Assembly (NCBI RefSeq): GCF_038561955.2
Contig: NZ_CP138333.2
Span: 1,798,001 to 1,862,000 of the forward strand
From: Salinicoccus sp. Bachu38
Lineage (GTDB): Bacteria > Bacillota > Bacilli > Staphylococcales > Salinicoccaceae
Direction of reading: 5' to 3'
Length of the DNA: 64,000 nucleotides
Of the stretch, positions 1-64,000 are shown in pieces. The translations under genes were made by a program, and so were the position numbers. The notes below the pieces were generated by a model. It was not told the DNA's origin. It did no database searches and saw nothing but the letters and a program-made list of their open reading frames with translations. Numbering within the stretch: position 1 is the first letter of the stretch; each line of letters opens with the position of its first letter.

Positions 1-1183
1 CGCTGAACAGTCCCTTCATTTCCCGCTCGATGACACCGCGCAGCTTCTGCGCCCGGATATAATGCTGGTCGTAGTGTCCGGCACTGAGTACGAAGGTTCC
101 GAGGAGGATGCGGCGTTTGACCTCTTCGCCGAACCCTTCGGCACGTGTCTTCTTGTAGTGCTCCTCGAGCGTCTCGGTTCCTTCAGCCTTGTAGCCGTAG
201 CGTATCCCGTCAAAGCGGGCAAGGTTGGAGCTTGCTTCACTGGAGGCGATCAGGTAGTAGGCGCTGACCACGTATTTGGTATGTGGAATGGATACTTCTT
301 CCACTGTCGCACCGAGTGATTCGAATGTTTCGGCCGCTTTCCTGATGGATTCCTCCACTTCCGTGCTGATGCCTTCCCCGATGAATTCTTTAGGGAGTGC
401 AATCTTCATGCCGGAGAGGTCCTTGTCGATGCCGTCGAGGAACTGGTGGTCCATCCCCGGTTTGCTTGTCGCATCCTTGTTGTGGGAACCTGAAATCAGT
501 TCGAGGATCCTTGCGTTGTCCCTCACGTTCCTCGTGATTGGTCCGATCTGATCAAGTGAAGAGGCGAACGCGACGAGTCCATATCTGGAAACACGTCCGT
601 AAGTCGGCTTCATGCCCACTACACCACAGAAGGCGGCAGGCTGACGGACGGAGCCGCCAGTGTCGGAGCCGAGGGAGAACGGTACGAAACCGGCTGCCAC
701 TGCAGCTGCAGAGCCGCCCGAGGAACCGCCCGGAACAGCTTTCAGATCCCATGGATTGCGTGTATTTTTGAAGTAGGAGTTCTCTGTAGAACCACCCATC
801 GCAAACTCGTCCATGTTCTGTTTGCCCATCATGACCGCATTTGCATCATTGAGCTTTTCCATGACTGTTGCATCATATACAGGAGTGAAGTCCTCCAGCA
901 TGCGGCTTGCGCATGTCGTCAGTATATCCTTGGTACAGATGTTGTCCTTGATTCCCATCGGAATGCCGAACAGCGGCCCTTCCATCCTGTCTTCCTCCTG
1001 AAGACGGTCGAGTGCCTCCGCCTGCTTCATCGCTTCTTCCTTATTGACAAACAAAAAAGAACCGATTGCCTCATCAGACGCTTCGATTCTATCGAATAGC
1101 GCACCCACTACTTCAGAAGGTTTGATTTCTTTGGATTGTATCTTTTCATACAGTGTTTCCACTGTCATCTCATGAATGTTCAC
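1..1183 (-). CDS. gatA: Glutamyl-tRNA(Gln) amidotransferase subunit A, 3' end cut by window edge
   Basis: Amidase subunit of GatCAB, which converts Glu-tRNA(Gln) to Gln-tRNA(Gln) in bacteria lacking GlnRS. The frame is open from the start to position 1, giving about 394 of the usual ~485 residues. The reading begins [17 protein letters not shown] and ends in the window with EREMKGLFS, matching the GatA N-terminus and the region after the Ser-Ser-Lys core. I chose the GTG at 1183 because AAGGAGG lies six bases upstream; an in-frame ATG at 1168 has no such site. It lies 11 bp after gatC on the same strand, so the two are one operon, presumably followed by gatB outside the window. The stop codon is not in the window. 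Confidence 0.95.
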
Positions 1184-1194
1184 ACTAGCCCTCC

Positions 1195-1485
1195 TTATAA
1201 CATTTTCGGCACTTTGAAGTGTCCGTCTTTTGTTGATTTGGCATTGCTCATCGCTTCATCCTGTGACAAAGGTTCACTCGGTGTATCTTCACGCAAGACG
1301 TTCGTCAGGTCCAGTGCATGGAACATCGGTTCTGTCGTGCTCAGTTCCACTTCATCGAGAAGGTGTGCGTAGTCCACGATTTTGTCCAGTTCTTTCGTGA
1401 AAGCTTCTGCCGCTTTCTCATCTTGTATTTCGATACGTGCAAGATTTGCCACGTGTTTTACCGTATCCAGATTAATCTCAGACAT
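1195..1485 (-). CDS. gatC: Glutamyl-tRNA(Gln) amidotransferase subunit C
   Basis: Small scaffold subunit of GatCAB that wraps the A/B interface. It has 96 residues, starts [20 protein letters not shown] and ends [10 protein letters not shown]; the VPKML-like tail is typical of GatC. The open frame extends further upstream to 1533, but the ATG at 1485 has GGAGGG six bases before it and the extra residues (FFIRNGG...) do not fit the family. First gene of the gatCA(B) operon. It is divergent from putP across about 300 bp, so its promoter lies in 1486-1620; TAAAAT-like elements are present there, but no hexamer pair is convincing. Confidence 0.95.
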
Positions 1486-1651
1486 CCTGTTCCCTCCATT
1501 TCTAATAAAGAACATATAAATTTTATCAAACATTGTTCTAAAAATCTATTCCATCCGCCCTTTTACGTTCCATTACTGTAAAAATGGAAAAATAGTGTAA
1601 AATTGTTTTCTTTATTTTCTAAATATTCTTTTTAATCTGTTAGCACTATAG

Positions 1652-1770
1652 TATAATTAAACCGTGTAAATTTATACCTGGTGCATGCCCTTGACATCAA
1701 GGGTTGGACCCATTTTGGGACCGTAATTTCACGAAATCAATTTGCAATGCAAGTCCAGGTTTTGTATTGT
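1652..1770 (+). promoter_or_regulatory. putP promoter region and candidate structured leader
   Basis: A TATAAT hexamer lies at 1652-1657 with only a weak upstream -35. The predicted 130-nt leader contains consecutive inverted repeats: CCCTTGACATCAAGGG (1688-1703), GGACCCATTTTGGGACC (1706-1722, one A.A mismatch), ATTTCACGAAAT (1726-1737) and TTGCAATGCAA (1742-1752). ACCTGG (1676-1681) can pair with CCAGGT (1755-1760), which would enclose all four. This could be an RNA element or a set of protein operators; I cannot assign a known family. The rest of 1486-1792 shows nothing else. Confidence 0.45.
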
Positions 1771-1792
1771 GTTTAAGGGGAGGAGATAAAAA

Positions 1793-3352
1793 ATGATACT
1801 GAATTCAGCACAATTTACATTTACCGCTGGATGGCAGGAGTACATAATGATGGCACTGTACTTCATCGTTCTGATCATCATCGGACTGTATGCCTATAAG
1901 CAATCGACGTCAGACCTCAGTGGATACATGCTTGGGGGCCGTAATATCGGGCCTTGGGTCACTGCACTGTCTGCAGGAGCATCGGATATGAGTGGTTGGA
2001 TGCTCATGGGTCTGCCGGGCAGCATGTACAGCGTCGGTCTATCCAGCATCTGGATCGCCATCGGTCTTACAATCGGGGCATACATCAACTACTGGGTGGT
2101 TGCACCGAGGCTGCGTGTCTATTCGGAGGTTTCCGAAGACTCCATCACGCTTCCGGACTTTTTCGAAAATCGTTTTAAAGATAACCGTCACATACTGAAG
2201 ATCGTTTCCGGTCTCGTCATTGTAATATTCTTTGCGGTCTACACGGCGAGTGGAATGGTTTCCGGGGGCAAGCTTTTCCAAAGTGCATTTGATCTGCCTT
2301 ACCACTGGGGACTCTTTGTCACCGCAGCTGTCGTCGTCATCTATACGTTCGTAGGGGGATATCTGGCAGTCAGCCTGACCGACTTCTTCCAGGGGACGAT
2401 CATGTTCATCGCAATCGTACTGATTCCAATCGTTGCATGGATGAACCTTACCGGACAGGGTGTCGAGCCTTTCGTCAGGATCGAGGAACTCGGTGGACTG
2501 GCAGACGTCAACTATCTGTCATTCATCAGCGGTGTTTCGATCATCACCATACTGAGCAACCTGGCATGGGGCTTCGGCTACTTTGGACAGCCGCACATCA
2601 TTGTGCGTTTCATGTCCATCAAATCCCACAAGCTCATTCCGAATGCCCGTCGTATCGGCATCGTGTGGATGTCCATCGCACTCGTTGGTGCATGTCTGAC
2701 TGGTCTTCTCGGTATCGCATTCACTGATGCGACAGCCAATGATGTCTCAGATCCGGAGACGATCCTCATTCTCATGAGCCAGGTGCTCTTCCATCCGTTG
2801 ATCGGTGGATTCTTCCTGGCAGCAATTCTTGCAGCAATCATGAGTACGATTTCTTCACAGCTTCTCGTCACTTCCAGTTCACTGGTCCAGGACTTCTATA
2901 AGATCGTCCGACGCAAAACAGTAGGTGAAGAGACGAAATCAAAAGAAGAACTCGACAAGCACTTCGTGCTTCTTGGACGTCTGTCCGTCGTACTCGTCGC
3001 CATCGTTGCAATCATCATTGCATGGGATGATGAATCCGTCATCCTCAACATCGTTGCCAATGCATGGGCCGGATTCGGTGCAGCATTCGGACCGCTCGTC
3101 GTTCTTTCACTTCATTGGAAAGGTCTTACACGTTCAGGTGCCGTTGCAGCCATCATCGGTGGTGCCGCCACTGTAATCATCTGGATCGCAGCAGGCACTT
3201 TCGGTACCGGCCTTTACGAAATCATCCCTGGTGTCATCGTATCCACGCTTGCAGCAGTCATTGTAAGTAAGATGACCCAAGGTACTGGCATCTCCAAAGA
3301 GATGGAAGCCGAATTTGATGAAACGACAAATATTCTTAAACAGCGCAGATAA
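1793..3352 (+). CDS. putP: Sodium/proline symporter
   Basis: Integral membrane symporter of the SSSF family that brings in proline with sodium, for nutrition and osmoprotection. It has 519 residues (S. aureus PutP is about 512) and about 13 hydrophobic segments. The sodium-site segment [11 protein letters not shown] lies at residues 60-70, with Asp65 equivalent to the essential Asp55 of E. coli PutP. The ATG at 1793 follows a strong GGGGAGGAG. It sits between gatCA(B) and camS as in staphylococci, is transcribed alone, and ends at a hairpin terminator shared with camS. The leader upstream has an unusual run of inverted repeats. Confidence 0.96.
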
Positions 3353-3361
3353 GACCATATG

Positions 3362-3396
3362 AAAAGGAGCGTCCCATGTAGGGATGCTCCTTTTTT
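3362..3396. terminator. Bidirectional terminator between putP and camS
   Basis: AAAAGGAGCGTCCC, a five-base loop, then GGGATGCTCC and six T. The A-run on the left and T-run on the right let it serve both convergent genes. Confidence 0.85.
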
Positions 3397-3404
3397 AGTG
3401 GATT

Positions 3405-4613
3405 CTATTCATAGATGTGCACGCTGATGTTCTCTTCCTTGTCTTTGGTGATCAACGCATATGACTGGTTCTTATCTTCGATTGAAACCTCGACCTCCGT
3501 GTTTCTGAAATGCTCTGCTACGAGACTTCTGACGTACTGTGTCAGGCCGATGACCTCGCCACGGCTGCTGTATTCCAAGGGAATCTCTATCGTGAGCCGC
3601 TCAAGTGCTCCATCTACGAAATATCCATGGCCGATGGAAGTCGTGAAACTGTCGAAGTATGATTCCAATTTCCTGTTGAAGTTCTGATATTCACTGTTAA
3701 TCTCTTCACTGATTGCACTCGCATCAGAAGAAGGCAGGAGCACATAATTTTCATTGACCTGCTGGAAGTTCGATATTTGGTCCTCTCCCCCTTCCACGAC
3801 TGCCGTCGAAACGAAATTGCCCGGGGTGATGGCCGTGTCGGTGGACTGTATGAAGATGCCGAACACGATCTTCATGTCCTTGTAGTCTTCGTTCGCCCGT
3901 ATCCGCTCAAGAATTTCCTCGGCCATCTGTTCCCCTTCCTGCCTGACTTTCTCCGTATCGAGTTCTCTTGTGAATGTTGGTCCATACTGCTCTTTCTGAT
4001 ACTGGTACTCACTGTTCATCGCCAGCCCGATCGTCATTCCTCCAAATTCAAGTGCCTCTTCATCTTCGGCCTGCACCATATAGTTCTGTTCCAATATATG
4101 GGACAGGTACAGAGGTGCTTCCTGGGCGATCACTTCCGGATCTGTTTCGCCCTCCACCGAAGGATTGAGTCCGAGATTGCTGAATGCATTATTCTGGGCC
4201 TTTTCCTCCTCGGACATCGCCTCGATCTCTTCCATCGTGTAACTGCGCCCAAGGTACCCCCGTATCATCTCCTCGGTGAATACCTGGCCTTCCCGGAATA
4301 CGTACTCATCCGGGCTGAATGGCCCTTTGCTCAACTCGAAAAGGCCCTTTTCAAACGCTTCAATGTTGTAGTTCGATACCATGTTGGAGCTGGTGAGTCC
4401 GCGGGACGGTGAAAGCTCATAGGGGATGACTGTACGGTAGTGTTCCGCTTCATCGCTCGAAGTCACCATCTCCTCCTGCTCTTCCACCGGCACCGTGCCC
4501 ACTTCGCTATCAGGCTCCCCCTGATCCTGATTCTGCTGCACGGTCTCCTCAGAGCCGCATGCTGCCAGAAGGAGCATCAGGAAGAGCAGCGACACTATAT
4601 GTTTTTTCATCAT
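3405..4613 (-). CDS. camS: CamS-family lipoprotein (sex pheromone cAM373 precursor homologue)
   Basis: Lipoprotein with 402 residues anchored to the outer face of the membrane. The signal peptide ends in the lipobox L16-A17-A18-Cys19. In S. aureus the tail of the CamS signal peptide (AIFILAA) is released as a peptide that mimics the enterococcal pheromone cAM373. The corresponding heptapeptide here is LMLLLAA (residues 12-18). The long mature domain (CamS fold, about residues 60-400) has no established biochemical role. It starts two bases after the ligA stop codon, with GGAG inside the end of ligA, so it is translationally coupled as the last gene of pcrB-pcrA-ligA-camS. A second ATG directly after the first is an equally good start. 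Confidence 0.9.
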   Translation of the reverse strand: MMKKHIVSLLFLMLLLAACGSEETVQQNQDQGEPDSEVGTVPVEEQEEMVTSSDEAEHYRTVIPYELSPSRGLTSSNMVSNYNIEAFEKGLFELSKGPFSPDEYVFREGQVFTEEMIRGYLGRSYTMEEIEAMSEEEKAQNNAFSNLGLNPSVEGETDPEVIAQEAPLYLSHILEQNYMVQAEDEEALEFGGMTIGLAMNSEYQYQKEQYGPTFTRELDTEKVRQEGEQMAEEILERIRANEDYKDMKIVFGIFIQSTDTAITPGNFVSTAVVEGGEDQISNFQQVNENYVLLPSSDASAISEEINSEYQNFNRKLESYFDSFTTSIGHGYFVDGALERLTIEIPLEYSSRGEVIGLTQYVRSLVAEHFRNTEVEVSIEDKNQSYALITKDKEENISVHIYE

Positions 4614-4615
4614 GG

Positions 4616-8759
<4,144 letters not shown>

Positions 8760-8774
8760 TATAAAAACTCCAAT

Positions 8775-9443
8775 TTATTTAATGATAGTCCGCAATGCTT
8801 TTCTGGGACTGTCGTAGATGACATTCCCCACGATGATGGTATCGGCGTACTGTGCCATCTCTTCGGCTTCCGCCTTCGAGGAGATGCCGCCGCCATAGAT
8901 GATGTGGGACTGTCCGGCATTTTCACGCACGGTCTTCATGATCTCCGCGTCTCCATAGGTACCGCTGTACTCAATATATATATACTCGGTCTGATAGAGC
9001 TTGTCCATCATATTGATGTAGTGCGGAAGCATCTCAGGCGCCACACGCTTCCCTTCAGCCTTTTTGAAGGCCTTGCATTCGGGGTTCATGATGATGTATG
9101 GCAAGAGGGAAACCTCGTCATAGTCGAGCAGATGACCATATTCCGCCAGTGCCTCGAGCATCAGTCCATGCTGCCACTTGATGTCGCCCGTGTTGAACAC
9201 CGCCGGTATGAAATAGTGGTCGAATCCGGGAATCACGGCTTCGGTCGATGTCACTTCCAGTGCGACCGGCACAGAGAAGCGCCGCACCCGCGCCATCAGA
9301 TTCAGCACGTTGTCTTCCGTGATGCCGTCAGTGCCGCCGATGATGATGGCGTCGGTATCCGACTCGCAGATACGCGTCAGATCCTCGTCACTGATTTCCT
9401 TTGCAGGATCCAGTTTGAACACATGTTTGCAATCTTTAAGCAT
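8775..9443 (-). CDS. pcrB: Heptaprenylglyceryl phosphate synthase
   Basis: TIM-barrel prenyltransferase that joins a heptaprenyl group to sn-glycerol-1-phosphate, giving an archaeal-type ether lipid in Firmicutes. It has 222 residues. HVFKLDPAKEISD, IIGGTDGITEDN, YIEYSGTYGD and YGGGISS match the phosphate- and diphosphate-binding loops of the family. An ATG lies 15 bp further upstream (9458), but GGGAG sits within those codons, eight bases before the ATG at 9443, so the shorter form is preferred. It is the first gene of pcrB-pcrA-ligA-camS, with a promoter just upstream. Confidence 0.93.
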   Translation of the reverse strand: MLKDCKHVFKLDPAKEISDEDLTRICESDTDAIIIGGTDGITEDNVLNLMARVRRFSVPVALEVTSTEAVIPGFDHYFIPAVFNTGDIKWQHGLMLEALAEYGHLLDYDEVSLLPYIIMNPECKAFKKAEGKRVAPEMLPHYINMMDKLYQTEYIYIEYSGTYGDAEIMKTVRENAGQSHIIYGGGISSKAEAEEMAQYADTIIVGNVIYDSPRKALRTIIK

Positions 9444-9504
9444 ATATAAAACTCCCATCAGAATTCATAAGGATATTATAGCATTTTTAGCATGCTGCTG
9501 TTTT

Positions 9505-9534
9505 ATTATATATGCGATTTTTACAAGACTTCAA
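9505..9534 (-). promoter_or_regulatory. Candidate sigma-A promoter of the pcrB operon
   Basis: On the minus strand TTGAAG (9534-9529) and TATAAT (9510-9505) are separated by 18 bp. A second TATAAT lies 20-30 bp nearer the gene. Confidence 0.6.
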
Positions 9535-9540
9535 AAGCAA

Positions 9541-9575
9541 AAATGACCCGGCCGGCTGATGCCGGTCAGGTCATT
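9541..9575 (-). terminator. Terminator after the VanY-type carboxypeptidase
   Basis: Minus strand: AATGACC-GACCGGC, loop ATCA, GCCGG-GGTCATT then a T-rich tract. It starts directly at the stop codon of the upstream gene. Confidence 0.8.
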
Positions 9576-10262
9576 CTAATCGATGTCCAGGTATTCCTCA
9601 AGTGACAGTCCGCTTTCGTATATCGCTTCCGCTTCGTCACCCACATACCTCAGGTGCCACGGCTCATACATGTATCCCGTAATATGCTCTTTTCCTTCGG
9701 GATAGCGGACGATGAACCCATACTCATGGGCTACGTCCTTCAGCCATTCGTATTCCGGCGTATCACCGAACTCGACTGTAAGGTTGGAGGCACTGTCTGC
9801 GGAGCCGACATCGACGGTGAGCCCGGTCTGGTGCTCTGAATGGCCGGGTCTTGCACTGTACTGGTCGGCCGCCTCCTGCCCGTCACGGGCAACATAGTTG
9901 TTGTACAGCTGATCCTGATAGTCGTAGGTTCTGAAATCACTGACCAGCACGAAGTCGAGGCCCTGTTCCGCCCCGTCACGGAACATCTGCTGGTAGGCCT
10001 CTATGACTTCCGGCTGGAGACCCGGGTTGTAGTCGGCCGGCAGGGGAATCTCCTTGTTGACCACCAGAATATCATCGACATAGGTGACGCCATCGATGAC
10101 CTCAATATCGGGGAGTGCTTCGAGCTCTCCTATTTCAGCCACGGCATATCCTTTTTCAAAAGTCCCATGTGCCTGTGTCTCTGTTTCATCAAGGGTGATG
10201 CCACACCCGGCCAGAACAAGGACCAATACAGGCAGCAGACCCAATTTCACACTTTTGTACAT
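9576..10262 (-). CDS. D-alanyl-D-alanine carboxypeptidase family lipoprotein (VanY/LdcB type)
   Basis: Predicted membrane-anchored zinc carboxypeptidase that trims peptidoglycan stem peptides outside the cell. It has 228 residues counted from the ATG at 10262, which has AAGGAG seven bases before it (the frame also offers a TTG one codon earlier). The signal peptide ends in the lipobox LAG-Cys20. Zinc ligands are visible as His144 and Asp151 in SEHQTGLTVD and His203 in EPWHLRYVG; Glu200 is the likely general base. Whether it is an L,D- (LdcB) or D,D- (VanY) enzyme cannot be told from sequence. No van resistance genes are nearby. It is monocistronic with its own terminator. Confidence 0.88.
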   Translation of the reverse strand: MYKSVKLGLLPVLVLVLAGCGITLDETETQAHGTFEKGYAVAEIGELEALPDIEVIDGVTYVDDILVVNKEIPLPADYNPGLQPEVIEAYQQMFRDGAEQGLDFVLVSDFRTYDYQDQLYNNYVARDGQEAADQYSARPGHSEHQTGLTVDVGSADSASNLTVEFGDTPEYEWLKDVAHEYGFIVRYPEGKEHITGYMYEPWHLRYVGDEAEAIYESGLSLEEYLDID

Positions 10263-10333
10263 CAAACCGCTCCTTCAGCAATCGGTAGCTTCATCTTATC
10301 ATATTCCCGCCTGCTGTTTTAAGGGAAGTACGA

Positions 10334-11629
10334 CTATTCGAGCCCTGCTCTCTGGAAGATGAGATCCACACGTTTCAAGTGATGGTTTTCATCGAAGCAG
10401 TCCTCTATCTCTTCTGCGGTCAGAAGGTCCTGGATGCGCGCATCCTGTTCCACCAGCTCCCTGAACGGCACTCTCGTCTCCCACGATTCCATCGCCTTCG
10501 GCTGGACGAGGTCGTATGCCTCTTCACGCACAAGCCCTTTGTCGATCAGTGTAAGCATGACACGCTGGGAGTAGACGAGGCCGAAAGTCTTGTCGATATT
10601 CGCCTTCATGTTATCTTCGAATACCGTCAGGTTTCTGATGATGTTCGTAAAACGGCTCAGCATATAGTCGAGTCCAATCGTCACATCCGGCAGCATGATC
10701 CGTTCAGCGGAAGAATGGGAGATGTCCCGCTCGTGCCAGAGCGGCACGTTCTCATAGGCCGTTGTGATGTAGCCGCGGATCACGCGTGACAGTCCCGTCA
10801 CATTTTCACTGCCGATCGGATTCCGCTTGTGCGGCATGGCACTGGAACCCTTCTGCCCTTTGCCGAACGCCTCTTCCACTTCCCGCGTTTCGGTCTTCTG
10901 CAATCCGCGCACTTCCACCGCAAACTTCTCGATCGATGTCGCAATCAGACCGAGTGTCGCTATGTAGTAGGCATGACGGTCACGCTGCAGCGTCTGGGTC
11001 GATACTTCCGCAGTGTCGAGCCCGAGGTGTTCGCACACATAGCTTTCCACTTCCGGTGGAATATTGGCGAATGTGCCGACGGCACCGCTCATCTTGCCGA
11101 CTTCGATCTCTTTCCTGACATTCCTGAAGCGTTCGAGATTCCGTTTCATCTCAGTGTACCAGAGCGCCATCTTGATGCCGAAGGTCGTCGGTTCCGCATG
11201 AACACCGTGTGTACGACCCATCATCAAAGTCGTCTTATGTTCCCTCGCCTTGTCGGCCAGCACTTCAATGAACGCCTCAAGGTCTTTTTCCAGCAGCGCA
11301 TTCGCCTGCTTGACCAGATAGCTCTGGGCGGTATCCACGACATCGGTGGAAGTCAGTCCGTAATGCACCCACTTCTTCTCTTCACCGAGTGTTTCGGATA
11401 CCTGGCGTGTAAATGCGACGACATCATGGCGTGTCTCCGCTTCAATCTCCTTGATGCGGTCCACGTCGATCTGTGCATTCTTCCGGATTTCCTGTACTTC
11501 ATCCTTCGGTATGTAGCCGAGCTCCGCCCATGCTTCTGACGCAAGGATCTCCACTTCCAGCCATGCTCTGAATCTATTTTCTTCCGTCCATATCTTTGAC
11601 ATTTCCTCACGGGAATAACGAGAAATCAT
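10334..11629 (-). CDS. purB: Adenylosuccinate lyase
   Basis: Acts twice in purine synthesis: SAICAR to AICAR plus fumarate, and adenylosuccinate to AMP plus fumarate. It has 431 residues. The fumarase/aspartase signature [14 protein letters not shown] is present, as are the conserved TSTDVVDTA and [12 protein letters not shown] loops with the catalytic histidine. As in staphylococci, purB stands apart from the main pur operon, near pcrB. Upstream is a TATAAT at 11667-11662 and a pair of inverted PurBox-like sites, so PurR repression by adenine/PRPP level is likely. Confidence 0.97.
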
Positions 11630-11661
11630 GCATACACGCTCCTTAGTTTTATTTCCTCTCC

Positions 11662-11722
11662 ATTATAACAAAACACATAAAAAAACGAACATTTTTTTGA
11701 AATAAAATAAAAATGTTCGAAA
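11662..11722 (-). promoter_or_regulatory. purB promoter with paired PurBox-like operator
   Basis: The -10 is TATAAT (minus strand, 11667-11662). Upstream, CGAACATT (core 11686-11690) and its inverse AATGTTCG (core 11715-11719) lie in A/T runs with 24 bp between cores. This resembles the inverted PurBox pair bound by PurR in Bacillus (AWWWCCGAACWWT). Confidence 0.6.
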
Positions 11723-11751
11723 AAATAGACGGATAAATGAATTATCCGTCT
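11719..11751 (-). terminator. Terminator after the NETI gene
   Basis: Minus strand: AGACGGATAA, loop TTCAT, TTATCCGTCT, then ATTTTTT. The stem begins at the stop codon of the upstream gene and the T-run abuts the distal PurBox of purB. Confidence 0.85.
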
Positions 11752-11935
11752 ATTCCTCGACTCTTTTTCCTTCAAATACAATTTCCTGATGATCGACAAT
11801 ACGTTCTCCATTCCGTTCGATGAAGACGGGGCGCTCCATGCGCCGGACGGGCTGGTAGCCTTCCTCCCGCATCCGTGCGAGGCACGTCTCCAGGGATTCG
11901 CCATCTTCCACTTTAAACTTTTTCTTTTTCGGCAT
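11750..11935 (-). CDS. NETI motif-containing small protein
   Basis: Highly charged 61-residue protein beginning [16 protein letters not shown] and containing the family core ([20 protein letters not shown]). NETI proteins are found next to UPF0316 genes in Bacillales; no function is known. A GTG three codons upstream (11944) is an alternative start; the ATG at 11935 is preferred because GGAAAG lies about eight bases before it. It overlaps the end of the UPF0316 gene by 23 bp, so the two are probably co-translated. Confidence 0.8.
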
Positions 11936-12557
11936 CTCTTTCACTTTCCGATTCCCCTGCTTCGGAAATTTCCTCCAATACTTCTTCTACATTTTCAGGC
12001 TCATAGTTCCTGAGGCGTCTGCGTCTGACACCTTTCGTCCAGAAACCGCCGTTGATGTTTTTAGGTTCATACGTAATGATGAACGCGCGTTCATCGAGCT
12101 CCTTGATCGTCGCTCTGAGCTTCCGCTCATATTTTCTTGGCGTAAGTATCTGCATGGTCATCCGTTCGCCATCGCGTCCATATTGATAGCCATGCGTAAC
12201 CCCATAGCCCAAATCCCTCAGGTTCTTCGGAAGATCCTTGTCTATTTCGGATGTGATCACGTTGACGACCAGATAGCCGAGCGCGAGCTTCTCCTCAATC
12301 TTCATGCCGACCAGTATGCCTGCCCCGAAACCGAGGGCGTACGCCACGACGTTCTGGAACTGGTCCAGGTTCTCAAGGACCAGCCCAAGGCCGATGACAT
12401 ACACGAAGGTTTCCATGATGCTGAATATTGCTGCTGTATAACGGTATCCCTTGAGTGTAGAGATGGTACGCATCGTCAGGAAACTCACATAGATGATGTT
12501 GATGACGAAGATGACAAGTACCATCAGCCACGGGTCTTGTGATATGGCTGTTATCAT
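11913..12557 (-). CDS. UPF0316 / DUF2179 family membrane protein
   Basis: It has 214 residues. Three hydrophobic segments fill residues ~10-90 ([43 protein letters not shown]), followed by a soluble DUF2179-type domain with an aromatic/charged core ([28 protein letters not shown]). The family occurs across Bacillales, including S. aureus at the same location. DUF2179 resembles sensory domains, but no ligand is established. The C-terminal 40 residues are very acidic. Upstream lies nadE on the same strand (50 bp gap); downstream the NETI gene overlaps it. Confidence 0.8.
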
Positions 12558-12607
12558 TCGATTCTACCTTTCTTCTTGAGTGTATCTGTTCTGCCCGCCA
12601 GGAGGAC

Positions 12608-13453
12608 CTAGTCCTCCTGCTTTTCTCCGTATGCAGGCTTGTTGTAGCGGTGGTAAGGAAGATCCCGCTTATGCTGGGTCTTCTTGTACCATCCGACGAT
12701 GGTTTCGTAGTCCTCATCCGACACTTCCCTGCCCTCCAGGAAATCGTCGATTGCCTTATAGCTGACACCAAGCGCCTCTTCGTCGCTGAGCATCGGCTTG
12801 TCATCCTCAAGGTCGGCTGTCGGTATCTTGTTGGCAAGGTACTCCGGTGCCTCGAGGTATTCCAGAAGCATCTTGCCCTGGCGTTTGTTCAGGCCGAACA
12901 GCGGGACAAGGTCGGCTGCACCGTCACCGAATTTCGTATAGAAGCCTGTGATGGCTTCGGCCGGGTGGTCCGTCCCGAGCACAACCCCATTGGTTGTCGC
13001 AGCCACTGCATACTGGGCCTTCATCCGTTCACGCGCCTTTTCGTTGCCCTCGAGGAAGTCCGTCAGCTCGTATCCGGCTTCCTTCAGAGAAGCGATGCTG
13101 CGCTCCACATTCGGGCGGATGTCGATGGTGGCGGAGGCTGTCGGCTGGATGTATTCAATTGCATCGATGGCATCCTGTTCATCGTTCTGCTTGCCGTACG
13201 GCAGACGGAGCGCATGGAACTCGTAGCCGCCCCCTTCGACTTCCTCATTCAGTTCATCGACTGCCATCTGGGCAAGTTTTCCGAGCAGGGTCGAATCCTG
13301 GCCGCCCGAGATGCCAAGGACGAACGATTTGATGAATGTATAGTTCTTTACATAGTCCTTCATGAAATCGATGATTTCCCTCACTTCAGTTCCAGGGTCG
13401 ATTTCCGGCTTTACGTTGAACTGTTCGACAATTTCTTTCTGTAACGTTCTCAT
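12608..13453 (-). CDS. nadE: NAD(+) synthase, ammonia-dependent
   Basis: Last step of NAD synthesis: nicotinate adenine dinucleotide + ATP + NH3 to NAD+. It has 281 residues, in line with the short, ammonia-using bacterial NadE without an amidase domain. The PP-loop SGGQDS is at residues 49-54; the FTKFGDGAADLVPL-like segment and GTDHPAEA are conserved. The open frame extends upstream inside pncB to 13600, but the ATG at 13453 begins the family sequence MRTLQKEIVEQFNVKP and has GGAGTG ahead of it. It starts 7 bp after pncB, forming a two-gene NAD salvage operon. Confidence 0.96.
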   Translation of the reverse strand: MRTLQKEIVEQFNVKPEIDPGTEVREIIDFMKDYVKNYTFIKSFVLGISGGQDSTLLGKLAQMAVDELNEEVEGGGYEFHALRLPYGKQNDEQDAIDAIEYIQPTASATIDIRPNVERSIASLKEAGYELTDFLEGNEKARERMKAQYAVAATTNGVVLGTDHPAEAITGFYTKFGDGAADLVPLFGLNKRQGKMLLEYLEAPEYLANKIPTADLEDDKPMLSDEEALGVSYKAIDDFLEGREVSDEDYETIVGWYKKTQHKRDLPYHRYNKPAYGEKQED

Positions 13454-13460
13454 TTCTACA

Positions 13461-14912
13461 TCACTCCAATGTTTTATTACTTGATTCCTCGATGAGGTCC
13501 TGCTTGATCTGCCATAGCTCCTTTGAGAGGTCGACCGGATACTCCTCCGGATTGAGGAACCGCTTGTACTCTTCCCATAGCAGACCGAGACGTTCTTCAT
13601 GACGCCGTTTTATCGTGTCTATGCTTTCCGATTCATACACGCACTCCCCGTCAATGAAGATGTCCTTCATCAGCTCCACTGCCCTGTAGGAGCGGATGAG
13701 CTTCCTTTTCATCGTATGGATGGGGTGGAACATGAGCAAGGGCTCATCTCCCTTTATCTCTTCCCCAAAATGCGTAATGTATTCACCTTCCGACATCCCT
13801 GTATTTTTGTTGATGATCCGGTGGATGTTCTTTTTGCCCGGTGTCGTCACTTTTTCCGGATTGCCTGAAATTTTTATCCTGTTCTCAAGCTCCCCTTCGT
13901 CATTTTCGATGGCCACAAGCTTATAGACTGCGCCGAGCGCCGGCTGGTCGTATGCTGTAATCAGTTTGGTGCCGATGCCCCAGCTGTCCACCTTCGCCCC
14001 CTGCGACAGGAGGGACAGGATCGTCACTTCGTCCAGGTCGTTGGATACGATGATCTTCGCATCATGGAACCCGGCATCATCCAGCATCTTCCTCGCCTCT
14101 TTGGACAGGTAGGCGATATCCCCGGAATCGAGCCGGATGCCGATGAAGTTGATCCTGTCGCCATACTCTTTGGCCACTTTGATTGCATTCGGCACGCCGG
14201 ATTTCAATGTATCAAAAGTATCGACGAGGAAGACGCAGTCCTCATGGGAATCGGCATAGGCCCTGAAAGCATCGTAATCGTCGCCATATGCCTGGACCAT
14301 GGCGTGGGCGTGTGTACCGCTGGCATTCAAACCGAACAGCTTGGCCGCCCTTACATTGCTTGTGCCGTCGAACCCCCCGATGATTGCAGCGCGGGCGCCC
14401 CACAGTGCAGCATCGAACTCATGGGCCCGGCGCGTCCCGAACTCCATCAGTATGCTGTCCGGCACAAGCTGGCGGATGCGGCTCGCCTTCGTCGCGATCA
14501 GCGTCTGAAAATTGACGATATTGAGGAGTGCCGTCTCCACGAGCTGGGCTTCGATGATCGGCGCCTCCACCTGGACGAGCGGCATGTTGGCGAAGACGAG
14601 TTCCCCTTCCTGGATGGCGCGCACTTTCCCGGTGAAGCGCAAGTCCTTCAGATATGCAAGAAAGTCCTCCTCATAGCCGATCGACCCCAAATACTCAAGA
14701 TCCGATTCCGTGAACCTCAGGTTCTTCAGAAAATCGATGATGCGCTCAAGCCCTGCAAAAACTGCATATCCATTGCCGAACGGCATGCTTCTGAAATAAA
14801 GGTCGAACACGGCGGTCCGGTTCTCCAGGCCCTGCTCCAGATAGGTTTTACCCATATTGATCTGATACAAATCGGTGTGCAGCATAAAACTGTCATCTTC
14901 AAATTGATACAT
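13461..14912 (-). CDS. pncB: Nicotinate phosphoribosyltransferase
   Basis: Converts nicotinate, PRPP and ATP to nicotinate mononucleotide. It has 483 residues. The family N-terminus (LHTDLYQINMGKTYLEQG), the EFGTRRAHEFDAALWGARAAI region and the DSGDIAYLSKEARKML phosphate-binding loop are present. First gene of pncB-nadE. A pncA-type nicotinamidase lies 1.3 kb away in the other direction behind an MFS transporter, so this stretch holds the nicotinamide-to-NAD salvage route except for nadD. The 94-bp divergent gap to the MFS gene carries TATAA-like hexamers on both strands. Confidence 0.96.
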   Translation of the reverse strand: MYQFEDDSFMLHTDLYQINMGKTYLEQGLENRTAVFDLYFRSMPFGNGYAVFAGLERIIDFLKNLRFTESDLEYLGSIGYEEDFLAYLKDLRFTGKVRAIQEGELVFANMPLVQVEAPIIEAQLVETALLNIVNFQTLIATKASRIRQLVPDSILMEFGTRRAHEFDAALWGARAAIIGGFDGTSNVRAAKLFGLNASGTHAHAMVQAYGDDYDAFRAYADSHEDCVFLVDTFDTLKSGVPNAIKVAKEYGDRINFIGIRLDSGDIAYLSKEARKMLDDAGFHDAKIIVSNDLDEVTILSLLSQGAKVDSWGIGTKLITAYDQPALGAVYKLVAIENDEGELENRIKISGNPEKVTTPGKKNIHRIINKNTGMSEGEYITHFGEEIKGDEPLLMFHPIHTMKRKLIRSYRAVELMKDIFIDGECVYESESIDTIKRRHEERLGLLWEEYKRFLNPEEYPVDLSKELWQIKQDLIEESSNKTLE

Positions 14913-15006
14913 TTTTTACAGTCCCTCCATGAAGTGCTCCAAATCAGTTATAATCATTCTAACACAACCAAATTCTTTACCAACATAATATCATTGGAGG
15001 AATATC

Positions 15007-16185
15007 ATGAAATTTGCAAGTTTCAGGGCGCGCTTCATCATCCTGTCCCTGATCGTCTGCATATCCGGCTTTTCACAGGGGATGCTCCTCCCGCTGATCT
15101 CCTTCATCCTGGAGAATCGGGAAGTGCATGCCACACTCAATGGACTGCATGCTTCAGGCCTCTACATAGGCGTACTCGTGTCCGCCCTCTTCATCGAAGC
15201 ACCACTCAGGAAATACGGCTTCAGGCCCATGATCATCGCTGGAGGCATCATCGTCGGAATTTCCATGCTGCTGTTTCCGGTGCTTGAGTCGATATGGATA
15301 TGGTTCCTGCTCCGCCTTCTTGTCGGAGTCGGCGACAATGTGCTCCACTTCAGCACCCAGACATGGCTGACACAGAGCACTCCGCAGCATAAGCTCGGCC
15401 GCGTCATCGCCTTCTACGGCCTGTTCTTCTCATTCGGCTTCATGATCGGGCCCAAAATCAGTGAGCTTGTGACCATCTGGGAACCGCTGCCGTTCGTCGT
15501 CTCCGGCATACTCACCATGATGGGGTGGCCCCTCATCTTTCTGCTTAGGGGCGCTGAAAATGCAATGCCGATCGATTCGGGCGTCCCCGTCACCATCTTC
15601 AACACCTTTAGAAATTTCCGGGCTGTGCTCGCAACGAGCTGGATTGCATTCCTGTTCCCGATGCTGTTCGGCATCTTCGAATCGTCGCTCAACAGCAACT
15701 TCCCCGTCTTCGCAGTCAGAAACGGGTTCGCCCTTTCCGACATCACCTGGATCCTGCCGGCCTTCAGCTTCGGCGCCATCCTCCTGCAGGTGCCGATCGG
15801 TGCACTCGGGGACCGTGTCGGCCGCAGCCGGCTCATCACCATACTGCTTGTGCTCGGGGCTGTGACGTTCCTGTTCATGGAACTCTACAGCAGCTCATTT
15901 GCCATGCTGGTGCTGCTGTTCATACTGGCCGGCGTCTTCGTCGGCTCCATGTACTCCCTAGGCATCAGCTATATGACGGACATTACACCGAAATCGAACC
16001 TCCCGGCCGGCAATCTGATGGCAGGCATCATGTTCAGCCTCGGCAGCATCATCGGGCCGGTCATCGGCGGATATGTCATCACCGTGACGGGCGGGGACTA
16101 CTACTTCACTTTTTTCACCCTCGCCATCGCCATCATCACCACGCTGAATATTTCATTTATATATAGGAGGCGGGATATGGCATAA
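15007..16185 (+). CDS. MFS transporter of unknown substrate
   Basis: It has 392 residues and twelve hydrophobic segments. The loop between segments 8 and 9 has GALGDRVGRSRL, a copy of MFS motif A. The start ATG follows GGAGG by six bases. The profile is that of small drug:proton antiporters, but sequence alone does not settle efflux versus uptake. It stands between pncB (divergent) and pncA (38 bp downstream, same strand), so a role in moving nicotinamide or nicotinate is a reasonable hypothesis; multidrug efflux is the default alternative. Confidence 0.8.
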   Translation: MKFASFRARFIILSLIVCISGFSQGMLLPLISFILENREVHATLNGLHASGLYIGVLVSALFIEAPLRKYGFRPMIIAGGIIVGISMLLFPVLESIWIWFLLRLLVGVGDNVLHFSTQTWLTQSTPQHKLGRVIAFYGLFFSFGFMIGPKISELVTIWEPLPFVVSGILTMMGWPLIFLLRGAENAMPIDSGVPVTIFNTFRNFRAVLATSWIAFLFPMLFGIFESSLNSNFPVFAVRNGFALSDITWILPAFSFGAILLQVPIGALGDRVGRSRLITILLVLGAVTFLFMELYSSSFAMLVLLFILAGVFVGSMYSLGISYMTDITPKSNLPAGNLMAGIMFSLGSIIGPVIGGYVITVTGGDYYFTFFTLAIAIITTLNISFIYRRRDMA

Positions 16186-16222
16186 TGGATATGAAGAACA
16201 CAAAACGGAAGGGGGATTATAA

Positions 16223-16774
16223 ATGAATAATGCACTGCTGGTAATCGACTATTCCTACGATTTTGCAGCACCCGACGGCAGGCTGACCGCCGGAGATGCC
16301 GCCCAGGAGATCGAACCGGCCATCGTCGACAGGATCCGCACCGCCCATGAAGCCGGCCAGCCGATATTCTTCATGATGGATCTTCATTTTGAACAGGATG
16401 CGCTGCATCCGGAAGCGGAGCTGTTCCCGCCGCACAACATCGAAGGCACCAAGGGCCGCGCGCTCTACGGCAAGGTCCATGATATCTACACGGAGATCAG
16501 GGAGGCGCCGCATGTCTTCTTCATCGACAAGCGCCGCTACAGCGCGTTCGCCGGCACACCACTCAACCAGCTGCTCCAGGAGCGGAACATCGATACGGTG
16601 ACGCTGACCGGCCTTGTAACCGATATCTGCATCATGCACACTGCGGTGGATGCCTACAACAATGGCTATGGCATCATCGTCCCCGCCTCCTGCGTCGCCT
16701 CGTTCAACGAAGTGGCACATGAGAACGCACTCGAGCATTTCAAAAATGCACTCGGCGCCACCGTAGAATCATAG
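16223..16774 (+). CDS. pncA: Nicotinamidase (isochorismatase-like cysteine hydrolase)
   Basis: Hydrolyses nicotinamide to nicotinate and ammonia, feeding PncB. It has 183 residues. The catalytic triad is visible as Asp9 (VIDYSYDF), Lys103 (FIDKRRYSAF) and Cys136 (LVTDICIMHT). Metal ligands fit Asp53, His55 and His71 (MMDLHF, PPHN). The sequence closely resembles the S. aureus nicotinamidase as I remember it. A GGAAGGGGG site precedes the ATG. It follows the MFS gene and precedes ppaC by 65 bp. Confidence 0.92.
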   Translation: MNNALLVIDYSYDFAAPDGRLTAGDAAQEIEPAIVDRIRTAHEAGQPIFFMMDLHFEQDALHPEAELFPPHNIEGTKGRALYGKVHDIYTEIREAPHVFFIDKRRYSAFAGTPLNQLLQERNIDTVTLTGLVTDICIMHTAVDAYNNGYGIIVPASCVASFNEVAHENALEHFKNALGATVES

Positions 16775-16839
16775 AAGGATGAATACTTCAATGATAAAAT
16801 GGGAAAAGTAATAACATACCAAAAGGAGAATGAAAAACC

Positions 16840-17763
16840 ATGAGTCAGACAAAAATTTTCGGACACCAGAACCCGGATACCGATACCATCACTTCCGCAC
16901 TCGTTACAGCGGACATTGAACAGCAGCTCGGCAATGATGCTGTCGCCCGCCGCCTCGGTGGGATCAATCCTGAAACGCAGTATGCACTCGACCATTTCGG
17001 TGTCGAAGCCCCTGCACTGCTTGAATCGCTCGAGGACGATGCACCCGTCATCCTGGTGGACCATAATGAGTTCCAGCAGTCTGCAGAGGATATCGAGAAG
17101 GCCAATATACTGAAAGTGTTCGACCATCACCGTATATCCAACTTCCGTACAGAATCACCGCTCTACTATCGTGCAGAGCCTGTGGGATGTACGGCGACGA
17201 TTCTGAAGAAGATATATGCGGAAAATGACCTCGGCATTTCCAAGGAGATGGCAGGACTCATGCTTTCTGCAATCATTTCGGACACGCTGCTGTTCAAATC
17301 GCCGACAACGACCGAAGAGGACAAAAAAGCCGCCGAAGCACTCAAGGAGATTGCAAAGATCGACCTGGAGGAATATGGCATCGGAATGCTCAAAGCAGGG
17401 GCATCCACGAGCGACAAGTCTGCTGAAGCACTCATCACCGGAGACGCAAAAACGTTCGAGATGGGAGAGCGGACGACACGCATCGCCCAGGTCAATGTCG
17501 TCGATGTCGACGAAGTTTTCGACAGGAGGGACGAACTGGAAGCCGCCATCAATGAACAGATCGACAAGGATGGCTACGACCTTTTCGTACTTGTCGTCAC
17601 GGACATCCTGAATTCCAATTCCAGAATCCTCGCACTCGGCACGCATGCAAAATCCATAGAAAAAGCGTTCGATGTTGCCCTGGATGAGAATTCAGCTGTT
17701 CTGGAAGGCGTCGTATCACGCAAGAAGCAGGTAGTACCACAGATTACAAAAGCATTGTCATAA
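16840..17763 (+). CDS. ppaC: Manganese-dependent inorganic pyrophosphatase
   Basis: Cytosolic family II pyrophosphatase that removes PPi made by biosynthesis, including the NAD steps encoded nearby. It has 307 residues. Metal ligands are His9, Asp13 and Asp15 (GHQNPDTD), Asp74 (LVDHNE) and the DHH motif at 95-97; the C-terminal DHHA2 domain has SRKKQVVPQI, the substrate-binding basic motif. AAAAGGAG precedes the ATG. A small acetyltransferase gene follows 12 bp later. Confidence 0.97.
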   Translation: MSQTKIFGHQNPDTDTITSALVTADIEQQLGNDAVARRLGGINPETQYALDHFGVEAPALLESLEDDAPVILVDHNEFQQSAEDIEKANILKVFDHHRISNFRTESPLYYRAEPVGCTATILKKIYAENDLGISKEMAGLMLSAIISDTLLFKSPTTTEEDKKAAEALKEIAKIDLEEYGIGMLKAGASTSDKSAEALITGDAKTFEMGERTTRIAQVNVVDVDEVFDRRDELEAAINEQIDKDGYDLFVLVVTDILNSNSRILALGTHAKSIEKAFDVALDENSAVLEGVVSRKKQVVPQITKALS

Positions 17764-17775
17764 GGAGGCATTGAT

Positions 17776-18039
17776 ATGCTGAAAAAAGAAGATGGCAGAC
17801 TTTATCTGGAAGAGGGACACGCAGTCATTGCGGAGCTCATCTATAATGATCATGAAGAATATTATGATGTGACCAGCACATATACGGAACCCAGCCACCG
17901 CAACAGGGGTCTGGCAAAGGACCTGGTGGATGAAATTGTCGAAATGGCACGTGAGGACGGCAAGAAGGTCCAACCGACCTGCCCTTATGTAGCATACGCC
18001 ATCCGCGATTCGCAATATGACGATATAAAAATAAAATAA
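17776..18039 (+). CDS. Small GNAT-related N-acetyltransferase (YjdJ type)
   Basis: It has 87 residues of the short acetyltransferase group (Acetyltransf_CG, Pfam PF14542). The family hallmark is seen as TYTEPSHRNRGLAKDLVDEIVEMAREDGKKVQPTCPYV, with a shortened acetyl-CoA loop (R-N-R-G-L-A) and a C-terminal Cys-Pro-Tyr. Homologues occur widely in Firmicutes; the substrate is unknown. Co-transcribed with ppaC (12 bp gap) and followed by a strong terminator. Confidence 0.85.
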   Translation: MLKKEDGRLYLEEGHAVIAELIYNDHEEYYDVTSTYTEPSHRNRGLAKDLVDEIVEMAREDGKKVQPTCPYVAYAIRDSQYDDIKIK

Positions 18040-18045
18040 CATCAG

Positions 18046-18079
18046 AAAACCCCGTCACAATGAAATGTGACGGGGTTTT
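18046..18079 (+). terminator. Terminator of the ppaC operon
   Basis: AAAACCCCGTCACA, loop ATGAAA, TGTGACGGGGTTTT: a perfect 14-bp stem ending in T. Confidence 0.9.
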
Positions 18080-18182
18080 CCAATGGAAGGCAATTCCAAA
18101 AATAGTTGAAAGAATGAAAAAATGGTATGAACAAATAATAGCACCAGTTTTCTGAAAAATCAATATTATCAGCATACTTTTA

Positions 18183-18473
18183 TCAACTAAATATTTTACT
18201 TATTACACTCTCTTTCCCTTCTTCAAGACGTTCCTTTGAACATTCATCCTCGATACGATAGTCCAGTTCTTCCGTTGCCCTGGAAAAGGATACTTCATCG
18301 ATATAGTTCGTCAGCTCCGCCTGGTCGAAGCATCCGGGGTGGACAATCTCCCCGAGCGTATGATCGACGATCACCCGCTCGGAACCACTCGTCCGATCCG
18401 CCAGGGGCAGAAACAGCAAACCTATCGCAATCAGTATCAGAACCAGGACAATCCATATGCCTTTTCTGTTCAT
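18183..18473 (-). CDS. Small membrane-anchored protein of unknown function
   Basis: It has 96 residues. One N-terminal hydrophobic helix (residues ~5-25, IWIVLVLILIAIGLLFLPLA) is followed by an acidic extracellular-type domain with two cysteines (residues ~48 and ~78) that could form a disulphide. I do not recognise a family. Its ATG directly follows the TAA of the lactonase gene (TAAATG), so it is translationally coupled and likely expressed together with it. The region downstream (18080-18182) contains no other feature I can support. Confidence 0.65.
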   Translation of the reverse strand: MNRKGIWIVLVLILIAIGLLFLPLADRTSGSERVIVDHTLGEIVHPGCFDQAELTNYIDEVSFSRATEELDYRIEDECSKERLEEGKESVISKIFS

Positions 18474-19493
18474 TTAGAGGAATCCGACGAAGACGCCTTC
18501 CGGTGCTTCCAGTTCGCCTTCCTGCCGTTCGATGGTGCCATCTTCATTCACCTTGAACAGTACGAGATTATGGGAGCGTTCATGGGCACATATCAGATAG
18601 TCCCCGTCCGGCGTGAGATTGAAGTCCCTCGGCCAGTCTCCGTTGGTGGACTCGATCTGGAGGCGTTTCAGCGCCTTGCCTTCCTCCATGATTTCAAACA
18701 CGGCGATACTGTCGTGTCCGCGATTGGATACATAGATATATCTTCCATTCGGATGCTTGCGGATGGCAGCTCCCTGGGAATGGCCATCGAATGATTCCGG
18801 AAGTGCGGAATACGTTTCAACCGGGAAGAATTCGCCATCGTGATAGTTCGCGACGATCACCTCATTTGAAAGCTCGGTGAAAATGTATGCATAGGTGCCG
18901 CTGTCATCGAATACGAGATGCCTTGGGCCGCTGCCTGCCGCCACTCTGCATTCCGCCACCTTCGCCAGTTTGTCGTCTTTGATTTCAAGCGTCACAATCT
19001 TGTCCGCTCCGAGGTCCACTGCTGCGATATATCTCCGGTCCGGTGTTTCGGTGACGAAATGGGAATGCGGGTTATCCTGGCGTTCATGGGGCCCGTCCCC
19101 TTCCACCTGGAAGACATCCAGCCGCTCTGACGCCACGCCGCGCTCATCCACGCGATACAGCCTGATTTCTCCGGATAGATAGACCGCATCCACTATATGA
19201 TTCTGGTCTGAAGTGAGCGTCAGGTGGCATCCTGAAGCACCTTCCTCCAGACAGTCCTCGATGAAGCGCAGCTCTCCCGTATCCATGTCGCTGATTTCGA
19301 ATGTGGCGATGCCCGCCTTCGTCTTACCTTTCTTTATTGCATATATGCGATCGTTTTCGATATCCAGATAGGTTGCATTCGGAGATTCCGCCGCCTCTTC
19401 TATAGCAGTCAGTTTTCCTGCCTCCGTATCCAGATCGAACTTGTATATTCCTTTGCCATGCTCTTTGGTATAAGTGCCGACATAACCGATCAT
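18474..19493 (-). CDS. Lactonase family protein (6-phosphogluconolactonase, YkgB type)
   Basis: Seven-bladed beta-propeller with 339 residues, predicted cytosolic. MIGYVGTYTKEHGKGIY at the N-terminus, DNPHSHFVTETPDRRYIAAVDLGADKI in the middle and GPRHLVFDDSGTYAY are typical of this Pgl class, which hydrolyses 6-phosphogluconolactone in the pentose phosphate pathway (established for E. coli YbhE). It could act on another lactone. Staphylococci carry a similar gene. Followed without a gap by a small membrane protein gene. Confidence 0.82.
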   Translation of the reverse strand: MIGYVGTYTKEHGKGIYKFDLDTEAGKLTAIEEAAESPNATYLDIENDRIYAIKKGKTKAGIATFEISDMDTGELRFIEDCLEEGASGCHLTLTSDQNHIVDAVYLSGEIRLYRVDERGVASERLDVFQVEGDGPHERQDNPHSHFVTETPDRRYIAAVDLGADKIVTLEIKDDKLAKVAECRVAAGSGPRHLVFDDSGTYAYIFTELSNEVIVANYHDGEFFPVETYSALPESFDGHSQGAAIRKHPNGRYIYVSNRGHDSIAVFEIMEEGKALKRLQIESTNGDWPRDFNLTPDGDYLICAHERSHNLVLFKVNEDGTIERQEGELEAPEGVFVGFL

Positions 19494-19570
19494 GCTGATT
19501 CCTCCTCTGTCTTTTTTCTATTATAGTAGCACACCATCTACCATACCCTAAATGAAAAGATTAATTCCCC

Positions 19571-19599
19571 TTGAAAAAGCGAACATATGTTCGTATAAT
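19571..19599 (+). promoter_or_regulatory. SOS promoter: LexA box inside the -35/-10 spacer
   Basis: TTGAAA (19571-19576), a 17-bp spacer and TATAAT (19594-19599). The spacer ends in CGAACATATGTTCG (19580-19593), a perfect palindrome matching the Gram-positive LexA/DinR box. Bound LexA would block RNA polymerase directly. Confidence 0.85.
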
Positions 19600-19633
19600 T
19601 GGAGATGACAGAGAAACAGATCAGGGAGGAGGG

Positions 19634-20020
19634 ATGCAGGTGGACTACCGGGATATGCCAATGGACGAACTCGACTCCAATATTCCACAGGGACGCGGAA
19701 TGATCAAATGGGCCCCATTCGCCACCATGCCCGAACAGTTCGAAAGGGTGGCAGAGATGGTGGAGGATCAGACCAGGATCGAGCGGCCGGTCCTGTCCGA
19801 TGACCGTCTGGACGAAATGAACCACGTCCTTAAAAAGGCGCTGCATGACAAAAGATCTGTAAAAGTGGAATACTACTATGACGGATTCCGGTTCCAGGTC
19901 GACCTCAGGCTCATTCAGGTCGATACGTGGAGCATGGTGCTGATCGGTCATCATCCGGATGATGACACGGAAATGACCTTCATCTCGTTCATCGACATTC
20001 TGAATATCGTCTTGCTGTAG
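19634..20020 (+). CDS. YolD-like family protein, predicted SOS-induced
   Basis: It has 128 residues. The diagnostic YolD core is GRGMIKWAPFATMPEQFE near the N-terminus, and the C-terminal part has a WYL-like small barrel feel. YolD proteins usually sit beside UmuC-type Y-family polymerases in SOS or phage operons; here the gene is alone, with folD convergent. The frame reaches upstream to a TTG at 19571, but that overlaps the promoter. ATG 19634 lies close to GGGAGG; GTG 19640 has AGGAGGG six bases upstream and may be the true start. A LexA box controls the promoter. Confidence 0.82.
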   Translation: MQVDYRDMPMDELDSNIPQGRGMIKWAPFATMPEQFERVAEMVEDQTRIERPVLSDDRLDEMNHVLKKALHDKRSVKVEYYYDGFRFQVDLRLIQVDTWSMVLIGHHPDDDTEMTFISFIDILNIVLL

Positions 20021-20031
20021 ACTGGCATCAG

Positions 20032-20065
20032 AAAAGCCATGCAGAATATGTTCTGCATGGCTTTT
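20032..20065. terminator. Bidirectional terminator between yolD and folD
   Basis: AAAAGCCATGCAGAA, loop TATG, TTCTGCATGGCTTTT. Confidence 0.88.
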
Positions 20066-20067
20066 CC

Positions 20068-20940
20068 TTAGCGTTCCAGGAAGAGGACCGGTTCCTTCTG
20101 GTAATCGGTTGCCATCATCAGATGATAGGCAAGCACTGTCGTCGTAATCGCCCCGACGCCCCCCGGCACGGGAGTGATATAGGAGGCCTTGTCCTTCACC
20201 GCTTCGTAATCGACATCCCCGACCATCTTCCCTTCATCGTTGAAGTTGATGCCGACATCGACAACGATTGCCCCTTCCTTCACATGCTCGTCCCCGATCA
20301 GGTTGATTGCACCGGCCGCGCTGACGATGACATCTGCCTCCCGGCATTTGGCAACCAGATCATCCGTATACAGGTTGCATGTCGTCACCGTCGCATCACG
20401 GTTCATGAAAAGCAGTGACAGCGGCTTGCCGACTACGGCACTTGCCCCGACGATGGTGACGTTTTTCCCTTTCAGATCTATGTCATAGAAATCGAGCATC
20501 TCCATCACACCTGCCGGCGTACACGGTTCAAGCCGGTTCTTTTCATCGGTCAGGACCTGCCCGAGATTGAAAGGCGTCATTCCATCAATGTCCTTCATCG
20601 GGTTCATCAGCTCCACCACCCGCTTCATATCTATGTGCTTGGGAAGCGGCTGCAGCAGAAGAATGCCGTTTATCGAATAGTCCTCATTGATCTCCCGGAA
20701 TTTCGTCAGAAATGCCCTGGCTGAAACATCTTCCGGAAAATGGAACTGTTCCGTATCGATGGACAGTTTCTCGAAACGTTTCATTGCCGCCCGCTCATAG
20801 GAGATGGAATCCGACAGATCGCCTACCCTCACAAAAGCGACTTTCGGTTTGATGCCATGCTTGTGTGATTCCTCAAGCGCATCCCGGATCCCTTCAGATA
20901 AATGTGCCGCAACTGCCTTGCCGTCCATAATCGTTGTCAT
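20068..20940 (-). CDS. folD: FolD-family methylenetetrahydrofolate dehydrogenase/cyclohydrolase, atypical active site
   Basis: Member of the FolD family, whose canonical enzymes interconvert methylene-, methenyl- and 10-formyl-tetrahydrofolate. It has 290 residues, with the N-terminal catalytic domain (1-~140), Rossmann domain and the TPVPGGVGAITTTVL signature. Several usually invariant residues differ. The YxxxK motif reads SYERAAMK, so the lysine position (Tyr48+4) is Ala52. The GILVQ glutamine is replaced (GILLLQ, Leu96). The GRS of the NADP pocket is GAS (155-157). This pattern resembles the clostridial FolD subgroup rather than the S. aureus enzyme. It is monocistronic, with an extended -10 (TGGTATATT) in the minus-strand upstream region. 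Confidence 0.85.
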   Translation of the reverse strand: MTTIMDGKAVAAHLSEGIRDALEESHKHGIKPKVAFVRVGDLSDSISYERAAMKRFEKLSIDTEQFHFPEDVSARAFLTKFREINEDYSINGILLLQPLPKHIDMKRVVELMNPMKDIDGMTPFNLGQVLTDEKNRLEPCTPAGVMEMLDFYDIDLKGKNVTIVGASAVVGKPLSLLFMNRDATVTTCNLYTDDLVAKCREADVIVSAAGAINLIGDEHVKEGAIVVDVGINFNDEGKMVGDVDYEAVKDKASYITPVPGGVGAITTTVLAYHLMMATDYQKEPVLFLER

Positions 20941-21027
20941 AAAAAGCGCTCCTTCATACCCTTTTTACCCCAATATACCACAATCCAATATGAATCATGT
21001 ACTCAAAACCATGGCCTTTCCGACAAA

Positions 21028-21051
21028 ATAAAAAGCCGCCCGATGGGCGGC
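21028..21051 (-). terminator. Terminator of rpmG
   Basis: Minus strand: GCCGCCC, loop ATC, GGGCGGC then TTTTTATTTT. Confidence 0.88.
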
Positions 21052-21058
21052 AGATCCG

Positions 21059-21208
21059 TTACTTGGTTTCACGGTGGATTGTATAGCTATTGGATCTTGG
21101 GCAGTATTTTTTCATTTCAATACGCTCAGGATTGTTTCTTTTGTTTTTAGTCGTAATATAGTTACGATCTCCACAATCAGTGCAAGCCAAAGTTACATTT
21201 ACTCTCAT
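21059..21208 (-). CDS. rpmG: 50S ribosomal protein L33
   Basis: It has 49 residues, starting [20 protein letters not shown] and ending SYTIHRETK. That is the L33 family, and nearly the S. aureus RpmG1 sequence as I recall it. Cys9 and Cys12 form the first half of the zinc ribbon; only Cys36 remains of the second pair (YCPRSN), as in the S. aureus protein. It is expressed singly from a promoter with TGGTATAAT (TATAAT on the minus strand, 21286-21281) and ends at a strong terminator. The leader can fold into a small hairpin. Confidence 0.93.
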
Positions 21209-21480
21209 CAGTTCCGCCTCCTTTACTCATTACCTGTTCCGCTTTGCGGTGAGGAACATCCAAATCGGAATAATGTTGCTATTATACCATGTCCAGGGGC
21301 TTGTTGGAAGCTGTCCCGGACTCCATTTCAACTGGCCAGTTGATCATCCCGCAAGGGGATGAAACGATGGTATTCAATGATAACAGGTTCCTCATCAACA
21401 TTGAACCGCCTTAACCATTTTAAAGGTTTATCGATATTTTTTCAACACTTTTATAGATGGACGGCTAAAATTTAAAATTG
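21209..21480. other. Intergenic region between rpmG and the zinc-binding lipoprotein gene
   Basis: It contains the rpmG promoter (-10 at 21281-21286, minus strand) and a leader hairpin, TGTTCC/GGAACA with CCGC/GCGG inside (21236-21259). Beyond 21300 I see no convincing gene; a 38-codon open frame from ATG 21360 lacks a properly spaced ribosome site. Confidence 0.5.
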
Positions 21481-21483
21481 TAC

Positions 21484-21533
21484 TTGCCTAATCGAAATCA
21501 TTACGATATAATTTTAAATCGTAATCATTACGT
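21484..21533 (+). promoter_or_regulatory. Promoter with two Zur boxes
   Basis: TTGCCT (21484-21489), 17 bp, TATAAT (21507-21512). Zur-type 7-1-7 repeats lie in the spacer, TCGAAATCATTACGA (21492-21506), and over the start point, TCGTAATCATTACGT (21519-21533). Both match the Bacillus Zur consensus TCGTAATNATTACGA with one mismatch between arms. Confidence 0.85.
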
Positions 21534-21550
21534 TATGAAGGAGCACTTTA

Positions 21551-22504
21551 ATGAAAAGATATCTATTCCCGGGATTAGTGATCGTTTTTGCGATGATTCT
21601 CGGAGCATGCGGCACATCAACTACGGAATCCAATGAAACAGACAGCGATTCCCTCACAGTCTATACGACCGTCTTCCCATTGAAGAGCTTTGCCGAACAG
21701 ATTGGCGGAGATGCGGTCACAGTCGAGACCATCTATCCGAATGGCGCCGACATCCATACTTATGAACCGACGCAGAAGGACATGCTCGAATATGCAGAAG
21801 GCGATCTTTTCATCTATACGACCGACGCACTCGATCCGGTCTCGGAAAAGATCAGAGGCGCAGTTGAAGAACACACTGTATTCTTTTCCGCTGCCGACGG
21901 CATCTCCGAGGAAGCATTCGAACATGATCATGAGCACGAGCATGAAGGTGAAGAAGGACACGACGGTGAGCATGGGCACGAACATGGTACAGACCCCCAC
22001 ATCTGGCTCGATCCTCAGCTCTCTGTCGAAATGGCGGAAGCCGTCAGGAATCAGCTTGTGGAAATGGACCCGGACAACGAATCAGCCTACACCGAAAATT
22101 TTGAAGCACTGGAAGAGGAACTGATGGCAATCCACACGGAGCTCGAGGCCCTTACAGAAGATCCTGTCCGCGATACCGTCTATATCTCCCATGAATCCAT
22201 CGGCTACCTTGCCGACAGGTACCATTTCGAACAGGTCGGCATATCCGGACTGAACAACCAGGAGCCTTCCCAGCAGGAGCTGACACAGATCATCGAGGAT
22301 ATACAAGCGCAGGAAATACCATATATCCTATATGAACAGAACATCACTTCAAAAGTTACAGACACGATACGTGAAGAGACCGACACCGAACCACTCGAGT
22401 TCCACAACCTGTCGGTATTGAATGATGAAGACGATCCGGAAGCTACCTACCAGTCCATCATGCAGGATAATATCGAAGTATTGGATCGTGCGCTGAACGA
22501 ATAG
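21551..22504 (+). CDS. Zinc ABC transporter substrate-binding lipoprotein (ZnuA/AdcA type)
   Basis: Captures Zn2+ outside the membrane for an ABC importer. It has 317 residues. The lipobox is LGA-Cys20. Cluster A-I metal ligands fit His69 (GADIHTYEP), His150 (TDPHIWLDP), His214 (YISHESIGYL) and Glu262 (YEQN). A His/Asp/Glu-rich loop (about residues 124-147) directly precedes the second ligand and is characteristic of zinc, not manganese, carriers. AAGGAG is seven bases from the ATG. No ABC ATPase or permease gene adjoins it, so the partner must be elsewhere. Two Zur boxes upstream indicate repression when zinc is plentiful. Confidence 0.93.
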   Translation: MKRYLFPGLVIVFAMILGACGTSTTESNETDSDSLTVYTTVFPLKSFAEQIGGDAVTVETIYPNGADIHTYEPTQKDMLEYAEGDLFIYTTDALDPVSEKIRGAVEEHTVFFSAADGISEEAFEHDHEHEHEGEEGHDGEHGHEHGTDPHIWLDPQLSVEMAEAVRNQLVEMDPDNESAYTENFEALEEELMAIHTELEALTEDPVRDTVYISHESIGYLADRYHFEQVGISGLNNQEPSQQELTQIIEDIQAQEIPYILYEQNITSKVTDTIREETDTEPLEFHNLSVLNDEDDPEATYQSIMQDNIEVLDRALNE

Positions 22505-22541
22505 AACAGGGCAGTTGACGCCCCAACCAGCCACAGTACCC

Positions 22542-22571
22542 AAAAAAGCTGACCTCAAGGTCAGCTTTTTT
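22542..22571. terminator. Bidirectional terminator after the zinc-binding protein gene
   Basis: AAAAAAGCTGACC, loop TCAA, GGTCAGCTTTTTT; it also serves the convergent small membrane protein gene. Confidence 0.9.
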
Positions 22572-22578
22572 CATTCCA

Positions 22579-22749
22579 CTACGTATTTTCCGCTTCTATC
22601 TCATGCTTGAGCTTCTCAGTGAATTCCTTGATCTCATCGACATCCTTTTTCAGGAAGAAGGCGAGGACGGCCACCCCGACTGTCCCCACTACAGCAAGTA
22701 CAGCAACCAATTTAAGTAAAAAACTGAGCAATGATTTTATGAATTCCAT
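22579..22749 (-). CDS. Small single-span membrane protein
   Basis: It has 56 residues: MEFIKS, then about 27 hydrophobic residues (LLSFLLKLVAVLAVVGTVGVA region), then a charged helix (KKDVDEIKEFTEKLKHEIEAE) likely to be coiled or amphipathic. No family recognised. The ATG at 22749 is preferred over 22761 because GGAGG lies five bases before it and the earlier ATG overlaps that site. It stands alone between two terminated genes. Confidence 0.6.
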   Translation of the reverse strand: MEFIKSLLSFLLKLVAVLAVVGTVGVAVLAFFLKKDVDEIKEFTEKLKHEIEAENT

Positions 22750-22823
22750 ATTGACCTCCATGAAGTGTTTTACTCACTCTACCCTGAGACTGAAAAATTT
22801 ATGCAAAAAGTTAAGAAACAGGG

Positions 22824-22852
22824 TTGCTATTTATCTGAAAATTCAGTATTAT
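22824..22852 (+). promoter_or_regulatory. Candidate promoter of an intergenic small RNA
   Basis: TTGCTA (22824-22829), exactly 17 bp, TATTAT (22847-22852). No protein-coding gene follows on this strand before the terminator at 22914-22940. Confidence 0.45.
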
Positions 22853-22857
22853 AAAAT

Positions 22858-22940
22858 TAGTTAATCACTATTAACTAACCTATTCCATTTTCTTAAAAAT
22901 TTCTCCTATTTTTCCTGCACCCACCCGGTGCAGGTTTTTT
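22858..22940 (+). ncRNA. Candidate small regulatory RNA (~83 nt)
   Basis: After the predicted promoter come a perfect hairpin TTAGTTAA-TCACTA-TTAACTAA (22857-22878), a pyrimidine-rich stretch with TTTCTCCTATTTTT, and an intrinsic terminator CCTGCACC-CACCC-GGTGCAGG plus six T (22914-22940). The terminator has its T-run only on the plus strand, where no coding gene ends, so it implies a separate transcript. The C-rich loop and UCUCCU resemble the anti-Shine-Dalgarno seed regions of staphylococcal small RNAs. This is an inference; no family was recognised. Confidence 0.45.
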
Positions 22941-22945
22941 ATTTT

Positions 22946-23344
22946 CTAACCTTCAATCACTTTGATATGCACCTTCCGGTCCCTCGGTCCGTCGAACTCC
23001 GCGAAATAGGTGCTCTGCCATGTGCCATAGATGACCTGGCCGCCTTCTATGATCAATGTTTCGCTGGCACCCGTCAACGAGGATTTCATGTGCGAATCCG
23101 AATTGCCCTCTGCGTGCCTGTACTCCTTTTTATTGTCGAATGTCATATTCATTCCATAGACCAGATCACGTGTCACATCGGGATCGGCATTTTCATTGAT
23201 GGTGATGCCTGCTGTCGTATGCGGGGTGAAAATTGTCATGATGCCTTCCTTCACTCCGCTCTTCCCGAGTGCTTCTTCGACAAGCGAATCGATATTAATA
23301 TACTCTTCTCTTACCTTGGATGTTACAGTAAATGTAAATAGCAT
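22946..23344 (-). CDS. YjbQ family protein (UPF0047, secondary thiamine-phosphate synthase type)
   Basis: It has 132 residues, typical of YjbQ. The conserved TPHTTAGITINENADPDV, HAEGNSDSHMKSSL and GTWQSTYFAEFDGPR(D)R motifs hold the His/Asp/Glu residues lining the active-site pocket. An E. coli homologue shows weak thiamine-phosphate synthase activity; the physiological role is not settled. It is monocistronic. The hairpin just downstream points the other way and probably belongs to the candidate small RNA. Confidence 0.88.
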   Translation of the reverse strand: MLFTFTVTSKVREEYINIDSLVEEALGKSGVKEGIMTIFTPHTTAGITINENADPDVTRDLVYGMNMTFDNKKEYRHAEGNSDSHMKSSLTGASETLIIEGGQVIYGTWQSTYFAEFDGPRDRKVHIKVIEG

Positions 23345-23352
23345 ATTATCAC

Positions 23353-23383
23353 CTTTAACTTTCTTCTTTATGGGTACTATAAT
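23353..23383 (+). promoter_or_regulatory. SigB-like promoter (overlapping a SigA -10) of the DUF2188 gene
   Basis: CTTTAA (23353-23358), 13 bp, GGGTAC (23372-23377): one mismatch per hexamer from the SigB consensus GTTTAA-N12-15-GGGTAT. A TATAAT follows immediately (23378-23383) and could serve SigA. Confidence 0.55.
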
Positions 23384-23412
23384 ACTAGAGATTCATGAAA
23401 GGGGAAATGCAA

Positions 23413-23829
23413 ATGCCTTATACAATGAACGACTATCCGGATTCTTTGAAGAACATGGAGAAGCTGGAGCGTAAAAAGGCGATTGACATCATCAATGCCC
23501 TGCTCGAGGAGGGCTATGACGAAGGACGTGCCATTCCGATTGGTACCGATCAGGCGAAGGAATGGTATCAGGATGCCTCCCAGAAAGAATTGGATGAACT
23601 CAAGAATGAAAAAGTCACAGATCATGAAGATGATCCGGGCAAGCAGGGCGGCAAGATTGCCGACAACGACGTGGAAGTCTTCTTTGAGGATGATGAATGG
23701 AAAGTCCAGACCAAAGGGGCAAAGCGTCCGAGCAACACGTATGACAACAAGAACGACGCCACCAGACGGGCGAAGGAGATTGCCGAAAACCGCGGTGCTG
23801 AAGCCATCATCCATAATAAAAATGAATAG
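23413..23829 (+). CDS. DUF2188 domain protein (YdaT-like general stress protein)
   Basis: It has 138 residues. The N-terminal half (MPYTMNDYPDSLKNMEKLERKKAIDIINALL..GYDEGRAIPI) matches the YdaT group. The C-terminal half (about 80-138) is a DUF2188 unit (WKVQTKGAKRPSNTYDNKNDATRRAKEIAENRG). Very hydrophilic. ATG 23413 is preferred over two earlier in-frame ATGs because AAGGGG is eight bases before it. In B. subtilis ydaT belongs to the SigB general stress regulon as I recall, and a SigB-like promoter lies here too. Molecular function unknown. Confidence 0.82.
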   Translation: MPYTMNDYPDSLKNMEKLERKKAIDIINALLEEGYDEGRAIPIGTDQAKEWYQDASQKELDELKNEKVTDHEDDPGKQGGKIADNDVEVFFEDDEWKVQTKGAKRPSNTYDNKNDATRRAKEIAENRGAEAIIHNKNE

Positions 23830-23836
23830 AACAGAC

Positions 23837-23865
23837 ATCCCCGGTCCCATGGTGGGCCGGGGATT
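23837..23865 (+). terminator. Terminator of the DUF2188 gene
   Basis: ATCCCCGG-CCCA/TGGG-CCGGGGAT followed by five T-rich bases. Confidence 0.82.
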
Positions 23866-23868
23866 TTT

Positions 23869-24933
23869 CTATACCTGCCGATTCAGATCCTGTCTGCCAT
23901 CGAGACCAACCTTCTCCAGAGTCAGCCCTTGACGTGTGAAATCGACCTCCAGCATCAGTGAGGTCAGATGGATGATGGAGTCAATCGACGGCGTCTCTAC
24001 ATCCACCGCTTCTGCAATGCTCTTCCACAGGACGAGGCCGTACCCCACATCTTCCACAACATAGCGGTTGTTCAGGGTCACTGGTCCAACAAGATCCTTC
24101 AATATGGGGCTTTCGTTGTACTGTTCCTTCAGTGGCTTGTCCGGTTCGAAATAGGTGCTCCTTTCCGAACGGGCGGATTTATCCAGCACCTCGAATCCAA
24201 GTGCATCACATATCTTCTGTCGCTCCCCATCTATCGCCTCGATCACCTTGACCGTATGATGCGTCACCCCATCACGATAGAGATAGAACTCATCACCATG
24301 ATTGTCGATGAAGCCCGTATTCAGTATGGAAGGGGCTGGGTGGCTCTCAGGATTCCCGTTATTCAATGCAGTTTCGATGATGTTCGCGGCCGGTACGAGC
24401 GTATCGTAGAGTATCGTCAATTTTTCCATCATCTGTTCCGTGTCACTGCTCGGATACGCACTGAACAGGTTATGCCTGCTCCTCAGTATGATATCCGCAT
24501 CATTTTCTTCATAGTCATATCGTGCAGCATATGTCAGGGACATCGATTCGCCGATCAGAACGGATACGTCCGGACGTTTTTCCTTCAATGAATTACCCAG
24601 TACCATGCTGTTCATTGCACTCGCGCCATTGATGAAGACCATCTGTCCTTCTTCCAGATATGGAATCAGCTCCTCGAACATCTGAGCGAGAATATGGGTC
24701 GGCAGACACGTCATGATCACTTCCGCATCTTCCACCGCTTCGAGCGGATCCTGGGTGAATTTATGGAAATAAAGCGCCTCTCCCTTAAAATTGACCTTGC
24801 CCTGCATGATGTCCTCATGAGGATCCTTCAACGCCTGCAGGGAATGATACAGCGTCACTTCATGACCTCTTGAGGTCAGATCCGCCGCGGCAACAACTCC
24901 CCCGTTACCTGCACCAACTATGGAAACTTTCAT
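23869..24933 (-). CDS. NAD/NADP octopine/nopaline dehydrogenase family protein (opine dehydrogenase)
   Basis: It has 354 residues. An N-terminal Rossmann fold (GAGNGG, 7-12) is followed by the opine dehydrogenase C-terminal domain, with His198-Pro199 in the NPESHPAPSIL segment as the probable catalytic histidine. Such enzymes reductively join an amino acid amine to a 2-oxo acid. The staphylopine enzyme CntM is a distant, longer relative that sits in a cnt metallophore operon. Nothing like cntK, cntL or an ABC importer is nearby here, so the substrate pair is unknown. A TATAAT on the minus strand about 45 bp upstream suggests its own promoter. Confidence 0.82.
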   Translation of the reverse strand: MKVSIVGAGNGGVVAAADLTSRGHEVTLYHSLQALKDPHEDIMQGKVNFKGEALYFHKFTQDPLEAVEDAEVIMTCLPTHILAQMFEELIPYLEEGQMVFINGASAMNSMVLGNSLKEKRPDVSVLIGESMSLTYAARYDYEENDADIILRSRHNLFSAYPSSDTEQMMEKLTILYDTLVPAANIIETALNNGNPESHPAPSILNTGFIDNHGDEFYLYRDGVTHHTVKVIEAIDGERQKICDALGFEVLDKSARSERSTYFEPDKPLKEQYNESPILKDLVGPVTLNNRYVVEDVGYGLVLWKSIAEAVDVETPSIDSIIHLTSLMLEVDFTRQGLTLEKVGLDGRQDLNRQV

Positions 24934-25000
24934 TTAATTAGAACACTCCTTAATTTGTATAGGAAGTATTATACTGAAAATTCCGATATTAATCCACTAT

Positions 25001-25024
25001 AAAACCCGGTTCCGAAGAACCGGG
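25001..25024 (-). terminator. Terminator of the Nudix gene
   Basis: Minus strand: CCCGGTTC, loop TTCG, GAACCGGG, then TTTT. Confidence 0.88.
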
Positions 25025-25032
25025 CCATATCT

Positions 25033-25437
25033 CTATTTTGCAGGACTGCCATTTTTGATCAGTTCGATGGCCGGAATATCGGCGGGTGCCCAGTCCAGTG
25101 CTTCGATATCCCCGCGCGACAGCCATTTCATATCGATGTGTTCAAGCAGCTGGATTTCACCCGACAGCTGTTTCGCATAATATGTCGTCAGTTCAACCGT
25201 GCCGAAATCATATTCATGCACTGTCGTGGTGATCCGTTGCCCCACTTCTATTTCACAGTCCATCTCTTCCATCAGCTCGCGTTCCAACGCTTCGCCCGGC
25301 GCCTCCCCCTCTTCGATCTTGCCTCCGGGGAATTCCCACATCAGGGCCAGGTTCTTGCCTTCCGGCCTCTGTGCACACAATATCTCATCCTTTTCGTTCA
25401 CTATGACAGCGCCAACGACTCTGATATATTTCTTCAT
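25033..25437 (-). CDS. Nudix hydrolase, MutT-like (8-oxo-dGTP diphosphatase type)
   Basis: It has 134 residues. The Nudix box is complete: Gly39-x5-Glu45-x7-Arg53-Glu54-x2-Glu57-Glu58. The N-terminal VVGAVIVNEKDEILCAQRP and the W-x-F-P-G-G-K segment are those of MutT proteins that clean oxidised nucleotides from the pool. The exact substrate cannot be fixed by sequence; CTP pyrophosphohydrolases of the NudG type look similar. ATG 25437 has GGAGG five bases ahead; the earlier in-frame ATG (25449) overlaps that site. Confidence 0.86.
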   Translation of the reverse strand: MKKYIRVVGAVIVNEKDEILCAQRPEGKNLALMWEFPGGKIEEGEAPGEALERELMEEMDCEIEVGQRITTTVHEYDFGTVELTTYYAKQLSGEIQLLEHIDMKWLSRGDIEALDWAPADIPAIELIKNGSPAK

Positions 25438-25513
25438 GATATCCTCCAAAGATTTTATAATACGCTCATTATAACAAATAAACTGCGCGGGTTCCCCCTT
25501 CGCAGTCGTATTT

Positions 25514-25528
25514 CATATACAGTATATG
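25514..25528. promoter_or_regulatory. Perfect 7-1-7 palindrome upstream of the Nudix gene
   Basis: CATATAC-A-GTATATG lies about 75 bp upstream of the Nudix start and beyond the terminator of the peptide gene. It looks like an operator for a dimeric regulator; none is identified. Confidence 0.35.
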
Positions 25529-25572
25529 GTATTATTATCTTGTCCTAAAAACGCCCCACCTTAAATTTACAC

Positions 25573-25629
25573 AAAAAAAGACCCTCTGCCCAAAATTATT
25601 AAGAGGTCGGGTGCATTCGGGGCAGAGGG
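25573..25629 (-). terminator. Large-loop terminator of the signal-peptide gene
   Basis: Minus strand: CCCTCTGCCC (25629-25620), a 28-base loop, GGGCAGAGGG (25591-25582), then TCTTTTTTT. It lies 44 bp after the stop codon, giving the short mRNA a structured 3' end. Confidence 0.75.
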
Positions 25630-25672
25630 AATCCAATTAAGGGTAAGGAAAAAATGAACTTACTAGAAGTTG

Positions 25673-25852
25673 CTAATAAACATTGATAGGGGCTGGCCTG
25701 CCATCAGGAAGATAACCGGAACCTTTACCAAAAGTTCCAACTTCTTCATAGCCACTCTTTACAACACTCGCTTCTGCTGTAGGAGTATTGACTGCCGAGA
25801 AGGAGCCTAATAGAATAGTACTCACAACTACAGCGCTGATAATCTTTTTCAT
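25673..25852 (-). CDS. Secreted pre-peptide, candidate RRNPP signalling peptide
   Basis: It has 59 residues. MKK, a hydrophobic core (residues 4-20) and AEA (26-28) form a Sec signal peptide with predicted cleavage before Ser29, leaving a 31-residue tail that ends GRPAPINVY. No cysteines, and no lantibiotic or AgrD features. The ORF extends upstream to 25939, but ATG 25852 has AAGGTGGTG ahead of it and begins the signal peptide. It is divergent from an HTH-TPR regulator, 109 bp apart, with a promoter TTGATA-N17-CATACT in the gap. This matches papR- and nprX-type genes, whose C-terminal 5-8 residues are imported and sense cell density. The peptide itself matches nothing I know. Confidence 0.75.
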   Translation of the reverse strand: MKKIISAVVVSTILLGSFSAVNTPTAEASVVKSGYEEVGTFGKGSGYLPDGRPAPINVY

Positions 25853-25882
25853 GCCATCACCACCTTCAATGTTTATATTTAT

Positions 25883-25936
25883 AGTATGCACCATTCTAAA
25901 TATTCTATCAATATTCACATATGCAAAAATTGTGAA
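25883..25936. promoter_or_regulatory. Peptide-gene promoter and candidate regulator operator
   Basis: Minus-strand promoter TTGATA (25911-25906), 17 bp, CATACT (25888-25883). Over the -35 and spacer lie two tandem 11-mers, TCTAAATATTC (25895-25905) and TATCAATATTC (25906-25916), 8 of 11 identical. An inverted repeat TTCACA-N11-TGTGAA (25914-25936) overlaps the second. These are the best candidates for the site of the HTH-TPR regulator. No convincing hexamer pair for the regulator itself was found. Confidence 0.5.
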
Positions 25937-25961
25937 CATTTACTTATTCGGGAGGATACTG

Positions 25962-26843
25962 ATGAGATATCACGAACGCTTCAAGGAAATCCGACAGCAA
26001 AAAGGTCTGACCCATAAGGAGTTATCAGAAGGCATATGCGGAATGACGACGATCTACCGGTTCGAACGGGGAGATACTGCGATTGCTGCAGAAGTGCTGT
26101 ACAAGCTGTGCCAACGTCTCAAAGTCAGCATGCAGACCCTGTTCATAGATGAGGAATCGGAGTATGCGCTGATCGACTACTACCTCGACAAACTGCGGGA
26201 CTATGTCTACTTCAAGCATCCGGAGATGCTCAAGCTGACGCTTCAGGATGCAAAGAAAACGATCAATGAAAGACCCGGTTTCGATCTGAAGTACCGCAAC
26301 TATGACCGGCTCTACCGCGTGTATACCGCAATCGATCTGAGGAATGACGACAAATATGCACAGGCTGAAAAAATCCTCCTTGAGCTGCTGGAGGAAACCA
26401 AACACGTCCAGTCTATAGAACTCGAAATCGTCAATACACTCGGCGATCTGTATATCGTCATGGACCGGGACGAGGACGCCCTCGCCCTCTATCATAAGCA
26501 CAGGAACCGGATTCTCGACTTTCCACGTGTGAATGGTTTCGAGAGGTATATGATCAAGCAGCTCCATTACGGCTATGCAACATGCCTATACAATAACTTT
26601 TCATATGTCCAGGCGTTGGAGGTGTGCTACAAGCTGCTCATCAGAATCCAGGAGAACAACTCCATATTCTACCTGGGCAAGGCGCACCATCTGATGTCTC
26701 TGATCTATGTTGCACTGAAAGACCCCGAACCGGCAAAAGAGCACCTTGCCAAATGCGAAGCTGCCTTCCTGCTTGAAGATCTCGACGACAGGATGGCATA
26801 TCATATACAGATCGCCAAAGAGGAAATAAAAGTGCTGGAGTAG
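25962..26843 (+). CDS. HTH-TPR transcriptional regulator, PlcR/NprR-like (RRNPP family)
   Basis: It has 293 residues, close to PlcR (285). Residues ~5-63 are an XRE-type helix-turn-helix (FKEIRQQKGLTHKELSEGICGMTTIYRFERGD). The rest is all-helical with TPR-like repeats, e.g. ELEIVNTLGDLYIVMDRDEDALALYHKH (~165-192) and KAHHLMSLIYVALKDPEPAKEHLAKCEAAF near the end. In RRNPP regulators this domain binds a re-imported peptide and switches DNA binding or dimer shape. ATG 25962 has GGAGG six bases upstream; the longer frame from 25788 runs across the peptide-gene promoter. An Rgg-type protein is the nearest alternative, but the TPR pattern favours PlcR/NprR. Confidence 0.82.
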   Translation: MRYHERFKEIRQQKGLTHKELSEGICGMTTIYRFERGDTAIAAEVLYKLCQRLKVSMQTLFIDEESEYALIDYYLDKLRDYVYFKHPEMLKLTLQDAKKTINERPGFDLKYRNYDRLYRVYTAIDLRNDDKYAQAEKILLELLEETKHVQSIELEIVNTLGDLYIVMDRDEDALALYHKHRNRILDFPRVNGFERYMIKQLHYGYATCLYNNFSYVQALEVCYKLLIRIQENNSIFYLGKAHHLMSLIYVALKDPEPAKEHLAKCEAAFLLEDLDDRMAYHIQIAKEEIKVLE

Positions 26844-26863
26844 ACACCTACTCCAGCACTTTT
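26828..26863. terminator. Bidirectional terminator after the HTH-TPR regulator
   Basis: AAAAGTGCTGGAGTAG, loop ACAC, CTACTCCAGCACTTTT: a perfect 16-bp stem that includes the regulator stop codon and touches the stop of the convergent acetyltransferase gene. Confidence 0.9.
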
Positions 26864-27357
26864 CATATGGATCGTTTGAACCTGAGCGAAGTCTGCACTT
26901 CGCCCGCTCCCGTCCTCCGAGATTTCTGTTCGACATACTCGAATCCCCTGGCTTCGTAGAACGGCTGTCCGTACACATTACCTTCCTGTACAGACACCCA
27001 CTGTTCCACCAACCCTTTATTCCTGTGGTCATCCGTCAGGCGATGAAGAAGCATTCCGCCGATGCCCATGTATCTATAGTGTGCTTCGACATAAAAGACA
27101 TATATTTCTCCGCTGCGGACAGATGTCCTGCCGCCACCGATTACGCCGACAACTGCACCATCCAGCTCGGCAACATAACTGTAATGGCCTCTGCCGATAT
27201 CCTGCATGACCTTTTTTTCGTTATACCAGAAAGCAACGGTCTCATGCTGATGGCTTTCAGACATCAGGCCCTCCACCGTCTGCTTCCAGCCGAGGCGGCA
27301 GATCCGGGCGATAGCCGGTGCATCCCGTGTTTTGGGTCTGCGGATACTAGGTTCCAT
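26863..27357 (-). CDS. GNAT family N-acetyltransferase
   Basis: It has 164 residues. The GNAT acetyl-CoA motif A is seen as IYVFYVEAHYRYMGIGGMLLHRL (R/Q-x-x-G-x-G/A loop as YRYMGIG), followed by motif B with NVYGQPFYEARGFEYVE. The substrate is not predictable. The GTG at 27366 overlaps the preceding stop codon (GTGA) and is an alternative start; ATG 27357 has GGGGGAG upstream. It is last in a run after the iron alcohol dehydrogenase and the I9-like lipoprotein genes, and ends at a terminator shared with the HTH-TPR regulator. Confidence 0.83.
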   Translation of the reverse strand: MEPSIRRPKTRDAPAIARICRLGWKQTVEGLMSESHQHETVAFWYNEKKVMQDIGRGHYSYVAELDGAVVGVIGGGRTSVRSGEIYVFYVEAHYRYMGIGGMLLHRLTDDHRNKGLVEQWVSVQEGNVYGQPFYEARGFEYVEQKSRRTGAGEVQTSLRFKRSI

Positions 27358-27362
27358 GGAAA

Positions 27363-27656
27363 TCACTTCTCCCCCGGAGGGTCAGGCACATGCACTTCCT
27401 GGTCCACTTCGACATAGTTCACTTTATCCAAGCCCTCCATCTTCTCCGCTTCGGCTTCCGTCATGGAGATGACATACACCTTCATCAATGAAAACCGCTG
27501 TTTGATATCCCCGTCATCCAGGCCGGCCTCATCGAGATCCGCTTCAGTCAGCTCCCCCCTGACACCGACCAGGTAGTCCTCCTTCTCTTCCATGCCATCA
27601 CACCCCACCATCATAAGGATTGATATGAAAAACACCAAGCGGATGCGCTTCTTCAT
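27363..27656 (-). CDS. Lipoprotein resembling a subtilisin propeptide (Inhibitor I9-like)
   Basis: It has 97 residues. The signal peptide ends in lipobox M16-V17-G18-Cys19. The mature part reads like the I9 propeptide/inhibitor fold of subtilases: DYLVGVRG near its start, KQRFSLMKVYVISMTEAEAEKMEGL in the middle and NYVEVDQEVHV near the end. Stand-alone I9 proteins can inhibit or chaperone subtilisin-like proteases, but no protease gene is adjacent. ATG 27656 has AGGGGTGA seven bases upstream; the longer frame overlaps the alcohol dehydrogenase gene. Assignment to I9 is by pattern only. Confidence 0.6.
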   Translation of the reverse strand: MKKRIRLVFFISILMMVGCDGMEEKEDYLVGVRGELTEADLDEAGLDDGDIKQRFSLMKVYVISMTEAEAEKMEGLDKVNYVEVDQEVHVPDPPGEK

Positions 27657-27666
27657 GGCATCACCC

Positions 27667-28773
27667 CTATTTCTTTTCGAGCATTTCCACAATTTCTTCT
27701 TTGGACAGCTGGGCGATATTATTCTGCATGTTTGCAGGCTGCATGCTTTTCTCGGCAATCTTCGGGATATCCCCACGGCTGATGCCGAGGTCATCGAACG
27801 TCATTGCAAGCCCCATCTGACGCTTCAGGGCATTGAATGCCTCACTCAGTGCCGCTGCATCATCAAAACCGATGTCTCTGGCATGCTGGTGGAGTTCAGG
27901 GTTTGCTTCCGCGTTGATTGCAAACCATGCATCCATCGTAAATGCACATGCCTCCCCGTGCGGCACGCCATAATGGGAAGTCAGGTAGTAGCTCATTGCA
28001 TGCGACCCTGAAGTGCCGGTCTGGCTGAACGCCATGCCCGCCAGCATGCTCGCCAGGGAGAGGTTCTTGCGTGCTTCCCTGTTGGATGGCTCCGTGTATG
28101 CGGCAAGCAGGTTTTCAAATGCCAGCTTCGACGCACGGATCGCCAATGCATCGGACACGGGATTGTTCTTGACCGAACCCAGGCAATCGAGCGCATGACA
28201 GAGGATGTCTATGCCCGATACCGCAGTGACACCCGGCGGACATGTCAGTGTCAGCTCCGGATCGACCACGGCCGTCTGCGGATAGAACGCCGGACCGATC
28301 AATGGTACTTTGAGCTCCTTTTCCTTGTCGCTGATGATGCTGGCTGCAGTGACTTCGGACGCGGAACCGCTCGTCGTCGGTATCGCTATGACCGGCAGTG
28401 CCCGTGTAAAGTCATTATGTTCAAGCAGATCTTCCATTGCGATGCCCTGCATGTATGCAGCAGCAGCCGCCTTGGAGGCATCCATTGCAGATCCGCCACC
28501 GATCGCCACCACCGCGTGGGCGTTATGTTCATTCATCGCCTCGACGATTGCACTGACATTCTCCAGGGTCGGATTCGGCTCGATATCCGAAATGAGCGCT
28601 TTGACCCGTTCTCCCAACTGGGTATTGATGAATTCCGTCGTTCCATTTTTTATCTGGGAATTTGACGATACGACAATGATGCGGCTATAGCCTTGGGACT
28701 CTGCGATTTCATTTATCTGTGAAATGATCCCTTCTCCGAATTTGATCTCGACTGGATGGTGAAATGTAAACAT
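27667..28773 (-). CDS. Iron-containing alcohol dehydrogenase family protein
   Basis: It has 368 residues of the group III NAD(P)-dependent dehydrogenases. The GGGSAMDASKA nucleotide loop (~90-105), IPTTSGSASEVT, and the metal ligands in GIDILCHALDC (Asp, His) and GVPHGEACAF (His) are clear. The substrate is unknown; primary alcohols, phosphonoacetaldehyde and related aldehydes are used by relatives. ATG 28773 has GGAGG six bases before it, and an earlier ATG overlaps that site. First gene of a three-gene run with the I9-like lipoprotein (10 bp gap) and a GNAT protein. Confidence 0.88.
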   Translation of the reverse strand: MFTFHHPVEIKFGEGIISQINEIAESQGYSRIIVVSSNSQIKNGTTEFINTQLGERVKALISDIEPNPTLENVSAIVEAMNEHNAHAVVAIGGGSAMDASKAAAAAYMQGIAMEDLLEHNDFTRALPVIAIPTTSGSASEVTAASIISDKEKELKVPLIGPAFYPQTAVVDPELTLTCPPGVTAVSGIDILCHALDCLGSVKNNPVSDALAIRASKLAFENLLAAYTEPSNREARKNLSLASMLAGMAFSQTGTSGSHAMSYYLTSHYGVPHGEACAFTMDAWFAINAEANPELHQHARDIGFDDAAALSEAFNALKRQMGLAMTFDDLGISRGDIPKIAEKSMQPANMQNNIAQLSKEEIVEMLEKK

Positions 28774-28834
28774 CAAGCTCCTCCTCATATACTTTTTCTT
28801 CCCCCATTATATACTAAACCAGTACAGAATATAA

Positions 28835-28859
28835 CAGGGCACCTCCAAGAGGTGCCCTG
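28835..28859 (-). terminator. Probable terminator after nagE
   Basis: CAGGGCACCTC, loop CAA, GAGGTGCCCTG. On the minus strand it is followed by TTATATT rather than a clean T-run, so termination may be partial. Confidence 0.6.
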
Positions 28860-28866
28860 CATGAAT

Positions 28867-30333
28867 CTATAGGAGGCGCTTCATTTCTTCAGCCACATGT
28901 TCAACTTCCGTACCGACGACGACCTGGATATTGTTCTTGCCCGGTTTCGCAACCCCATGGGCGCCTGATGATTTGATCTGATCTTCGTCGATCAAGGACT
29001 CATCATGGACGTTCACCCTAAGGCGTGTCGTACAGTAATCGATCGTATCGATGTTGTCCTTGCCGCCAAGGCCGATCAGAATCTGGTCGGCTTTGCGGGA
29101 ATATTTGTCATCGTGGGTATTTTTGAGATCCTCCCCTTCTTCCGCTCCGGCCGGCGCTTCCGCGGAAAGTACCGCATCATCGCGTCCCGGTGTCTTGAGG
29201 TCCATCGCTTTAATGATGACCCGGAAGATGAAGTAGTAGAGGACGAAGAATACCAGACCTTGGACGAGCAGCATGTACGGCTGGTTGGCGATCGGCACCT
29301 GCGTGCTCAGTACAAAGTCGATCAGCCCTGCACTGAAGCCGAACCCGGCTGTCCATTCGAACAATGCCGCAATGAACAGGGAAAGCCCCGTCAGAAGTGC
29401 GTGTACCAGGTAGAGCAGTGGTGCAAGGAACATGAATGAGAATTCAAGCGGTTCCGTCACACCTGTGAGGAATGCCGTCAGAGAGGCCGCAAGCAGGATT
29501 GAACCTGCCGCCTTCTTGTATTCCGTCTTGGCCGTATGGTACATGGCAAGCGCTGCACCCGGCAGACCGAACATCATGATCGGGAAGAACCCGGCCTGAT
29601 AGCGTCCGGTGATGCCCTGTTCACCGGCGTTGTCCCAGAAGTTGCCGATGTCATTAATGCCGACTGTGTCGAACCAGAACACCGAGTTCAGGGCGTGGTG
29701 CAGTCCGGTCGGAATCAGGAGACGGTTGAAGAATCCATAGATGCCGGCACCGAGAGCGCCCATGCCACTGATCCATTCGCCGAAGCTGAACAGTCCGTTG
29801 TAGAGCAGCGGCCATACAAAGTAGAGAATACCGCTGAGCAGAATCATGACGAACACCGCAATGATCGGAACGGCACGCCGTCCGCTGAAGAATGCCAGAT
29901 AGTCCGGCAGCTTTACGCCGCTGAACCGGTTATAGAGGGTGGCACTGATCAGACCAGTGATGATGCCCAGGAATACATTGTTTTCGATGACACCGAATGC
30001 TTCACCAACTTCTTCCACTTCAATGCCACGGAGCAGCGCCACGGAATCTGCACTCAGGAGATTCGTCACGACAAGGAATGATACGAGCCCGGCAAGTGCT
30101 GCCGCCCCATTCTTGTCCTTCGACATCCCGAAGGCGAGTCCCACCGCAAAAAGAATGGCGAGATGATCCAGGATGGCACCGCCTGCATTGATGAACATAC
30201 CAGCGATGGCGCTGCCGCCGCCCCAGCCTTCAGGGTCGATTGCGTAACCGATACCGAGCAGGAGTGCTGCAGCCGGAAGTACTGCGACCGGAAGCATGAA
30301 AGCACGTCCCATATTCTGTATATAACGTAACAT
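28867..30333 (-). CDS. nagE: PTS N-acetylglucosamine transporter, EIICB
   Basis: Imports and phosphorylates N-acetylglucosamine using HPr and a separate EIIA. It has 488 residues. The IIC domain has about ten membrane helices (1-~385), with the RLLIPTGLHHALNSVFWFD and GVTEPLEF motifs. A linker precedes the IIB domain (414-488), whose phosphorylated Cys434 lies in DYCTTRLRV. The GITGRYQAGFFPIMMFGLP segment is typical of GlcNAc/glucose porters. No IIA domain is fused. Divergent from nagA (GlcNAc-6-P deacetylase), which supports GlcNAc as substrate. A cre-like palindrome overlaps its start point. Confidence 0.9.
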   Translation of the reverse strand: MLRYIQNMGRAFMLPVAVLPAAALLLGIGYAIDPEGWGGGSAIAGMFINAGGAILDHLAILFAVGLAFGMSKDKNGAAALAGLVSFLVVTNLLSADSVALLRGIEVEEVGEAFGVIENNVFLGIITGLISATLYNRFSGVKLPDYLAFFSGRRAVPIIAVFVMILLSGILYFVWPLLYNGLFSFGEWISGMGALGAGIYGFFNRLLIPTGLHHALNSVFWFDTVGINDIGNFWDNAGEQGITGRYQAGFFPIMMFGLPGAALAMYHTAKTEYKKAAGSILLAASLTAFLTGVTEPLEFSFMFLAPLLYLVHALLTGLSLFIAALFEWTAGFGFSAGLIDFVLSTQVPIANQPYMLLVQGLVFFVLYYFIFRVIIKAMDLKTPGRDDAVLSAEAPAGAEEGEDLKNTHDDKYSRKADQILIGLGGKDNIDTIDYCTTRLRVNVHDESLIDEDQIKSSGAHGVAKPGKNNIQVVVGTEVEHVAEEMKRLL

Positions 30334-30356
30334 GTAAATCCTCCTTCACCCTTTTT

Positions 30357-30380
30357 ATGTAAATGCTTACATCCAATATA
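30357..30380 (-). promoter_or_regulatory. nagE -10 with overlapping cre-like operator
   Basis: TATATT on the minus strand (30380-30375) with ATGTAAATGCTTACAT (30357-30372) over the predicted start. The palindrome fits the cre consensus TGNAANCGNWNNCA except C to T at the centre, so CcpA or a GntR-type regulator could bind. Confidence 0.5.
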
Positions 30381-30467
30381 GCACATGCTTATGCATCGAT
30401 GTATAGGAATTTATTTAGAATATACTATAATAAGATTACAAATGATTATGGAAAGGATGAAAGGATC

Positions 30468-31604
30468 ATGCAGCTCCTGATTAAAAATGCACGCCTGGTA
30501 ACACATGAAGAGATATTGGAGGACCACTGGCTGCTGAGCACTGACGGTAAAATAAAAGATTTCGGGCCGATGGACAGCTGTCCAGATGCCGGGGACTTCA
30601 TCGATGCCAAAGGGATGAATGTCCTGCCCGGTGCCATAGAGATGCACATCCACGGAGCGAACGGTGTGGATGCCATGGACGCGGACATGGAATATATCGA
30701 AAAAATCTCCGAACACCTGCCACGGACCGGCTCGACATCTTTCCTCGCCACCACCATGACCGCACCGATCGAGGATATCGAACGAGCCCTCATGAATCTT
30801 GCAGACTACAAATATGTTTCCGGTGCCAGGATGCTCGGCATCCATCAGGAAGGCCCTTTCATTTCGATGAAACATCCCGGTGCCCAGGACCCCCAGCATA
30901 TACTCGCCCCTGACAGCGAATCCATTCATCACCTCCAGGACATTTCCGGAAATCAGGTCCGGCTGATCACCTATGCACCCGAAGAAGATGCCGGAGAATT
31001 CCTCGATGCATTGAAGGCACTCGACATCATCCCTTCCGCGGGTCATACCGATGCCACATATGAAACGCTGAAAAAGGCGCAGGACAATGGTCTCACACAT
31101 GTGACACACCTCTACAACGGCATGCGGGGACTCCATCACCGTGAACCTGGCGTCGTCGGCTTCTCCTACATGTCGGACGCCTATGTCGAACTGATATCGG
31201 ATGGCATCCACTCCAAGCCGGAGATGGTGAAGCTTGCATTCGACGTCATCACATCCGACCGCCTCGTCATGATCACCGATGCAATGCGGGCCCAGGGACT
31301 GCCGGATGGCGAATACGACCTCGGCGGCCAGGCCGTCCATGTAGCCGGTGACGAAGCCAGGCTGTCCGACGGCACACTCGCCGGCAGCGTGCTCACCATG
31401 AAGCAGGCGGTCAGGAATATGCGTGCGTTCACAGGGTGTGGATGGCAGGACATCGTCAGGATGAGTGCCTACAATCCGGCAGTCGAACTCGGCCTGACGG
31501 ATTCAAAGGGCGTCATCAGGAAAGGGGCCGATGCCGATCTTGTCATCTATGATGAAGAGGCCGACCTGAAGCATACCATCATTGGTGGAGAGATCTATGT
31601 CTGA
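30468..31604 (+). CDS. nagA: N-acetylglucosamine-6-phosphate deacetylase
   Basis: Removes acetate from GlcNAc-6-P, giving glucosamine-6-P for NagB. It has 378 residues. The amidohydrolase metal ligands are His60/His62 (EMHIHGANG) and Glu128 (HQEGPF), with the SAGHTDATYE, THLYNGMRGLHH and catalytic ITDAMRAQG motifs following. The frame starts upstream at 30363, but ATG 30468 begins the family sequence with AAAGGAT before it. A TATAAT lies at 30426-30431. Divergent from the nagE transporter; nagB is 13 kb further on, beside msrA. Confidence 0.94.
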   Translation: MQLLIKNARLVTHEEILEDHWLLSTDGKIKDFGPMDSCPDAGDFIDAKGMNVLPGAIEMHIHGANGVDAMDADMEYIEKISEHLPRTGSTSFLATTMTAPIEDIERALMNLADYKYVSGARMLGIHQEGPFISMKHPGAQDPQHILAPDSESIHHLQDISGNQVRLITYAPEEDAGEFLDALKALDIIPSAGHTDATYETLKKAQDNGLTHVTHLYNGMRGLHHREPGVVGFSYMSDAYVELISDGIHSKPEMVKLAFDVITSDRLVMITDAMRAQGLPDGEYDLGGQAVHVAGDEARLSDGTLAGSVLTMKQAVRNMRAFTGCGWQDIVRMSAYNPAVELGLTDSKGVIRKGADADLVIYDEEADLKHTIIGGEIYV

Positions 31605-31712
31605 GCCAGCTTTCTGATGATGGGAGCGAAAAGACGTGGGAGATGTGTATCAATTTGCAGTCGCAGCCATTCCGATGACGAGTTAACACACCTCCACCCC
31701 ACACTTCACACA
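31605..31712. other. Short intergenic stretch after nagA
   Basis: No gene or motif I can support; it leads into the shared terminator. Confidence 0.4.
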
Positions 31713-31713
31713 C

Positions 31714-31747
31714 AAAAAGCTCCGGAATATCAAATTCCGGAGCTTTT
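31714..31747. terminator. Bidirectional terminator between nagA and the BCCT gene
   Basis: AAAAGCTCCGGAAT, loop ATCAA, ATTCCGGAGCTTTT. Confidence 0.9.
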
Positions 31748-31749
31748 CC

Positions 31750-33366
31750 CTATTCCCACCACTTATCGCGTTTTGCGTGTGTGATGGAAAGGGTTCTTCT
31801 TTCTTTTTCCTTGTGTGCCCTGCGCCTTTCTTCGAGCTTGACCCGATCATCACTGAGCGTCCGTATGAACGACACCATCAACATGATAAATATGATGATC
31901 AGCGGTGCGCCGGCAACGATCGATGCCGTCTGCAGCAGACCGAGTGAATCCTCTCCGCTGATGAGCATGAGCGAGAATGGCAGCACAGACAGTGCGAATG
32001 CCCAGAACAGGCGGTTCCATCTGTACGGTTCCCCATCGACTTCGGACTGTGTCGTCGCTGAAAGGATGTAGGAACCGGAGTCGAATGTCGTTGCCAGATA
32101 GATGAGTGCAGTAATCACGAATAGCGCCGTCGTCAGCTTGCCGAATGGCAGCTGGCCGATGACCGCCATGATCGCTGCTTCACCACTTTCATTATTGAGC
32201 ACTTCCGTGACGGAAAATGTACCGGAGAGCTCAAGCCACAGTCCGTAGTTCCCCAGGATGCCAAAGAATAGTGCGCAGCCGAGCGTCCCGTAGAGCAGTG
32301 TGCCGAGCACGACTTCCTTCAGCCTGCGGCCTTTTGAAATCCGCGCAATGAAAAGTCCGACGAATGGTGCATAGACGAGCCACCATGCCCAGTAGAACAC
32401 CGTCCAGCTCTGCGGGAAGGATGTTTCCGGCACATCGCCATAGCCGCCGAACGGCTCGAGCCATGTGGCCATCCTGAAGAAGTCCTGGATCATGAGGCCG
32501 ACACTTGAAACCGTCGTCTCCATGATGAACACCGTCGGTCCGACGATGAAGACGAACCCGAGCAGAATGAAGGTCAGCCACAGGTTGATGTCGCTGAGCA
32601 CCTTGATGCCGCGTCTCAGTCCCGAATAGGAACTGACAGCAAAGATTACAGTGGCTGCAATCAGGATGCCAAGCCGAAGCGCCACCCCTTCGCCATCGAT
32701 GCCGAACAGGGATTCCATGCCCGCTGCAATCATCGGCGTCGCCAGGCCGAGTGTCGTACCGGCGCCGCCGAGCAGACCGAAAATGAACAGCACGTCGATC
32801 AGTTTCCCGGGCCACCTCGTCGTATATTTTCCGAGCAGCGGTTCACATGCCAGGCTGATCTTCAGGATCGGCCGCTTTTTGACATAGAGGGAGTATGCGA
32901 TCGGCAGCGCCGGCAGCACATATATCGCCCATGCGATCGGTCCCCAGTGGAAGATGCCGTATGTAGATGCATAATTGATCGCCTCTTCGCTTGCAGGATC
33001 CAGGTGGAATGGCGGCGCCTGATAATAGTAGACCCACTCGATGACACCCCAATACAGGATGCTGGAACCGATGCCTGCACAGAACAGCATGGCTGCCCAG
33101 CTGAAAGTGCCGAATTCCGGATCATCGGATTCCTTTCCAAGCGTCACTTGTCCATATTTGCCGAATGCGATATAGAGGACAAAGAAGAATACCGCAAGGC
33201 CGACAGCCAGATACACTGCCCCGAGCCCCGTCGTCACCCAGTCATTCATCTGCAGGATGGTGTTGCGGCTCGCCTCGGGAAATGCAATGAGCGGGACGAC
33301 TACTGACAACAGGATCAGCAGTGACGCAATGAATGTCGGCCAGTCCATCAATCGAAATTTCTTCAC
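31750..33366 (-). CDS. BCCT family transporter (betaine/carnitine/choline)
   Basis: Twelve-helix osmolyte carrier with 538 residues. The BCCT signature is FYWAWWLVYAPFVGLFIARISKGR; the tryptophan-rich substrate box and AGIGSSILYWGVIEW follow the family. The latter differs from the GMGIG loop of sodium-coupled betaine carriers such as BetP, so the coupling ion and exact substrate are open. The start is GTG 33366 with GAGGTGA just upstream; the overlapping ATG is out of frame. Monocistronic, with a promoter AAGACA-N17-TATAAA. An aldehyde dehydrogenase gene lies 560 bp away, but its partner genes do not suggest choline oxidation. Confidence 0.88.
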   Translation of the reverse strand: MKKFRLMDWPTFIASLLILLSVVVPLIAFPEASRNTILQMNDWVTTGLGAVYLAVGLAVFFFVLYIAFGKYGQVTLGKESDDPEFGTFSWAAMLFCAGIGSSILYWGVIEWVYYYQAPPFHLDPASEEAINYASTYGIFHWGPIAWAIYVLPALPIAYSLYVKKRPILKISLACEPLLGKYTTRWPGKLIDVLFIFGLLGGAGTTLGLATPMIAAGMESLFGIDGEGVALRLGILIAATVIFAVSSYSGLRRGIKVLSDINLWLTFILLGFVFIVGPTVFIMETTVSSVGLMIQDFFRMATWLEPFGGYGDVPETSFPQSWTVFYWAWWLVYAPFVGLFIARISKGRRLKEVVLGTLLYGTLGCALFFGILGNYGLWLELSGTFSVTEVLNNESGEAAIMAVIGQLPFGKLTTALFVITALIYLATTFDSGSYILSATTQSEVDGEPYRWNRLFWAFALSVLPFSLMLISGEDSLGLLQTASIVAGAPLIIIFIMLMVSFIRTLSDDRVKLEERRRAHKEKERRTLSITHAKRDKWWE

Positions 33367-33384
33367 ATTTTCACCTCGTGTAAT

Positions 33385-33413
33385 TTTATACTATAAATTC
33401 AAAAGACTGTCTT
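33385..33413 (-). promoter_or_regulatory. Candidate promoter of the BCCT gene
   Basis: Minus strand AAGACA (33413-33408), 17 bp, TATAAA (33390-33385). Confidence 0.5.
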
Positions 33414-33448
33414 ATATTAACACACTGATGGATAGAATCAAGTTGATA

Positions 33449-33473
33449 AAAAAAGATGGGCTCGGGGCCCATC
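33449..33473 (-). terminator. Terminator after the CXXC-20-CXXC gene
   Basis: Minus strand: GATGGGC, loop CCCGA, GCCCATC, TTTTTTT. Confidence 0.88.
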
Positions 33474-33474
33474 T

Positions 33475-33786
33475 CTACTCTTTCATATTATAGCGGTATC
33501 TCTTGAAGCGGATCGTCAGCGGCAGGAAGACTGCCATATAGACGCCCAGCAGCAGGACGCTCAATGCGATGGATACCGGTACCGGCCATCCCATGATCGG
33601 GATCAGCAGAAACACCATCAGGGCCAGGCCGATGATCGCAACATAATCATACAGGATCGTCAGTGTCGACGGCTCCAGATATTCCCTGCACCTGGGACAC
33701 CTGATCCGTGTGCGCGGTTTCAGCGCATATCCCAGCAGCTTCTCTTGATACGTCCACTCATGACTGCAATACGGACACTCACCCAT
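33475..33786 (-). CDS. Small zinc-ribbon membrane protein, CXXC-20-CXXC family
   Basis: It has 103 residues. Residues 4-30 hold two CxxC pairs (CPYC, CPRC) about 20 residues apart, the layout named cxxc_20_cxxc in TIGRFAMs (TIGR04104 as I recall). Two membrane helices follow (~50-70 and ~75-95, with AIIGLALMVFLLIPIMGW and the next hydrophobic block). Function unknown. ATG 33786 has GGAG eight bases upstream; earlier in-frame ATGs lack a site. The promoter is TTGTCT-N17-TATAAT (33846-33818, minus strand). Confidence 0.75.
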   Translation of the reverse strand: MGECPYCSHEWTYQEKLLGYALKPRTRIRCPRCREYLEPSTLTILYDYVAIIGLALMVFLLIPIMGWPVPVSIALSVLLLGVYMAVFLPLTIRFKRYRYNMKE

Positions 33787-33817
33787 TTCCACCACTCCGC
33801 TCATAAACTGTAGACCC

Positions 33818-33846
33818 ATTATAAATGAAAGTATCCCAGTAGACAA
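33818..33846 (-). promoter_or_regulatory. Promoter of the CXXC-20-CXXC gene
   Basis: Minus strand TTGTCT (33846-33841), 17 bp, TATAAT (33823-33818). Confidence 0.65.
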
Positions 33847-33856
33847 ATCCTGTAAA

Positions 33857-33894
33857 TGTAAGCGCTTGCAAATATCTCGGAATTGGAATAAAAT
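33857..33894 (+). promoter_or_regulatory. Aldehyde dehydrogenase promoter overlapped by a cre box
   Basis: TTGCAA (33866-33871), 17 bp, TAAAAT (33889-33894). TGTAAGCGCTTGCA (33857-33870) fits the CcpA cre consensus at every fixed position and covers most of the -35, predicting glucose repression. Confidence 0.75.
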
Positions 33895-33923
33895 GAAGTT
33901 ACATTAAACAGGGGGTATGCATA

Positions 33924-35444
33924 ATGGTATATGAGTTTCCAAACAAAGAAAATGCACAGTATAAGATCAAGGATCAATATGAGAACTTCATCGGCGGGGA
34001 ATGGGTGCCGCCGGTAAATGGAAAGTACTTCGACAACGAGTCTCCGGTCATCGGCAAGACTGTGTCGAAAGTACCGCGCTCCACAAAGGAGGATATCGAC
34101 AAGGCAGTCGAGGCTGCACACAAGGCCCAAGAGGAATGGGGAAAGACTTCACCGACCGAGAGGAGCAACATCCTGCTCAGGATCGCTGACCGCATTGAAC
34201 AGAACCTCGAGGAGCTTGCAGTACTTGAAACGTTCGAGAACGGCAAAGCAGTCAGGGAGACATTGAACGCCGACCTGCCGCTCGTCGTCGACCACTACAG
34301 ATATTTCGCCGGCGCAATCCGGGCCCAGGAAGGCGGCATATCACAGCTTGACAATGATACGGTTGCCTACCATTTCCATGAGCCACTCGGTGTCGTCGGG
34401 CAGATCATCCCATGGAACTTCCCACTTCTGATGGCGACATGGAAACTTGCACCTGCACTTGCTGCAGGAAACTCCGTCGTACTCAAACCGGCAGAGCAGA
34501 CACCGACGACGATACTGCATCTGATGGAACTCATCAGCGACATCCTTCCAAAAGGCGTCGTCAACGTGGTCAACGGATTCGGTTCCGAAGCCGGTCAGGC
34601 CCTGGCGACACACGATAAGATCAACAAGCTCGCCTTCACCGGGGAAACGACGACGGGACGAATCATCATGCAGAACGCCAGCCAGAATATCATTCCGGTC
34701 ACACTTGAGCTTGGTGGCAAATCACCGAACATCTTCGCCAAGGATGTCATGGATGCAGATGATGACTACCTCGACAAGGCGATCGAAGGGCTCGTCATGT
34801 TCGCACTCAACCAGGGCGAAGTATGTACATGCCCTTCACGTGCCCTGATCCATGAGGACATTTTCGATGAATTCATGAAACGTGTCGTCGAAAGGGTGGA
34901 GAAGATCAAGGTCGGCAACCCATTCGATGAAAATACGATGATGGGTGCCCAGACGTCCAAGGAACAGAAGGAAAAGATCAGCTCCTACCTTGACATCGGC
35001 AGAAAAGAAGGCGCCGAAGTGCTGACAGGCGGAAACATCAAAGAAGTGGATGGAGAGATTGAAGGCGGCTACTATTTCGAGCCGACCATCTTCAAGGGTG
35101 ATAATAAGATGCGTATATTCCAGGAAGAGATTTTCGGACCTGTGCTTGCTGTCGCAACATACAAGGATGATGACGAGGCGATCGCCATTGCCAACGATAC
35201 GCTGTATGGTCTCGGCGCGGGTGTATGGACCCGCTCCCAGAACAAGGCATACAGATTCGGACGTGCCATCCAGGCAGGCCGCGTGTGGGTGAACACGTAT
35301 CATGACTACCCTGCCCACGCTGCATTCGGCGGTTATAAGATGAGCGGTATCGGCCGTGAAAACCATCTTATGATGCTCAGTCATTATCAGCAGACGAAAA
35401 ACCTGCTCGTCAGCTACGGCGAGTCACCAAAAGGATTCTTCTAA
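33924..35444 (+). CDS. Aldehyde dehydrogenase (acetaldehyde dehydrogenase/ExaC-like)
   Basis: NAD(P)-dependent oxidation of an aldehyde to its acid. It has 506 residues. Asn165 (PWNFP), Glu262 (LELGG) and Cys301 (GEVCTCPSR) are the catalytic set; the second cysteine two residues on is typical of the AldB/ExaC/AcoD acetaldehyde group. The gene directly downstream encodes DUF779, a usual companion of this group. Betaine-aldehyde dehydrogenase is less likely despite the nearby BCCT carrier. A perfect cre box over the -35 suggests CcpA control. Confidence 0.88.
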
Positions 35445-35780
35445 ATGGAAAAATTGAAGGCCGTTGACGCGACAGAAGCGGCCAGGTCCCTCATACGGGA
35501 TCTGAAGGAAGAGCACGAGAATCTCATCTTTCACCAGTCCGGTGGATGCTGCGATGGTTCCAGCCCGATGTGCCTGAGGGAAGGCACCATGATCATCGGC
35601 GATGCGGATGTGAAGCTCGGGGAAGTCGAAGGCGTCCCCTTCTACATGCACCATCGCCAGTATGAATACTGGAAGCATACGCGCCTTACCCTGGATGTCG
35701 TCGAGGGCATCGGTGGCATGTTCAGCGTGGAAGGGCCGCGCGGCGTCCGTTTCCATATCCGGAGTGAACCCATAAAATGA
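35445..35780 (+). CDS. DUF779 family protein
   Basis: It has 111 residues. The family signature HQSGGCCDGSSPMC (His30, Cys35, Cys36, Cys43) could bind metal or act in thiol chemistry; VPFYMHHRQYEYW is also conserved. The ATG directly follows the aldehyde dehydrogenase stop codon, so the two are translated together. Function has not been shown; the constant pairing with aldehyde dehydrogenases suggests a maturation or assisting role. Confidence 0.85.
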   Translation: MEKLKAVDATEAARSLIRDLKEEHENLIFHQSGGCCDGSSPMCLREGTMIIGDADVKLGEVEGVPFYMHHRQYEYWKHTRLTLDVVEGIGGMFSVEGPRGVRFHIRSEPIK

Positions 35781-35782
35781 AG

Positions 35783-35813
35783 AAAAGGTCTGTACATTTG
35801 TACAGACCTTTTT
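35783..35813. terminator. Bidirectional terminator after DUF779
   Basis: AAAAGGTCTGTACA, loop TT, TGTACAGACCTTTTT. Confidence 0.88.
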
Positions 35814-35822
35814 CAATGCCTA

Positions 35823-36122
35823 CTATTCATCGAATTCATAGTAGTCGGAAAGGATGTCCTTGATCTTGATTTCATCTTCGGACTGGATCAGTTTGATGTT
35901 TGTAACGACCTTGTCGCACCCTTCACTTGCCAGGTGGCTGTTCAGTTTCTTGATCAGGTTCATCAGTTCATCGATGCTGCCTTCGACCGTCGTTTCCATT
36001 GGTCCTACGAAATGCGTCAGACCGCTCTCTTCGATGAGTTCAATCGCACCGCCCACATGACTATAGAGGTCATTCGCCTCCGGATGGTGAGGAAGTAGCT
36101 GTACACTCATAATATAGTTCAT
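35823..36122 (-). CDS. Thiamine-binding family protein (YqgV/MTH1187, UPF0045)
   Basis: It has 99 residues with a ferredoxin-like fold. MNYIMSVQLLPHHPEANDLYSHVGGAIELIEESGL and VGPMETTVEG are the family motifs. Some members bind thiamine in structures; the cellular role is uncertain. ATG 36122 has GGAGG seven bases ahead. Transcribed alone; convergent with DUF779. Confidence 0.85.
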   Translation of the reverse strand: MNYIMSVQLLPHHPEANDLYSHVGGAIELIEESGLTHFVGPMETTVEGSIDELMNLIKKLNSHLASEGCDKVVTNIKLIQSEDEIKIKDILSDYYEFDE

Positions 36123-36219
36123 CAATAAGCCTCCTCTTTTAAATTTAGTTCACTATTATGATACCATTATAAAAAGTGCTTTTAAAGAAACTCGGTACTT
36201 AGACAAAAGGAGCAGTTGG

Positions 36220-36399
36220 ATGAACCGAAATACAATCAAATGGCTGAACTTTACGCTGACAGTCATTGCATTATTCGCAATATATGTCTTTCTTGACGGC
36301 ATCATCGACCCATCCATGCACGGTCTGATGATCGTCGGCCTGGTCATCATCGGCATGGTCTCCCTCGTTCTTGTCCTCCGCAGGGAAGGCGGGGGGTGA
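36220..36399 (+). CDS. Small two-helix membrane protein, 59 residues
   Basis: Reading: MNRNTIKWLNFTLTVIALFA and on, ending VLRREGGG. Two hydrophobic helices (about 8-27 and 36-53) are separated by a short DGIIDPSMHG loop. AAGGAG stands seven bases before the ATG and a strong terminator follows, so I take it as a real gene although it is below a 60-residue cut-off. No family recognised. Confidence 0.7.
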   Translation: MNRNTIKWLNFTLTVIALFAIYVFLDGIIDPSMHGLMIVGLVIIGMVSLVLVLRREGGG

Positions 36400-36413
36400 C
36401 ACCACTCCACCAA

Positions 36414-36453
36414 CAATAAAGCCCACCATAATTATATATGGTGGGCTTTATTG
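36414..36453. terminator. Bidirectional terminator between the small membrane protein gene and alkA
   Basis: CAATAAAGCCCACCATA, loop ATTATA, TATGGTGGGCTTTATTG: a perfect 17-bp stem. Confidence 0.88.
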
Positions 36454-36464
36454 TGCAACCATGG

Positions 36465-37340
36465 CTAACCGAGTACACGCCACATGTAGAGTGTGGCATA
36501 CGCACCGTATCCATTCCACTGATCCGTCACAGCCTGGATGTATGCCCGGTCCGGCTTTTCCTCGAGATCATCCGTCATCCTGATTGCGTTCCTCAGGCCC
36601 GCGTCCCCGATCGGCACAGCGTTCCTGAACTTCAAGGTGCGCATCAGTACCGAATTGGCGCTCCATGGCCCGATGCCCTTGACGCTTGTGAGATGTGCCA
36701 ACGCGGTCTCGTAGTCATCCATCCGTTCCAGGTGCGTCTTCGACAGTGTTTCCGCTTCGATACCTTCGGCACAGCGATGGATATATTCTGCTTTCCTGTA
36801 GGATATCTGCATGTTGCGCATCGATTCCGTATCCAGTGCCAGGATTTCCGCGGGTTCAGGCATCAGCCAGTACTGTTCCCCTTCAAACTCGATATGGTGG
36901 TCGAAATGTTCAACGAGCCTTCTTTTCAGCGTGAAGGCAAACCGCATGTTGATCTGCTGGCCGAGCACCGACCAGAGCAGCGCCTCCATCATGTCTACAG
37001 TACAAGTCATCCGGTAGCCATGGAGCGTTTCCACGACATGTCGGAGACGGCTGTCGTGATGGGCGAAGCGATAGAATGCCTCAAGATCATATTCGAGATC
37101 TAACCATTCAGTGACGTAGTCCTCCACAGCTGATTCCGGCACCCCTTCATTCATGAGGATGGCCACTTCGACCGAATCCGACTCCGGTCCTTCCGAAACT
37201 TCGAACAGCACGCGTGATCCATCGAACACTGCCGCTTTCCTGATTGCGCCCGACTGCGCCCGATACAGGCAGTCATCCTGCTGTGCCATGAAGTCATAGG
37301 CCAGTCCATAATTGAACGGGCCATTTGCTCTGATCATCAT
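36465..37340 (-). CDS. alkA: DNA-3-methyladenine glycosylase II
   Basis: Excises alkylated bases from DNA. It has 291 residues. An N-terminal AlkA-type domain (1-~110) precedes the HhH-GPD core, with the hairpin LTSVKGIGPWSANSV (~208-222) and catalytic Asp246 in PIGDAGLRNA. ATG 37340 overlaps the upstream TGA (ATGA) and has GGGGGAG nine bases before it, so it is favoured over 37358. It is the last gene of a three-gene run with an M23 peptidase and an iron-siderophore binding lipoprotein, an odd functional mix. Confidence 0.9.
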   Translation of the reverse strand: MMIRANGPFNYGLAYDFMAQQDDCLYRAQSGAIRKAAVFDGSRVLFEVSEGPESDSVEVAILMNEGVPESAVEDYVTEWLDLEYDLEAFYRFAHHDSRLRHVVETLHGYRMTCTVDMMEALLWSVLGQQINMRFAFTLKRRLVEHFDHHIEFEGEQYWLMPEPAEILALDTESMRNMQISYRKAEYIHRCAEGIEAETLSKTHLERMDDYETALAHLTSVKGIGPWSANSVLMRTLKFRNAVPIGDAGLRNAIRMTDDLEEKPDRAYIQAVTDQWNGYGAYATLYMWRVLG

Positions 37341-38212
37341 TGGCCGCTTCTCCCCCATACCGTATCACCCTGCCTCGGCTCGCGGGATGGCGCGAACTGG
37401 ATGCGTATGGATTTCGACGTATAGGGATCTCTGCCGTCCATCACATGAAAATGGAGGTGCGGCGTGTCGGACGCCCCGCTGTTGCCGCATTGTGCAATGC
37501 GTTGGCCTGCCTCGACCGCATCCCCTTCCCTGACGGTGATGGAATTCTTCCTCAGGTGTGCAAGCAGCGAATACTCATTGTAGCCGTGGGATATGATGAT
37601 GTGGTTGCCTTCAGGTGCTGACATGTTCGGATAGTGCGGCAGGTTGTCCTCGATATCATTTGTGACCTTCACGACTTCCCCGCTCCTTGGTGCAACGACA
37701 CTGGCGCCGAATGCATGGTAGGATTCGAGCATCTCCTCGTCTCCTTTATATGCGGCACCATCCACCTTCCGTATGAAATCATATGCATACCGCTGATGCT
37801 CGTATGGATAGTGGTAGTTCAGGAATGCATCGTTCCCGCCCCAAAGCACAAACCATTCCCCTTCAAAGGGCAGGCGATACGTGTTGATCGTCACTTCCCG
37901 GTCCGAAGTGAACCGTTCGTATACATCAAACTGGATGCCGATGATTTCCCCTTCGCTGTTGTAGGCGACGGTGACCATCCTGTTGCCCCCCTCGTTCACC
38001 CACTGGTATCTTCTGATGCCCGGTTCAAGCTGGTTCGAATGCTTCAGATCGAAGCTGCCGGAGTCGCGGCTGAAATCCTCAGCCGCCTCCCGGAATGCAT
38101 CCACACCCATCTGAAGCTGGAAATCCTGCACCGTCTGCCTGTATATCCGTTCAAAATTTCCGCTGGAAAAATGATAGCCGAATTCCTCGGGAAACACTCT
38201 TTCCTGTGCCAT
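37337..38212 (-). CDS. M23 family peptidase-like protein without a signal peptide
   Basis: It has 291 residues. The C-terminal half has the LytM/M23 elements: His139-x5-Asp145 (HQRYAYD), a core containing LLAHL (His219), and HLHFH (His252, 254, 256). The N-terminal ~130 residues look like a small alpha+beta domain of the DUF3887 kind (VTVAYNSEGEIIGIQFDVYER). Peptidoglycan peptidases of this family are normally exported; no signal or membrane segment is visible here, so it may act in the cytosol, leave by another route or start further upstream. GGGGGAG precedes the ATG. It overlaps alkA by 4 bp. Confidence 0.75.
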   Translation of the reverse strand: MAQERVFPEEFGYHFSSGNFERIYRQTVQDFQLQMGVDAFREAAEDFSRDSGSFDLKHSNQLEPGIRRYQWVNEGGNRMVTVAYNSEGEIIGIQFDVYERFTSDREVTINTYRLPFEGEWFVLWGGNDAFLNYHYPYEHQRYAYDFIRKVDGAAYKGDEEMLESYHAFGASVVAPRSGEVVKVTNDIEDNLPHYPNMSAPEGNHIIISHGYNEYSLLAHLRKNSITVREGDAVEAGQRIAQCGNSGASDTPHLHFHVMDGRDPYTSKSIRIQFAPSREPRQGDTVWGRSGQ

Positions 38213-38226
38213 AATGATTCTCCCCC

Positions 38227-39144
38227 TTACGGTTTGATGCGCTCTATAATATCCTCCGCCTGCATTTCGATCGAAATCAGATCGTTCAGGCGGTAATCGT
38301 CATAATCCTGCATGATGACATTTTCTTCGTCAATGCCCATCGTTTCAGCAACCTTACTGTCCACTCCACTGTCCGTCTCCCTGGTGTTGATGAATACATA
38401 TTCGGCTTCGTAGTCGGCAAGGTCCCCTATCGAGACCTCGACCGGGCCACCTTCCAGCACTTCTTCGAGCGGATCGTCCATCTGGAAGCCAAGGACATCG
38501 TATACCGCTTCCGTGCCGAATGACGAGTGCCTGCCATATATGTAATGGGAATCCGGGCCTTCCACCAGCACCATTGCCTTTTTGTCCATCGTCAAACTGC
38601 CCACTTCACGCTGCAGTCGGGTCGTCTCCTCCAGCCATTCATCCCCCAGAGCCTCCGCTTCCTCCTGCCTGTTCAGTATGACCCCGAGGTTATACAGGTG
38701 GGCCAGGTACAGTCTGTCCCTGAAGGGGCTGAATGCGGATGTGCTGTAGTTGATCTGCACAGTCGGTGCAATGTCCTGATATTCGAACAGGTATTCATCC
38801 GGCGTAAATGTGATGATCAGATCCGGATCCAGTGCCTTCAGCGCCTCGAGGTCCCCGTGCTCGAGATACACTACATCCTCATCCAGAACTTCATCAGCCA
38901 GGCGTGTATCTCTGACGACATCGGTCACACCGGCCACATTGCCGGCGAGCAGGCTGGCGTTGCCGGCATCAATCGCCCGGAACAGCACCACGCGCTCGGG
39001 TTCGGCCGGTATTTCAATCTCCTCAGTATGCTCCGTCATGATCTGCCTCACTGCACCATCCTCGGAAACACCGGTCTCCCTGAAGCTGCTGCATGCCGAA
39101 AGGATACCAAGGAGCATCACCATCAATACAAGTCTTGTTTTCAT
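38227..39144 (-). CDS. Iron-siderophore ABC transporter substrate-binding lipoprotein
   Basis: It has 305 residues. The lipobox is LSA-Cys18. The fold is the helical-backbone type III binding protein (PF01497): ERVVLFRAIDAGNASLLAG near the N-terminus, DLEALKALDPDLIITF, and a C-terminal IIERIKP. Relatives bind ferric siderophores or haem. No permease or ATPase is adjacent, as is common for staphylococcal FhuD-like proteins. The frame extends upstream to 39219, but ATG 39144 has GAGGA seven bases before it and starts the signal peptide. Upstream is TGTATAAT on the minus strand; I see no clear Fur box. Confidence 0.83.
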   Translation of the reverse strand: MKTRLVLMVMLLGILSACSSFRETGVSEDGAVRQIMTEHTEEIEIPAEPERVVLFRAIDAGNASLLAGNVAGVTDVVRDTRLADEVLDEDVVYLEHGDLEALKALDPDLIITFTPDEYLFEYQDIAPTVQINYSTSAFSPFRDRLYLAHLYNLGVILNRQEEAEALGDEWLEETTRLQREVGSLTMDKKAMVLVEGPDSHYIYGRHSSFGTEAVYDVLGFQMDDPLEEVLEGGPVEVSIGDLADYEAEYVFINTRETDSGVDSKVAETMGIDEENVIMQDYDDYRLNDLISIEMQAEDIIERIKP

Positions 39145-39218
39145 CGATTCATCCTCTTCCTCTGATTCCTCCCCATTATACACGAAGGGATTTTCCAAAG
39201 AAAATGAATCAGGACACA

Positions 39219-39244
39219 AAAAAATCAGGCATGCACCTGATTCT
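39219..39244 (-). terminator. Terminator of the ABC exporter-VanZ-PH run
   Basis: Minus strand: AATCAGG, loop TGCATG, CCTGATT, TTTTT. Confidence 0.82.
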
Positions 39245-39255
39245 TCGCTTTCACA

Positions 39256-39657
39256 TTAGACGACCTGCTGGTCATGATCGATCGACGCATCGGAATCCAG
39301 CCGCAGCCGGCGGGCTCTGTGTTTATAGAGGAAATTCAGGAACTTGTCCAATTTCCCATCCGAGACGCTTTTCATGCTGATGACGATTTCGTTGCCGATC
39401 CATATATGGATGATATTGCCCACCATCAGCAGATTTTCAGTACTTATCCCTGTAATTTCCCTGTATTCCACCGGATGGTGTTCCACCTCATCCGCTTTTC
39501 TTATATTGACGAACAACCTGTGTGTGGTTGGAATGATTGCACCATAGAAGGAATGTTCCCCGTCCTTCTCGTATTCAATGGTACCGACCAGTTCAGGCCC
39601 GATGACTTCATCCTTATAAAGTTCCACATCTTCCAGACTCTTCAGCTTCCTATGCAT
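39256..39657 (-). CDS. Small protein with a possible bacterial PH-like domain (YokE type)
   Basis: It has 133 residues. The strand pattern ELVGTIEYEKDGEHSFYGAIIPTTHRLFVNI ... HIWIGNEIVISMKSV followed by a final helix resembles YokE-like PH domains, but the match is by pattern only. There is no signal or membrane segment. The ATG is preceded by GGGGGG overlapping the vanZ stop codon, so it is coupled to vanZ as third gene after the ABC exporter. Confidence 0.55.
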   Translation of the reverse strand: MHRKLKSLEDVELYKDEVIGPELVGTIEYEKDGEHSFYGAIIPTTHRLFVNIRKADEVEHHPVEYREITGISTENLLMVGNIIHIWIGNEIVISMKSVSDGKLDKFLNFLYKHRARRLRLDSDASIDHDQQVV

Positions 39658-39669
39658 GTTCCATCCCCC

Positions 39670-40233
39670 CTAATCCTTATTATTTCCCTTACCCGCTTCA
39701 AATAAATAATAAACAATTCCCAATTTTGAGAATATCAGACCGAGGATCATGCCGATGATGCCGCCCATCGTGTTCAGAATGACATCATCCACATTGGAAA
39801 TTCTGCCGATCGGCAGCACATACTGAAGAAATTCTATGAAAATGGAGAACAGGCAGGCAACCACCGCGGTCAGAAACTCACTCTTCGTGAAAATATACAG
39901 GAAAATGCCGAGCGGGACGAAAAGGAGGATGTTCATCCCTATGGAATTGATGATTGCATAGTCCGTCGCATATTCGAATGTATCGATGATGCTGTAGAAC
40001 GGGATGAACTGGGTCACCTTTTCAGGATTCGAACTCGGCAGCAGCGTGAGCAGCAGAATTCCGATGATGGTCATCATCAGTCCCAGATAGAGGACGAAAT
40101 CCATCCGCTTCCTCATGCTGTCGAGCCTGTAGCCGGACTTCCTGTGGATGATGAGGGTCATCGCAATGACCAGTACAAAGAGCAGTATGAACACCGGGAT
40201 GACCGGCTGAAACGCTTCGTATAATTGACGCAT
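39670..40233 (-). CDS. VanZ family membrane protein
   Basis: It has 187 residues and five hydrophobic helices. The VanZ features are LLLTLLPSSNP after helix 2, NSIGMNILLFVPLGIFL, FIEFLQYVLPIGRISNVDDVILNTMGGIIG. The founding VanZ gives slight teicoplanin resistance; most homologues have no known role. It lies 18 bp after the ABC exporter gene and just before the PH-like gene, so the three are probably one transcript. Confidence 0.87.
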   Translation of the reverse strand: MRQLYEAFQPVIPVFILLFVLVIAMTLIIHRKSGYRLDSMRKRMDFVLYLGLMMTIIGILLLTLLPSSNPEKVTQFIPFYSIIDTFEYATDYAIINSIGMNILLFVPLGIFLYIFTKSEFLTAVVACLFSIFIEFLQYVLPIGRISNVDDVILNTMGGIIGMILGLIFSKLGIVYYLFEAGKGNNKD

Positions 40234-40251
40234 TATATATTCCTCTTCACT

Positions 40252-41997
40252 TTATCCAAATTGTTGTTCCGTAAATATCCGGTACATCGCGTGGTCCGCA
40301 AGCAGTTCCTGATGCGTCCCTTCACCGGTGATGTGGCCGTTGTCCAGAAAGAAGATGCGGTCCGAGTTGACGACGGTCGACAGCCTGTGGGCGATGACGA
40401 GCACCGTCCGGCCGCGCATCAGGTCATCCAGCGCCTCCTGTACGAACCGCTCGGATCTTGAATCGAGGCTTGCCGTCGCTTCATCGAGCATGAGCAGCTT
40501 CGGATTCTTCAGGAAGGCACGTGCAATGCCGATGCGCTGGCGCTGGCCGCCGGACAGCTTGATGCCGCGCTCCCCGACTTCCGTATCGAGCCCTGCTTCT
40601 AAGGCCCCGATGAACTCATGCGAGTAGGAGCGCCTGACTGCCAGTTCGACATCCGCTTCCGTATATTCATCGGGCGCCAGGCCATAGGTGATGTTGTCAC
40701 GGATCGTTCCGGAGATGATGGCACTCTCCTGGGCCACGTAGCCGATATGCCGCCGCAGCAGGGTGAGCGGAATCTCCCTGATGTCGATGCCATCCACCAT
40801 GATCCGGCCGGCATCAATATCATAGTACCGCTCGATCAGTGCGAATATGGTCGATTTTCCGCTGCCGCTCGGCCCGACGAATGCCACTTTTTCATTGTTC
40901 CGTGCCGTGAAACCGACATGATGCAGGATTCTGTTCTCAGGATCATAGCCGAACGACACATCTTCGAACTCAAGCGTATTGAAGTCGATCGGCTGATCGA
41001 AGGCCGCGTCCCCGCCCTGCTCCTCCTCTTTGCCGAGGATCATGATGAGGCGTTCCGTGGCACCGAGCGCCTTGTTGTATTCCGTAAAGAACATGGCGAA
41101 CATCGTAATCGGCATGATGATCTGGAACAGGTACAGCAAAAAGGCCACCATCGTGCCGATCGTGAGCGTCCCTTCCGAAACCCGGAGTCCACCGTACGCG
41201 ATGATCAGTATGATGACAAACATCATGACGGTGCTCATGATCGGTGACAGGAAGGCGTTGATCGCCGCCTCCTTCATGCCGTATCCGTAGAGGGTACGTA
41301 TCCCCTGCCTGCCCTTTCGCCGTTCGAATGCCTCCCCATTGAAGGACTTCACGAGACGCATTTCACTGAGCGTCTCCTGGATAACGCCAGTAAATGCAGC
41401 GGTCTCATCCTGCAGTGCCCTTGAAATCCGGCTCATCCGCCTGCCAAGCGGGAGTATGATGACGATTGAGACCGGCACCGCGATGAACATGATCAGCGAC
41501 ATGCGCCAGTCGAGGATGAACAATATCACCACTGCACCGATGACGGAGATGATGCCGCTGATGAGCTGTGGAAAGTGGCGGGTGATCAGGTCCTTTATGA
41601 TGGCCGTGTCATTGACCACCCGGCTGACCGACTCGCCGCTTTTCGTCTGGTCGAAGTATCCGATCGGCAGGCGCAGGAACTTGTCCCACACGTTCTCCCT
41701 CAGCTTCAGTATGATCGTCTGCCCGATCTTCGCCAGAATATAGTAGGCCACGCCATCCAGGGCGGCGCTGAGTACGAATACCATTATGATCAGCGCAATG
41801 AGTCCGGCCGAGAACATCTCGGTGCTGTAGCCATCTATGAAACTCTGTGTCAAAAGGGGCACGATCAGCGAACCGACGGTCCCCACCAGGGTCAGTATGA
41901 TGCCTGTTGCGAACAGCCCGCGATTCAGTTCGGTCCGCTTCAGGAGACCCATGAAATCATTGAACGAAGCTTTTCCGTCCATATTGCCTTTATCCAT
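40252..41997 (-). CDS. ABC exporter, fused membrane and ATPase domains (multidrug/lipid type)
   Basis: It has 581 residues: six-helix ABC transmembrane domain (~20-310) and ATPase domain (~340-581). Walker A is GPSGSGKS, the signature LSGGQRQR, Walker B LLMLDEATASLD and the switch AHRLS. The layout matches homodimeric exporters such as BmrA and Sav1866. The substrate is not predictable. The ATG is preceded by GGGAG. First of a run with VanZ and the PH-like protein; divergent from the YhaQ-type ABC system. Confidence 0.9.
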   Translation of the reverse strand: MDKGNMDGKASFNDFMGLLKRTELNRGLFATGIILTLVGTVGSLIVPLLTQSFIDGYSTEMFSAGLIALIIMVFVLSAALDGVAYYILAKIGQTIILKLRENVWDKFLRLPIGYFDQTKSGESVSRVVNDTAIIKDLITRHFPQLISGIISVIGAVVILFILDWRMSLIMFIAVPVSIVIILPLGRRMSRISRALQDETAAFTGVIQETLSEMRLVKSFNGEAFERRKGRQGIRTLYGYGMKEAAINAFLSPIMSTVMMFVIILIIAYGGLRVSEGTLTIGTMVAFLLYLFQIIMPITMFAMFFTEYNKALGATERLIMILGKEEEQGGDAAFDQPIDFNTLEFEDVSFGYDPENRILHHVGFTARNNEKVAFVGPSGSGKSTIFALIERYYDIDAGRIMVDGIDIREIPLTLLRRHIGYVAQESAIISGTIRDNITYGLAPDEYTEADVELAVRRSYSHEFIGALEAGLDTEVGERGIKLSGGQRQRIGIARAFLKNPKLLMLDEATASLDSRSERFVQEALDDLMRGRTVLVIAHRLSTVVNSDRIFFLDNGHITGEGTHQELLADHAMYRIFTEQQFG

Positions 41998-42090
41998 CCA
42001 ATCGCACTCCCATTTTCTTTACAGTATATAATATCGCACGATAATGCTCTATGGTAAAATAAAATCATAATGATGAAGGGGGACACACCT

Positions 42091-42987
42091 ATGACACTGG
42101 AACTCACCGGCCTATCCAAAAGCTTCAACGGGCAGGTTGCCGTCGACGACATCAATCTCAAAGTTCCTGCAGGCAGCATGTACGGATTCCTTGGAGGAAA
42201 CGGGGCGGGCAAGACGACGACATTCCGCATGATCCTCGGCCTGCTTCAGCCTTCAGCAGGGAGCATCACCTACAATGACAAGAAAATCGACTATGATGTC
42301 ACGAATGAAATCGGGTACCTGCCCGAAGAACGGGGCCTGCACCCGAAGCTGAAGGTCGATGAGCAGATCCGCTATCTCGGCCAGCTGAAAGGCATGTCGA
42401 AGCATGACATCGATACGAAACTCACTGAATGGCTCGAGCGCTTCGAAGTGCCGGAAAACCGGAGCAAGCGCATAGAAAAACTTTCGAAGGGGAACCAGCA
42501 GAAGATCCAGCTGATCGCCTCGATCATCCATGAGCCGAAGCTGATTATACTCGATGAACCGTTCAGTGGACTCGACCCGGTCAATGTGGAAATCCTCAAG
42601 ACCTCAGTCAAGGAACTGAACCGCCGGGGTGCAACCATCATCTTCAGTACACACCGCATGGAGCATGTCGAGGAGCTGTGTGAATCATTGTGCATCCTGA
42701 ACAAGGGAAAGCAGGTGGTCAGCGGCAACATCGACGAGATCAAAAGCGACTTCGGACAGAAGGAGATCATCATCGAAGGCGACCATGATGTCGAATTCCT
42801 GCGGAATATGCCAGGGGTCCTCGACATGAAGCAGATACGCAGGAAAAGCATCCTCAAGATCGAGGATGAAAAGTACGCAGAGCCGATTTTCAATGAAATC
42901 GTAAAGCTCGGCTATTTCAAAAGATTCCAGGTCAACGAGCCATCCATCAATGACATATTCATTTCGAAGGTGGGGCATGAACTATGA
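42091..42987 (+). CDS. ABC transporter ATP-binding protein (YhaQ/NatA type)
   Basis: It has 298 residues. Walker A is GGNGAGKT (35-42), signature LSKGNQQKIQ, Walker B LIILDEPFSGLDP and H-switch FSTHRMEHVEEL; a ~80-residue C-terminal domain follows. ATG 42091 has AAGGGGGA upstream; ATG 42070 overlaps that site. It overlaps the permease gene by 4 bp. The pair resembles YhaQ-YhaP and NatA-NatB of Bacillus (sodium or drug extrusion); the substrate here is unproven. Confidence 0.9.
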   Translation: MTLELTGLSKSFNGQVAVDDINLKVPAGSMYGFLGGNGAGKTTTFRMILGLLQPSAGSITYNDKKIDYDVTNEIGYLPEERGLHPKLKVDEQIRYLGQLKGMSKHDIDTKLTEWLERFEVPENRSKRIEKLSKGNQQKIQLIASIIHEPKLIILDEPFSGLDPVNVEILKTSVKELNRRGATIIFSTHRMEHVEELCESLCILNKGKQVVSGNIDEIKSDFGQKEIIIEGDHDVEFLRNMPGVLDMKQIRRKSILKIEDEKYAEPIFNEIVKLGYFKRFQVNEPSINDIFISKVGHEL

Positions 42988-44225
42988 ATAAATTTATAGC
43001 CACTTTTTCCCAGACCTACCTGTCCAAAGTACGCGCCAAATCGTTCATGATCAGTACACTGATCATCGTCCTCGTGATATTCCTTGGAGCGAACTTCGAC
43101 AAGATCATCAACCTTTTCGATTCCTCCGAAGAGATCACCACACTGCAAGTTGAAAGCGACGAAGCGTTCCATGCCCAGTTCGAGGCGGTGATGGACTCCC
43201 TTGAAACGGAGATTGATGTCGCACAGAGCGACGGGGAAATCGGTACCGCGGAAGCGCTGTTGAGAGTCGATGGGACAGACCCCCTCGCCGTCACGCTCGA
43301 AGCCGACCAGGAGATTCCGGGCGACCAGATGACCGACATCGAAATGGCACTCGGTCAGGTGCAGAGGATGATGATGATCCAGTCGCTGAACCTGACCCAG
43401 GCGGAGGCGGAACGTCTGAATGCATCACCGGACATCACCTATGACATCGCCGCCCAAAGTGGCGAAGAGGGAGAAGCTTCGGGGAGTGCAGCGGACAGTG
43501 AAGATATGCCGGAAGCCAATCTGCTGAACACGATCGTCTTCTATATAACAGTCATCGTCATGTTCTTCATCGTCATCAACTATGCCAGCCAGATCGGTAC
43601 TGAAGTTGCCATGGAGAAGACTTCGAGAGTCATAGAGATGATCGTCTCGAGTGTCGCTCCAGTCACCCACCTGCTCGCCAAGATCAGCGCCATGATTTCA
43701 GTGAGTCTGACGCAGCTCGTAATATTCATCATTGCAATCCTCATTGCGATACAGCTCTTCGATTTCAGAGAAATCATCAGCGATTTCGGCCTTGAGGCAA
43801 ATGACCAGACACCGATTATGATCACCTATTCGGTCATCTTCCTGATCCTTGGTCTCATCCTCTACCTGTCGGTTGCCGCGATGCTCGGTTCTTTCATCAG
43901 CAGGATGGAGGACCTCCAGCAGGCACTCCTGCCGGTGACAATGTTATCGCTCATCGGATTCTATATCGCGATCTTCAACATCTGGAGCACCTCAGACAAC
44001 ATGCTGGTCAGAATATCCAGCTATTTCCCGCCGTTCACCCCATTCGTCATGCCGCTTCGAGCCATACATGAGGATACGGGCCAAATCCCTCTGTTGATCG
44101 GGGTCGCCATCCTTGTCGTATCAATCATACTTGCGGTGCTGCTTGCAGCGAGCATCTACCGCAACAGCGTGCTGTCGACATCGAACGGCATCTTCAAGAA
44201 CCTGAAGCGCATACGGAAGGAATAG
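42984..44225 (+). CDS. ABC transporter permease (YhaP/NatB type)
   Basis: It has 413 residues of the ABC-2 type. One N-terminal helix (~20-38) is followed by a large extracellular domain (~45-180, acidic), then five or six helices. NYASQIGTEVAMEKTSRVIEMIVSSVAPVTHLLAKI is the conserved cytoplasmic coupling segment. The 4-bp overlap with the ATPase gene shows they are one operon. Terminated by a hairpin shared with msrA. Confidence 0.88.
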   Translation: MNKFIATFSQTYLSKVRAKSFMISTLIIVLVIFLGANFDKIINLFDSSEEITTLQVESDEAFHAQFEAVMDSLETEIDVAQSDGEIGTAEALLRVDGTDPLAVTLEADQEIPGDQMTDIEMALGQVQRMMMIQSLNLTQAEAERLNASPDITYDIAAQSGEEGEASGSAADSEDMPEANLLNTIVFYITVIVMFFIVINYASQIGTEVAMEKTSRVIEMIVSSVAPVTHLLAKISAMISVSLTQLVIFIIAILIAIQLFDFREIISDFGLEANDQTPIMITYSVIFLILGLILYLSVAAMLGSFISRMEDLQQALLPVTMLSLIGFYIAIFNIWSTSDNMLVRISSYFPPFTPFVMPLRAIHEDTGQIPLLIGVAILVVSIILAVLLAASIYRNSVLSTSNGIFKNLKRIRKE

Positions 44226-44243
44226 AGTTCAAGCACACATTCA

Positions 44244-44281
44244 AAAAGGCATGTCCCCTCTACAGGTGGACATGCTTTTTT
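44244..44281. terminator. Bidirectional terminator between the YhaP-type gene and msrA
   Basis: AAAAAGGCATGTCC ... GGACATGCTTTTTT with an 11-base loop. Confidence 0.83.
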
Positions 44282-44954
44282 ACCATTTCATATATTGGAG
44301 CTTTTTCCTCAAATGATTCCGTGCTTCAGCCGGAACGGGCCAGCCTGAAATTTCGTCCAGCAGTGCATCCCTGTTCCCGTGTCCTTTCACAAAACCGTTC
44401 AACCGCGCGGCAAAAGTAGAGCCGGTCAGGAGTAACGGGTCGGGAGCCAGGTCCGCAAGCTGTCCCGGCGCTTTCGGGTAGCGCTTCAGATAGTACTTCT
44501 GATGGCGTTCTTCCGCCAGCGTGAACCCATCAAATGGGGCGATATCCGTCTCGATGGAAAAACCGAGCTCCGCCTCCATTTCGCGCCTCACCTTTTCCAC
44601 TGCGGCTTCCTGTGCCTCGCTGTGAAAGCGCAGCAGGGAGATGTATTGGCGTCCCCTGTACGCATCCCGGTTCGGATAATGGTTACGCCAGAAATGGCGG
44701 AGGATCTCCTCATAGGAAATGATGGCGGGGTCGAAATCCACCTCGACCGTCTCGGTATGGTCGCCCATCTGTCTGTAGGTCGGACTTTCAGTCGTGCCGC
44801 CCGCATAGCCGGTGCGCGTCCGAATGATGCCGGGCAGTGCACCGAACCGGGCGTCAGGCCCCCAGAAGCAGCCCATGCCGAAGGTGGCCGTTTCCAGTTC
44901 CGCTGTGTAGAGGCCGGCTTCAATGGCCGGCAGCTGCAGATGTTCTCCAGTCAT
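44280..44954 (-). CDS. msrA: Peptide-methionine (S)-S-oxide reductase
   Basis: Repairs oxidised methionine. It has 224 residues, with catalytic Cys29 in GMGCFWG, TRTGYAGGTTESPTYRQMGDHTETVEV and RHFWRNHYPN. After the usual ~170-residue MsrA domain there is a C-terminal extension of roughly 45 residues (FAARLNGFVKGHGNRDALL ... LQYMKW) not seen in the common short forms. It lacks the usual C-terminal cysteine pair, so the recycling thiol is unclear. GGGGAGGG precedes the ATG. It lies 14 bp after nagB on the same strand. Confidence 0.9.
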   Translation of the reverse strand: MTGEHLQLPAIEAGLYTAELETATFGMGCFWGPDARFGALPGIIRTRTGYAGGTTESPTYRQMGDHTETVEVDFDPAIISYEEILRHFWRNHYPNRDAYRGRQYISLLRFHSEAQEAAVEKVRREMEAELGFSIETDIAPFDGFTLAEERHQKYYLKRYPKAPGQLADLAPDPLLLTGSTFAARLNGFVKGHGNRDALLDEISGWPVPAEARNHLRKKLQYMKW

Positions 44955-44968
44955 GTTCCAGCCCTCCC

Positions 44969-45688
44969 CTACTCCAATGCTTCGTCATCCGCAATGACGG
45001 TCACATCATGATGCCGCTGCAGGATGGTTGCCGGCAGCTCCTCCGACACTTCGCAGTCGATCATGCACGCCAGCGCCTCCTCCTTTTCGTCCCCGGAGAC
45101 GAGGAGCAGTATGGATTTGGCACTCATTATGGTATCAAGACCCATAGTAATCGCCTGCCTCGGCACTTCCTCCACCGTATCGAAGAAACGCGCATTGTCA
45201 TTCACTGTCGTTTCGGCGAGATCGACAACATGCGTCCTCGAATCAAACGGCGTACCCGGTTCGTTGAATGCGATATGGCCGTTCCTGCCGATGCCGAGCA
45301 CCTGGAGATCGACCCCGCCGAGTTCCTCGATCACCTGCTCATACCGCTCGACCTCCGCCTCCAGATCCGGGGCATCGCCATGGGGGATAAAAGTGTGGTC
45401 TTTCGGGATGGGCACCCGGTCGAAGAATATCCTGTTCATATACTGGTGGTAGCTCTGTGGATGGTCATTCCCGAGCCCCACATACTCATCGAGGTTGATG
45501 GTATAGACATGGGAAAGGTCGACCTTGTTCTTATTCAGCATGTCCACGAGGTAATCATACATCTTCTCCGGGGTCGACCCTGTGGCAAGCCCGAGCACCA
45601 CACGCTCTGACTCCACAATTTTGTTGAAAACGGTGCGCGCCGCCCGCATGCTCATTTCATCATAATTTTCTACATGTACTATTTTCAT
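44969..45688 (-). CDS. nagB: Glucosamine-6-phosphate deaminase
   Basis: Converts glucosamine-6-P to fructose-6-P and ammonia, after NagA. It has 239 residues, the short form without the allosteric C-terminal module of the E. coli enzyme. LATGSTPEKMYDYLV binds phosphate; TINLDEYVGLGNDHPQSY and GIGRNGHIAFNEPG carry catalytic residues. It stands with pcp upstream (28 bp) and msrA downstream (14 bp), away from nagA/nagE, so coordination would need a trans-acting regulator. Confidence 0.95.
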   Translation of the reverse strand: MKIVHVENYDEMSMRAARTVFNKIVESERVVLGLATGSTPEKMYDYLVDMLNKNKVDLSHVYTINLDEYVGLGNDHPQSYHQYMNRIFFDRVPIPKDHTFIPHGDAPDLEAEVERYEQVIEELGGVDLQVLGIGRNGHIAFNEPGTPFDSRTHVVDLAETTVNDNARFFDTVEEVPRQAITMGLDTIMSAKSILLLVSGDEKEEALACMIDCEVSEELPATILQRHHDVTVIADDEALE

Positions 45689-45716
45689 GACCTGTCTCCT
45701 TGTTTATACGATATGG

Positions 45717-46313
45717 TTATATATTGCCCAATATGATGCCTACTGCTTTATTTATATCATCCTGGGACCAGCTTGAAACATTGAGTTCCGTCCCGATTTC
45801 ATGATGGGCCGGAACGTGGATGAATCCGGCAGGGATGGACCTCCCCCTCTGCCTGGTTTGATTCAGCGTCGTATACATCAGATTGTTGCAGAGGTATGTT
45901 CCTGCAGAATTCGAAATCCTTGCAGGGATGTGGTTGGCCTTCAATGCCTTCTCCAGGCGTTTGATCGGCAGCGTGGAGAACAGGCCATCCGGCCCCGCTT
46001 CATCTATCTTCTCACCGTCGGGGGTGAACCCTTCATTGTCCGTCCTGCCATCGACGCAGTTGATGGCGATGCGTTCGATGTCAATCGTGTGCCTGCCGCC
46101 CGCAAGGCCCAGGTTGACCACGGCATCCGGTTCGAATACATCAAGGTCGCGCGTGATGAGGCCGTTGATCTTGTCGAAAGCGACCGGGTAGACCCGCCCG
46201 ACAATCCGGTAGTCCCCGACGACCTCCCCGTCGAATATTTTCACAGCCGTAGCGGTCGGGTTCTCCTTGAACTGCAGAAAGGGTTCGAACCCTGTCAGTA
46301 GCAGTGTCTTCAT
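45717..46313 (-). CDS. pcp: Pyrrolidone-carboxylate peptidase (pyroglutamyl-peptidase I)
   Basis: Removes N-terminal pyroglutamate (5-oxoproline) from peptides. It has 198 residues. The catalytic triad is Glu80, Cys142 (SNSAGTYLCNN) and His166 (FIHVPAHHE). The released 5-oxoproline could feed the PxpABC-type operon encoded at 50.9-55.2 kb. First gene of pcp-nagB-msrA, with TATAAT/TATAGT hexamers on the minus strand in the upstream 60 bp. Confidence 0.93.
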   Translation of the reverse strand: MKTLLLTGFEPFLQFKENPTATAVKIFDGEVVGDYRIVGRVYPVAFDKINGLITRDLDVFEPDAVVNLGLAGGRHTIDIERIAINCVDGRTDNEGFTPDGEKIDEAGPDGLFSTLPIKRLEKALKANHIPARISNSAGTYLCNNLMYTTLNQTRQRGRSIPAGFIHVPAHHEIGTELNVSSWSQDDINKAVGIILGNI

Positions 46314-46615
46314 GCAATCATCCTTTCTTATGCCCTATATCCATTCCACTATACCAGATTATAATGAAAGCTCCCATTCAGAAGATGGGCCGACTCCATT
46401 CGAGCAGACAGCGAAAAATGGAAATGTATTTGCCGGCGCAGTTCAGACGCGCTGCATCATTTTGAATATCATACTGGAGAACTGGATAAAACGGTCAGCA
46501 TCCTGTTTCAATTAAATTTTCATAATATTGTGTTATTATAGAATTGAAGAAATAAAATGATGGGACCAAAAGCATCTTTGGGAGATATAGTCAATAAATA
46601 TAGGAGGTATGGGAG
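46314..46615. other. Gene-free stretch before the VOC gene
   Basis: It holds the pcp promoter elements at its left end and an AT-rich promoter-like segment near 46520-46545 (TTTCATAATATTGTGTTATT) before the VOC gene. No convincing gene is seen; an 82-codon frame starting inside pcp has no ribosome site or recognisable content. Confidence 0.4.
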
Positions 46616-47053
46616 ATGAAGATCCATCGAATAGATCATGTGGGTATAATCGTCGATGACCTCACTGCCGCGAAAGCTTTTTTTCTCGACTTCGGCCTTG
46701 AAATGCTGGGGGAAGGAGAAGTGGAAGGCGAGTGGGTGGAGCGGATAATAGGACTTGAAGATGTTAAAGAGGAAGTTGTAATGCTGCGGACTCCAGACGG
46801 TGAGGCAAATATAGAACTAGTGAAATTCCACACGCCATCAGATGAAAATGGCTTGCAGCGCCCTTTGGCAAATACTCTGGGCATCCGGCATATTGCCTTT
46901 GCTGTTGAAGATATTGAAGACCTTGTTGCCAAATTGAAAAGGAAAGGCGCGGAACTTATCGGTGAGATACAAAACTACGAAAACACTTATAAATTATGCT
47001 ATATTCGTGGGCCTGAGGGAATCATTTTGGAACTGGCGGAGAAAATCGATTGA
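46616..47053 (+). CDS. VOC family protein (glyoxalase/epimerase-like)
   Basis: It has 145 residues forming two beta-alpha-beta-beta-beta units. HRIDHVGIIVDDL begins the first, with a metal-ligand His; LGIRHIAFAVEDIEDLVAKL begins the second; GPEGIILELAEK ends it with a Glu ligand. Glyoxalase I, methylmalonyl-CoA epimerase and fosfomycin/bleomycin resistance proteins share this fold; none can be chosen. AGGAGG lies nine bases before the ATG. Its codons are more AT-rich than those of its neighbours and it is flanked by gene-free segments, hinting at later acquisition. Confidence 0.78.
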   Translation: MKIHRIDHVGIIVDDLTAAKAFFLDFGLEMLGEGEVEGEWVERIIGLEDVKEEVVMLRTPDGEANIELVKFHTPSDENGLQRPLANTLGIRHIAFAVEDIEDLVAKLKRKGAELIGEIQNYENTYKLCYIRGPEGIILELAEKID

Positions 47054-47195
47054 AATATGCTGCTGACACCGATGATGATGCTGGTCGAGCGCGCCGGGGC
47101 TTTATCAGGTTGAAGCTTCTAAGGGGGACTTGAGCAAATCCTCGGATTCAGATGCGTTAAGCAGATCGTTCCCTGATACATTTCTATTTGGCAAA
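47054..47195. other. Gene-free stretch after the VOC gene
   Basis: More GC-rich than the VOC gene, with no intact ORF or clear terminator for it. It may be debris of an older gene, but I cannot name one. Confidence 0.35.
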
Positions 47196-47246
47196 GAAAA
47201 ACTCCCTTCAAAGTTTTCACTTTTCAAGTGTCTGCTTTGAAGGGAG
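47196..47246 (-). terminator. Terminator after the peptide-binding lipoprotein gene
   Basis: Minus strand: CTCCCTTCAAAG, a 21-base loop containing a CACTT/AAGTG mini-stem, CTTTGAAGGGAG, TTTTTC. Confidence 0.82.
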
Positions 47247-47268
47247 ATACTATGATGGGAGCAAAATC

Positions 47269-48837
47269 CTATTCCAATTCTTTCAAATACGGGAAGCTGC
47301 TCGGATACTGGAAATAGCCGTCCAGTTCATCATTGATGCCTGTCAGCAGCACCGAATGATAGATCGGCACGAGCGGTGCCTCGTTGATGATGATCTGCTG
47401 CGCTTCAGCATACTGCTGCATGCGTGCCGCTTCATCCGTTTCGGTCCGCGCCTCGTCCAGAAGAGTGTCAACCTCTTCATTGGCATACCTTGTACGGTTG
47501 CCCGGTGCACCATGGTTGTCGGAGTGGAACATCGGATAGAGTCCATAGTCCGCGTCAAGCGTCACCGTGCCCCAGCTGCCCATGAACATGTCATGCTGGC
47601 CGTTGGCTGTATATTCCTGATAGGCGCCGGATTCCATCTGACGGATTTCAAGCGTGATGCCGAGATCGCTCAATTCTTGCTGGATGAACGTTGCGATGTC
47701 GGCAGTCGTCCGGTCACGCACGATGATCTCAGCAGTAAACCCGTCGCTGTAGCCATTCTCATCGAGCAGCGCCTGTGCGGCTTCCTTGTCGTACTCGATC
47801 GGATCGAGATCGTCACTGTAGCCATTTACAGTCGGGTTGAGAGGCGTCTCTGCAACAGCCGGTATGCCTTCCAGCATCTCGTTGATGATGGCCTCCTTGT
47901 CGATCGACATCGCGATCGCCCGCCTTACAGCCGGGTCGTCGAATGGTTCCTTTTCAAGGTTGAAGCCCAGGTAGGACATGCTTGCACTCTCATGCTGTTC
48001 GACCCGTGTACCGTCGGCACCATCAATCTGTGCCACGTCACTCGGATTCACCGGATAGATGAGGTCTGCGTCGCCTGTCGAGAGTTCCGCAATACGCGTA
48101 CCATCTTCAGGCACCGCCTTGAAGGTCACAGAAGCCGGTTCTGCCGGTTCGCCCCAGTAGTCCTCGTTGCGGCTCAATGTGATATGGTCGCCCTCCACAT
48201 TCTCCTCGAACTTGAAGAATCCGGTGCCGACAGGGTCGGCATTGACTTCAGTCAACGGCTGACCGCCCGATTCCATGGTTTCGTAGTCGCGGTCGATGAC
48301 TTCCTTGCTGATCATATGGCCACCCGGATGGGCCAGATGTGCAGGCAGTGCTGCAAACGGCCCTTCCGTATGTATATTCACAGTGTAGTCATCCACCACT
48401 TCCACTTCTTCGATTTCGGTGAACAGGAATTCAAGCGGTGCCCCGACTTCCGGGTCACGCACACGGTCCAGGTTCGCCTTGACCACTTCGGCATTGAATG
48501 GACTGCCGTCATGGAATGTCACACCTTCGCGCAGTTTGAATTCCCACGTCGTATCATCCAGCTGCTCGTAGGATTCCGCAAGCCCCGGTTCAAGTTCCAG
48601 GTCCTGGTTCAGTCTGACGAGCGTTTCGTATATATTGATCATGACATAGAGCGAATATCCGTCATTCGCCGCATGGGGATCCAGTGAATTCGGCAGTGCC
48701 TGCAGGCTGAAGGCGATATCCTCACCTGATGATGCTGATCCTTCCGTCTCCTCTGTCTCCTCTTCCACGCTGCTGTCGTCCGTACATCCCGCCAATGCCA
48801 GGATGCATATGAATAAAAACAAATATAATTTCTTCAT
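47269..48837 (-). CDS. ABC transporter substrate-binding lipoprotein, family 5 (oligopeptide/glutathione type)
   Basis: It has 522 residues. The lipobox is LAG-Cys18, followed by an acidic low-complexity linker (~22-38). The family 5 fold is evident in LPNSLDPHAANDGYSLYVMINIYETLV, WEFKLREGVTFHDGSPFNAEVV and RRAIAMSIDKEAI. It resembles GsiB/DppA-like binders of peptides, glutathione or nickel chelates. No permease or ATPase genes adjoin it. The ORF starts further upstream, but ATG 48837 has GGAGG seven bases before it. It lies after the pxp-type operon, separated by a terminator and its own promoter. Confidence 0.88.
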   Translation of the reverse strand: MKKLYLFLFICILALAGCTDDSSVEEETEETEGSASSGEDIAFSLQALPNSLDPHAANDGYSLYVMINIYETLVRLNQDLELEPGLAESYEQLDDTTWEFKLREGVTFHDGSPFNAEVVKANLDRVRDPEVGAPLEFLFTEIEEVEVVDDYTVNIHTEGPFAALPAHLAHPGGHMISKEVIDRDYETMESGGQPLTEVNADPVGTGFFKFEENVEGDHITLSRNEDYWGEPAEPASVTFKAVPEDGTRIAELSTGDADLIYPVNPSDVAQIDGADGTRVEQHESASMSYLGFNLEKEPFDDPAVRRAIAMSIDKEAIINEMLEGIPAVAETPLNPTVNGYSDDLDPIEYDKEAAQALLDENGYSDGFTAEIIVRDRTTADIATFIQQELSDLGITLEIRQMESGAYQEYTANGQHDMFMGSWGTVTLDADYGLYPMFHSDNHGAPGNRTRYANEEVDTLLDEARTETDEAARMQQYAEAQQIIINEAPLVPIYHSVLLTGINDELDGYFQYPSSFPYLKELE

Positions 48838-48865
48838 TTCCCAACCTCCATTTCCTTCACTTATT

Positions 48866-48884
48866 ATACCTACATATAAGGTAT
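48866..48884 (-). promoter_or_regulatory. Inverted repeat over the -10 of the peptide-binding lipoprotein gene
   Basis: ATACCT-N7-AGGTAT is perfect and overlaps TATAAT on the minus strand (GGTATAAT). A possible operator. Confidence 0.4.
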
Positions 48885-48900
48885 GAAATAAAGGGCGAAT

Positions 48901-48937
48901 AAAGCGGAATTTCGGCCAATCGGCTAAAATTCCGCTA
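48901..48937 (-). terminator. Terminator of the pxp-type operon
   Basis: Minus strand: AGCGGAATTTTAGCC, loop GATT, GGCCGAAATTCCGCT, TTATTC; two internal mismatches. Confidence 0.72.
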
Positions 48938-48952
48938 AAAGTGTGAAACTTC

Positions 48953-49723
48953 CTATTCTTCCTTGAAGTCCTCATTCTTCATATCCGTTACGAACATGTG
49001 TCCCGGGTTATGCGTAATCATGATGGAAGGTCTGGCATTGAGTGCCGCATTCTGCGGCGTGACGCCACATGCCCAGAACACCGGCTCCTCATCGGGAGCA
49101 ATCTCGATCGGTTCACCGTATTCCGGTGCACCGATGTCGCGGATGCCGATTTCGGACGGTTTCCCGTGATGCACCGGGCGGCCGTGCATGTCCGGAAACT
49201 GTGCGGTCACATCGGATGCCTTCCCGACCAGCTCCCTCTTGAACGGCCGCATCGATACGACGAGCTCCCCGCTGAATATGCCGGCGGGCTCTGTTGCGAT
49301 ATCCGTTTTGTACATGGCGACATTCTTCTTCTCGCTGATATGCTTTACATCAAGTCCGGATTCAAGCAGTGCCTGTTCGAATGTGAAGCTGCAGCCGATG
49401 AGGAAGGTGACAAAGTCATCCTGCCAGTATTCCGTAATGTCTCCGACCGTCTCCTCAAGCTCCCCATTCCTGTAGATGTTGTATTTCGGCACATCGGTGC
49501 GGATATCGGAGCCTTCGGCATACCTGCTTTCCACCCTCCCATCCTCCATCACCTCGATGACGGGGACGGCTTTTCTGTTCCGCATGGCATAGAGCAGAAA
49601 ATCGAATGCATAGGATTTCGGCAGAATGACGATATTGGCCTGTACATTGTCGCCGGCGGCGCCTGAAGTCGTCCTGTCGAAAGTCCCATTCCTTATCTTT
49701 TCCCTCAGTTCTTTTGCTTCCAT
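48953..49723 (-). CDS. DUF1445 / D-glutamate cyclase family protein (YcsI type)
   Basis: It has 256 residues. The family landmarks are QANIVILPKSYAFDFLLYA, DFVTFLIGCSFTFEQAL, RPVHHGKPSEIGI and a C-terminal ITHNPGHMFVTD. The mammalian relative is a D-glutamate cyclase that opens 5-oxo-D-proline; bacterial members are otherwise uncharacterised (putative hydro-lyase). Its place as last gene of the 5-oxoprolinase-type operon fits a role with 5-oxoproline or D-glutamate. AGGAGG precedes the ATG. B. subtilis ycsI is likewise in the ycsF-ycsG-ycsI-kipI-kipA cluster. Confidence 0.86.
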   Translation of the reverse strand: MEAKELREKIRNGTFDRTTSGAAGDNVQANIVILPKSYAFDFLLYAMRNRKAVPVIEVMEDGRVESRYAEGSDIRTDVPKYNIYRNGELEETVGDITEYWQDDFVTFLIGCSFTFEQALLESGLDVKHISEKKNVAMYKTDIATEPAGIFSGELVVSMRPFKRELVGKASDVTAQFPDMHGRPVHHGKPSEIGIRDIGAPEYGEPIEIAPDEEPVFWACGVTPQNAALNARPSIMITHNPGHMFVTDMKNEDFKEE

Positions 49724-49735
49724 GATTCTTCCTCC

Positions 49736-50947
49736 TTACTGGGTCCAGAGGTCCTGCAGACCCTGCAGCGACATGAAGCCGGCAATCAGTGTGATGAGGA
49801 CCGCGACGATTCCGAAGATGATCATCCACATCGGATGCTTGTAGTCGCCGACGATCTTCCTGTTCCTCGAGGCGACGAGTACCGCACCCAGTGTAAGCGG
49901 CAGGATGAGACCGTTGAAGGCCCCCGCAAGAATGAGCAGTACGACCGGGCGTCCGACGAATGTAAAGATGATGGTCGAAATGACGATGAAGGTGATGATG
50001 ACGATATTGTTGTAGTCATCGAACACCCGGTGCAGCGACCTCAGGAATGAGGCGCTCGTGTAGGCGGATCCGATGACGGATGACAGGGCGGCTGCAACGA
50101 GCACGACACCGAATATCTGCATTCCGATGTCACCGAGCGCAATCTGGAAGACGGACGCCGGCGGATTCTCGGGGTTGAGCGCCACCCCTCCGGAGACGAC
50201 ACCGAGCACGGCCAGGAAGAGCAGGGTACGCATGACACCTGTCGTGAGTATCCCGAGGTTCGCCGCCGTACTGACGAATCCCAGATTTTCCTTGCCGGTC
50301 ATGCCCGCTTCAATCAGACGGTGGGCGCCGGCGAACGTGATATATCCGCCGACCGTCCCGCCGACCAGCGTCACCACTGGCAGGAAGAGCGTCATCGGAT
50401 CCTCCGGCATGACTGCGCGGTAGGCCGCTTCCCCGTAAGGGGGATTGGACCGGATCATGACGAATGCCGTGATGGCGATCATGAGCACACCGAGGATCTG
50501 GATGATGACATCCATCACCGCACGGCCGTTCTTTAACAGGAAGACGATGATCGCGATGATGCCGGCCAGTGCCGCACCGATGCGCGGGTCCCAGCCGAAG
50601 ATGGCATTGAACCCGAGCCCCGCACCGGCGACGTTGCCGATGTTGAAGGCGAATCCGCCAAGCACGATCAGGAATGCAATCAGGTAGCCGAGTCCCGGAA
50701 AGACCTGGTTCGCGACATCCTGCCCCCTTTTCCCGGAGACACTCAGTATGCGCCAGATGTTCAGCTGGGCACCGATGTCGATGATGATGGATGCCAGTAT
50801 AGCGAATGCAAAGCTTGCCAGAAACTGTTCTGTAAATACGCTGGTCTGGGTCAGGAATGCCGGTCCGATGGATGATGTCGCCATCAGGAATATCGCACCG
50901 AAGAGCAGGCGACGCTGTACGCCGGTCATTTTTGGTTTGTTGTCCAT
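49736..50947 (-). CDS. NRAMP-related transporter (YcsG type)
   Basis: It has 403 residues and eleven hydrophobic helices. The fold is NRAMP-like, but helix 1 has SSIGPAFLTQ where metal carriers have the DPGN box, and helix 6 has AGAHRLIEAG in place of the MPH motif. Divalent metal is therefore doubtful as a substrate; uptake of 5-oxoproline or another organic acid is a reasonable idea given the operon. The start is ATG 50947, or GTG 50953, after GAGGGG. It lies between pxpA and the DUF1445 gene, as in B. subtilis. Confidence 0.83.
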   Translation of the reverse strand: MDNKPKMTGVQRRLLFGAIFLMATSSIGPAFLTQTSVFTEQFLASFAFAILASIIIDIGAQLNIWRILSVSGKRGQDVANQVFPGLGYLIAFLIVLGGFAFNIGNVAGAGLGFNAIFGWDPRIGAALAGIIAIIVFLLKNGRAVMDVIIQILGVLMIAITAFVMIRSNPPYGEAAYRAVMPEDPMTLFLPVVTLVGGTVGGYITFAGAHRLIEAGMTGKENLGFVSTAANLGILTTGVMRTLLFLAVLGVVSGGVALNPENPPASVFQIALGDIGMQIFGVVLVAAALSSVIGSAYTSASFLRSLHRVFDDYNNIVIITFIVISTIIFTFVGRPVVLLILAGAFNGLILPLTLGAVLVASRNRKIVGDYKHPMWMIIFGIVAVLITLIAGFMSLQGLQDLWTQ

Positions 50948-50962
50948 ATTCACAAGTCCCCT

Positions 50963-51721
50963 CTACATTGTTTGGATGGTGATGTCTTCTTTCCCGAGTG
51001 CACTTCTGATCTCCCTGACGAATTCCAGGGCTTTCGGTCCATCCCCATGGACGCATATGCTGTCGGCCTGGATATCGATGTCCCGGCCGTTGATGCTCTC
51101 GACTCTGCCTTCCTTGACCATACGGACGACACGGCCCACAGCCTCCTTCGTATCGGTGATCATCGCGCCCTCCTTCTTCCGGCTGACGAGCGTACCGTCA
51201 TCCTCGTAGGCACGGTCGGCGAACACTTCATGGCGCACTTCGAGACCCGCCGCCTCTCCGGCACGCACCAGGTTCTGGTTGGACAGCCCCATCAGCTTGA
51301 GCTCCGGATTGTAGTCCTTCACCGCTTCCGCAATCGTCCGGGCCAGCTCCTCATCCTTGAATGTGGCGTTATACAGTGCACCGTGCGGTTTGACGTGGTT
51401 CATTCCGATACCCTCGACACGGCAGAACCCGTCCAGTGCACCGAGCTGATAGAACATCATGCTTCTGACGTCTTCCATGGACATGTCCATATACCGCCTG
51501 CCGAAGCCCATGAGGTCCGGAAACCCCGGGTGGGCACCCACGCCTGTAGAGCCGCTCTCCCTGATCATCCGGATGGTCTCAAGCATGACCGACGGGTCGG
51601 CCGCGTGGAATCCGCAGGCGACATTCGCCGAAGAGATCAGCGGGATGATCTCTTCGTCATTGCCGATGGAATAGTTGCCGTAGCTCTCTCCAAGATCCGC
51701 GTTCAAGTCTACTGTGTACAT
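50963..51721 (-). CDS. pxpA: 5-oxoprolinase subunit A (LamB/YcsF family)
   Basis: It has 252 residues. VDLNADLGESYGNYSIGNDEEIIPLISSANVACGFHAADP at the N-terminus and ICVHGDGP near the end are the LamB/YcsF signatures, with Asp/His residues around a polysaccharide-deacetylase-like barrel. PxpA, with PxpB and PxpC, hydrolyses 5-oxoproline to glutamate using ATP (shown for B. subtilis). ATG 51721 has AAGGGG eight bases before it; ATG 51727 overlaps the accC stop codon. In this operon pxpA is separated from pxpBC by accB and accC. Confidence 0.92.
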   Translation of the reverse strand: MYTVDLNADLGESYGNYSIGNDEEIIPLISSANVACGFHAADPSVMLETIRMIRESGSTGVGAHPGFPDLMGFGRRYMDMSMEDVRSMMFYQLGALDGFCRVEGIGMNHVKPHGALYNATFKDEELARTIAEAVKDYNPELKLMGLSNQNLVRAGEAAGLEVRHEVFADRAYEDDGTLVSRKKEGAMITDTKEAVGRVVRMVKEGRVESINGRDIDIQADSICVHGDGPKALEFVREIRSALGKEDITIQTM

Positions 51722-51723
51722 GG

Positions 51724-53082
51724 TCATTCCCCTTCCTGTCCGATAATGTGATTTCGTGGAAGAAACTTGATGTCCACATCGTTCTTCCTATAGTTTGGGT
51801 GGTTCATCAGATAATGCTGGAAATCGAGGTTCGTATGAATCGGTCCGATGACCGTCTCATCCAGGACATGGGTCATCTTCCGTATCGCCCCCTCCCTCGA
51901 CTCCGCATGGGTGATGATCTTTCCGATCATCGAGTCATAATGCGGTGGAATCATGTAGCCCGGATAGACATGGGAATCGATCCGCACGCCCTGGCCCATG
52001 CCGAAATGAAGCGTTTCGATCGTGCCCGGGGCAGGCATGAAGTGCTCCGCCGGATTCTCCGCATTGATCCGGCACTCGATCGCAAAGCCGTTGATCGAGA
52101 TGTCATCCTGCATGAGTTCAAGCGGCTTCCCCTGTGCCACTTCCAGCTGCAGGCGGACGATGTCCACACCGGTGATCTCTTCGGATACCGTGTGTTCCAC
52201 CTGGATCCGCGTATTCATTTCGATGAAATAGAAGGCATCCTCCTCTTCGACGTAGAGATACTCGACCGTCCCGGCACCGCGGTAGTGGAGTTTTGCGACC
52301 GCTTCAGCCGTCCGTTCCGTAATATCCCTTCTCGACGCATCATCCAGGACGGCGGCCGGGGCCTCTTCCACCAGCTTCTGGTTGTTCCGCTGGATCGAGC
52401 AGTCCCGCTCGTAGAGATGGACGGCATGCCCCTGGCCGTCCCCGACCACCTGCACTTCAATATGGCGGGCCTTCTCGATGTATTTTTCCACATAGATCCG
52501 GTCGTCGCCGAAGGCATTCTTCGCTTCCTTCTTCGCTGCCTTGTACATTTTTTCAAGCTGCGCCGGCTCATGGACGAAGCGCATGCCCTTGCCGCCGCCG
52601 CCCGAGACCGCCTTGATGACGAGCGGATAGCCGACCGATTCGGCAACGGATTCGACTTCCTCGAAGCTGTCGATGACCCCGTCACTTCCTGGGATGACCG
52701 GCACACCGGCATCCTTCATCGTCTGGCGCGCCTCCGCCTTGTCCCCCATCCGGGAGATCGTATCTGCAGTGGGACCGATGAAAGTGACGCCGACCTCCTC
52801 CAGACGGCCTGCAAACGTTGCCGATTCCGAAAGGAAGCCGTATCCCGGATGGACGGCATCGGCGCCACTCACTTCAATGGCTGCAACGATCCGCTCGATA
52901 TCCAGATAGCTCTCGGTGCTTTTGGCCGGGCCGATGCATATCGCCTCATCCGCAAGCGCCACATGCAGGCTGTCCCGGTCTGCGGTGGAATAGATGGCGA
53001 CACTCGGGATGCCCATTTCCTTGAGCGACCGGATGACCCTGACGGCAATTTCTCCACGGTTTGCTACCAAAACCTTTTCCAC
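51724..53082 (-). CDS. Biotin carboxylase (AccC-like)
   Basis: It has 452 residues with the three AccC domains: VEKVLVANRGEIAVRVIRS (biotin carboxylase N), the ATP-grasp with SGGGGKGMRFV, RNNQKLVEEAP and EMNTRIQVEHTV, and the C-terminal AECRIN-type domain (seen as ECRINAENP). It carboxylates the biotin on AccB with ATP and bicarbonate. The start is GTG 53082 with AGGAGG six bases upstream. It is inside the pxp operon, so it probably serves PxpB/PxpC rather than, or as well as, acetyl-CoA carboxylase. Confidence 0.92.
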   Translation of the reverse strand: MEKVLVANRGEIAVRVIRSLKEMGIPSVAIYSTADRDSLHVALADEAICIGPAKSTESYLDIERIVAAIEVSGADAVHPGYGFLSESATFAGRLEEVGVTFIGPTADTISRMGDKAEARQTMKDAGVPVIPGSDGVIDSFEEVESVAESVGYPLVIKAVSGGGGKGMRFVHEPAQLEKMYKAAKKEAKNAFGDDRIYVEKYIEKARHIEVQVVGDGQGHAVHLYERDCSIQRNNQKLVEEAPAAVLDDASRRDITERTAEAVAKLHYRGAGTVEYLYVEEEDAFYFIEMNTRIQVEHTVSEEITGVDIVRLQLEVAQGKPLELMQDDISINGFAIECRINAENPAEHFMPAPGTIETLHFGMGQGVRIDSHVYPGYMIPPHYDSMIGKIITHAESREGAIRKMTHVLDETVIGPIHTNLDFQHYLMNHPNYRKNDVDIKFLPRNHIIGQEGE

Positions 53083-53083
53083 G

Positions 53084-53515
53084 CTAGTCCTCCTTCGGTC
53101 GCAGGATGAAGAGCGGCTGGTCATACTCCACGCTCTCTCCATTTCCGACAAGAATTTCTTCCACGGTACCCGGGACCTCCGCTTTGACATCATTGAACAC
53201 CTTCATGGCTTCGATGACACCGAGCGTATCCCCCTCGGCGACCTCATCTCCGACGGATACGAATGTCTCGTCGCTGTTCTCTTCCTTCTCGATGAAGAAC
53301 GTGCCGACCTGCTTGGCCTTGACCGTATGTCCGGACGCTTCTTCACCACCAGCCTCCGGCTCTGGTGCAGCCTGCTGGCCGACAGCAGGGGCATCGGCCA
53401 CATTCGCCTCCAGATGGATCTTGAAATCTCCATCCTTGATGGTCAGCACTTTCAGGTTCTCTTCCTTCAGCAGCTTTGCATATGCTTTCACTTCTTCTAT
53501 ATCCAACTCGATCAC
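53084..53515 (-). CDS. Biotin carboxyl carrier protein (AccB-like)
   Basis: It has 143 residues. An N-terminal helix-strand segment (1-~38), a Pro/Glu/Ala linker (~40-65) and a biotinyl domain with the biotinylated Lys105 in EAMKV. The start is a GTG that overlaps the pxpC stop (GTGA); accC begins one base after its own stop. It carries CO2 from the adjacent biotin carboxylase to an acceptor transferase, most simply the PxpB/PxpC pair encoded just upstream. Confidence 0.9.
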   Translation of the reverse strand: MIELDIEEVKAYAKLLKEENLKVLTIKDGDFKIHLEANVADAPAVGQQAAPEPEAGGEEASGHTVKAKQVGTFFIEKEENSDETFVSVGDEVAEGDTLGVIEAMKVFNDVKAEVPGTVEEILVGNGESVEYDQPLFILRPKED

Positions 53516-54507
53516 CTCTCCATTATTCTTGCGAGCTTGCCCGCCGTCGGTCTGACGTGCGACCTGAAATCATTGTTGATCTCAAGGTACCCGCCGTCCC
53601 GTATCTTTTCCATTTCTTCCCGGTAGAGTGCCGTTGCCTCTTCTACCGATACCTCTTCGAATCTGACCGTATCCCCCGGCTGCTTCTGGACCAGCTTGGG
53701 AATGTCGACACGCGCCACCGTACCGATGCGTGCATATCCACCTGCCGTCTGCCTGTCGTTCAGGAGCACAATCGGCTTGCCGCCTTTCGGCACCTGGATG
53801 CTGCCGAGCTGGGTCGGCTCTGACAGGACATCGTGGCCCGGATCCGGATCGGCTTCAAGCACCGGCCCGTCGAGCCGGTAGCCCATCCGGTCGCAGTCCT
53901 TCGTCAGTGTATATCCTTCACCAAACAGCTTCTCCCGCATCTCTTCATTGAAACGGTCATACTGCTGACCGGGAATGACCCGGACCGCTTCCTCCTCTTC
54001 GATCCCGGCGATTCTGAAGGGTCCCGGCGCAGCGGCCATATCACCCGTTCTGATCACATCACCTGCCTGGAGCGTACGGCCACGATAGCCACCGATGCCG
54101 CTCCTGACATGCGTCGAAGCACTGCCGAGGACCCTGTCGACCCGGAAGCCCCCCGCTGCCGCCAGATATGTCCGCGAGCCGTTTTCAGCAGCACCGAACT
54201 CGACCAGGCTGCCTTTGAATACGGGAATCGGCACCCCGATGGAGAAGGCATCCCCATCGATCTCAAGTGCCATATCAGCACCTGCCGCCGCAATGACCGT
54301 ATCCTGCATCACTTCGAACGAGGCACCCCGAAAAGTCATTTCAAGGCCCGGCGCGTTGTCGTCATTGCCGAGCAGCTGGTTGGCCAGCATGAAGGCACGG
54401 TAATCCATCGCCCCAGCCGGTGAAAAACCTTCCGCCTGGTGGCCGTAGCGTCCAAGGTCCTGGACCGTCGTGTAGAGTCCCGGACTTTTCACTTTGAGCA
54501 TCATCAT
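53512..54507 (-). CDS. pxpC: 5-oxoprolinase subunit C / biotin-dependent carboxyltransferase family (KipA)
   Basis: It has 331 residues. SPGLYTTVQDLGRYGHQAEGFSPAGAMDYRAFMLAN and GGYARIGTVARVD are the allophanate hydrolase subunit 2/KipA signatures. This domain is also the carboxyltransferase part of urea carboxylase. The ATG overlaps the pxpB stop (ATGA) and its own end overlaps accB, so pxpB-pxpC-accB-accC are tightly coupled. With PxpA it should make an ATP-dependent 5-oxoprolinase; with AccB/AccC it could make a four-piece carboxylase. Confidence 0.9.
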   Translation of the reverse strand: MMMLKVKSPGLYTTVQDLGRYGHQAEGFSPAGAMDYRAFMLANQLLGNDDNAPGLEMTFRGASFEVMQDTVIAAAGADMALEIDGDAFSIGVPIPVFKGSLVEFGAAENGSRTYLAAAGGFRVDRVLGSASTHVRSGIGGYRGRTLQAGDVIRTGDMAAAPGPFRIAGIEEEEAVRVIPGQQYDRFNEEMREKLFGEGYTLTKDCDRMGYRLDGPVLEADPDPGHDVLSEPTQLGSIQVPKGGKPIVLLNDRQTAGGYARIGTVARVDIPKLVQKQPGDTVRFEEVSVEEATALYREEMEKIRDGGYLEINNDFRSHVRPTAGKLARIMER

Positions 54508-55223
54508 TGGCCCCCTTTCATTTCATATTTGATTTCGTAGTCCCCGGAGGCGATATCCTCTTCAATGCGTCTGTATTCCGCTTCATCGATCGGGCGGTAG
54601 ATGATGCGGTCACCCGCCGCGTAGAGGATCGTCTCCTCGCGTCCCGGATCGAACAGGGGCACCGGTGTGCGTCCCAGAAGATGCCATCCGCCGGGGGATT
54701 CGAACGGATACATGCCCGTCTGCCTGCCGCCGATGCCGACCGAACCGGCTGGTATGCGCACCCTTGGTGTTTCCAGCCGGGCCTTGTGCAGCTTTTCGTC
54801 CAGCCCGCCGAGATATGGAAAGCCCGGCATGAAACCAAGCATGTAGACGAGATATTCCTTATTGCCATGCAGGTCGATGACTTCCTGTTCCGACAGGCCA
54901 TTGTCCTGGAAATTGCCAAGGTCCGGCCCGTACTCACCGCCGTAGCATACCGGGATTTCGATGACCCTGTACTCGATCTCCTCCTCGAGCAGTGCTTCCT
55001 CATCGATGTCACCAAGTGTTTCCTTCAACACCCGGGCATCGGTTTTGAAAATGTCGAAATAGATGATGAGGCTCGTGTATGACAGGACGATCTCATCGAT
55101 GCCCTCGACCTCCATCCCTTCAATATGATGGCGCAGCGCCACAAGCTGCCGATTGACCCGTTCATCGATTTCATCGCCCATATAGATGGTCAGGGCATTT
55201 TCGGCAAACTGTCTGATATCCAT
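54504..55223 (-). CDS. pxpB: 5-oxoprolinase subunit B (KipI family)
   Basis: It has 239 residues. EIPVCYGGEYGPDLGNF, LGFMPGFPYLGGLDEKL and GSVGIGGRQTGMYPFESPGGWHLLGRTP are the allophanate hydrolase subunit 1/KipI motifs. In B. subtilis the homologue was first known as the KinA inhibitor KipI, later as PxpB. ATG 55223 has GGGGTGG just before it; the frame continues upstream without a site. First gene of the operon, with promoter TTGATA-N16-TATAAT, divergent from the carbamoylase gene. Confidence 0.92.
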   Translation of the reverse strand: MDIRQFAENALTIYMGDEIDERVNRQLVALRHHIEGMEVEGIDEIVLSYTSLIIYFDIFKTDARVLKETLGDIDEEALLEEEIEYRVIEIPVCYGGEYGPDLGNFQDNGLSEQEVIDLHGNKEYLVYMLGFMPGFPYLGGLDEKLHKARLETPRVRIPAGSVGIGGRQTGMYPFESPGGWHLLGRTPVPLFDPGREETILYAAGDRIIYRPIDEAEYRRIEEDIASGDYEIKYEMKGGQ

Positions 55224-55256
55224 TCTTCCACCCCTCAACTGAATATTCTCACTTTT

Positions 55257-55284
55257 ATTATAAGCCTTCATATATTATTATCAA
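55257..55284 (-). promoter_or_regulatory. Promoter of the pxp-type operon
   Basis: Minus strand TTGATA (55284-55279), 16 bp, TATAAT (55262-55257). The 90-bp divergent gap must also hold the promoter of the carbamoylase gene. Confidence 0.65.
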
Positions 55285-55313
55285 ATACAAATAGGAAAAA
55301 AGGAGAATGAAAG

Positions 55314-56579
55314 ATGACAAATGACTTCCTCGGCAAGATGGCGGCTGAAACACTCGAGAGTGCATCAAGCAGACGGCTCCATGCACGCATACTGGAAATT
55401 TCCGAGATCGGACGGACGGAGAACCAGGGTTCAAGAAGGATGGGATACTCGGAAGAGGAACTGGCGGCAAAAGACAGGGTTGCAGACTGGATGGAAGGGA
55501 TCGGCATGAGTGTACGCACCGACGGTGCCGGCAATGTATTCGGAAGATACAGGGGGCAGGATGACTCCAAAGTCTTCATGGCGGGGTCCCATATCGATTC
55601 CGTGCCTGACGGCGGCCACTTCGACGGCGCTGCGGGTGTCATTACGGCACTCGAAATCGCGACACTGTGGTACGAGGCAGGCTACCAGCCGAAGTATTCA
55701 TATGAAGTCGTCATCTTCTCGGACGAGGAAGGCAGCCGCTTCGGCAGCGGACTGACCGGCAGCCGTGCATTCATGGGGATGCTCACCGAAGAGGAGATCA
55801 ACAAGTACCGCGACCCGGAAGGGCAGACGATTGATGATGTCCTCGGGAACATCGGCTCCGACAGGGAGCAGTTCCTCTCGGCTGAGGGGCTGGACTACAA
55901 TATCGAAATCTACGCCGAAGTGCACATCGAACAGGCAAAACAGCTTGAGCAGAAGGAGCTGCCCGTCGGCATCGTGAGCGGCATCGCCGGTGCCACACGG
56001 ACGAACATCACCTTCCGTGGGGAAGCGGGACATGCCGGCAGCACCCCGATGACCGAACGCCGGGATGCACTCGTCAAGGCATCCGAGTTCATCAGCACCC
56101 TGCCGGAAGTCGCCAAGGGAATCAGCAGGGAAGCCGTCGCCACCGTCGGCAAGATGGATGTGAAACCCGGGGGTGTCAATGTCATCCCGGGTGAAGTGAA
56201 TCTCGTCGTCGATGCACGGGACATTGATACCGACAACCAGTCGAAGCTGATCGAAGCCGTCGCAGAACATGCGGAAGACACCGTCAGGGACAGCAGCATC
56301 ACCGCAGAAGTCGATCTCACGACCCGTGTCATGCCGATTCCGATCGACCCGGAAGTCATCTCCAGAATGGAGGCGTCATTCAAAAGGCAGGACCTGCTGC
56401 CGGTCCACCTGCCGAGCGGGGCGGGTCACGATGCAATGAGCATCGGCACCGAGTTCCCGATCACCATGCTGTTCGTGCGGAGCCTCAAAGGCATCAGCCA
56501 CAATCCGGAGGAGTTCACCCATATCGAAGACCTGAGCCGGAGCGTGCAGGTGCTGAAGGACTTCTTTGAGAACTACTAG
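55314..56579 (+). CDS. M20 family Zn-dependent hydrolase (N-carbamoyl-L-amino acid hydrolase/allantoate amidohydrolase type)
   Basis: It has 421 residues. The binuclear metal site is in GSHIDSVPDGGHFDGAAGV (His, Asp) and FSDEEGSRFGSGLTGSR (Glu pair); HIEQ is typical of the carbamoylase subgroup, and GEAGHAGSTPM and PSGAGHDAM follow. Relatives cleave N-carbamoyl amino acids or ureidoglycine-type substrates to free CO2 and ammonia. AAAAGGAG precedes the ATG. It is divergent from the pxp operon, whose carboxylase-like subunits and cyclic-amide substrate fit hydantoin- or oxoproline-like chemistry. Confidence 0.87.
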   Translation: MTNDFLGKMAAETLESASSRRLHARILEISEIGRTENQGSRRMGYSEEELAAKDRVADWMEGIGMSVRTDGAGNVFGRYRGQDDSKVFMAGSHIDSVPDGGHFDGAAGVITALEIATLWYEAGYQPKYSYEVVIFSDEEGSRFGSGLTGSRAFMGMLTEEEINKYRDPEGQTIDDVLGNIGSDREQFLSAEGLDYNIEIYAEVHIEQAKQLEQKELPVGIVSGIAGATRTNITFRGEAGHAGSTPMTERRDALVKASEFISTLPEVAKGISREAVATVGKMDVKPGGVNVIPGEVNLVVDARDIDTDNQSKLIEAVAEHAEDTVRDSSITAEVDLTTRVMPIPIDPEVISRMEASFKRQDLLPVHLPSGAGHDAMSIGTEFPITMLFVRSLKGISHNPEEFTHIEDLSRSVQVLKDFFENY

Positions 56580-56580
56580 G

Positions 56581-56624
56581 CAATATAAAAGACAGCATGC
56601 CTTGGCATGCTGTCTTTTATATTG
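56581..56624. terminator. Bidirectional terminator between the carbamoylase gene and rocB-like gene
   Basis: CAATATAAAAGACAGCATGCC, loop TT, and its exact complement: a 21-bp stem. Confidence 0.9.
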
Positions 56625-56628
56625 TCAT

Positions 56629-58302
56629 CTATTCGGATTCGAGCACCCGCCTCAGGACACTGTTGGTCAAGTTCGGCACCACTTCGAGCGAGTAGGTCAT
56701 TTCCATCCGTTCAAGCCGCTTGTGTCCATCCTCGCCATATGGCCCGATGTTGATGACCGGGATGTTCAGGTCGGCGACATCCTGGTACTCGACGAACAGC
56801 TTCCTGCCCCATGACGGGGTATTCGCAACCATATCATCGATTTCTGACATGTCGTCACTCATCGCCACGAAACTCATATCTGATATGTGCGGGAAGAAGT
56901 TCCTCGCCACGATCGGATATCCATACTCCGGCTGCACCGCTTCAATCGCATCATCCAATGCGTCGAGCAGTCGGCGCTCGCTCTTCCTCTCCCCTGTCAG
57001 TGCGACCCGTGGGGAGTAGAGAGAGGAATAGAAGACGATGATCGCCGGACGCTTGTCCGGCATGAACTTCCATGCCTCCTCGACGACGCGCGCAGCAAGC
57101 ATGCGTGAATCGAGGCTTTCGTCCTGCTCAAGTTCCGCCTTGAAAACTTTCATATGCTGCACATAATCATCACCATGTGCCTCCCTGAGCAGCCCATCCA
57201 TCTCATCGTACAAGTAGACCCTCGGTTCCCAGGTGATCTCACGCCCCGGCCGGCCGCTCACCTCTCCATACTTCCGGTAGCGTGTCCGAAAGGTTTCAAT
57301 CGCGCTCTTGAAGGCGGTCTCCGCCTGTGCCTTCAATAATTCCAATACCTTCTCCGGTGACCAGGAATGGACGAAGAAGTTGTAGTACACGTAGGCAGAC
57401 AGCGCCGTCTGTACGGTATAGGACGGCTTCAGATCGGTCTGCTTGAGTGATACCGGCGGCAGTGTCGCCTCCCCCAGCGCCACATCACAGAGCTCGGGGT
57501 TGTAGCTGATCTGCCGCGTCAGCTCGGCTGCGATGAAGTTCGGATCGAGCCCATCGAATGCCGAGCCGACATGCGTCTCCTCCCCGGTGATGAAGAAGGA
57601 CGGGAGCAGTTTGCCGACCGTCCCCTTGTATATGTAGCGGTTCTCGTCCCCTTCATAGCCCGGTGCGACGAAATCGCTGTTGATGGCGGCGACATAGTCG
57701 AATCCCTCCTCCGCCTGCCAGCGTTTCAACGTCTTCAGGGCCGACAGGATGCCATGCGAACCATCCTCCTCGTCACATTCTGCGATGAAGACGATGTTGC
57801 CATCAAGCAATTCCGGATGCGATGCATAGTGGGTGAGCAGGTAGAGGTTGCTCGCCACCCCGCTCTTCATATCCAGCACGCCCCGGCCGAACAGCCAGTC
57901 ATCCGACTCCAGCTGGGCCCGCACCGCCTCCGGCAGCTTCTCGCCCTTAAGGTGTGCCATCCAGTCATCGGGACGGAATGCCAGGTCCTGCTGCGCGCCG
58001 AAGTCCTCCACACCGACCGTATCCATGTGCCCCATCAGCACCACCGTACGGCGGCTCTCCCCTTTCGTCCCCTTGACATGCGCCATGACATTGTACCGCT
58101 TCCGCTCATCATTGACTGTCGGCTCCATGACGAGCTGCGACGGGTTTGCTTCAAAATATGGGTGGGCTGCCAACATGCCGTGGATGGATGCGGCGACCAC
58201 CCGCTCCCCGTCCGTATTGACTTCGCTCCGGATGCCGACAAGCCTTTTCGTAATCGTCAGCAACTCCTCCCGGCAGTCCAGTTCTCCATTGTTTTCTTTC
58301 AT
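56629..58302 (-). CDS. M20 family peptidase, RocB-like
   Basis: It has 557 residues, longer than usual M20 enzymes and close to B. subtilis RocB (arginine utilisation). Metal-site motifs are VVLMGHMDTVGVEDFG (His, Asp), LFGRGVLDMKSGVASNLY (Asp) and FIAECDEEDGSHG (Glu pair). The C-terminal half is RocB-specific and ends with LTNSVLRRVLE. The biochemical role of RocB is not established. No other roc gene is nearby. The minus-strand upstream region has TGCTATAATTG as a likely -10. Confidence 0.85.
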   Translation of the reverse strand: MKENNGELDCREELLTITKRLVGIRSEVNTDGERVVAASIHGMLAAHPYFEANPSQLVMEPTVNDERKRYNVMAHVKGTKGESRRTVVLMGHMDTVGVEDFGAQQDLAFRPDDWMAHLKGEKLPEAVRAQLESDDWLFGRGVLDMKSGVASNLYLLTHYASHPELLDGNIVFIAECDEEDGSHGILSALKTLKRWQAEEGFDYVAAINSDFVAPGYEGDENRYIYKGTVGKLLPSFFITGEETHVGSAFDGLDPNFIAAELTRQISYNPELCDVALGEATLPPVSLKQTDLKPSYTVQTALSAYVYYNFFVHSWSPEKVLELLKAQAETAFKSAIETFRTRYRKYGEVSGRPGREITWEPRVYLYDEMDGLLREAHGDDYVQHMKVFKAELEQDESLDSRMLAARVVEEAWKFMPDKRPAIIVFYSSLYSPRVALTGERKSERRLLDALDDAIEAVQPEYGYPIVARNFFPHISDMSFVAMSDDMSEIDDMVANTPSWGRKLFVEYQDVADLNIPVINIGPYGEDGHKRLERMEMTYSLEVVPNLTNSVLRRVLESE

Positions 58303-58473
58303 AAAGTAAGCCTCCTTCTATGTATCAATCCGACTTTTATTCCTTTAAAACAATTATAGCAATCCCCCTCCTCCGCCGCACCAGTGAAATGCTTCGCCGA
58401 TTCTGTACCCCAACCCGCTTCCATGTGATTTCCACCCTTCATTCGGGTACACTACAGGATAGAGGTGAGACGC

Positions 58474-60738
58474 ATGTCAATGATACGAATAAAAGGCGCC
58501 AATCAGAACAACCTGAAAAATGTGAGCGTCGACATACCAAAACATCAATTAACCGTATTTACCGGACGGTCGGGTTCGGGCAAGTCATCCCTGGTATTCA
58601 ATACACTTGCCGCGGAATCGGAACGTCTGCTCAATGAAACATACTCCAGCTACATCCAGAACCAGATGACACACTACGAGAAGCCCGATGTGGACCAGAT
58701 AGAGAACCTGCCCGTCGCCATGATCATCAACCAGAAGCGGCTCGGCGGCAACTCGCGGTCTACGGTCGGAACCATTTCCGATATATACTCTTCGGTGCGC
58801 CTATTGTGGTCGCGTATCGGCGAGCCGTTCGTCGGCTACTCCAATGTATTTTCCTTCAACAATCCGGGCGGCATGTGCGAACGGTGCCAGGGGCTCGGCT
58901 ATGTGGAGGACATCGACCTTGATGAGCTGCTCGATTTCGACCGGTCGCTCAATGAGGACGCGATCAAGTTCCCTTCCTTCAAACCCGACAGCTGGCGCGG
59001 GAAACGCTACCTGTACACGGGCCTCTTCGATAATGACAAGAAGCTCAGGGACTATACGAAGGAGGAGATGGACACCTTCCTCTACACGAAACCGACGAAG
59101 CTGAAGAATCCGCCGGACAACTGGCCCAGGACTGCGAAATTCGAAGGCCTCATCCACCGTTTCAGGCGTTCGTTCCTCCTGAACGACAACTTCGAGAAGA
59201 AGCGTTTCCTCGCGGATGTGGAACGGGTCGTCACGAGCCGCAAATGTCCGGAGTGTGAAGGGAAAAGGCTCAACCAGAAGGTCCTCTCATGCAAGATCGA
59301 CGGACTCGACATCGCGGACTTCACCGCCCTGTCCATCGAAGAGGCGATTCCGTTCCTGAAGCAGCTCGATGATCCGAAGTCGGAATACATCATCCGGCCG
59401 CTGCTTGCACAGATGGAATCACTCGCCTATGTCGGTCTCAACTACCTGACACTCGACCGGGAGACACCATCACTCTCGGGCGGCGAATCGCAGCGGATCA
59501 AGCTGATCCGCCACCTGAACAGTCCGCTGTCGGACCTCGTCTACATCATCGACGAACCGAGCGTCGGGCTGCACCCGGAGGATATCGAGAAGATCAACAC
59601 GATCATGCGCTCGATACGCGACAAGGGCAACACCGTCCTCGTCGTCGAGCATGACCCGGACGTCGTCCGGATCGCCGACCATGTCATCGATATCGGCCCG
59701 GGCGCCGGCCAGCATGGCGGGGAGATCATATTCACCGGCTCCTACGCTGAACTGATGGCCTCAAGTACGCCGACTTCCACGGCCCTGGCCCGGACGCATA
59801 ATCTGAAGGCGCATCCCAAGCAGCCCGAAGGTTTCATCAGCCTCGAGCACATCACAAAGAACAACCTCGAGGATGTATCGGTCGACATCCCGCGGAATGT
59901 CATGTCCGTCATCACCGGTGTTGCCGGCTCCGGCAAGAGTACGCTCATCAAAGCCGGCTTCAAAAAGGATCCGGACGCGATCTTCATCGACCAGAAGCCG
60001 GTCCATGCCTCGAACCGCTCCAATCTGCTGACCTATATGGACCTCTTTGATGAGATCCGTACATTCTTCAGCCAGCAGACGGGGCTCAGGAAGGGCATGT
60101 TCAGCTACAACTCCGAAGGCGCCTGCCCCGAATGCGGCGGCAAGGGGATACTCAAGACCGAACTTGCCTTCATGCCCGACTTCTCACAAGTATGTGAAGT
60201 CTGCCAGGGCACCCGCTACCGCCCCGAAGTCCTCGAGGCGAAAGTGGACGGCTACTCCATCGCGGACATCCTCGCCCTCACCGTCGAGGAGGCGCTGGGC
60301 ATATTTACGACGAATACACGCGTCATCAGCCGCCTGAAGAACATCCATGATACCGGCCTGCACTATATGACACTCGGCCAGTCCCTCGATACGCTCTCAG
60401 GCGGGGAGATCCAGCGCGTGAAGCTGAGCCGCCATCTCGACAGTGACGCCACAGGCAAGGTCTTCGTCTTCGACGAACCGACGACCGGGCTCCATGAAGA
60501 CGACATCCCGACCCTGCTCGACTGCTTCGGCCAGCTCATCGATCAGGGCAACACCGTCATTCTGATCGAGCATAACCTGACCATGATGACCCATGCCGAC
60601 TGGATCATCGACGTCGGTCCTGGTGCCGGCTTGCGCGGTGGTAGGATCCTCTACAGCGGCGAACCCGACGGGCTCCTCGATGTGGAAGGTTCCGTCACCG
60701 CCAGGCACATCAGAAGATATACAGGAGAAGGAAAATAG
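58474..60738 (+). CDS. Short UvrA-like ATPase (UvrA paralogue lacking the UvrB-binding domain)
   Basis: It has 754 residues against ~940 for UvrA. Two ABC ATPase halves: Walker A GRSGSGKS (31-38) and GVAGSGKS (~480), signatures LSGGESQR and LSGGEIQR, and Walker B in IIDEPSVGLHPED and VFDEPTTGLHEDD. Zinc modules CERCQGLGY, CPECEGKR and CPECGGKG/CEVCQG remain. The insertion that binds UvrB in canonical UvrA appears missing. Such paralogues (UvrA2, DrrC-like) bind DNA or give resistance to DNA-binding drugs. ATG 58474 has GAGGTGA upstream; the GTG at 58465 is within that site. Monocistronic. Confidence 0.85.
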   Translation: MSMIRIKGANQNNLKNVSVDIPKHQLTVFTGRSGSGKSSLVFNTLAAESERLLNETYSSYIQNQMTHYEKPDVDQIENLPVAMIINQKRLGGNSRSTVGTISDIYSSVRLLWSRIGEPFVGYSNVFSFNNPGGMCERCQGLGYVEDIDLDELLDFDRSLNEDAIKFPSFKPDSWRGKRYLYTGLFDNDKKLRDYTKEEMDTFLYTKPTKLKNPPDNWPRTAKFEGLIHRFRRSFLLNDNFEKKRFLADVERVVTSRKCPECEGKRLNQKVLSCKIDGLDIADFTALSIEEAIPFLKQLDDPKSEYIIRPLLAQMESLAYVGLNYLTLDRETPSLSGGESQRIKLIRHLNSPLSDLVYIIDEPSVGLHPEDIEKINTIMRSIRDKGNTVLVVEHDPDVVRIADHVIDIGPGAGQHGGEIIFTGSYAELMASSTPTSTALARTHNLKAHPKQPEGFISLEHITKNNLEDVSVDIPRNVMSVITGVAGSGKSTLIKAGFKKDPDAIFIDQKPVHASNRSNLLTYMDLFDEIRTFFSQQTGLRKGMFSYNSEGACPECGGKGILKTELAFMPDFSQVCEVCQGTRYRPEVLEAKVDGYSIADILALTVEEALGIFTTNTRVISRLKNIHDTGLHYMTLGQSLDTLSGGEIQRVKLSRHLDSDATGKVFVFDEPTTGLHEDDIPTLLDCFGQLIDQGNTVILIEHNLTMMTHADWIIDVGPGAGLRGGRILYSGEPDGLLDVEGSVTARHIRRYTGEGK

Positions 60739-60748
60739 GAAGCCCATA

Positions 60749-60784
60749 AAAATGCACCCGCCGGAATTCCGGCGGGTGCATTTT
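60749..60784. terminator. Bidirectional terminator after the UvrA-like gene
   Basis: AAAATGCACCCGCCGGAA directly followed by its complement: an 18-bp perfect palindrome, AATT at the turn. Confidence 0.9.
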
Positions 60785-60804
60785 CACATGTCCATATTCA
60801 TTGC

Positions 60805-61674
60805 TCATCCCGACTGCCTGACGCTGAGTACCGTGATCGTCACAAGTATGATCGCCATGCCGAGGATCTGGATGATCGCCAGCCGGTCGCCGAGGAGCAG
60901 CACCCCGAACAGTGATGCCGTCACCGGCTCCACCATCGCGACCATTGAAGCGGTCGTCGGCGCCGTCCGCCGGACACCGATGACATAGATGATGAATGAC
61001 ACGCCGGCACCCACTGCACCCAGCAGCAGGAACCACCATAAATCTCCGGAGGTCAATACGCTCAAAGCCTCACCCATATCTATGAACCACACCAGGATGA
61101 TACAGAATGCAAAGAAGGCGATGGTCAGCACCATCTGTGGGCTTCCGATGGCGGAGGCATTTTTGAACCCGAAGATGAACAGGGCATACGACAGCCCGGC
61201 AGCGAGCCCTGCTGCCACGCCGAATATGCCGGTTGATACGGATTCCGGATCATAGGCGCCGGTGAGCAGGACGATGCCGATGAGGACAGAGACGACACAG
61301 AGCCATTTGAACCATGTCGACTGCTCCATCCTGAAGAGGAACGCAATCAGCAGCACGAATATCGGTGCCGTATACATCAGGGTCGCCGCAACAGCCACAC
61401 TCGATTCCTGGATGGCGAGGAAGTAGAAGGTGAAATTTCCCGCCACCCCGATGCCACCCAGTATCGACCAGAAGTGGAAGCGTGGCGAAGTGATCCAGTT
61501 CTGTTTGAAGTGGATGATGAACCATACGAAGAAGAATATGAATCCGACCGCCCCGCGGTAGAATGAAATCACAAGGGGACTCCATCCCTTCTCCATCAAT
61601 ATATCCGCGATACCCCCGCTGAGGCCCCAGAACATGGCTGCCAGCATGACCAGCCAAATGCCGGTGTATTTCAT
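60805..61674 (-). CDS. EamA/DMT family transporter
   Basis: It has 289 residues and ten hydrophobic helices in two EamA halves. GLSGGIADILMEKGWSPLVISFYRG and YTAPIFVLLIAF mark the first; RRTAPTTASMVAMVEPVTASLFGVLLLGDRL marks the second. Family members export amino acids, metabolites or drugs; the substrate is unknown. GGAGG lies about nine bases before the ATG. Monocistronic, convergent with the UvrA-like gene. The 160 bp upstream show no clear element. Confidence 0.85.
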   Translation of the reverse strand: MKYTGIWLVMLAAMFWGLSGGIADILMEKGWSPLVISFYRGAVGFIFFFVWFIIHFKQNWITSPRFHFWSILGGIGVAGNFTFYFLAIQESSVAVAATLMYTAPIFVLLIAFLFRMEQSTWFKWLCVVSVLIGIVLLTGAYDPESVSTGIFGVAAGLAAGLSYALFIFGFKNASAIGSPQMVLTIAFFAFCIILVWFIDMGEALSVLTSGDLWWFLLLGAVGAGVSFIIYVIGVRRTAPTTASMVAMVEPVTASLFGVLLLGDRLAIIQILGMAIILVTITVLSVRQSG

Positions 61675-61804
61675 AATGTTGCCCTCCTGAGCTGCATTGA
61701 TTACTAATCCGCACTACCGGATCGACTGGGTTATCGCATACCCATAATCCCACCATCCTACACTTCAATTTTATCTTGTCTGCATCACGATACCAGCAGA
61801 ACGC

Positions 61805-61830
61805 AAAAAGGGATGCCAAGGGCACCCCTC
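61805..61830 (-). terminator. Terminator of the flavin reductase-RibF-hydratase run
   Basis: Minus strand: GGGGTGCC, loop CTT, GGCATCCC, TTTTT. Confidence 0.85.
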
Positions 61831-61834
61831 CATT

Positions 61835-62611
61835 TTATGAAAATGAAACTTCCACTTCACCCAAGCCTTCGAATGATGCTCTGAACCGGTCTCCGGGCAC
61901 AACATCCACTGCCTTCGTCAGGGCGCCCGCCAGGACGACTTCCCCGGCCTTGAGTGTAATGCCGTACGGGTGCAGTGCCTTTGCCAGCCAGACCACCGCT
62001 TCAAGCGGATTTCCAAGAACAGCGGATCCGAATCCTTCGTCCAGCTTTTCGCCGTTCCTGTACACTGTCATCTTTACGGATGGCAGGTCGATGTCCTGCA
62101 GAGCCACGTGCGCCAGGCCCAGCACTGCTCCCGCTGAAGAGCCGTTGTCTGCAACGGTGTCTTCGAACTTGATTTTCCAGTCGCGGATGCGACTGTCGAT
62201 GATTTCGGCGGCCGGCACTGCATAGCCGATGGCTTCTGTGACACTTTCCACTGTGGCATCCGTGCCGTTGATGTCCTTTTCCAGCACGAAGGCGATTTCG
62301 AACTCCACCCTCGGCGCGATGAACCGTCCTGCATCGACAGTCTCACCGCCGCTGAAGACCATGTCATCCAGCAGATGCCCATAGTCCGGACGGTCGACAC
62401 CAAGCATCTCCTGCATGGCCCGGCTCGTCAGGCCGATCTTCTTGCCGACGACTTCCGCCCCATCCGCCAGTCTTCTTTCGACATACTGAAGTTGGGCCTG
62501 GTAGGCGTCCTCCACCGTGATATCGGGATGGGTCTCAGTAAACGGGACAATCGGCGTCAAATTCTTTTCCGCTGCGTATATTTCTTCCCCCAGCAATCTG
62601 GTGATAGCCAT
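61835..62611 (-). CDS. Fumarylacetoacetate hydrolase-fold hydratase/decarboxylase (2-keto-4-pentenoate hydratase type)
   Basis: It has 258 residues. VGKKIGLTSRAMQEMLGVDRPDYGHLLDDMVF, RVEFEIAFVLEKDI (metal ligands Glu/Glu) and AAEIIDSRIRDWKIKFEDTVADNGSS are the MhpD/DmpE/DmpH signatures. Relatives hydrate 2-hydroxypenta-2,4-dienoate or decarboxylate 4-oxalocrotonate in aromatic meta-cleavage. No ring-cleavage genes are in view, but a flavin reductase of the type that serves two-component hydroxylases lies upstream in the same run. ATG 62611 has AGGAGG; the longer frame overlaps the ribF-like gene. Confidence 0.82.
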   Translation of the reverse strand: MAITRLLGEEIYAAEKNLTPIVPFTETHPDITVEDAYQAQLQYVERRLADGAEVVGKKIGLTSRAMQEMLGVDRPDYGHLLDDMVFSGGETVDAGRFIAPRVEFEIAFVLEKDINGTDATVESVTEAIGYAVPAAEIIDSRIRDWKIKFEDTVADNGSSAGAVLGLAHVALQDIDLPSVKMTVYRNGEKLDEGFGSAVLGNPLEAVVWLAKALHPYGITLKAGEVVLAGALTKAVDVVPGDRFRASFEGLGEVEVSFS

Positions 62612-62627
62612 TGTCTTGTTCCTCCTA

Positions 62628-63452
62628 TTATGCCATAAGTTGATAGAAGGAGTATGACGCAATCCTTCTCTCCCAGGTGATGGCGATTTCATTCTGATCG
62701 ATTTCATCCATCAGGCACTGCCTTGTGAATGAAATCTTCTGCGCTTTTCTGTCCACATGGATCTGTGAAACGTGGCGGCCTGTACCTGTATCGATGACGA
62801 CATCATAGATGCCATCCTGCGGCAGCATGTAGTATGGCTTCAGGGAAAGATACCCCTGGGAGATGTCGGCACATGTCCGATACTTCCTGCCCATCAGCTG
62901 CTGCACCTCAGATATCCGCCCCTCCAGTATGGCACTCCTGATGCGGGTCGAGCTGATCTTCTCACCCTGATAGGCCACCTGTTCGACCCGCGAAGCAGCA
63001 ATCCGCCCACCGGAGTCCGCTTCCAGACTGTCGATTGTCCCTTCCCCTTTGAAGCCATAGGAAAAGTCATAGCCTGCCACAGCGTGGATCGTATCGAACC
63101 GGTCAAGATATGCCTTGATATAGTCTTCTTTAAGGAGGGAGGCGAACGCCTTCGTGAATTCCACGATATAGAAGCGGTCGACCCCAAGGGCCTCGAGTGC
63201 CCGTGCCTTCTCCTCAAGCGGCATCAGATAGTCCACCTGGACCCTGCCACCTGACAGGACCGTTTTCGGGTGCGGGAAGAAGCTCATCACATCGAGTGCG
63301 GCATCCGACTTCTCCGCAATCTGCCGTGCCGTCCGAATGACCTTCTGATGCCCTTTGTGTACGCCATCGAAGAAGCCCAGCGCGATGACATTCCTCCTCG
63401 ACTGCTTCTGCCACTCTCTGAGGTTCCCATCATTCAAGTGGATGATCTCCAT
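62628..63452 (-). CDS. RibF-like FAD synthetase family protein with degenerate kinase part
   Basis: It has 274 residues against ~310 for full RibF. The FMN adenylyltransferase half is intact: ALGFFDGVHKGHQKVI (HxGH motif), VMSFFPHPK, and SSTRIRSAILEGRISEV. The C-terminal part (~190-274) is where the riboflavin kinase domain belongs, but the PTAN and GVY core is not visible; YYMLPQDGIYDVVI is the closest. It may therefore only make FAD from FMN, or be a regulatory paralogue. ATG 63452 has AAGGGGGG eight bases before it. It lies between a flavin reductase and the hydratase-family gene. Confidence 0.78.
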   Translation of the reverse strand: MEIIHLNDGNLREWQKQSRRNVIALGFFDGVHKGHQKVIRTARQIAEKSDAALDVMSFFPHPKTVLSGGRVQVDYLMPLEEKARALEALGVDRFYIVEFTKAFASLLKEDYIKAYLDRFDTIHAVAGYDFSYGFKGEGTIDSLEADSGGRIAASRVEQVAYQGEKISSTRIRSAILEGRISEVQQLMGRKYRTCADISQGYLSLKPYYMLPQDGIYDVVIDTGTGRHVSQIHVDRKAQKISFTRQCLMDEIDQNEIAITWERRIASYSFYQLMA

Positions 63453-63492
63453 CCGGTCCACCCCCCTTCCGACTATATTTGATGGCTCCCCT

Positions 63493-63972
63493 CTACTTGA
63501 CGGCTTCTTCGAACGCCTCCAGCCTGCGGTATTTGCCGCAATTGAAGATCAGCGGATCGCCATCTTCAAGCACCAGGTCATTCACCTTCCCGATGAATAG
63601 GACATGATCCCCTTCTGTATGCTCGTTGTAGACTTCACAGGAAAGCTGGCACAATGCATCTTCAATCACTGGCGCATCTCCCAGCTGTCCGAAGTCGAAT
63701 TTGTCCTCGAATTCCTTCTGGCCGGCGAATCGCATCGATTCCTCCTGCTGCTCGCAGGACAGCACGTTCACAGAGAACCTGCCGCTCTGGCGGATCCGAT
63801 CCAGCATCTTTGCCCTGTTTCCGATCGAGATTACGATCAGTTTCGGATCGAGGGAAACGGACATGAACGCGTTGGCGGTCATGCCGTATACTTCCCCGTC
63901 GATTTCCGTCGCGATCACGTTGACTCCTGTTGCGAATTTTCCCATGGCATTCCTGAACTTGCGATCATCCAT
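63493..63972 (-). CDS. Flavin reductase family protein (HpaC-like)
   Basis: It has 159 residues. FRNAMGKFATGVNVIATEIDGEVYGMTANAFMSVSLDPKLIVISI is the FMN-binding split-barrel signature, and the C-terminus has GDHVLFIGKVNDLVLEDGDPLIF. Such proteins reduce free FMN or FAD with NAD(P)H for a partner monooxygenase. No monooxygenase is in the window; it might lie beyond the right edge. It starts a run with the RibF-like gene (about 40 bp downstream) and the hydratase-family gene. Its upstream region is cut at 64000. Confidence 0.87.
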   Translation of the reverse strand: MDDRKFRNAMGKFATGVNVIATEIDGEVYGMTANAFMSVSLDPKLIVISIGNRAKMLDRIRQSGRFSVNVLSCEQQEESMRFAGQKEFEDKFDFGQLGDAPVIEDALCQLSCEVYNEHTEGDHVLFIGKVNDLVLEDGDPLIFNCGKYRRLEAFEEAVK

Positions 63973-64000
63973 TGGGCCTCATCCCTTCCTATACTTTTCT

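Follow-up and report, generated by a model that had tools for sequence, protein, structure and literature searches.

The window analysed here is a stretch of 64,000 nt from Salinicoccus sp. Bachu38, in which a 59-codon peptide ORF and the gene of a 293-aa regulator with a helix-turn-helix (HTH) and TPR-like helices lie divergently with 109 bp between them, as was confirmed on the sequence. A preliminary description had reported this 59-residue ORF, the 109-bp gap and the divergent 293-residue regulator, and its coordinates and sizes hold. It had ended at the peptide ORF, beyond which the 3' untranslated region (3'UTR) of the peptide mRNA proved to be structured and, of the transcribed stretches measured here, the one conserved best. 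The features of the locus are as follows:

25573..25579, minus strand: U-run of the intrinsic terminator, on the peptide strand.
25582..25629, minus strand: terminator hairpin with a covarying stem (from folds and covariation).
25599..25614, minus strand: invariant hairpin loop GCACCCGACCUCUUAA, 16 nt, C-rich, one identical string in 12/12 loci.
25630..25672, minus strand: conserved 3'UTR segment, mostly single-stranded (identity 0.916 over 25627-25672).
25673..25852, minus strand: ORF of a secreted pre-pro-peptide, 59 aa, with its ATG at 25852 and a stop codon ending at 25673, present in 12/12 genus genomes.
25676..25714, minus strand: conserved tail YLPDGRPAPINVY, codons 47-59, the probable source of the mature signal (nucleotide identity 0.827).
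25769..25852, minus strand: Sec-type signal peptide, codons 1-28, with the cleavage motif AEA|S (by eye); T25, E27, A28 and S29 are invariant in 12/12.
25883..25911, minus strand: promoter-like site of the peptide gene, TTGATA, 17 nt, CATACT (9/12 consensus matches; position conserved).
25912..25938, no strand assigned: operator-like dyad TGTTCACA-N11-TGTGAATA, with perfect arms within 25914-25936 (identity 0.963).
25962..26843, plus strand: HTH-TPR regulator, 293 aa, a probable intracellular peptide receptor (ATG at 25962, stop ending at 26843; orthologues in 12/12).

The preliminary description had proposed that related genomes be searched for co-conservation of both ORFs. Both genes are present in all 12 genus genomes examined, and the regulator orthologues are 62-91% identical in the alignment; that of Salinicoccus luteus DSM 17002 shares 91% identity with the regulator described here, in agreement with the earlier guess of a Salinicoccus-like organism. 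The search for the regulator covered 60 genomes, including the source genome, and yielded full-length orthologues in 12/12 genomes of the genus, at 63-91% identity when the source sequence itself is set aside, while 10 further genomes outside the genus were matched at E<=1e-6 with HTH-level matches or about 22-35% identity. When 157 order genomes were searched with a profile at E<=1e-15, 12 were positive, all within the genus, with no match at this threshold in the 145 other genomes. The preliminary description knew of no characterized pair of this kind from Salinicoccus-like staphylococci; among the 157 order genomes, the receptor was found in this genus only. No relative of the regulator was found in the virus contigs that were searched. 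The small secreted-type ORF occupies the same divergent position in all 12 genus loci, with conserved start, cleavage motif and tail. Inspection of the neighbouring genes by eye showed mutT (NUDIX) and an alcohol dehydrogenase in 12/12 loci and a GNAT acetyltransferase in 10/12; mutT always lies downstream of the peptide gene on the same strand. In loci L012 and L013, the acetyltransferase that otherwise follows the regulator is missing and the alcohol dehydrogenase comes next instead. The two genes, the tail, the operator-like dyad and the terminator with its covarying stem and invariant loop co-occur in 12/12 genomes.

The signal peptide, cleavage site and ribosome-binding site (RBS) of the peptide were judged by eye. 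The ORF is preceded by the Shine-Dalgarno-like GAAGGTGGTGATGGCATG and encodes a lysine-rich start (MKK) and a hydrophobic core. Predicted cleavage after Ala28 leaves a remainder of 31 residues ending ...GYLPDGRPAPINVY, with the C-terminus GRPAPINVY. Invariant among the 12 aligned peptides are M1, K2, K3, L14, T25, E27, A28, S29 and V31, and, in the C-terminal part, Y47, D50, G51, R52, P55, I56, V58 and Y59; residues 33-46 are variable and contain every indel. The tail follows the consensus DGR(P/L)(A/R)PI(N/G/D)VY across the 12 loci and comes in two types, DGRPAPI(N/G/D)VY (7/12) and DGR(P/L)RPIDVY (5/12). Including the stop codon, its nucleotide identity is 0.827, as opposed to 0.560 for the pro-region. 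Judged from the alignment, a conserved tail behind a variable middle is the pattern of a putative processed signal peptide. The peptide had no Pfam match and three NCBIfam matches, all below cut-off, and Phr_nterm was placed at its first 19 residues with E=0.051 (14.1 bits against a cut-off of 25). An 88-aa version of the peptide from an upstream ATG, taken from the mechanical ORF list, was rejected; its extension is promoter/operator DNA in the alignment.

The N-terminal part of the regulator is an XRE-type HTH (HTH_3, E=1.3e-10, 41.5 bits against a cut-off of 23). Its C-terminal part shows TPR-type helical repeats, yet the TPR matches, TPR_12 (E=4.2e-4) among them, lie below their Pfam cut-offs. 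An AF2 model of the regulator, built from two sequences, is of medium quality (pLDDT 69.5). Foldseek returned no match to this model at E<=0.001, and with VIA-align the chains of Rap, NprR and PlcR rank among generic TPR proteins that score as high; Rgg and ComR are absent among the best 50 matches listed, which is uninformative either way. Among solved structures, the profile match to PlcR is weak (E=0.096, residues 6-244 of the regulator), PlcR was not listed at E<=1 in the single-sequence search, and no match named Rgg or ComR was obtained in the sequence searches. A close sequence relationship to PlcR was not found.

RRNPP systems are known as combinations of a receptor and a peptide, in which the receptor regulates the response. 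In the PlcR/PapR system papR lies downstream of plcR and is co-directional with it, and the PlcR box reads TATGNAN4TNCATA. The pair described here resembles PlcR/PapR of the Bacillus cereus group (PDB 2qfc, 3u3w, 4fsc) in the order of an XRE HTH followed by TPR helices in about 290 aa, in the small exported pre-peptide encoded next door, and in a weak profile match to PlcR along most of the length together with a fold match in which generic TPR proteins score equally. It differs in that the genes are divergent, that the dyad is TTCACA-N11-TGTGAA, that the tail is DGRPxPIxVY and not ADLPFEF, and that each genome has one mismatch-free operator and a conserved, structured 3'UTR on the peptide mRNA. 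By eye, the PlcR box is absent at the peptide promoter, where TATGCAAAAATTGTGA lacks the CATA half. The regulator had been described as having the same size and order as PlcR, and for the domains this order is borne out; the gene layout differs and the box is missing. In the streptococcal Rgg/SHP and ComR/ComS systems, the receptor adjoins a short-peptide gene, with shp often divergent, and activates the peptide promoter; the peptides are short and hydrophobic. The adjacency of receptor and peptide gene is shared with the Salinicoccus locus, whereas the peptide of the latter has a Sec-type signal peptide, an A-x-A site and a tail that is hydrophilic and rich in Pro and Arg. The earlier assignment to the RRNPP type finds strong support in the co-conservation in 12/12 genomes, the conserved tail behind a variable pro-region and the conserved operator-like dyad, together with a full-length match to PlcR that is weak. 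As far as sequence tests can tell, a real RRNPP-type system is present throughout the genus, and we consider it highly likely that the pair serves RRNPP-type peptide signalling.

When the 12 intergenic regions are aligned, the dyad TTCACA-N11-TGTGAA adjoins the -35 box of the peptide gene, and the dyad segment has a mean pairwise identity of 0.963 across the loci. Its centre is changed in L012, where one arm reads TGTGGA and the remaining arm bases are kept. The promoter scan found four sites against 2.7 expected from shuffles, which is weak when taken alone. An extended pattern, TGTTCACA-N11-TGTGRATA, which was derived from these same 12 sites (R allows the arm base of L012), occurs without mismatch exactly once per genome in 12/12 genomes and always at this locus. 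As these genomes contain no second mismatch-free copy of the extended dyad, the receptor, if it binds the dyad, would act directly in the main on one transcript, that of this divergent promoter. Two other copies were set aside as operators, namely a single further exact match to the plain dyad in the source genome, which lies inside an ORF with a ribosomal protein L10-like start, and a one-mismatch dyad that recurs in 11/12 genus genomes (G000:C1:2617900-2617926, L054, near the contig end there) and presumably represents DnaA boxes near the origin. A second one-mismatch dyad, TCTTCACACGCTTCTATCGTGTGGATA, occurs in genomes G002, G003 (L060) and G011, with two-mismatch variants in others, so the regulon may be wider.

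Conservation rises past the stop codon of the peptide. Mean pairwise identity reaches 0.916 over 25627-25672 and 0.931 over 25592-25614, compared with 0.696 for the peptide ORF, 0.605 for its third codon positions and 0.491 for the 59 nt beyond the terminator. The single strand before the hairpin loop is nearly invariant across the 12 loci. In the two 3'UTR segments 54/69 positions are invariant versus 17/119 among third positions and post-terminator sites (Fisher p=1e-18, a value that serves as a guide only since the sites share a tree). The hairpin CCCUCUGCCC...GGGCAGAGGG and the U-run form an intrinsic terminator, and the 121-nt stretch folds with -29.6 kcal/mol (z -3.5); the terminator pattern scan excludes loops as long as that of this hairpin. 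As the U-run lies on the peptide strand, the hairpin element belongs to the peptide transcript, whose length is estimated at 305-311 nt in the 12 species with a start inferred from the -10 box.

The stem of the hairpin covaries, with 9/15 pairs changed on both sides and 96.3% of cells paired. Its covariation score was reached by 0/500 shuffles, and one of the five measures, further pair types, was not unusual (76/500); these values come from 11 distinct rows of 12 and from an alignment (A6) fitted to a four-sequence model (R1), and thus lean towards structure. Folded singly in 67-nt folds, 12/12 sequences form the stem, with different innermost pairs in L010, and in longer folds the pairs near the stem shift in L010 and L011. 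A covariance model (R2) with strict filters detected the element in 12/157 order genomes, all of the genus, at E<=4.3e-15; elsewhere it gave E values of 0.185-0.992 in ten genomes outside the genus and one second match in G009. BLASTN of the 3'UTR matched the same 12 of 150 genomes at E<=2.4e-28, and elsewhere 8 non-genus genomes at E 2.7e-4 to 0.0097 in addition to a second match in G003. A search of 25000-27000 against Rfam gave six matches at E<=5, all below the gathering score, with RNAIII not among them.

Readthrough or a second peptide in the 3'UTR was considered and rejected. Coding is unlikely because a 1-nt deletion disrupts the frame after the TAG in 2/12 loci (L012, L013) and because third codon positions in this region hardly vary. 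The invariant loop does hold ATG CAC CCG ACC TCT TAA, a five-codon frame without a Shine-Dalgarno sequence (25599-25616, minus strand). On the opposite strand of the conserved 3'UTR, 25639-25665 (plus strand) resembles a translation start, AAGGGTAAGGAAAAAATGAACTTACTA; the mini-ORF there (AAGGGTAAGGAAAAAATG AAC TTA CTA) was dismissed, its length not being conserved.

The non-coding part of the transcript is conserved at the RNA level to an extent that the ORF does not require, as is characteristic of a dual-function RNA, and very probably the 3'UTR is selected for an RNA function beyond termination. We posit the following mechanism. The pre-peptide would be exported by Sec and cut by signal peptidase after Ala28, and a further protease would free a short C-terminal peptide from ...YLPDGRPAPINVY. 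This peptide would be imported by Opp and bound by the TPR domain of the regulator, and the complex of both would bind the dyad by the -35 box and activate the peptide promoter, resulting in positive feedback. The ~305-nt transcript would be the main direct output of the receptor, and its 3' end, consisting of the C/U-rich single strand and the loop ACCCGACCUCUU, would pair with the translation starts of target mRNAs, single strand and loop both being anti-Shine-Dalgarno-like. Unpaired C/U-rich segments that stay constant while the stem drifts would be expected of a base-pairing seed. One transcript may in this way encode an intercellular signal and at the same time serve as a regulatory RNA. 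We find it fairly probable that this is a genus-specific RRNPP-type pair whose signal mRNA doubles as regulatory RNA. The step from a conserved RNA to a trans-acting effector is one that we infer, and the chances of trans base-pairing by the 3'UTR appear about even to us. More tentatively, and with some doubt, we propose that the direct regulon of the receptor may be essentially its own pheromone mRNA and the effector the base-pairing 3'UTR of that mRNA with its C-rich terminator loop, in which case the locus would match agr/RNAIII in a single transcript and would have arisen independently of it, around a PlcR-like receptor.

RNAIII of S. aureus directs C-rich hairpins against ribosome-binding sites, and its final hairpin is a terminator (PMC8383071). 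It unites a small ORF and a 3' part structured into C-rich hairpins on one quorum-controlled transcript (PMC8383071), an arrangement that the Salinicoccus transcript would share. The latter is unlike RNAIII in that the ORF there is delta-hemolysin and control is exerted by agr with AgrA (PMC8383071), whereas here the RNA would encode the signal itself and no RNAIII match was found in Rfam. The locus can be read as an agr/RNAIII-like arrangement under the control of a PlcR-like receptor. A further comparison is srn_9343 of S. aureus Newman, an sRNA encoding a secreted 33-aa peptide and proposed to be a toxin-antitoxin system (PMC5496865); it shares the combination of sRNA and secreted peptide, but the main text of that paper uses neither 'pheromone' nor 'quorum'.

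Possible targets were sought in the 12 genomes. A G-U-tolerant 13-nt complement of the loop, RRGRGGTYGGGTG, was found only once besides this locus (G009). Ten-base complements of the loop before an ATG numbered 33, hardly above the 24 of a reversed-pattern control, and those of the single strand numbered 45, of which 12 are the locus itself and 33 are left, against 28 for the reversed pattern. Target candidates were drawn from 30 matches each for the loop and single-strand patterns. A loop match at the start of a fatty-acid desaturase gene is common to G000, G011 and G003; the duplex energies across the 12 species range from -16.5 to -8.6 kcal/mol and 4/55 window starts reach <= -16.5, and the candidate was dropped because its pairing lies within the background of window genes. 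Single-strand matches were seen at the start of a 501-aa ORF in G011, G003 and G002 and at the start of an Nramp-like transporter in G006 and G010. A conserved trans target of the loop or the single strand was not found by these complement searches in the 12 genomes.

This result favours a simpler reading, in which the pair is an ordinary RRNPP system and the 3'UTR acts in cis only, through termination, mRNA stability or long-range pairing with its own translation start. The stable terminator hairpin would suffice for termination and stability, and simple duplexes between the single strand and the peptide's own 5'UTR have energies of -14.0 to -25.1 kcal/mol in the 12 species, compared with a background mean of -14.9 kcal/mol over 55 window starts. 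However, termination needs the stem, which varies, and it is the unpaired loop and single strand that are conserved instead. Moreover, in folds of the full transcript the 3'UTR makes no difference to the exposure of the peptide's own Shine-Dalgarno sequence in 8/12 species, lowers it in three and raises it in one, so that masking of this sequence by the 3'UTR is not supported. We regard a purely cis-acting 3'UTR as rather unlikely.

Other explanations appear far less probable. The conserved element could be a leader or attenuator of the downstream mutT, which follows in 12/12 loci with the intrinsic terminator between the genes. Against this, the 59 nt past the terminator are not conserved (0.491), and in 12/12 species the 5' stem arm pairs less strongly with its best upstream partner than with its own 3' arm. 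Such partners also lack a shared place (offsets 13-172, five species at 143-152), and no Rfam family reached the gathering score; an attenuator is thus very improbable. A type I toxin-antitoxin system, with the 59-aa product as membrane toxin and the conserved 3' region overlapping a convergent antisense RNA, would account for a small ORF with a hydrophobic segment and for the conserved 3' region, and type I systems of Firmicutes do overlap at their 3' ends. Here, however, the hydrophobic segment resembles a signal peptide and is followed by a conserved A/V/T-x-A site and a hydrophilic conserved tail, no promoter-like site was seen on the plus strand in 25450-25672 (the scan began at 25450), and the ORF is paired with an HTH-TPR regulator in 12/12 genomes, which makes this the most improbable of the explanations considered. 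Any secreted peptide beside a regulator could also be its target product, so that the small ORF might encode a bacteriocin or another secreted effector controlled by the HTH-TPR protein rather than its ligand. This too seems very unlikely, because inspection by eye showed no adjoining gene for a dedicated exporter, for modification or for immunity, conservation is concentrated in a short tail behind a variable pro-region, and 4/10 distant relatives of the regulator likewise have a short signal-like ORF with an unrelated tail beside them.

Bernard et al. (2023, PMC10075063) reported 21 novel high-confidence subfamilies obtained with RRNPP_detector, and for Staphylococcaceae five candidate biosynthetic clusters. 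These candidate subfamilies follow the same two-gene concept as our pair; Salinicoccus is not mentioned in the main text of that paper, the pair may figure in its supplementary lists, and the terms 'small RNA' and 'untranslated' are absent from the main text (PMC10075063). Staphylococcus has been put at <0.05% of the genomes encoding RRNPPA proteins, in a paper whose accessible text does not mention Salinicoccus (PMC9765709). The genome paper on S. roseus names lsr, AIPs and AI-2, and in its accessible text not PlcR or TPR (PMC10642018). Searches of the literature on Salinicoccus with RRNPP or peptide quorum sensing listed no described pair of this kind, and among the titles and abstract openings listed on RRNPP, Rgg or PlcR/PapR with sRNA, dual function or 3'UTR there was no RRNPP-class pheromone mRNA with a regulatory 3'UTR.

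The structured, near-invariant 3'UTR is what is new in this otherwise RRNPP-type pair. If our interpretation is true, signal and effector would be made from one ~305-nt RNA, and the selected, structured and near-invariant 3' RNA on a pheromone mRNA would show that a signal gene can act as effector in its own right. With two genes, one operator and one loop, the locus offers a small testable model in halophilic relatives of Staphylococcus. It would be worth checking other pheromone genes for their 3'UTRs, which detectors based on ORFs do not consider.

Plasmids of Alkalihalophilus, Macrococcus and Enterococcus, as well as other order genomes, encode distant relatives of the regulator with about 22-26% identity. 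At ten such loci a scan was made for short ORFs that have an RBS and begin with a hydrophobic stretch. Candidate pre-peptides with unrelated tails were found at four of them, divergent before the regulator in L122 and L124 and co-directional after it in L025 and L020. The scan gave no candidate ORF in L015, L031 and L032, and in L016, L030 and L123 the hydrophobic ORFs look unlike pre-peptides or lie inside other genes or far away. The candidate of L124 (1121-1234, minus strand), on plasmid pBpOF4-01 of Alkalihalophilus pseudofirmus, has 37 codons, an RBS, a signal-like start and the tail ...LTPLDLPYIHT, is divergent from the distant regulator and lies near a TOMM leader-peptide-binding gene; it likely forms another receptor/pre-peptide pair with that regulator. 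The candidate of L122 (1282-1383, minus strand), on a plasmid of Macrococcus sp. 19Msa1099, has 29 to 33 codons and a hydrophobic start and is likewise divergent. Those of L025 (1197-1322, minus strand) and L020 (2333-2416, plus strand) are short, secreted-looking ORFs that follow related HTH-TPR regulators on the same strand, the latter ending in GGGWPPIIW. The four candidate pairs fit a wider class of receptor/pre-peptide pairs. One genome of the order, G058, contains six matches to related HTH-TPR regulators, including L016, L025, L030, L031 and L032, and perhaps represents an expansion.
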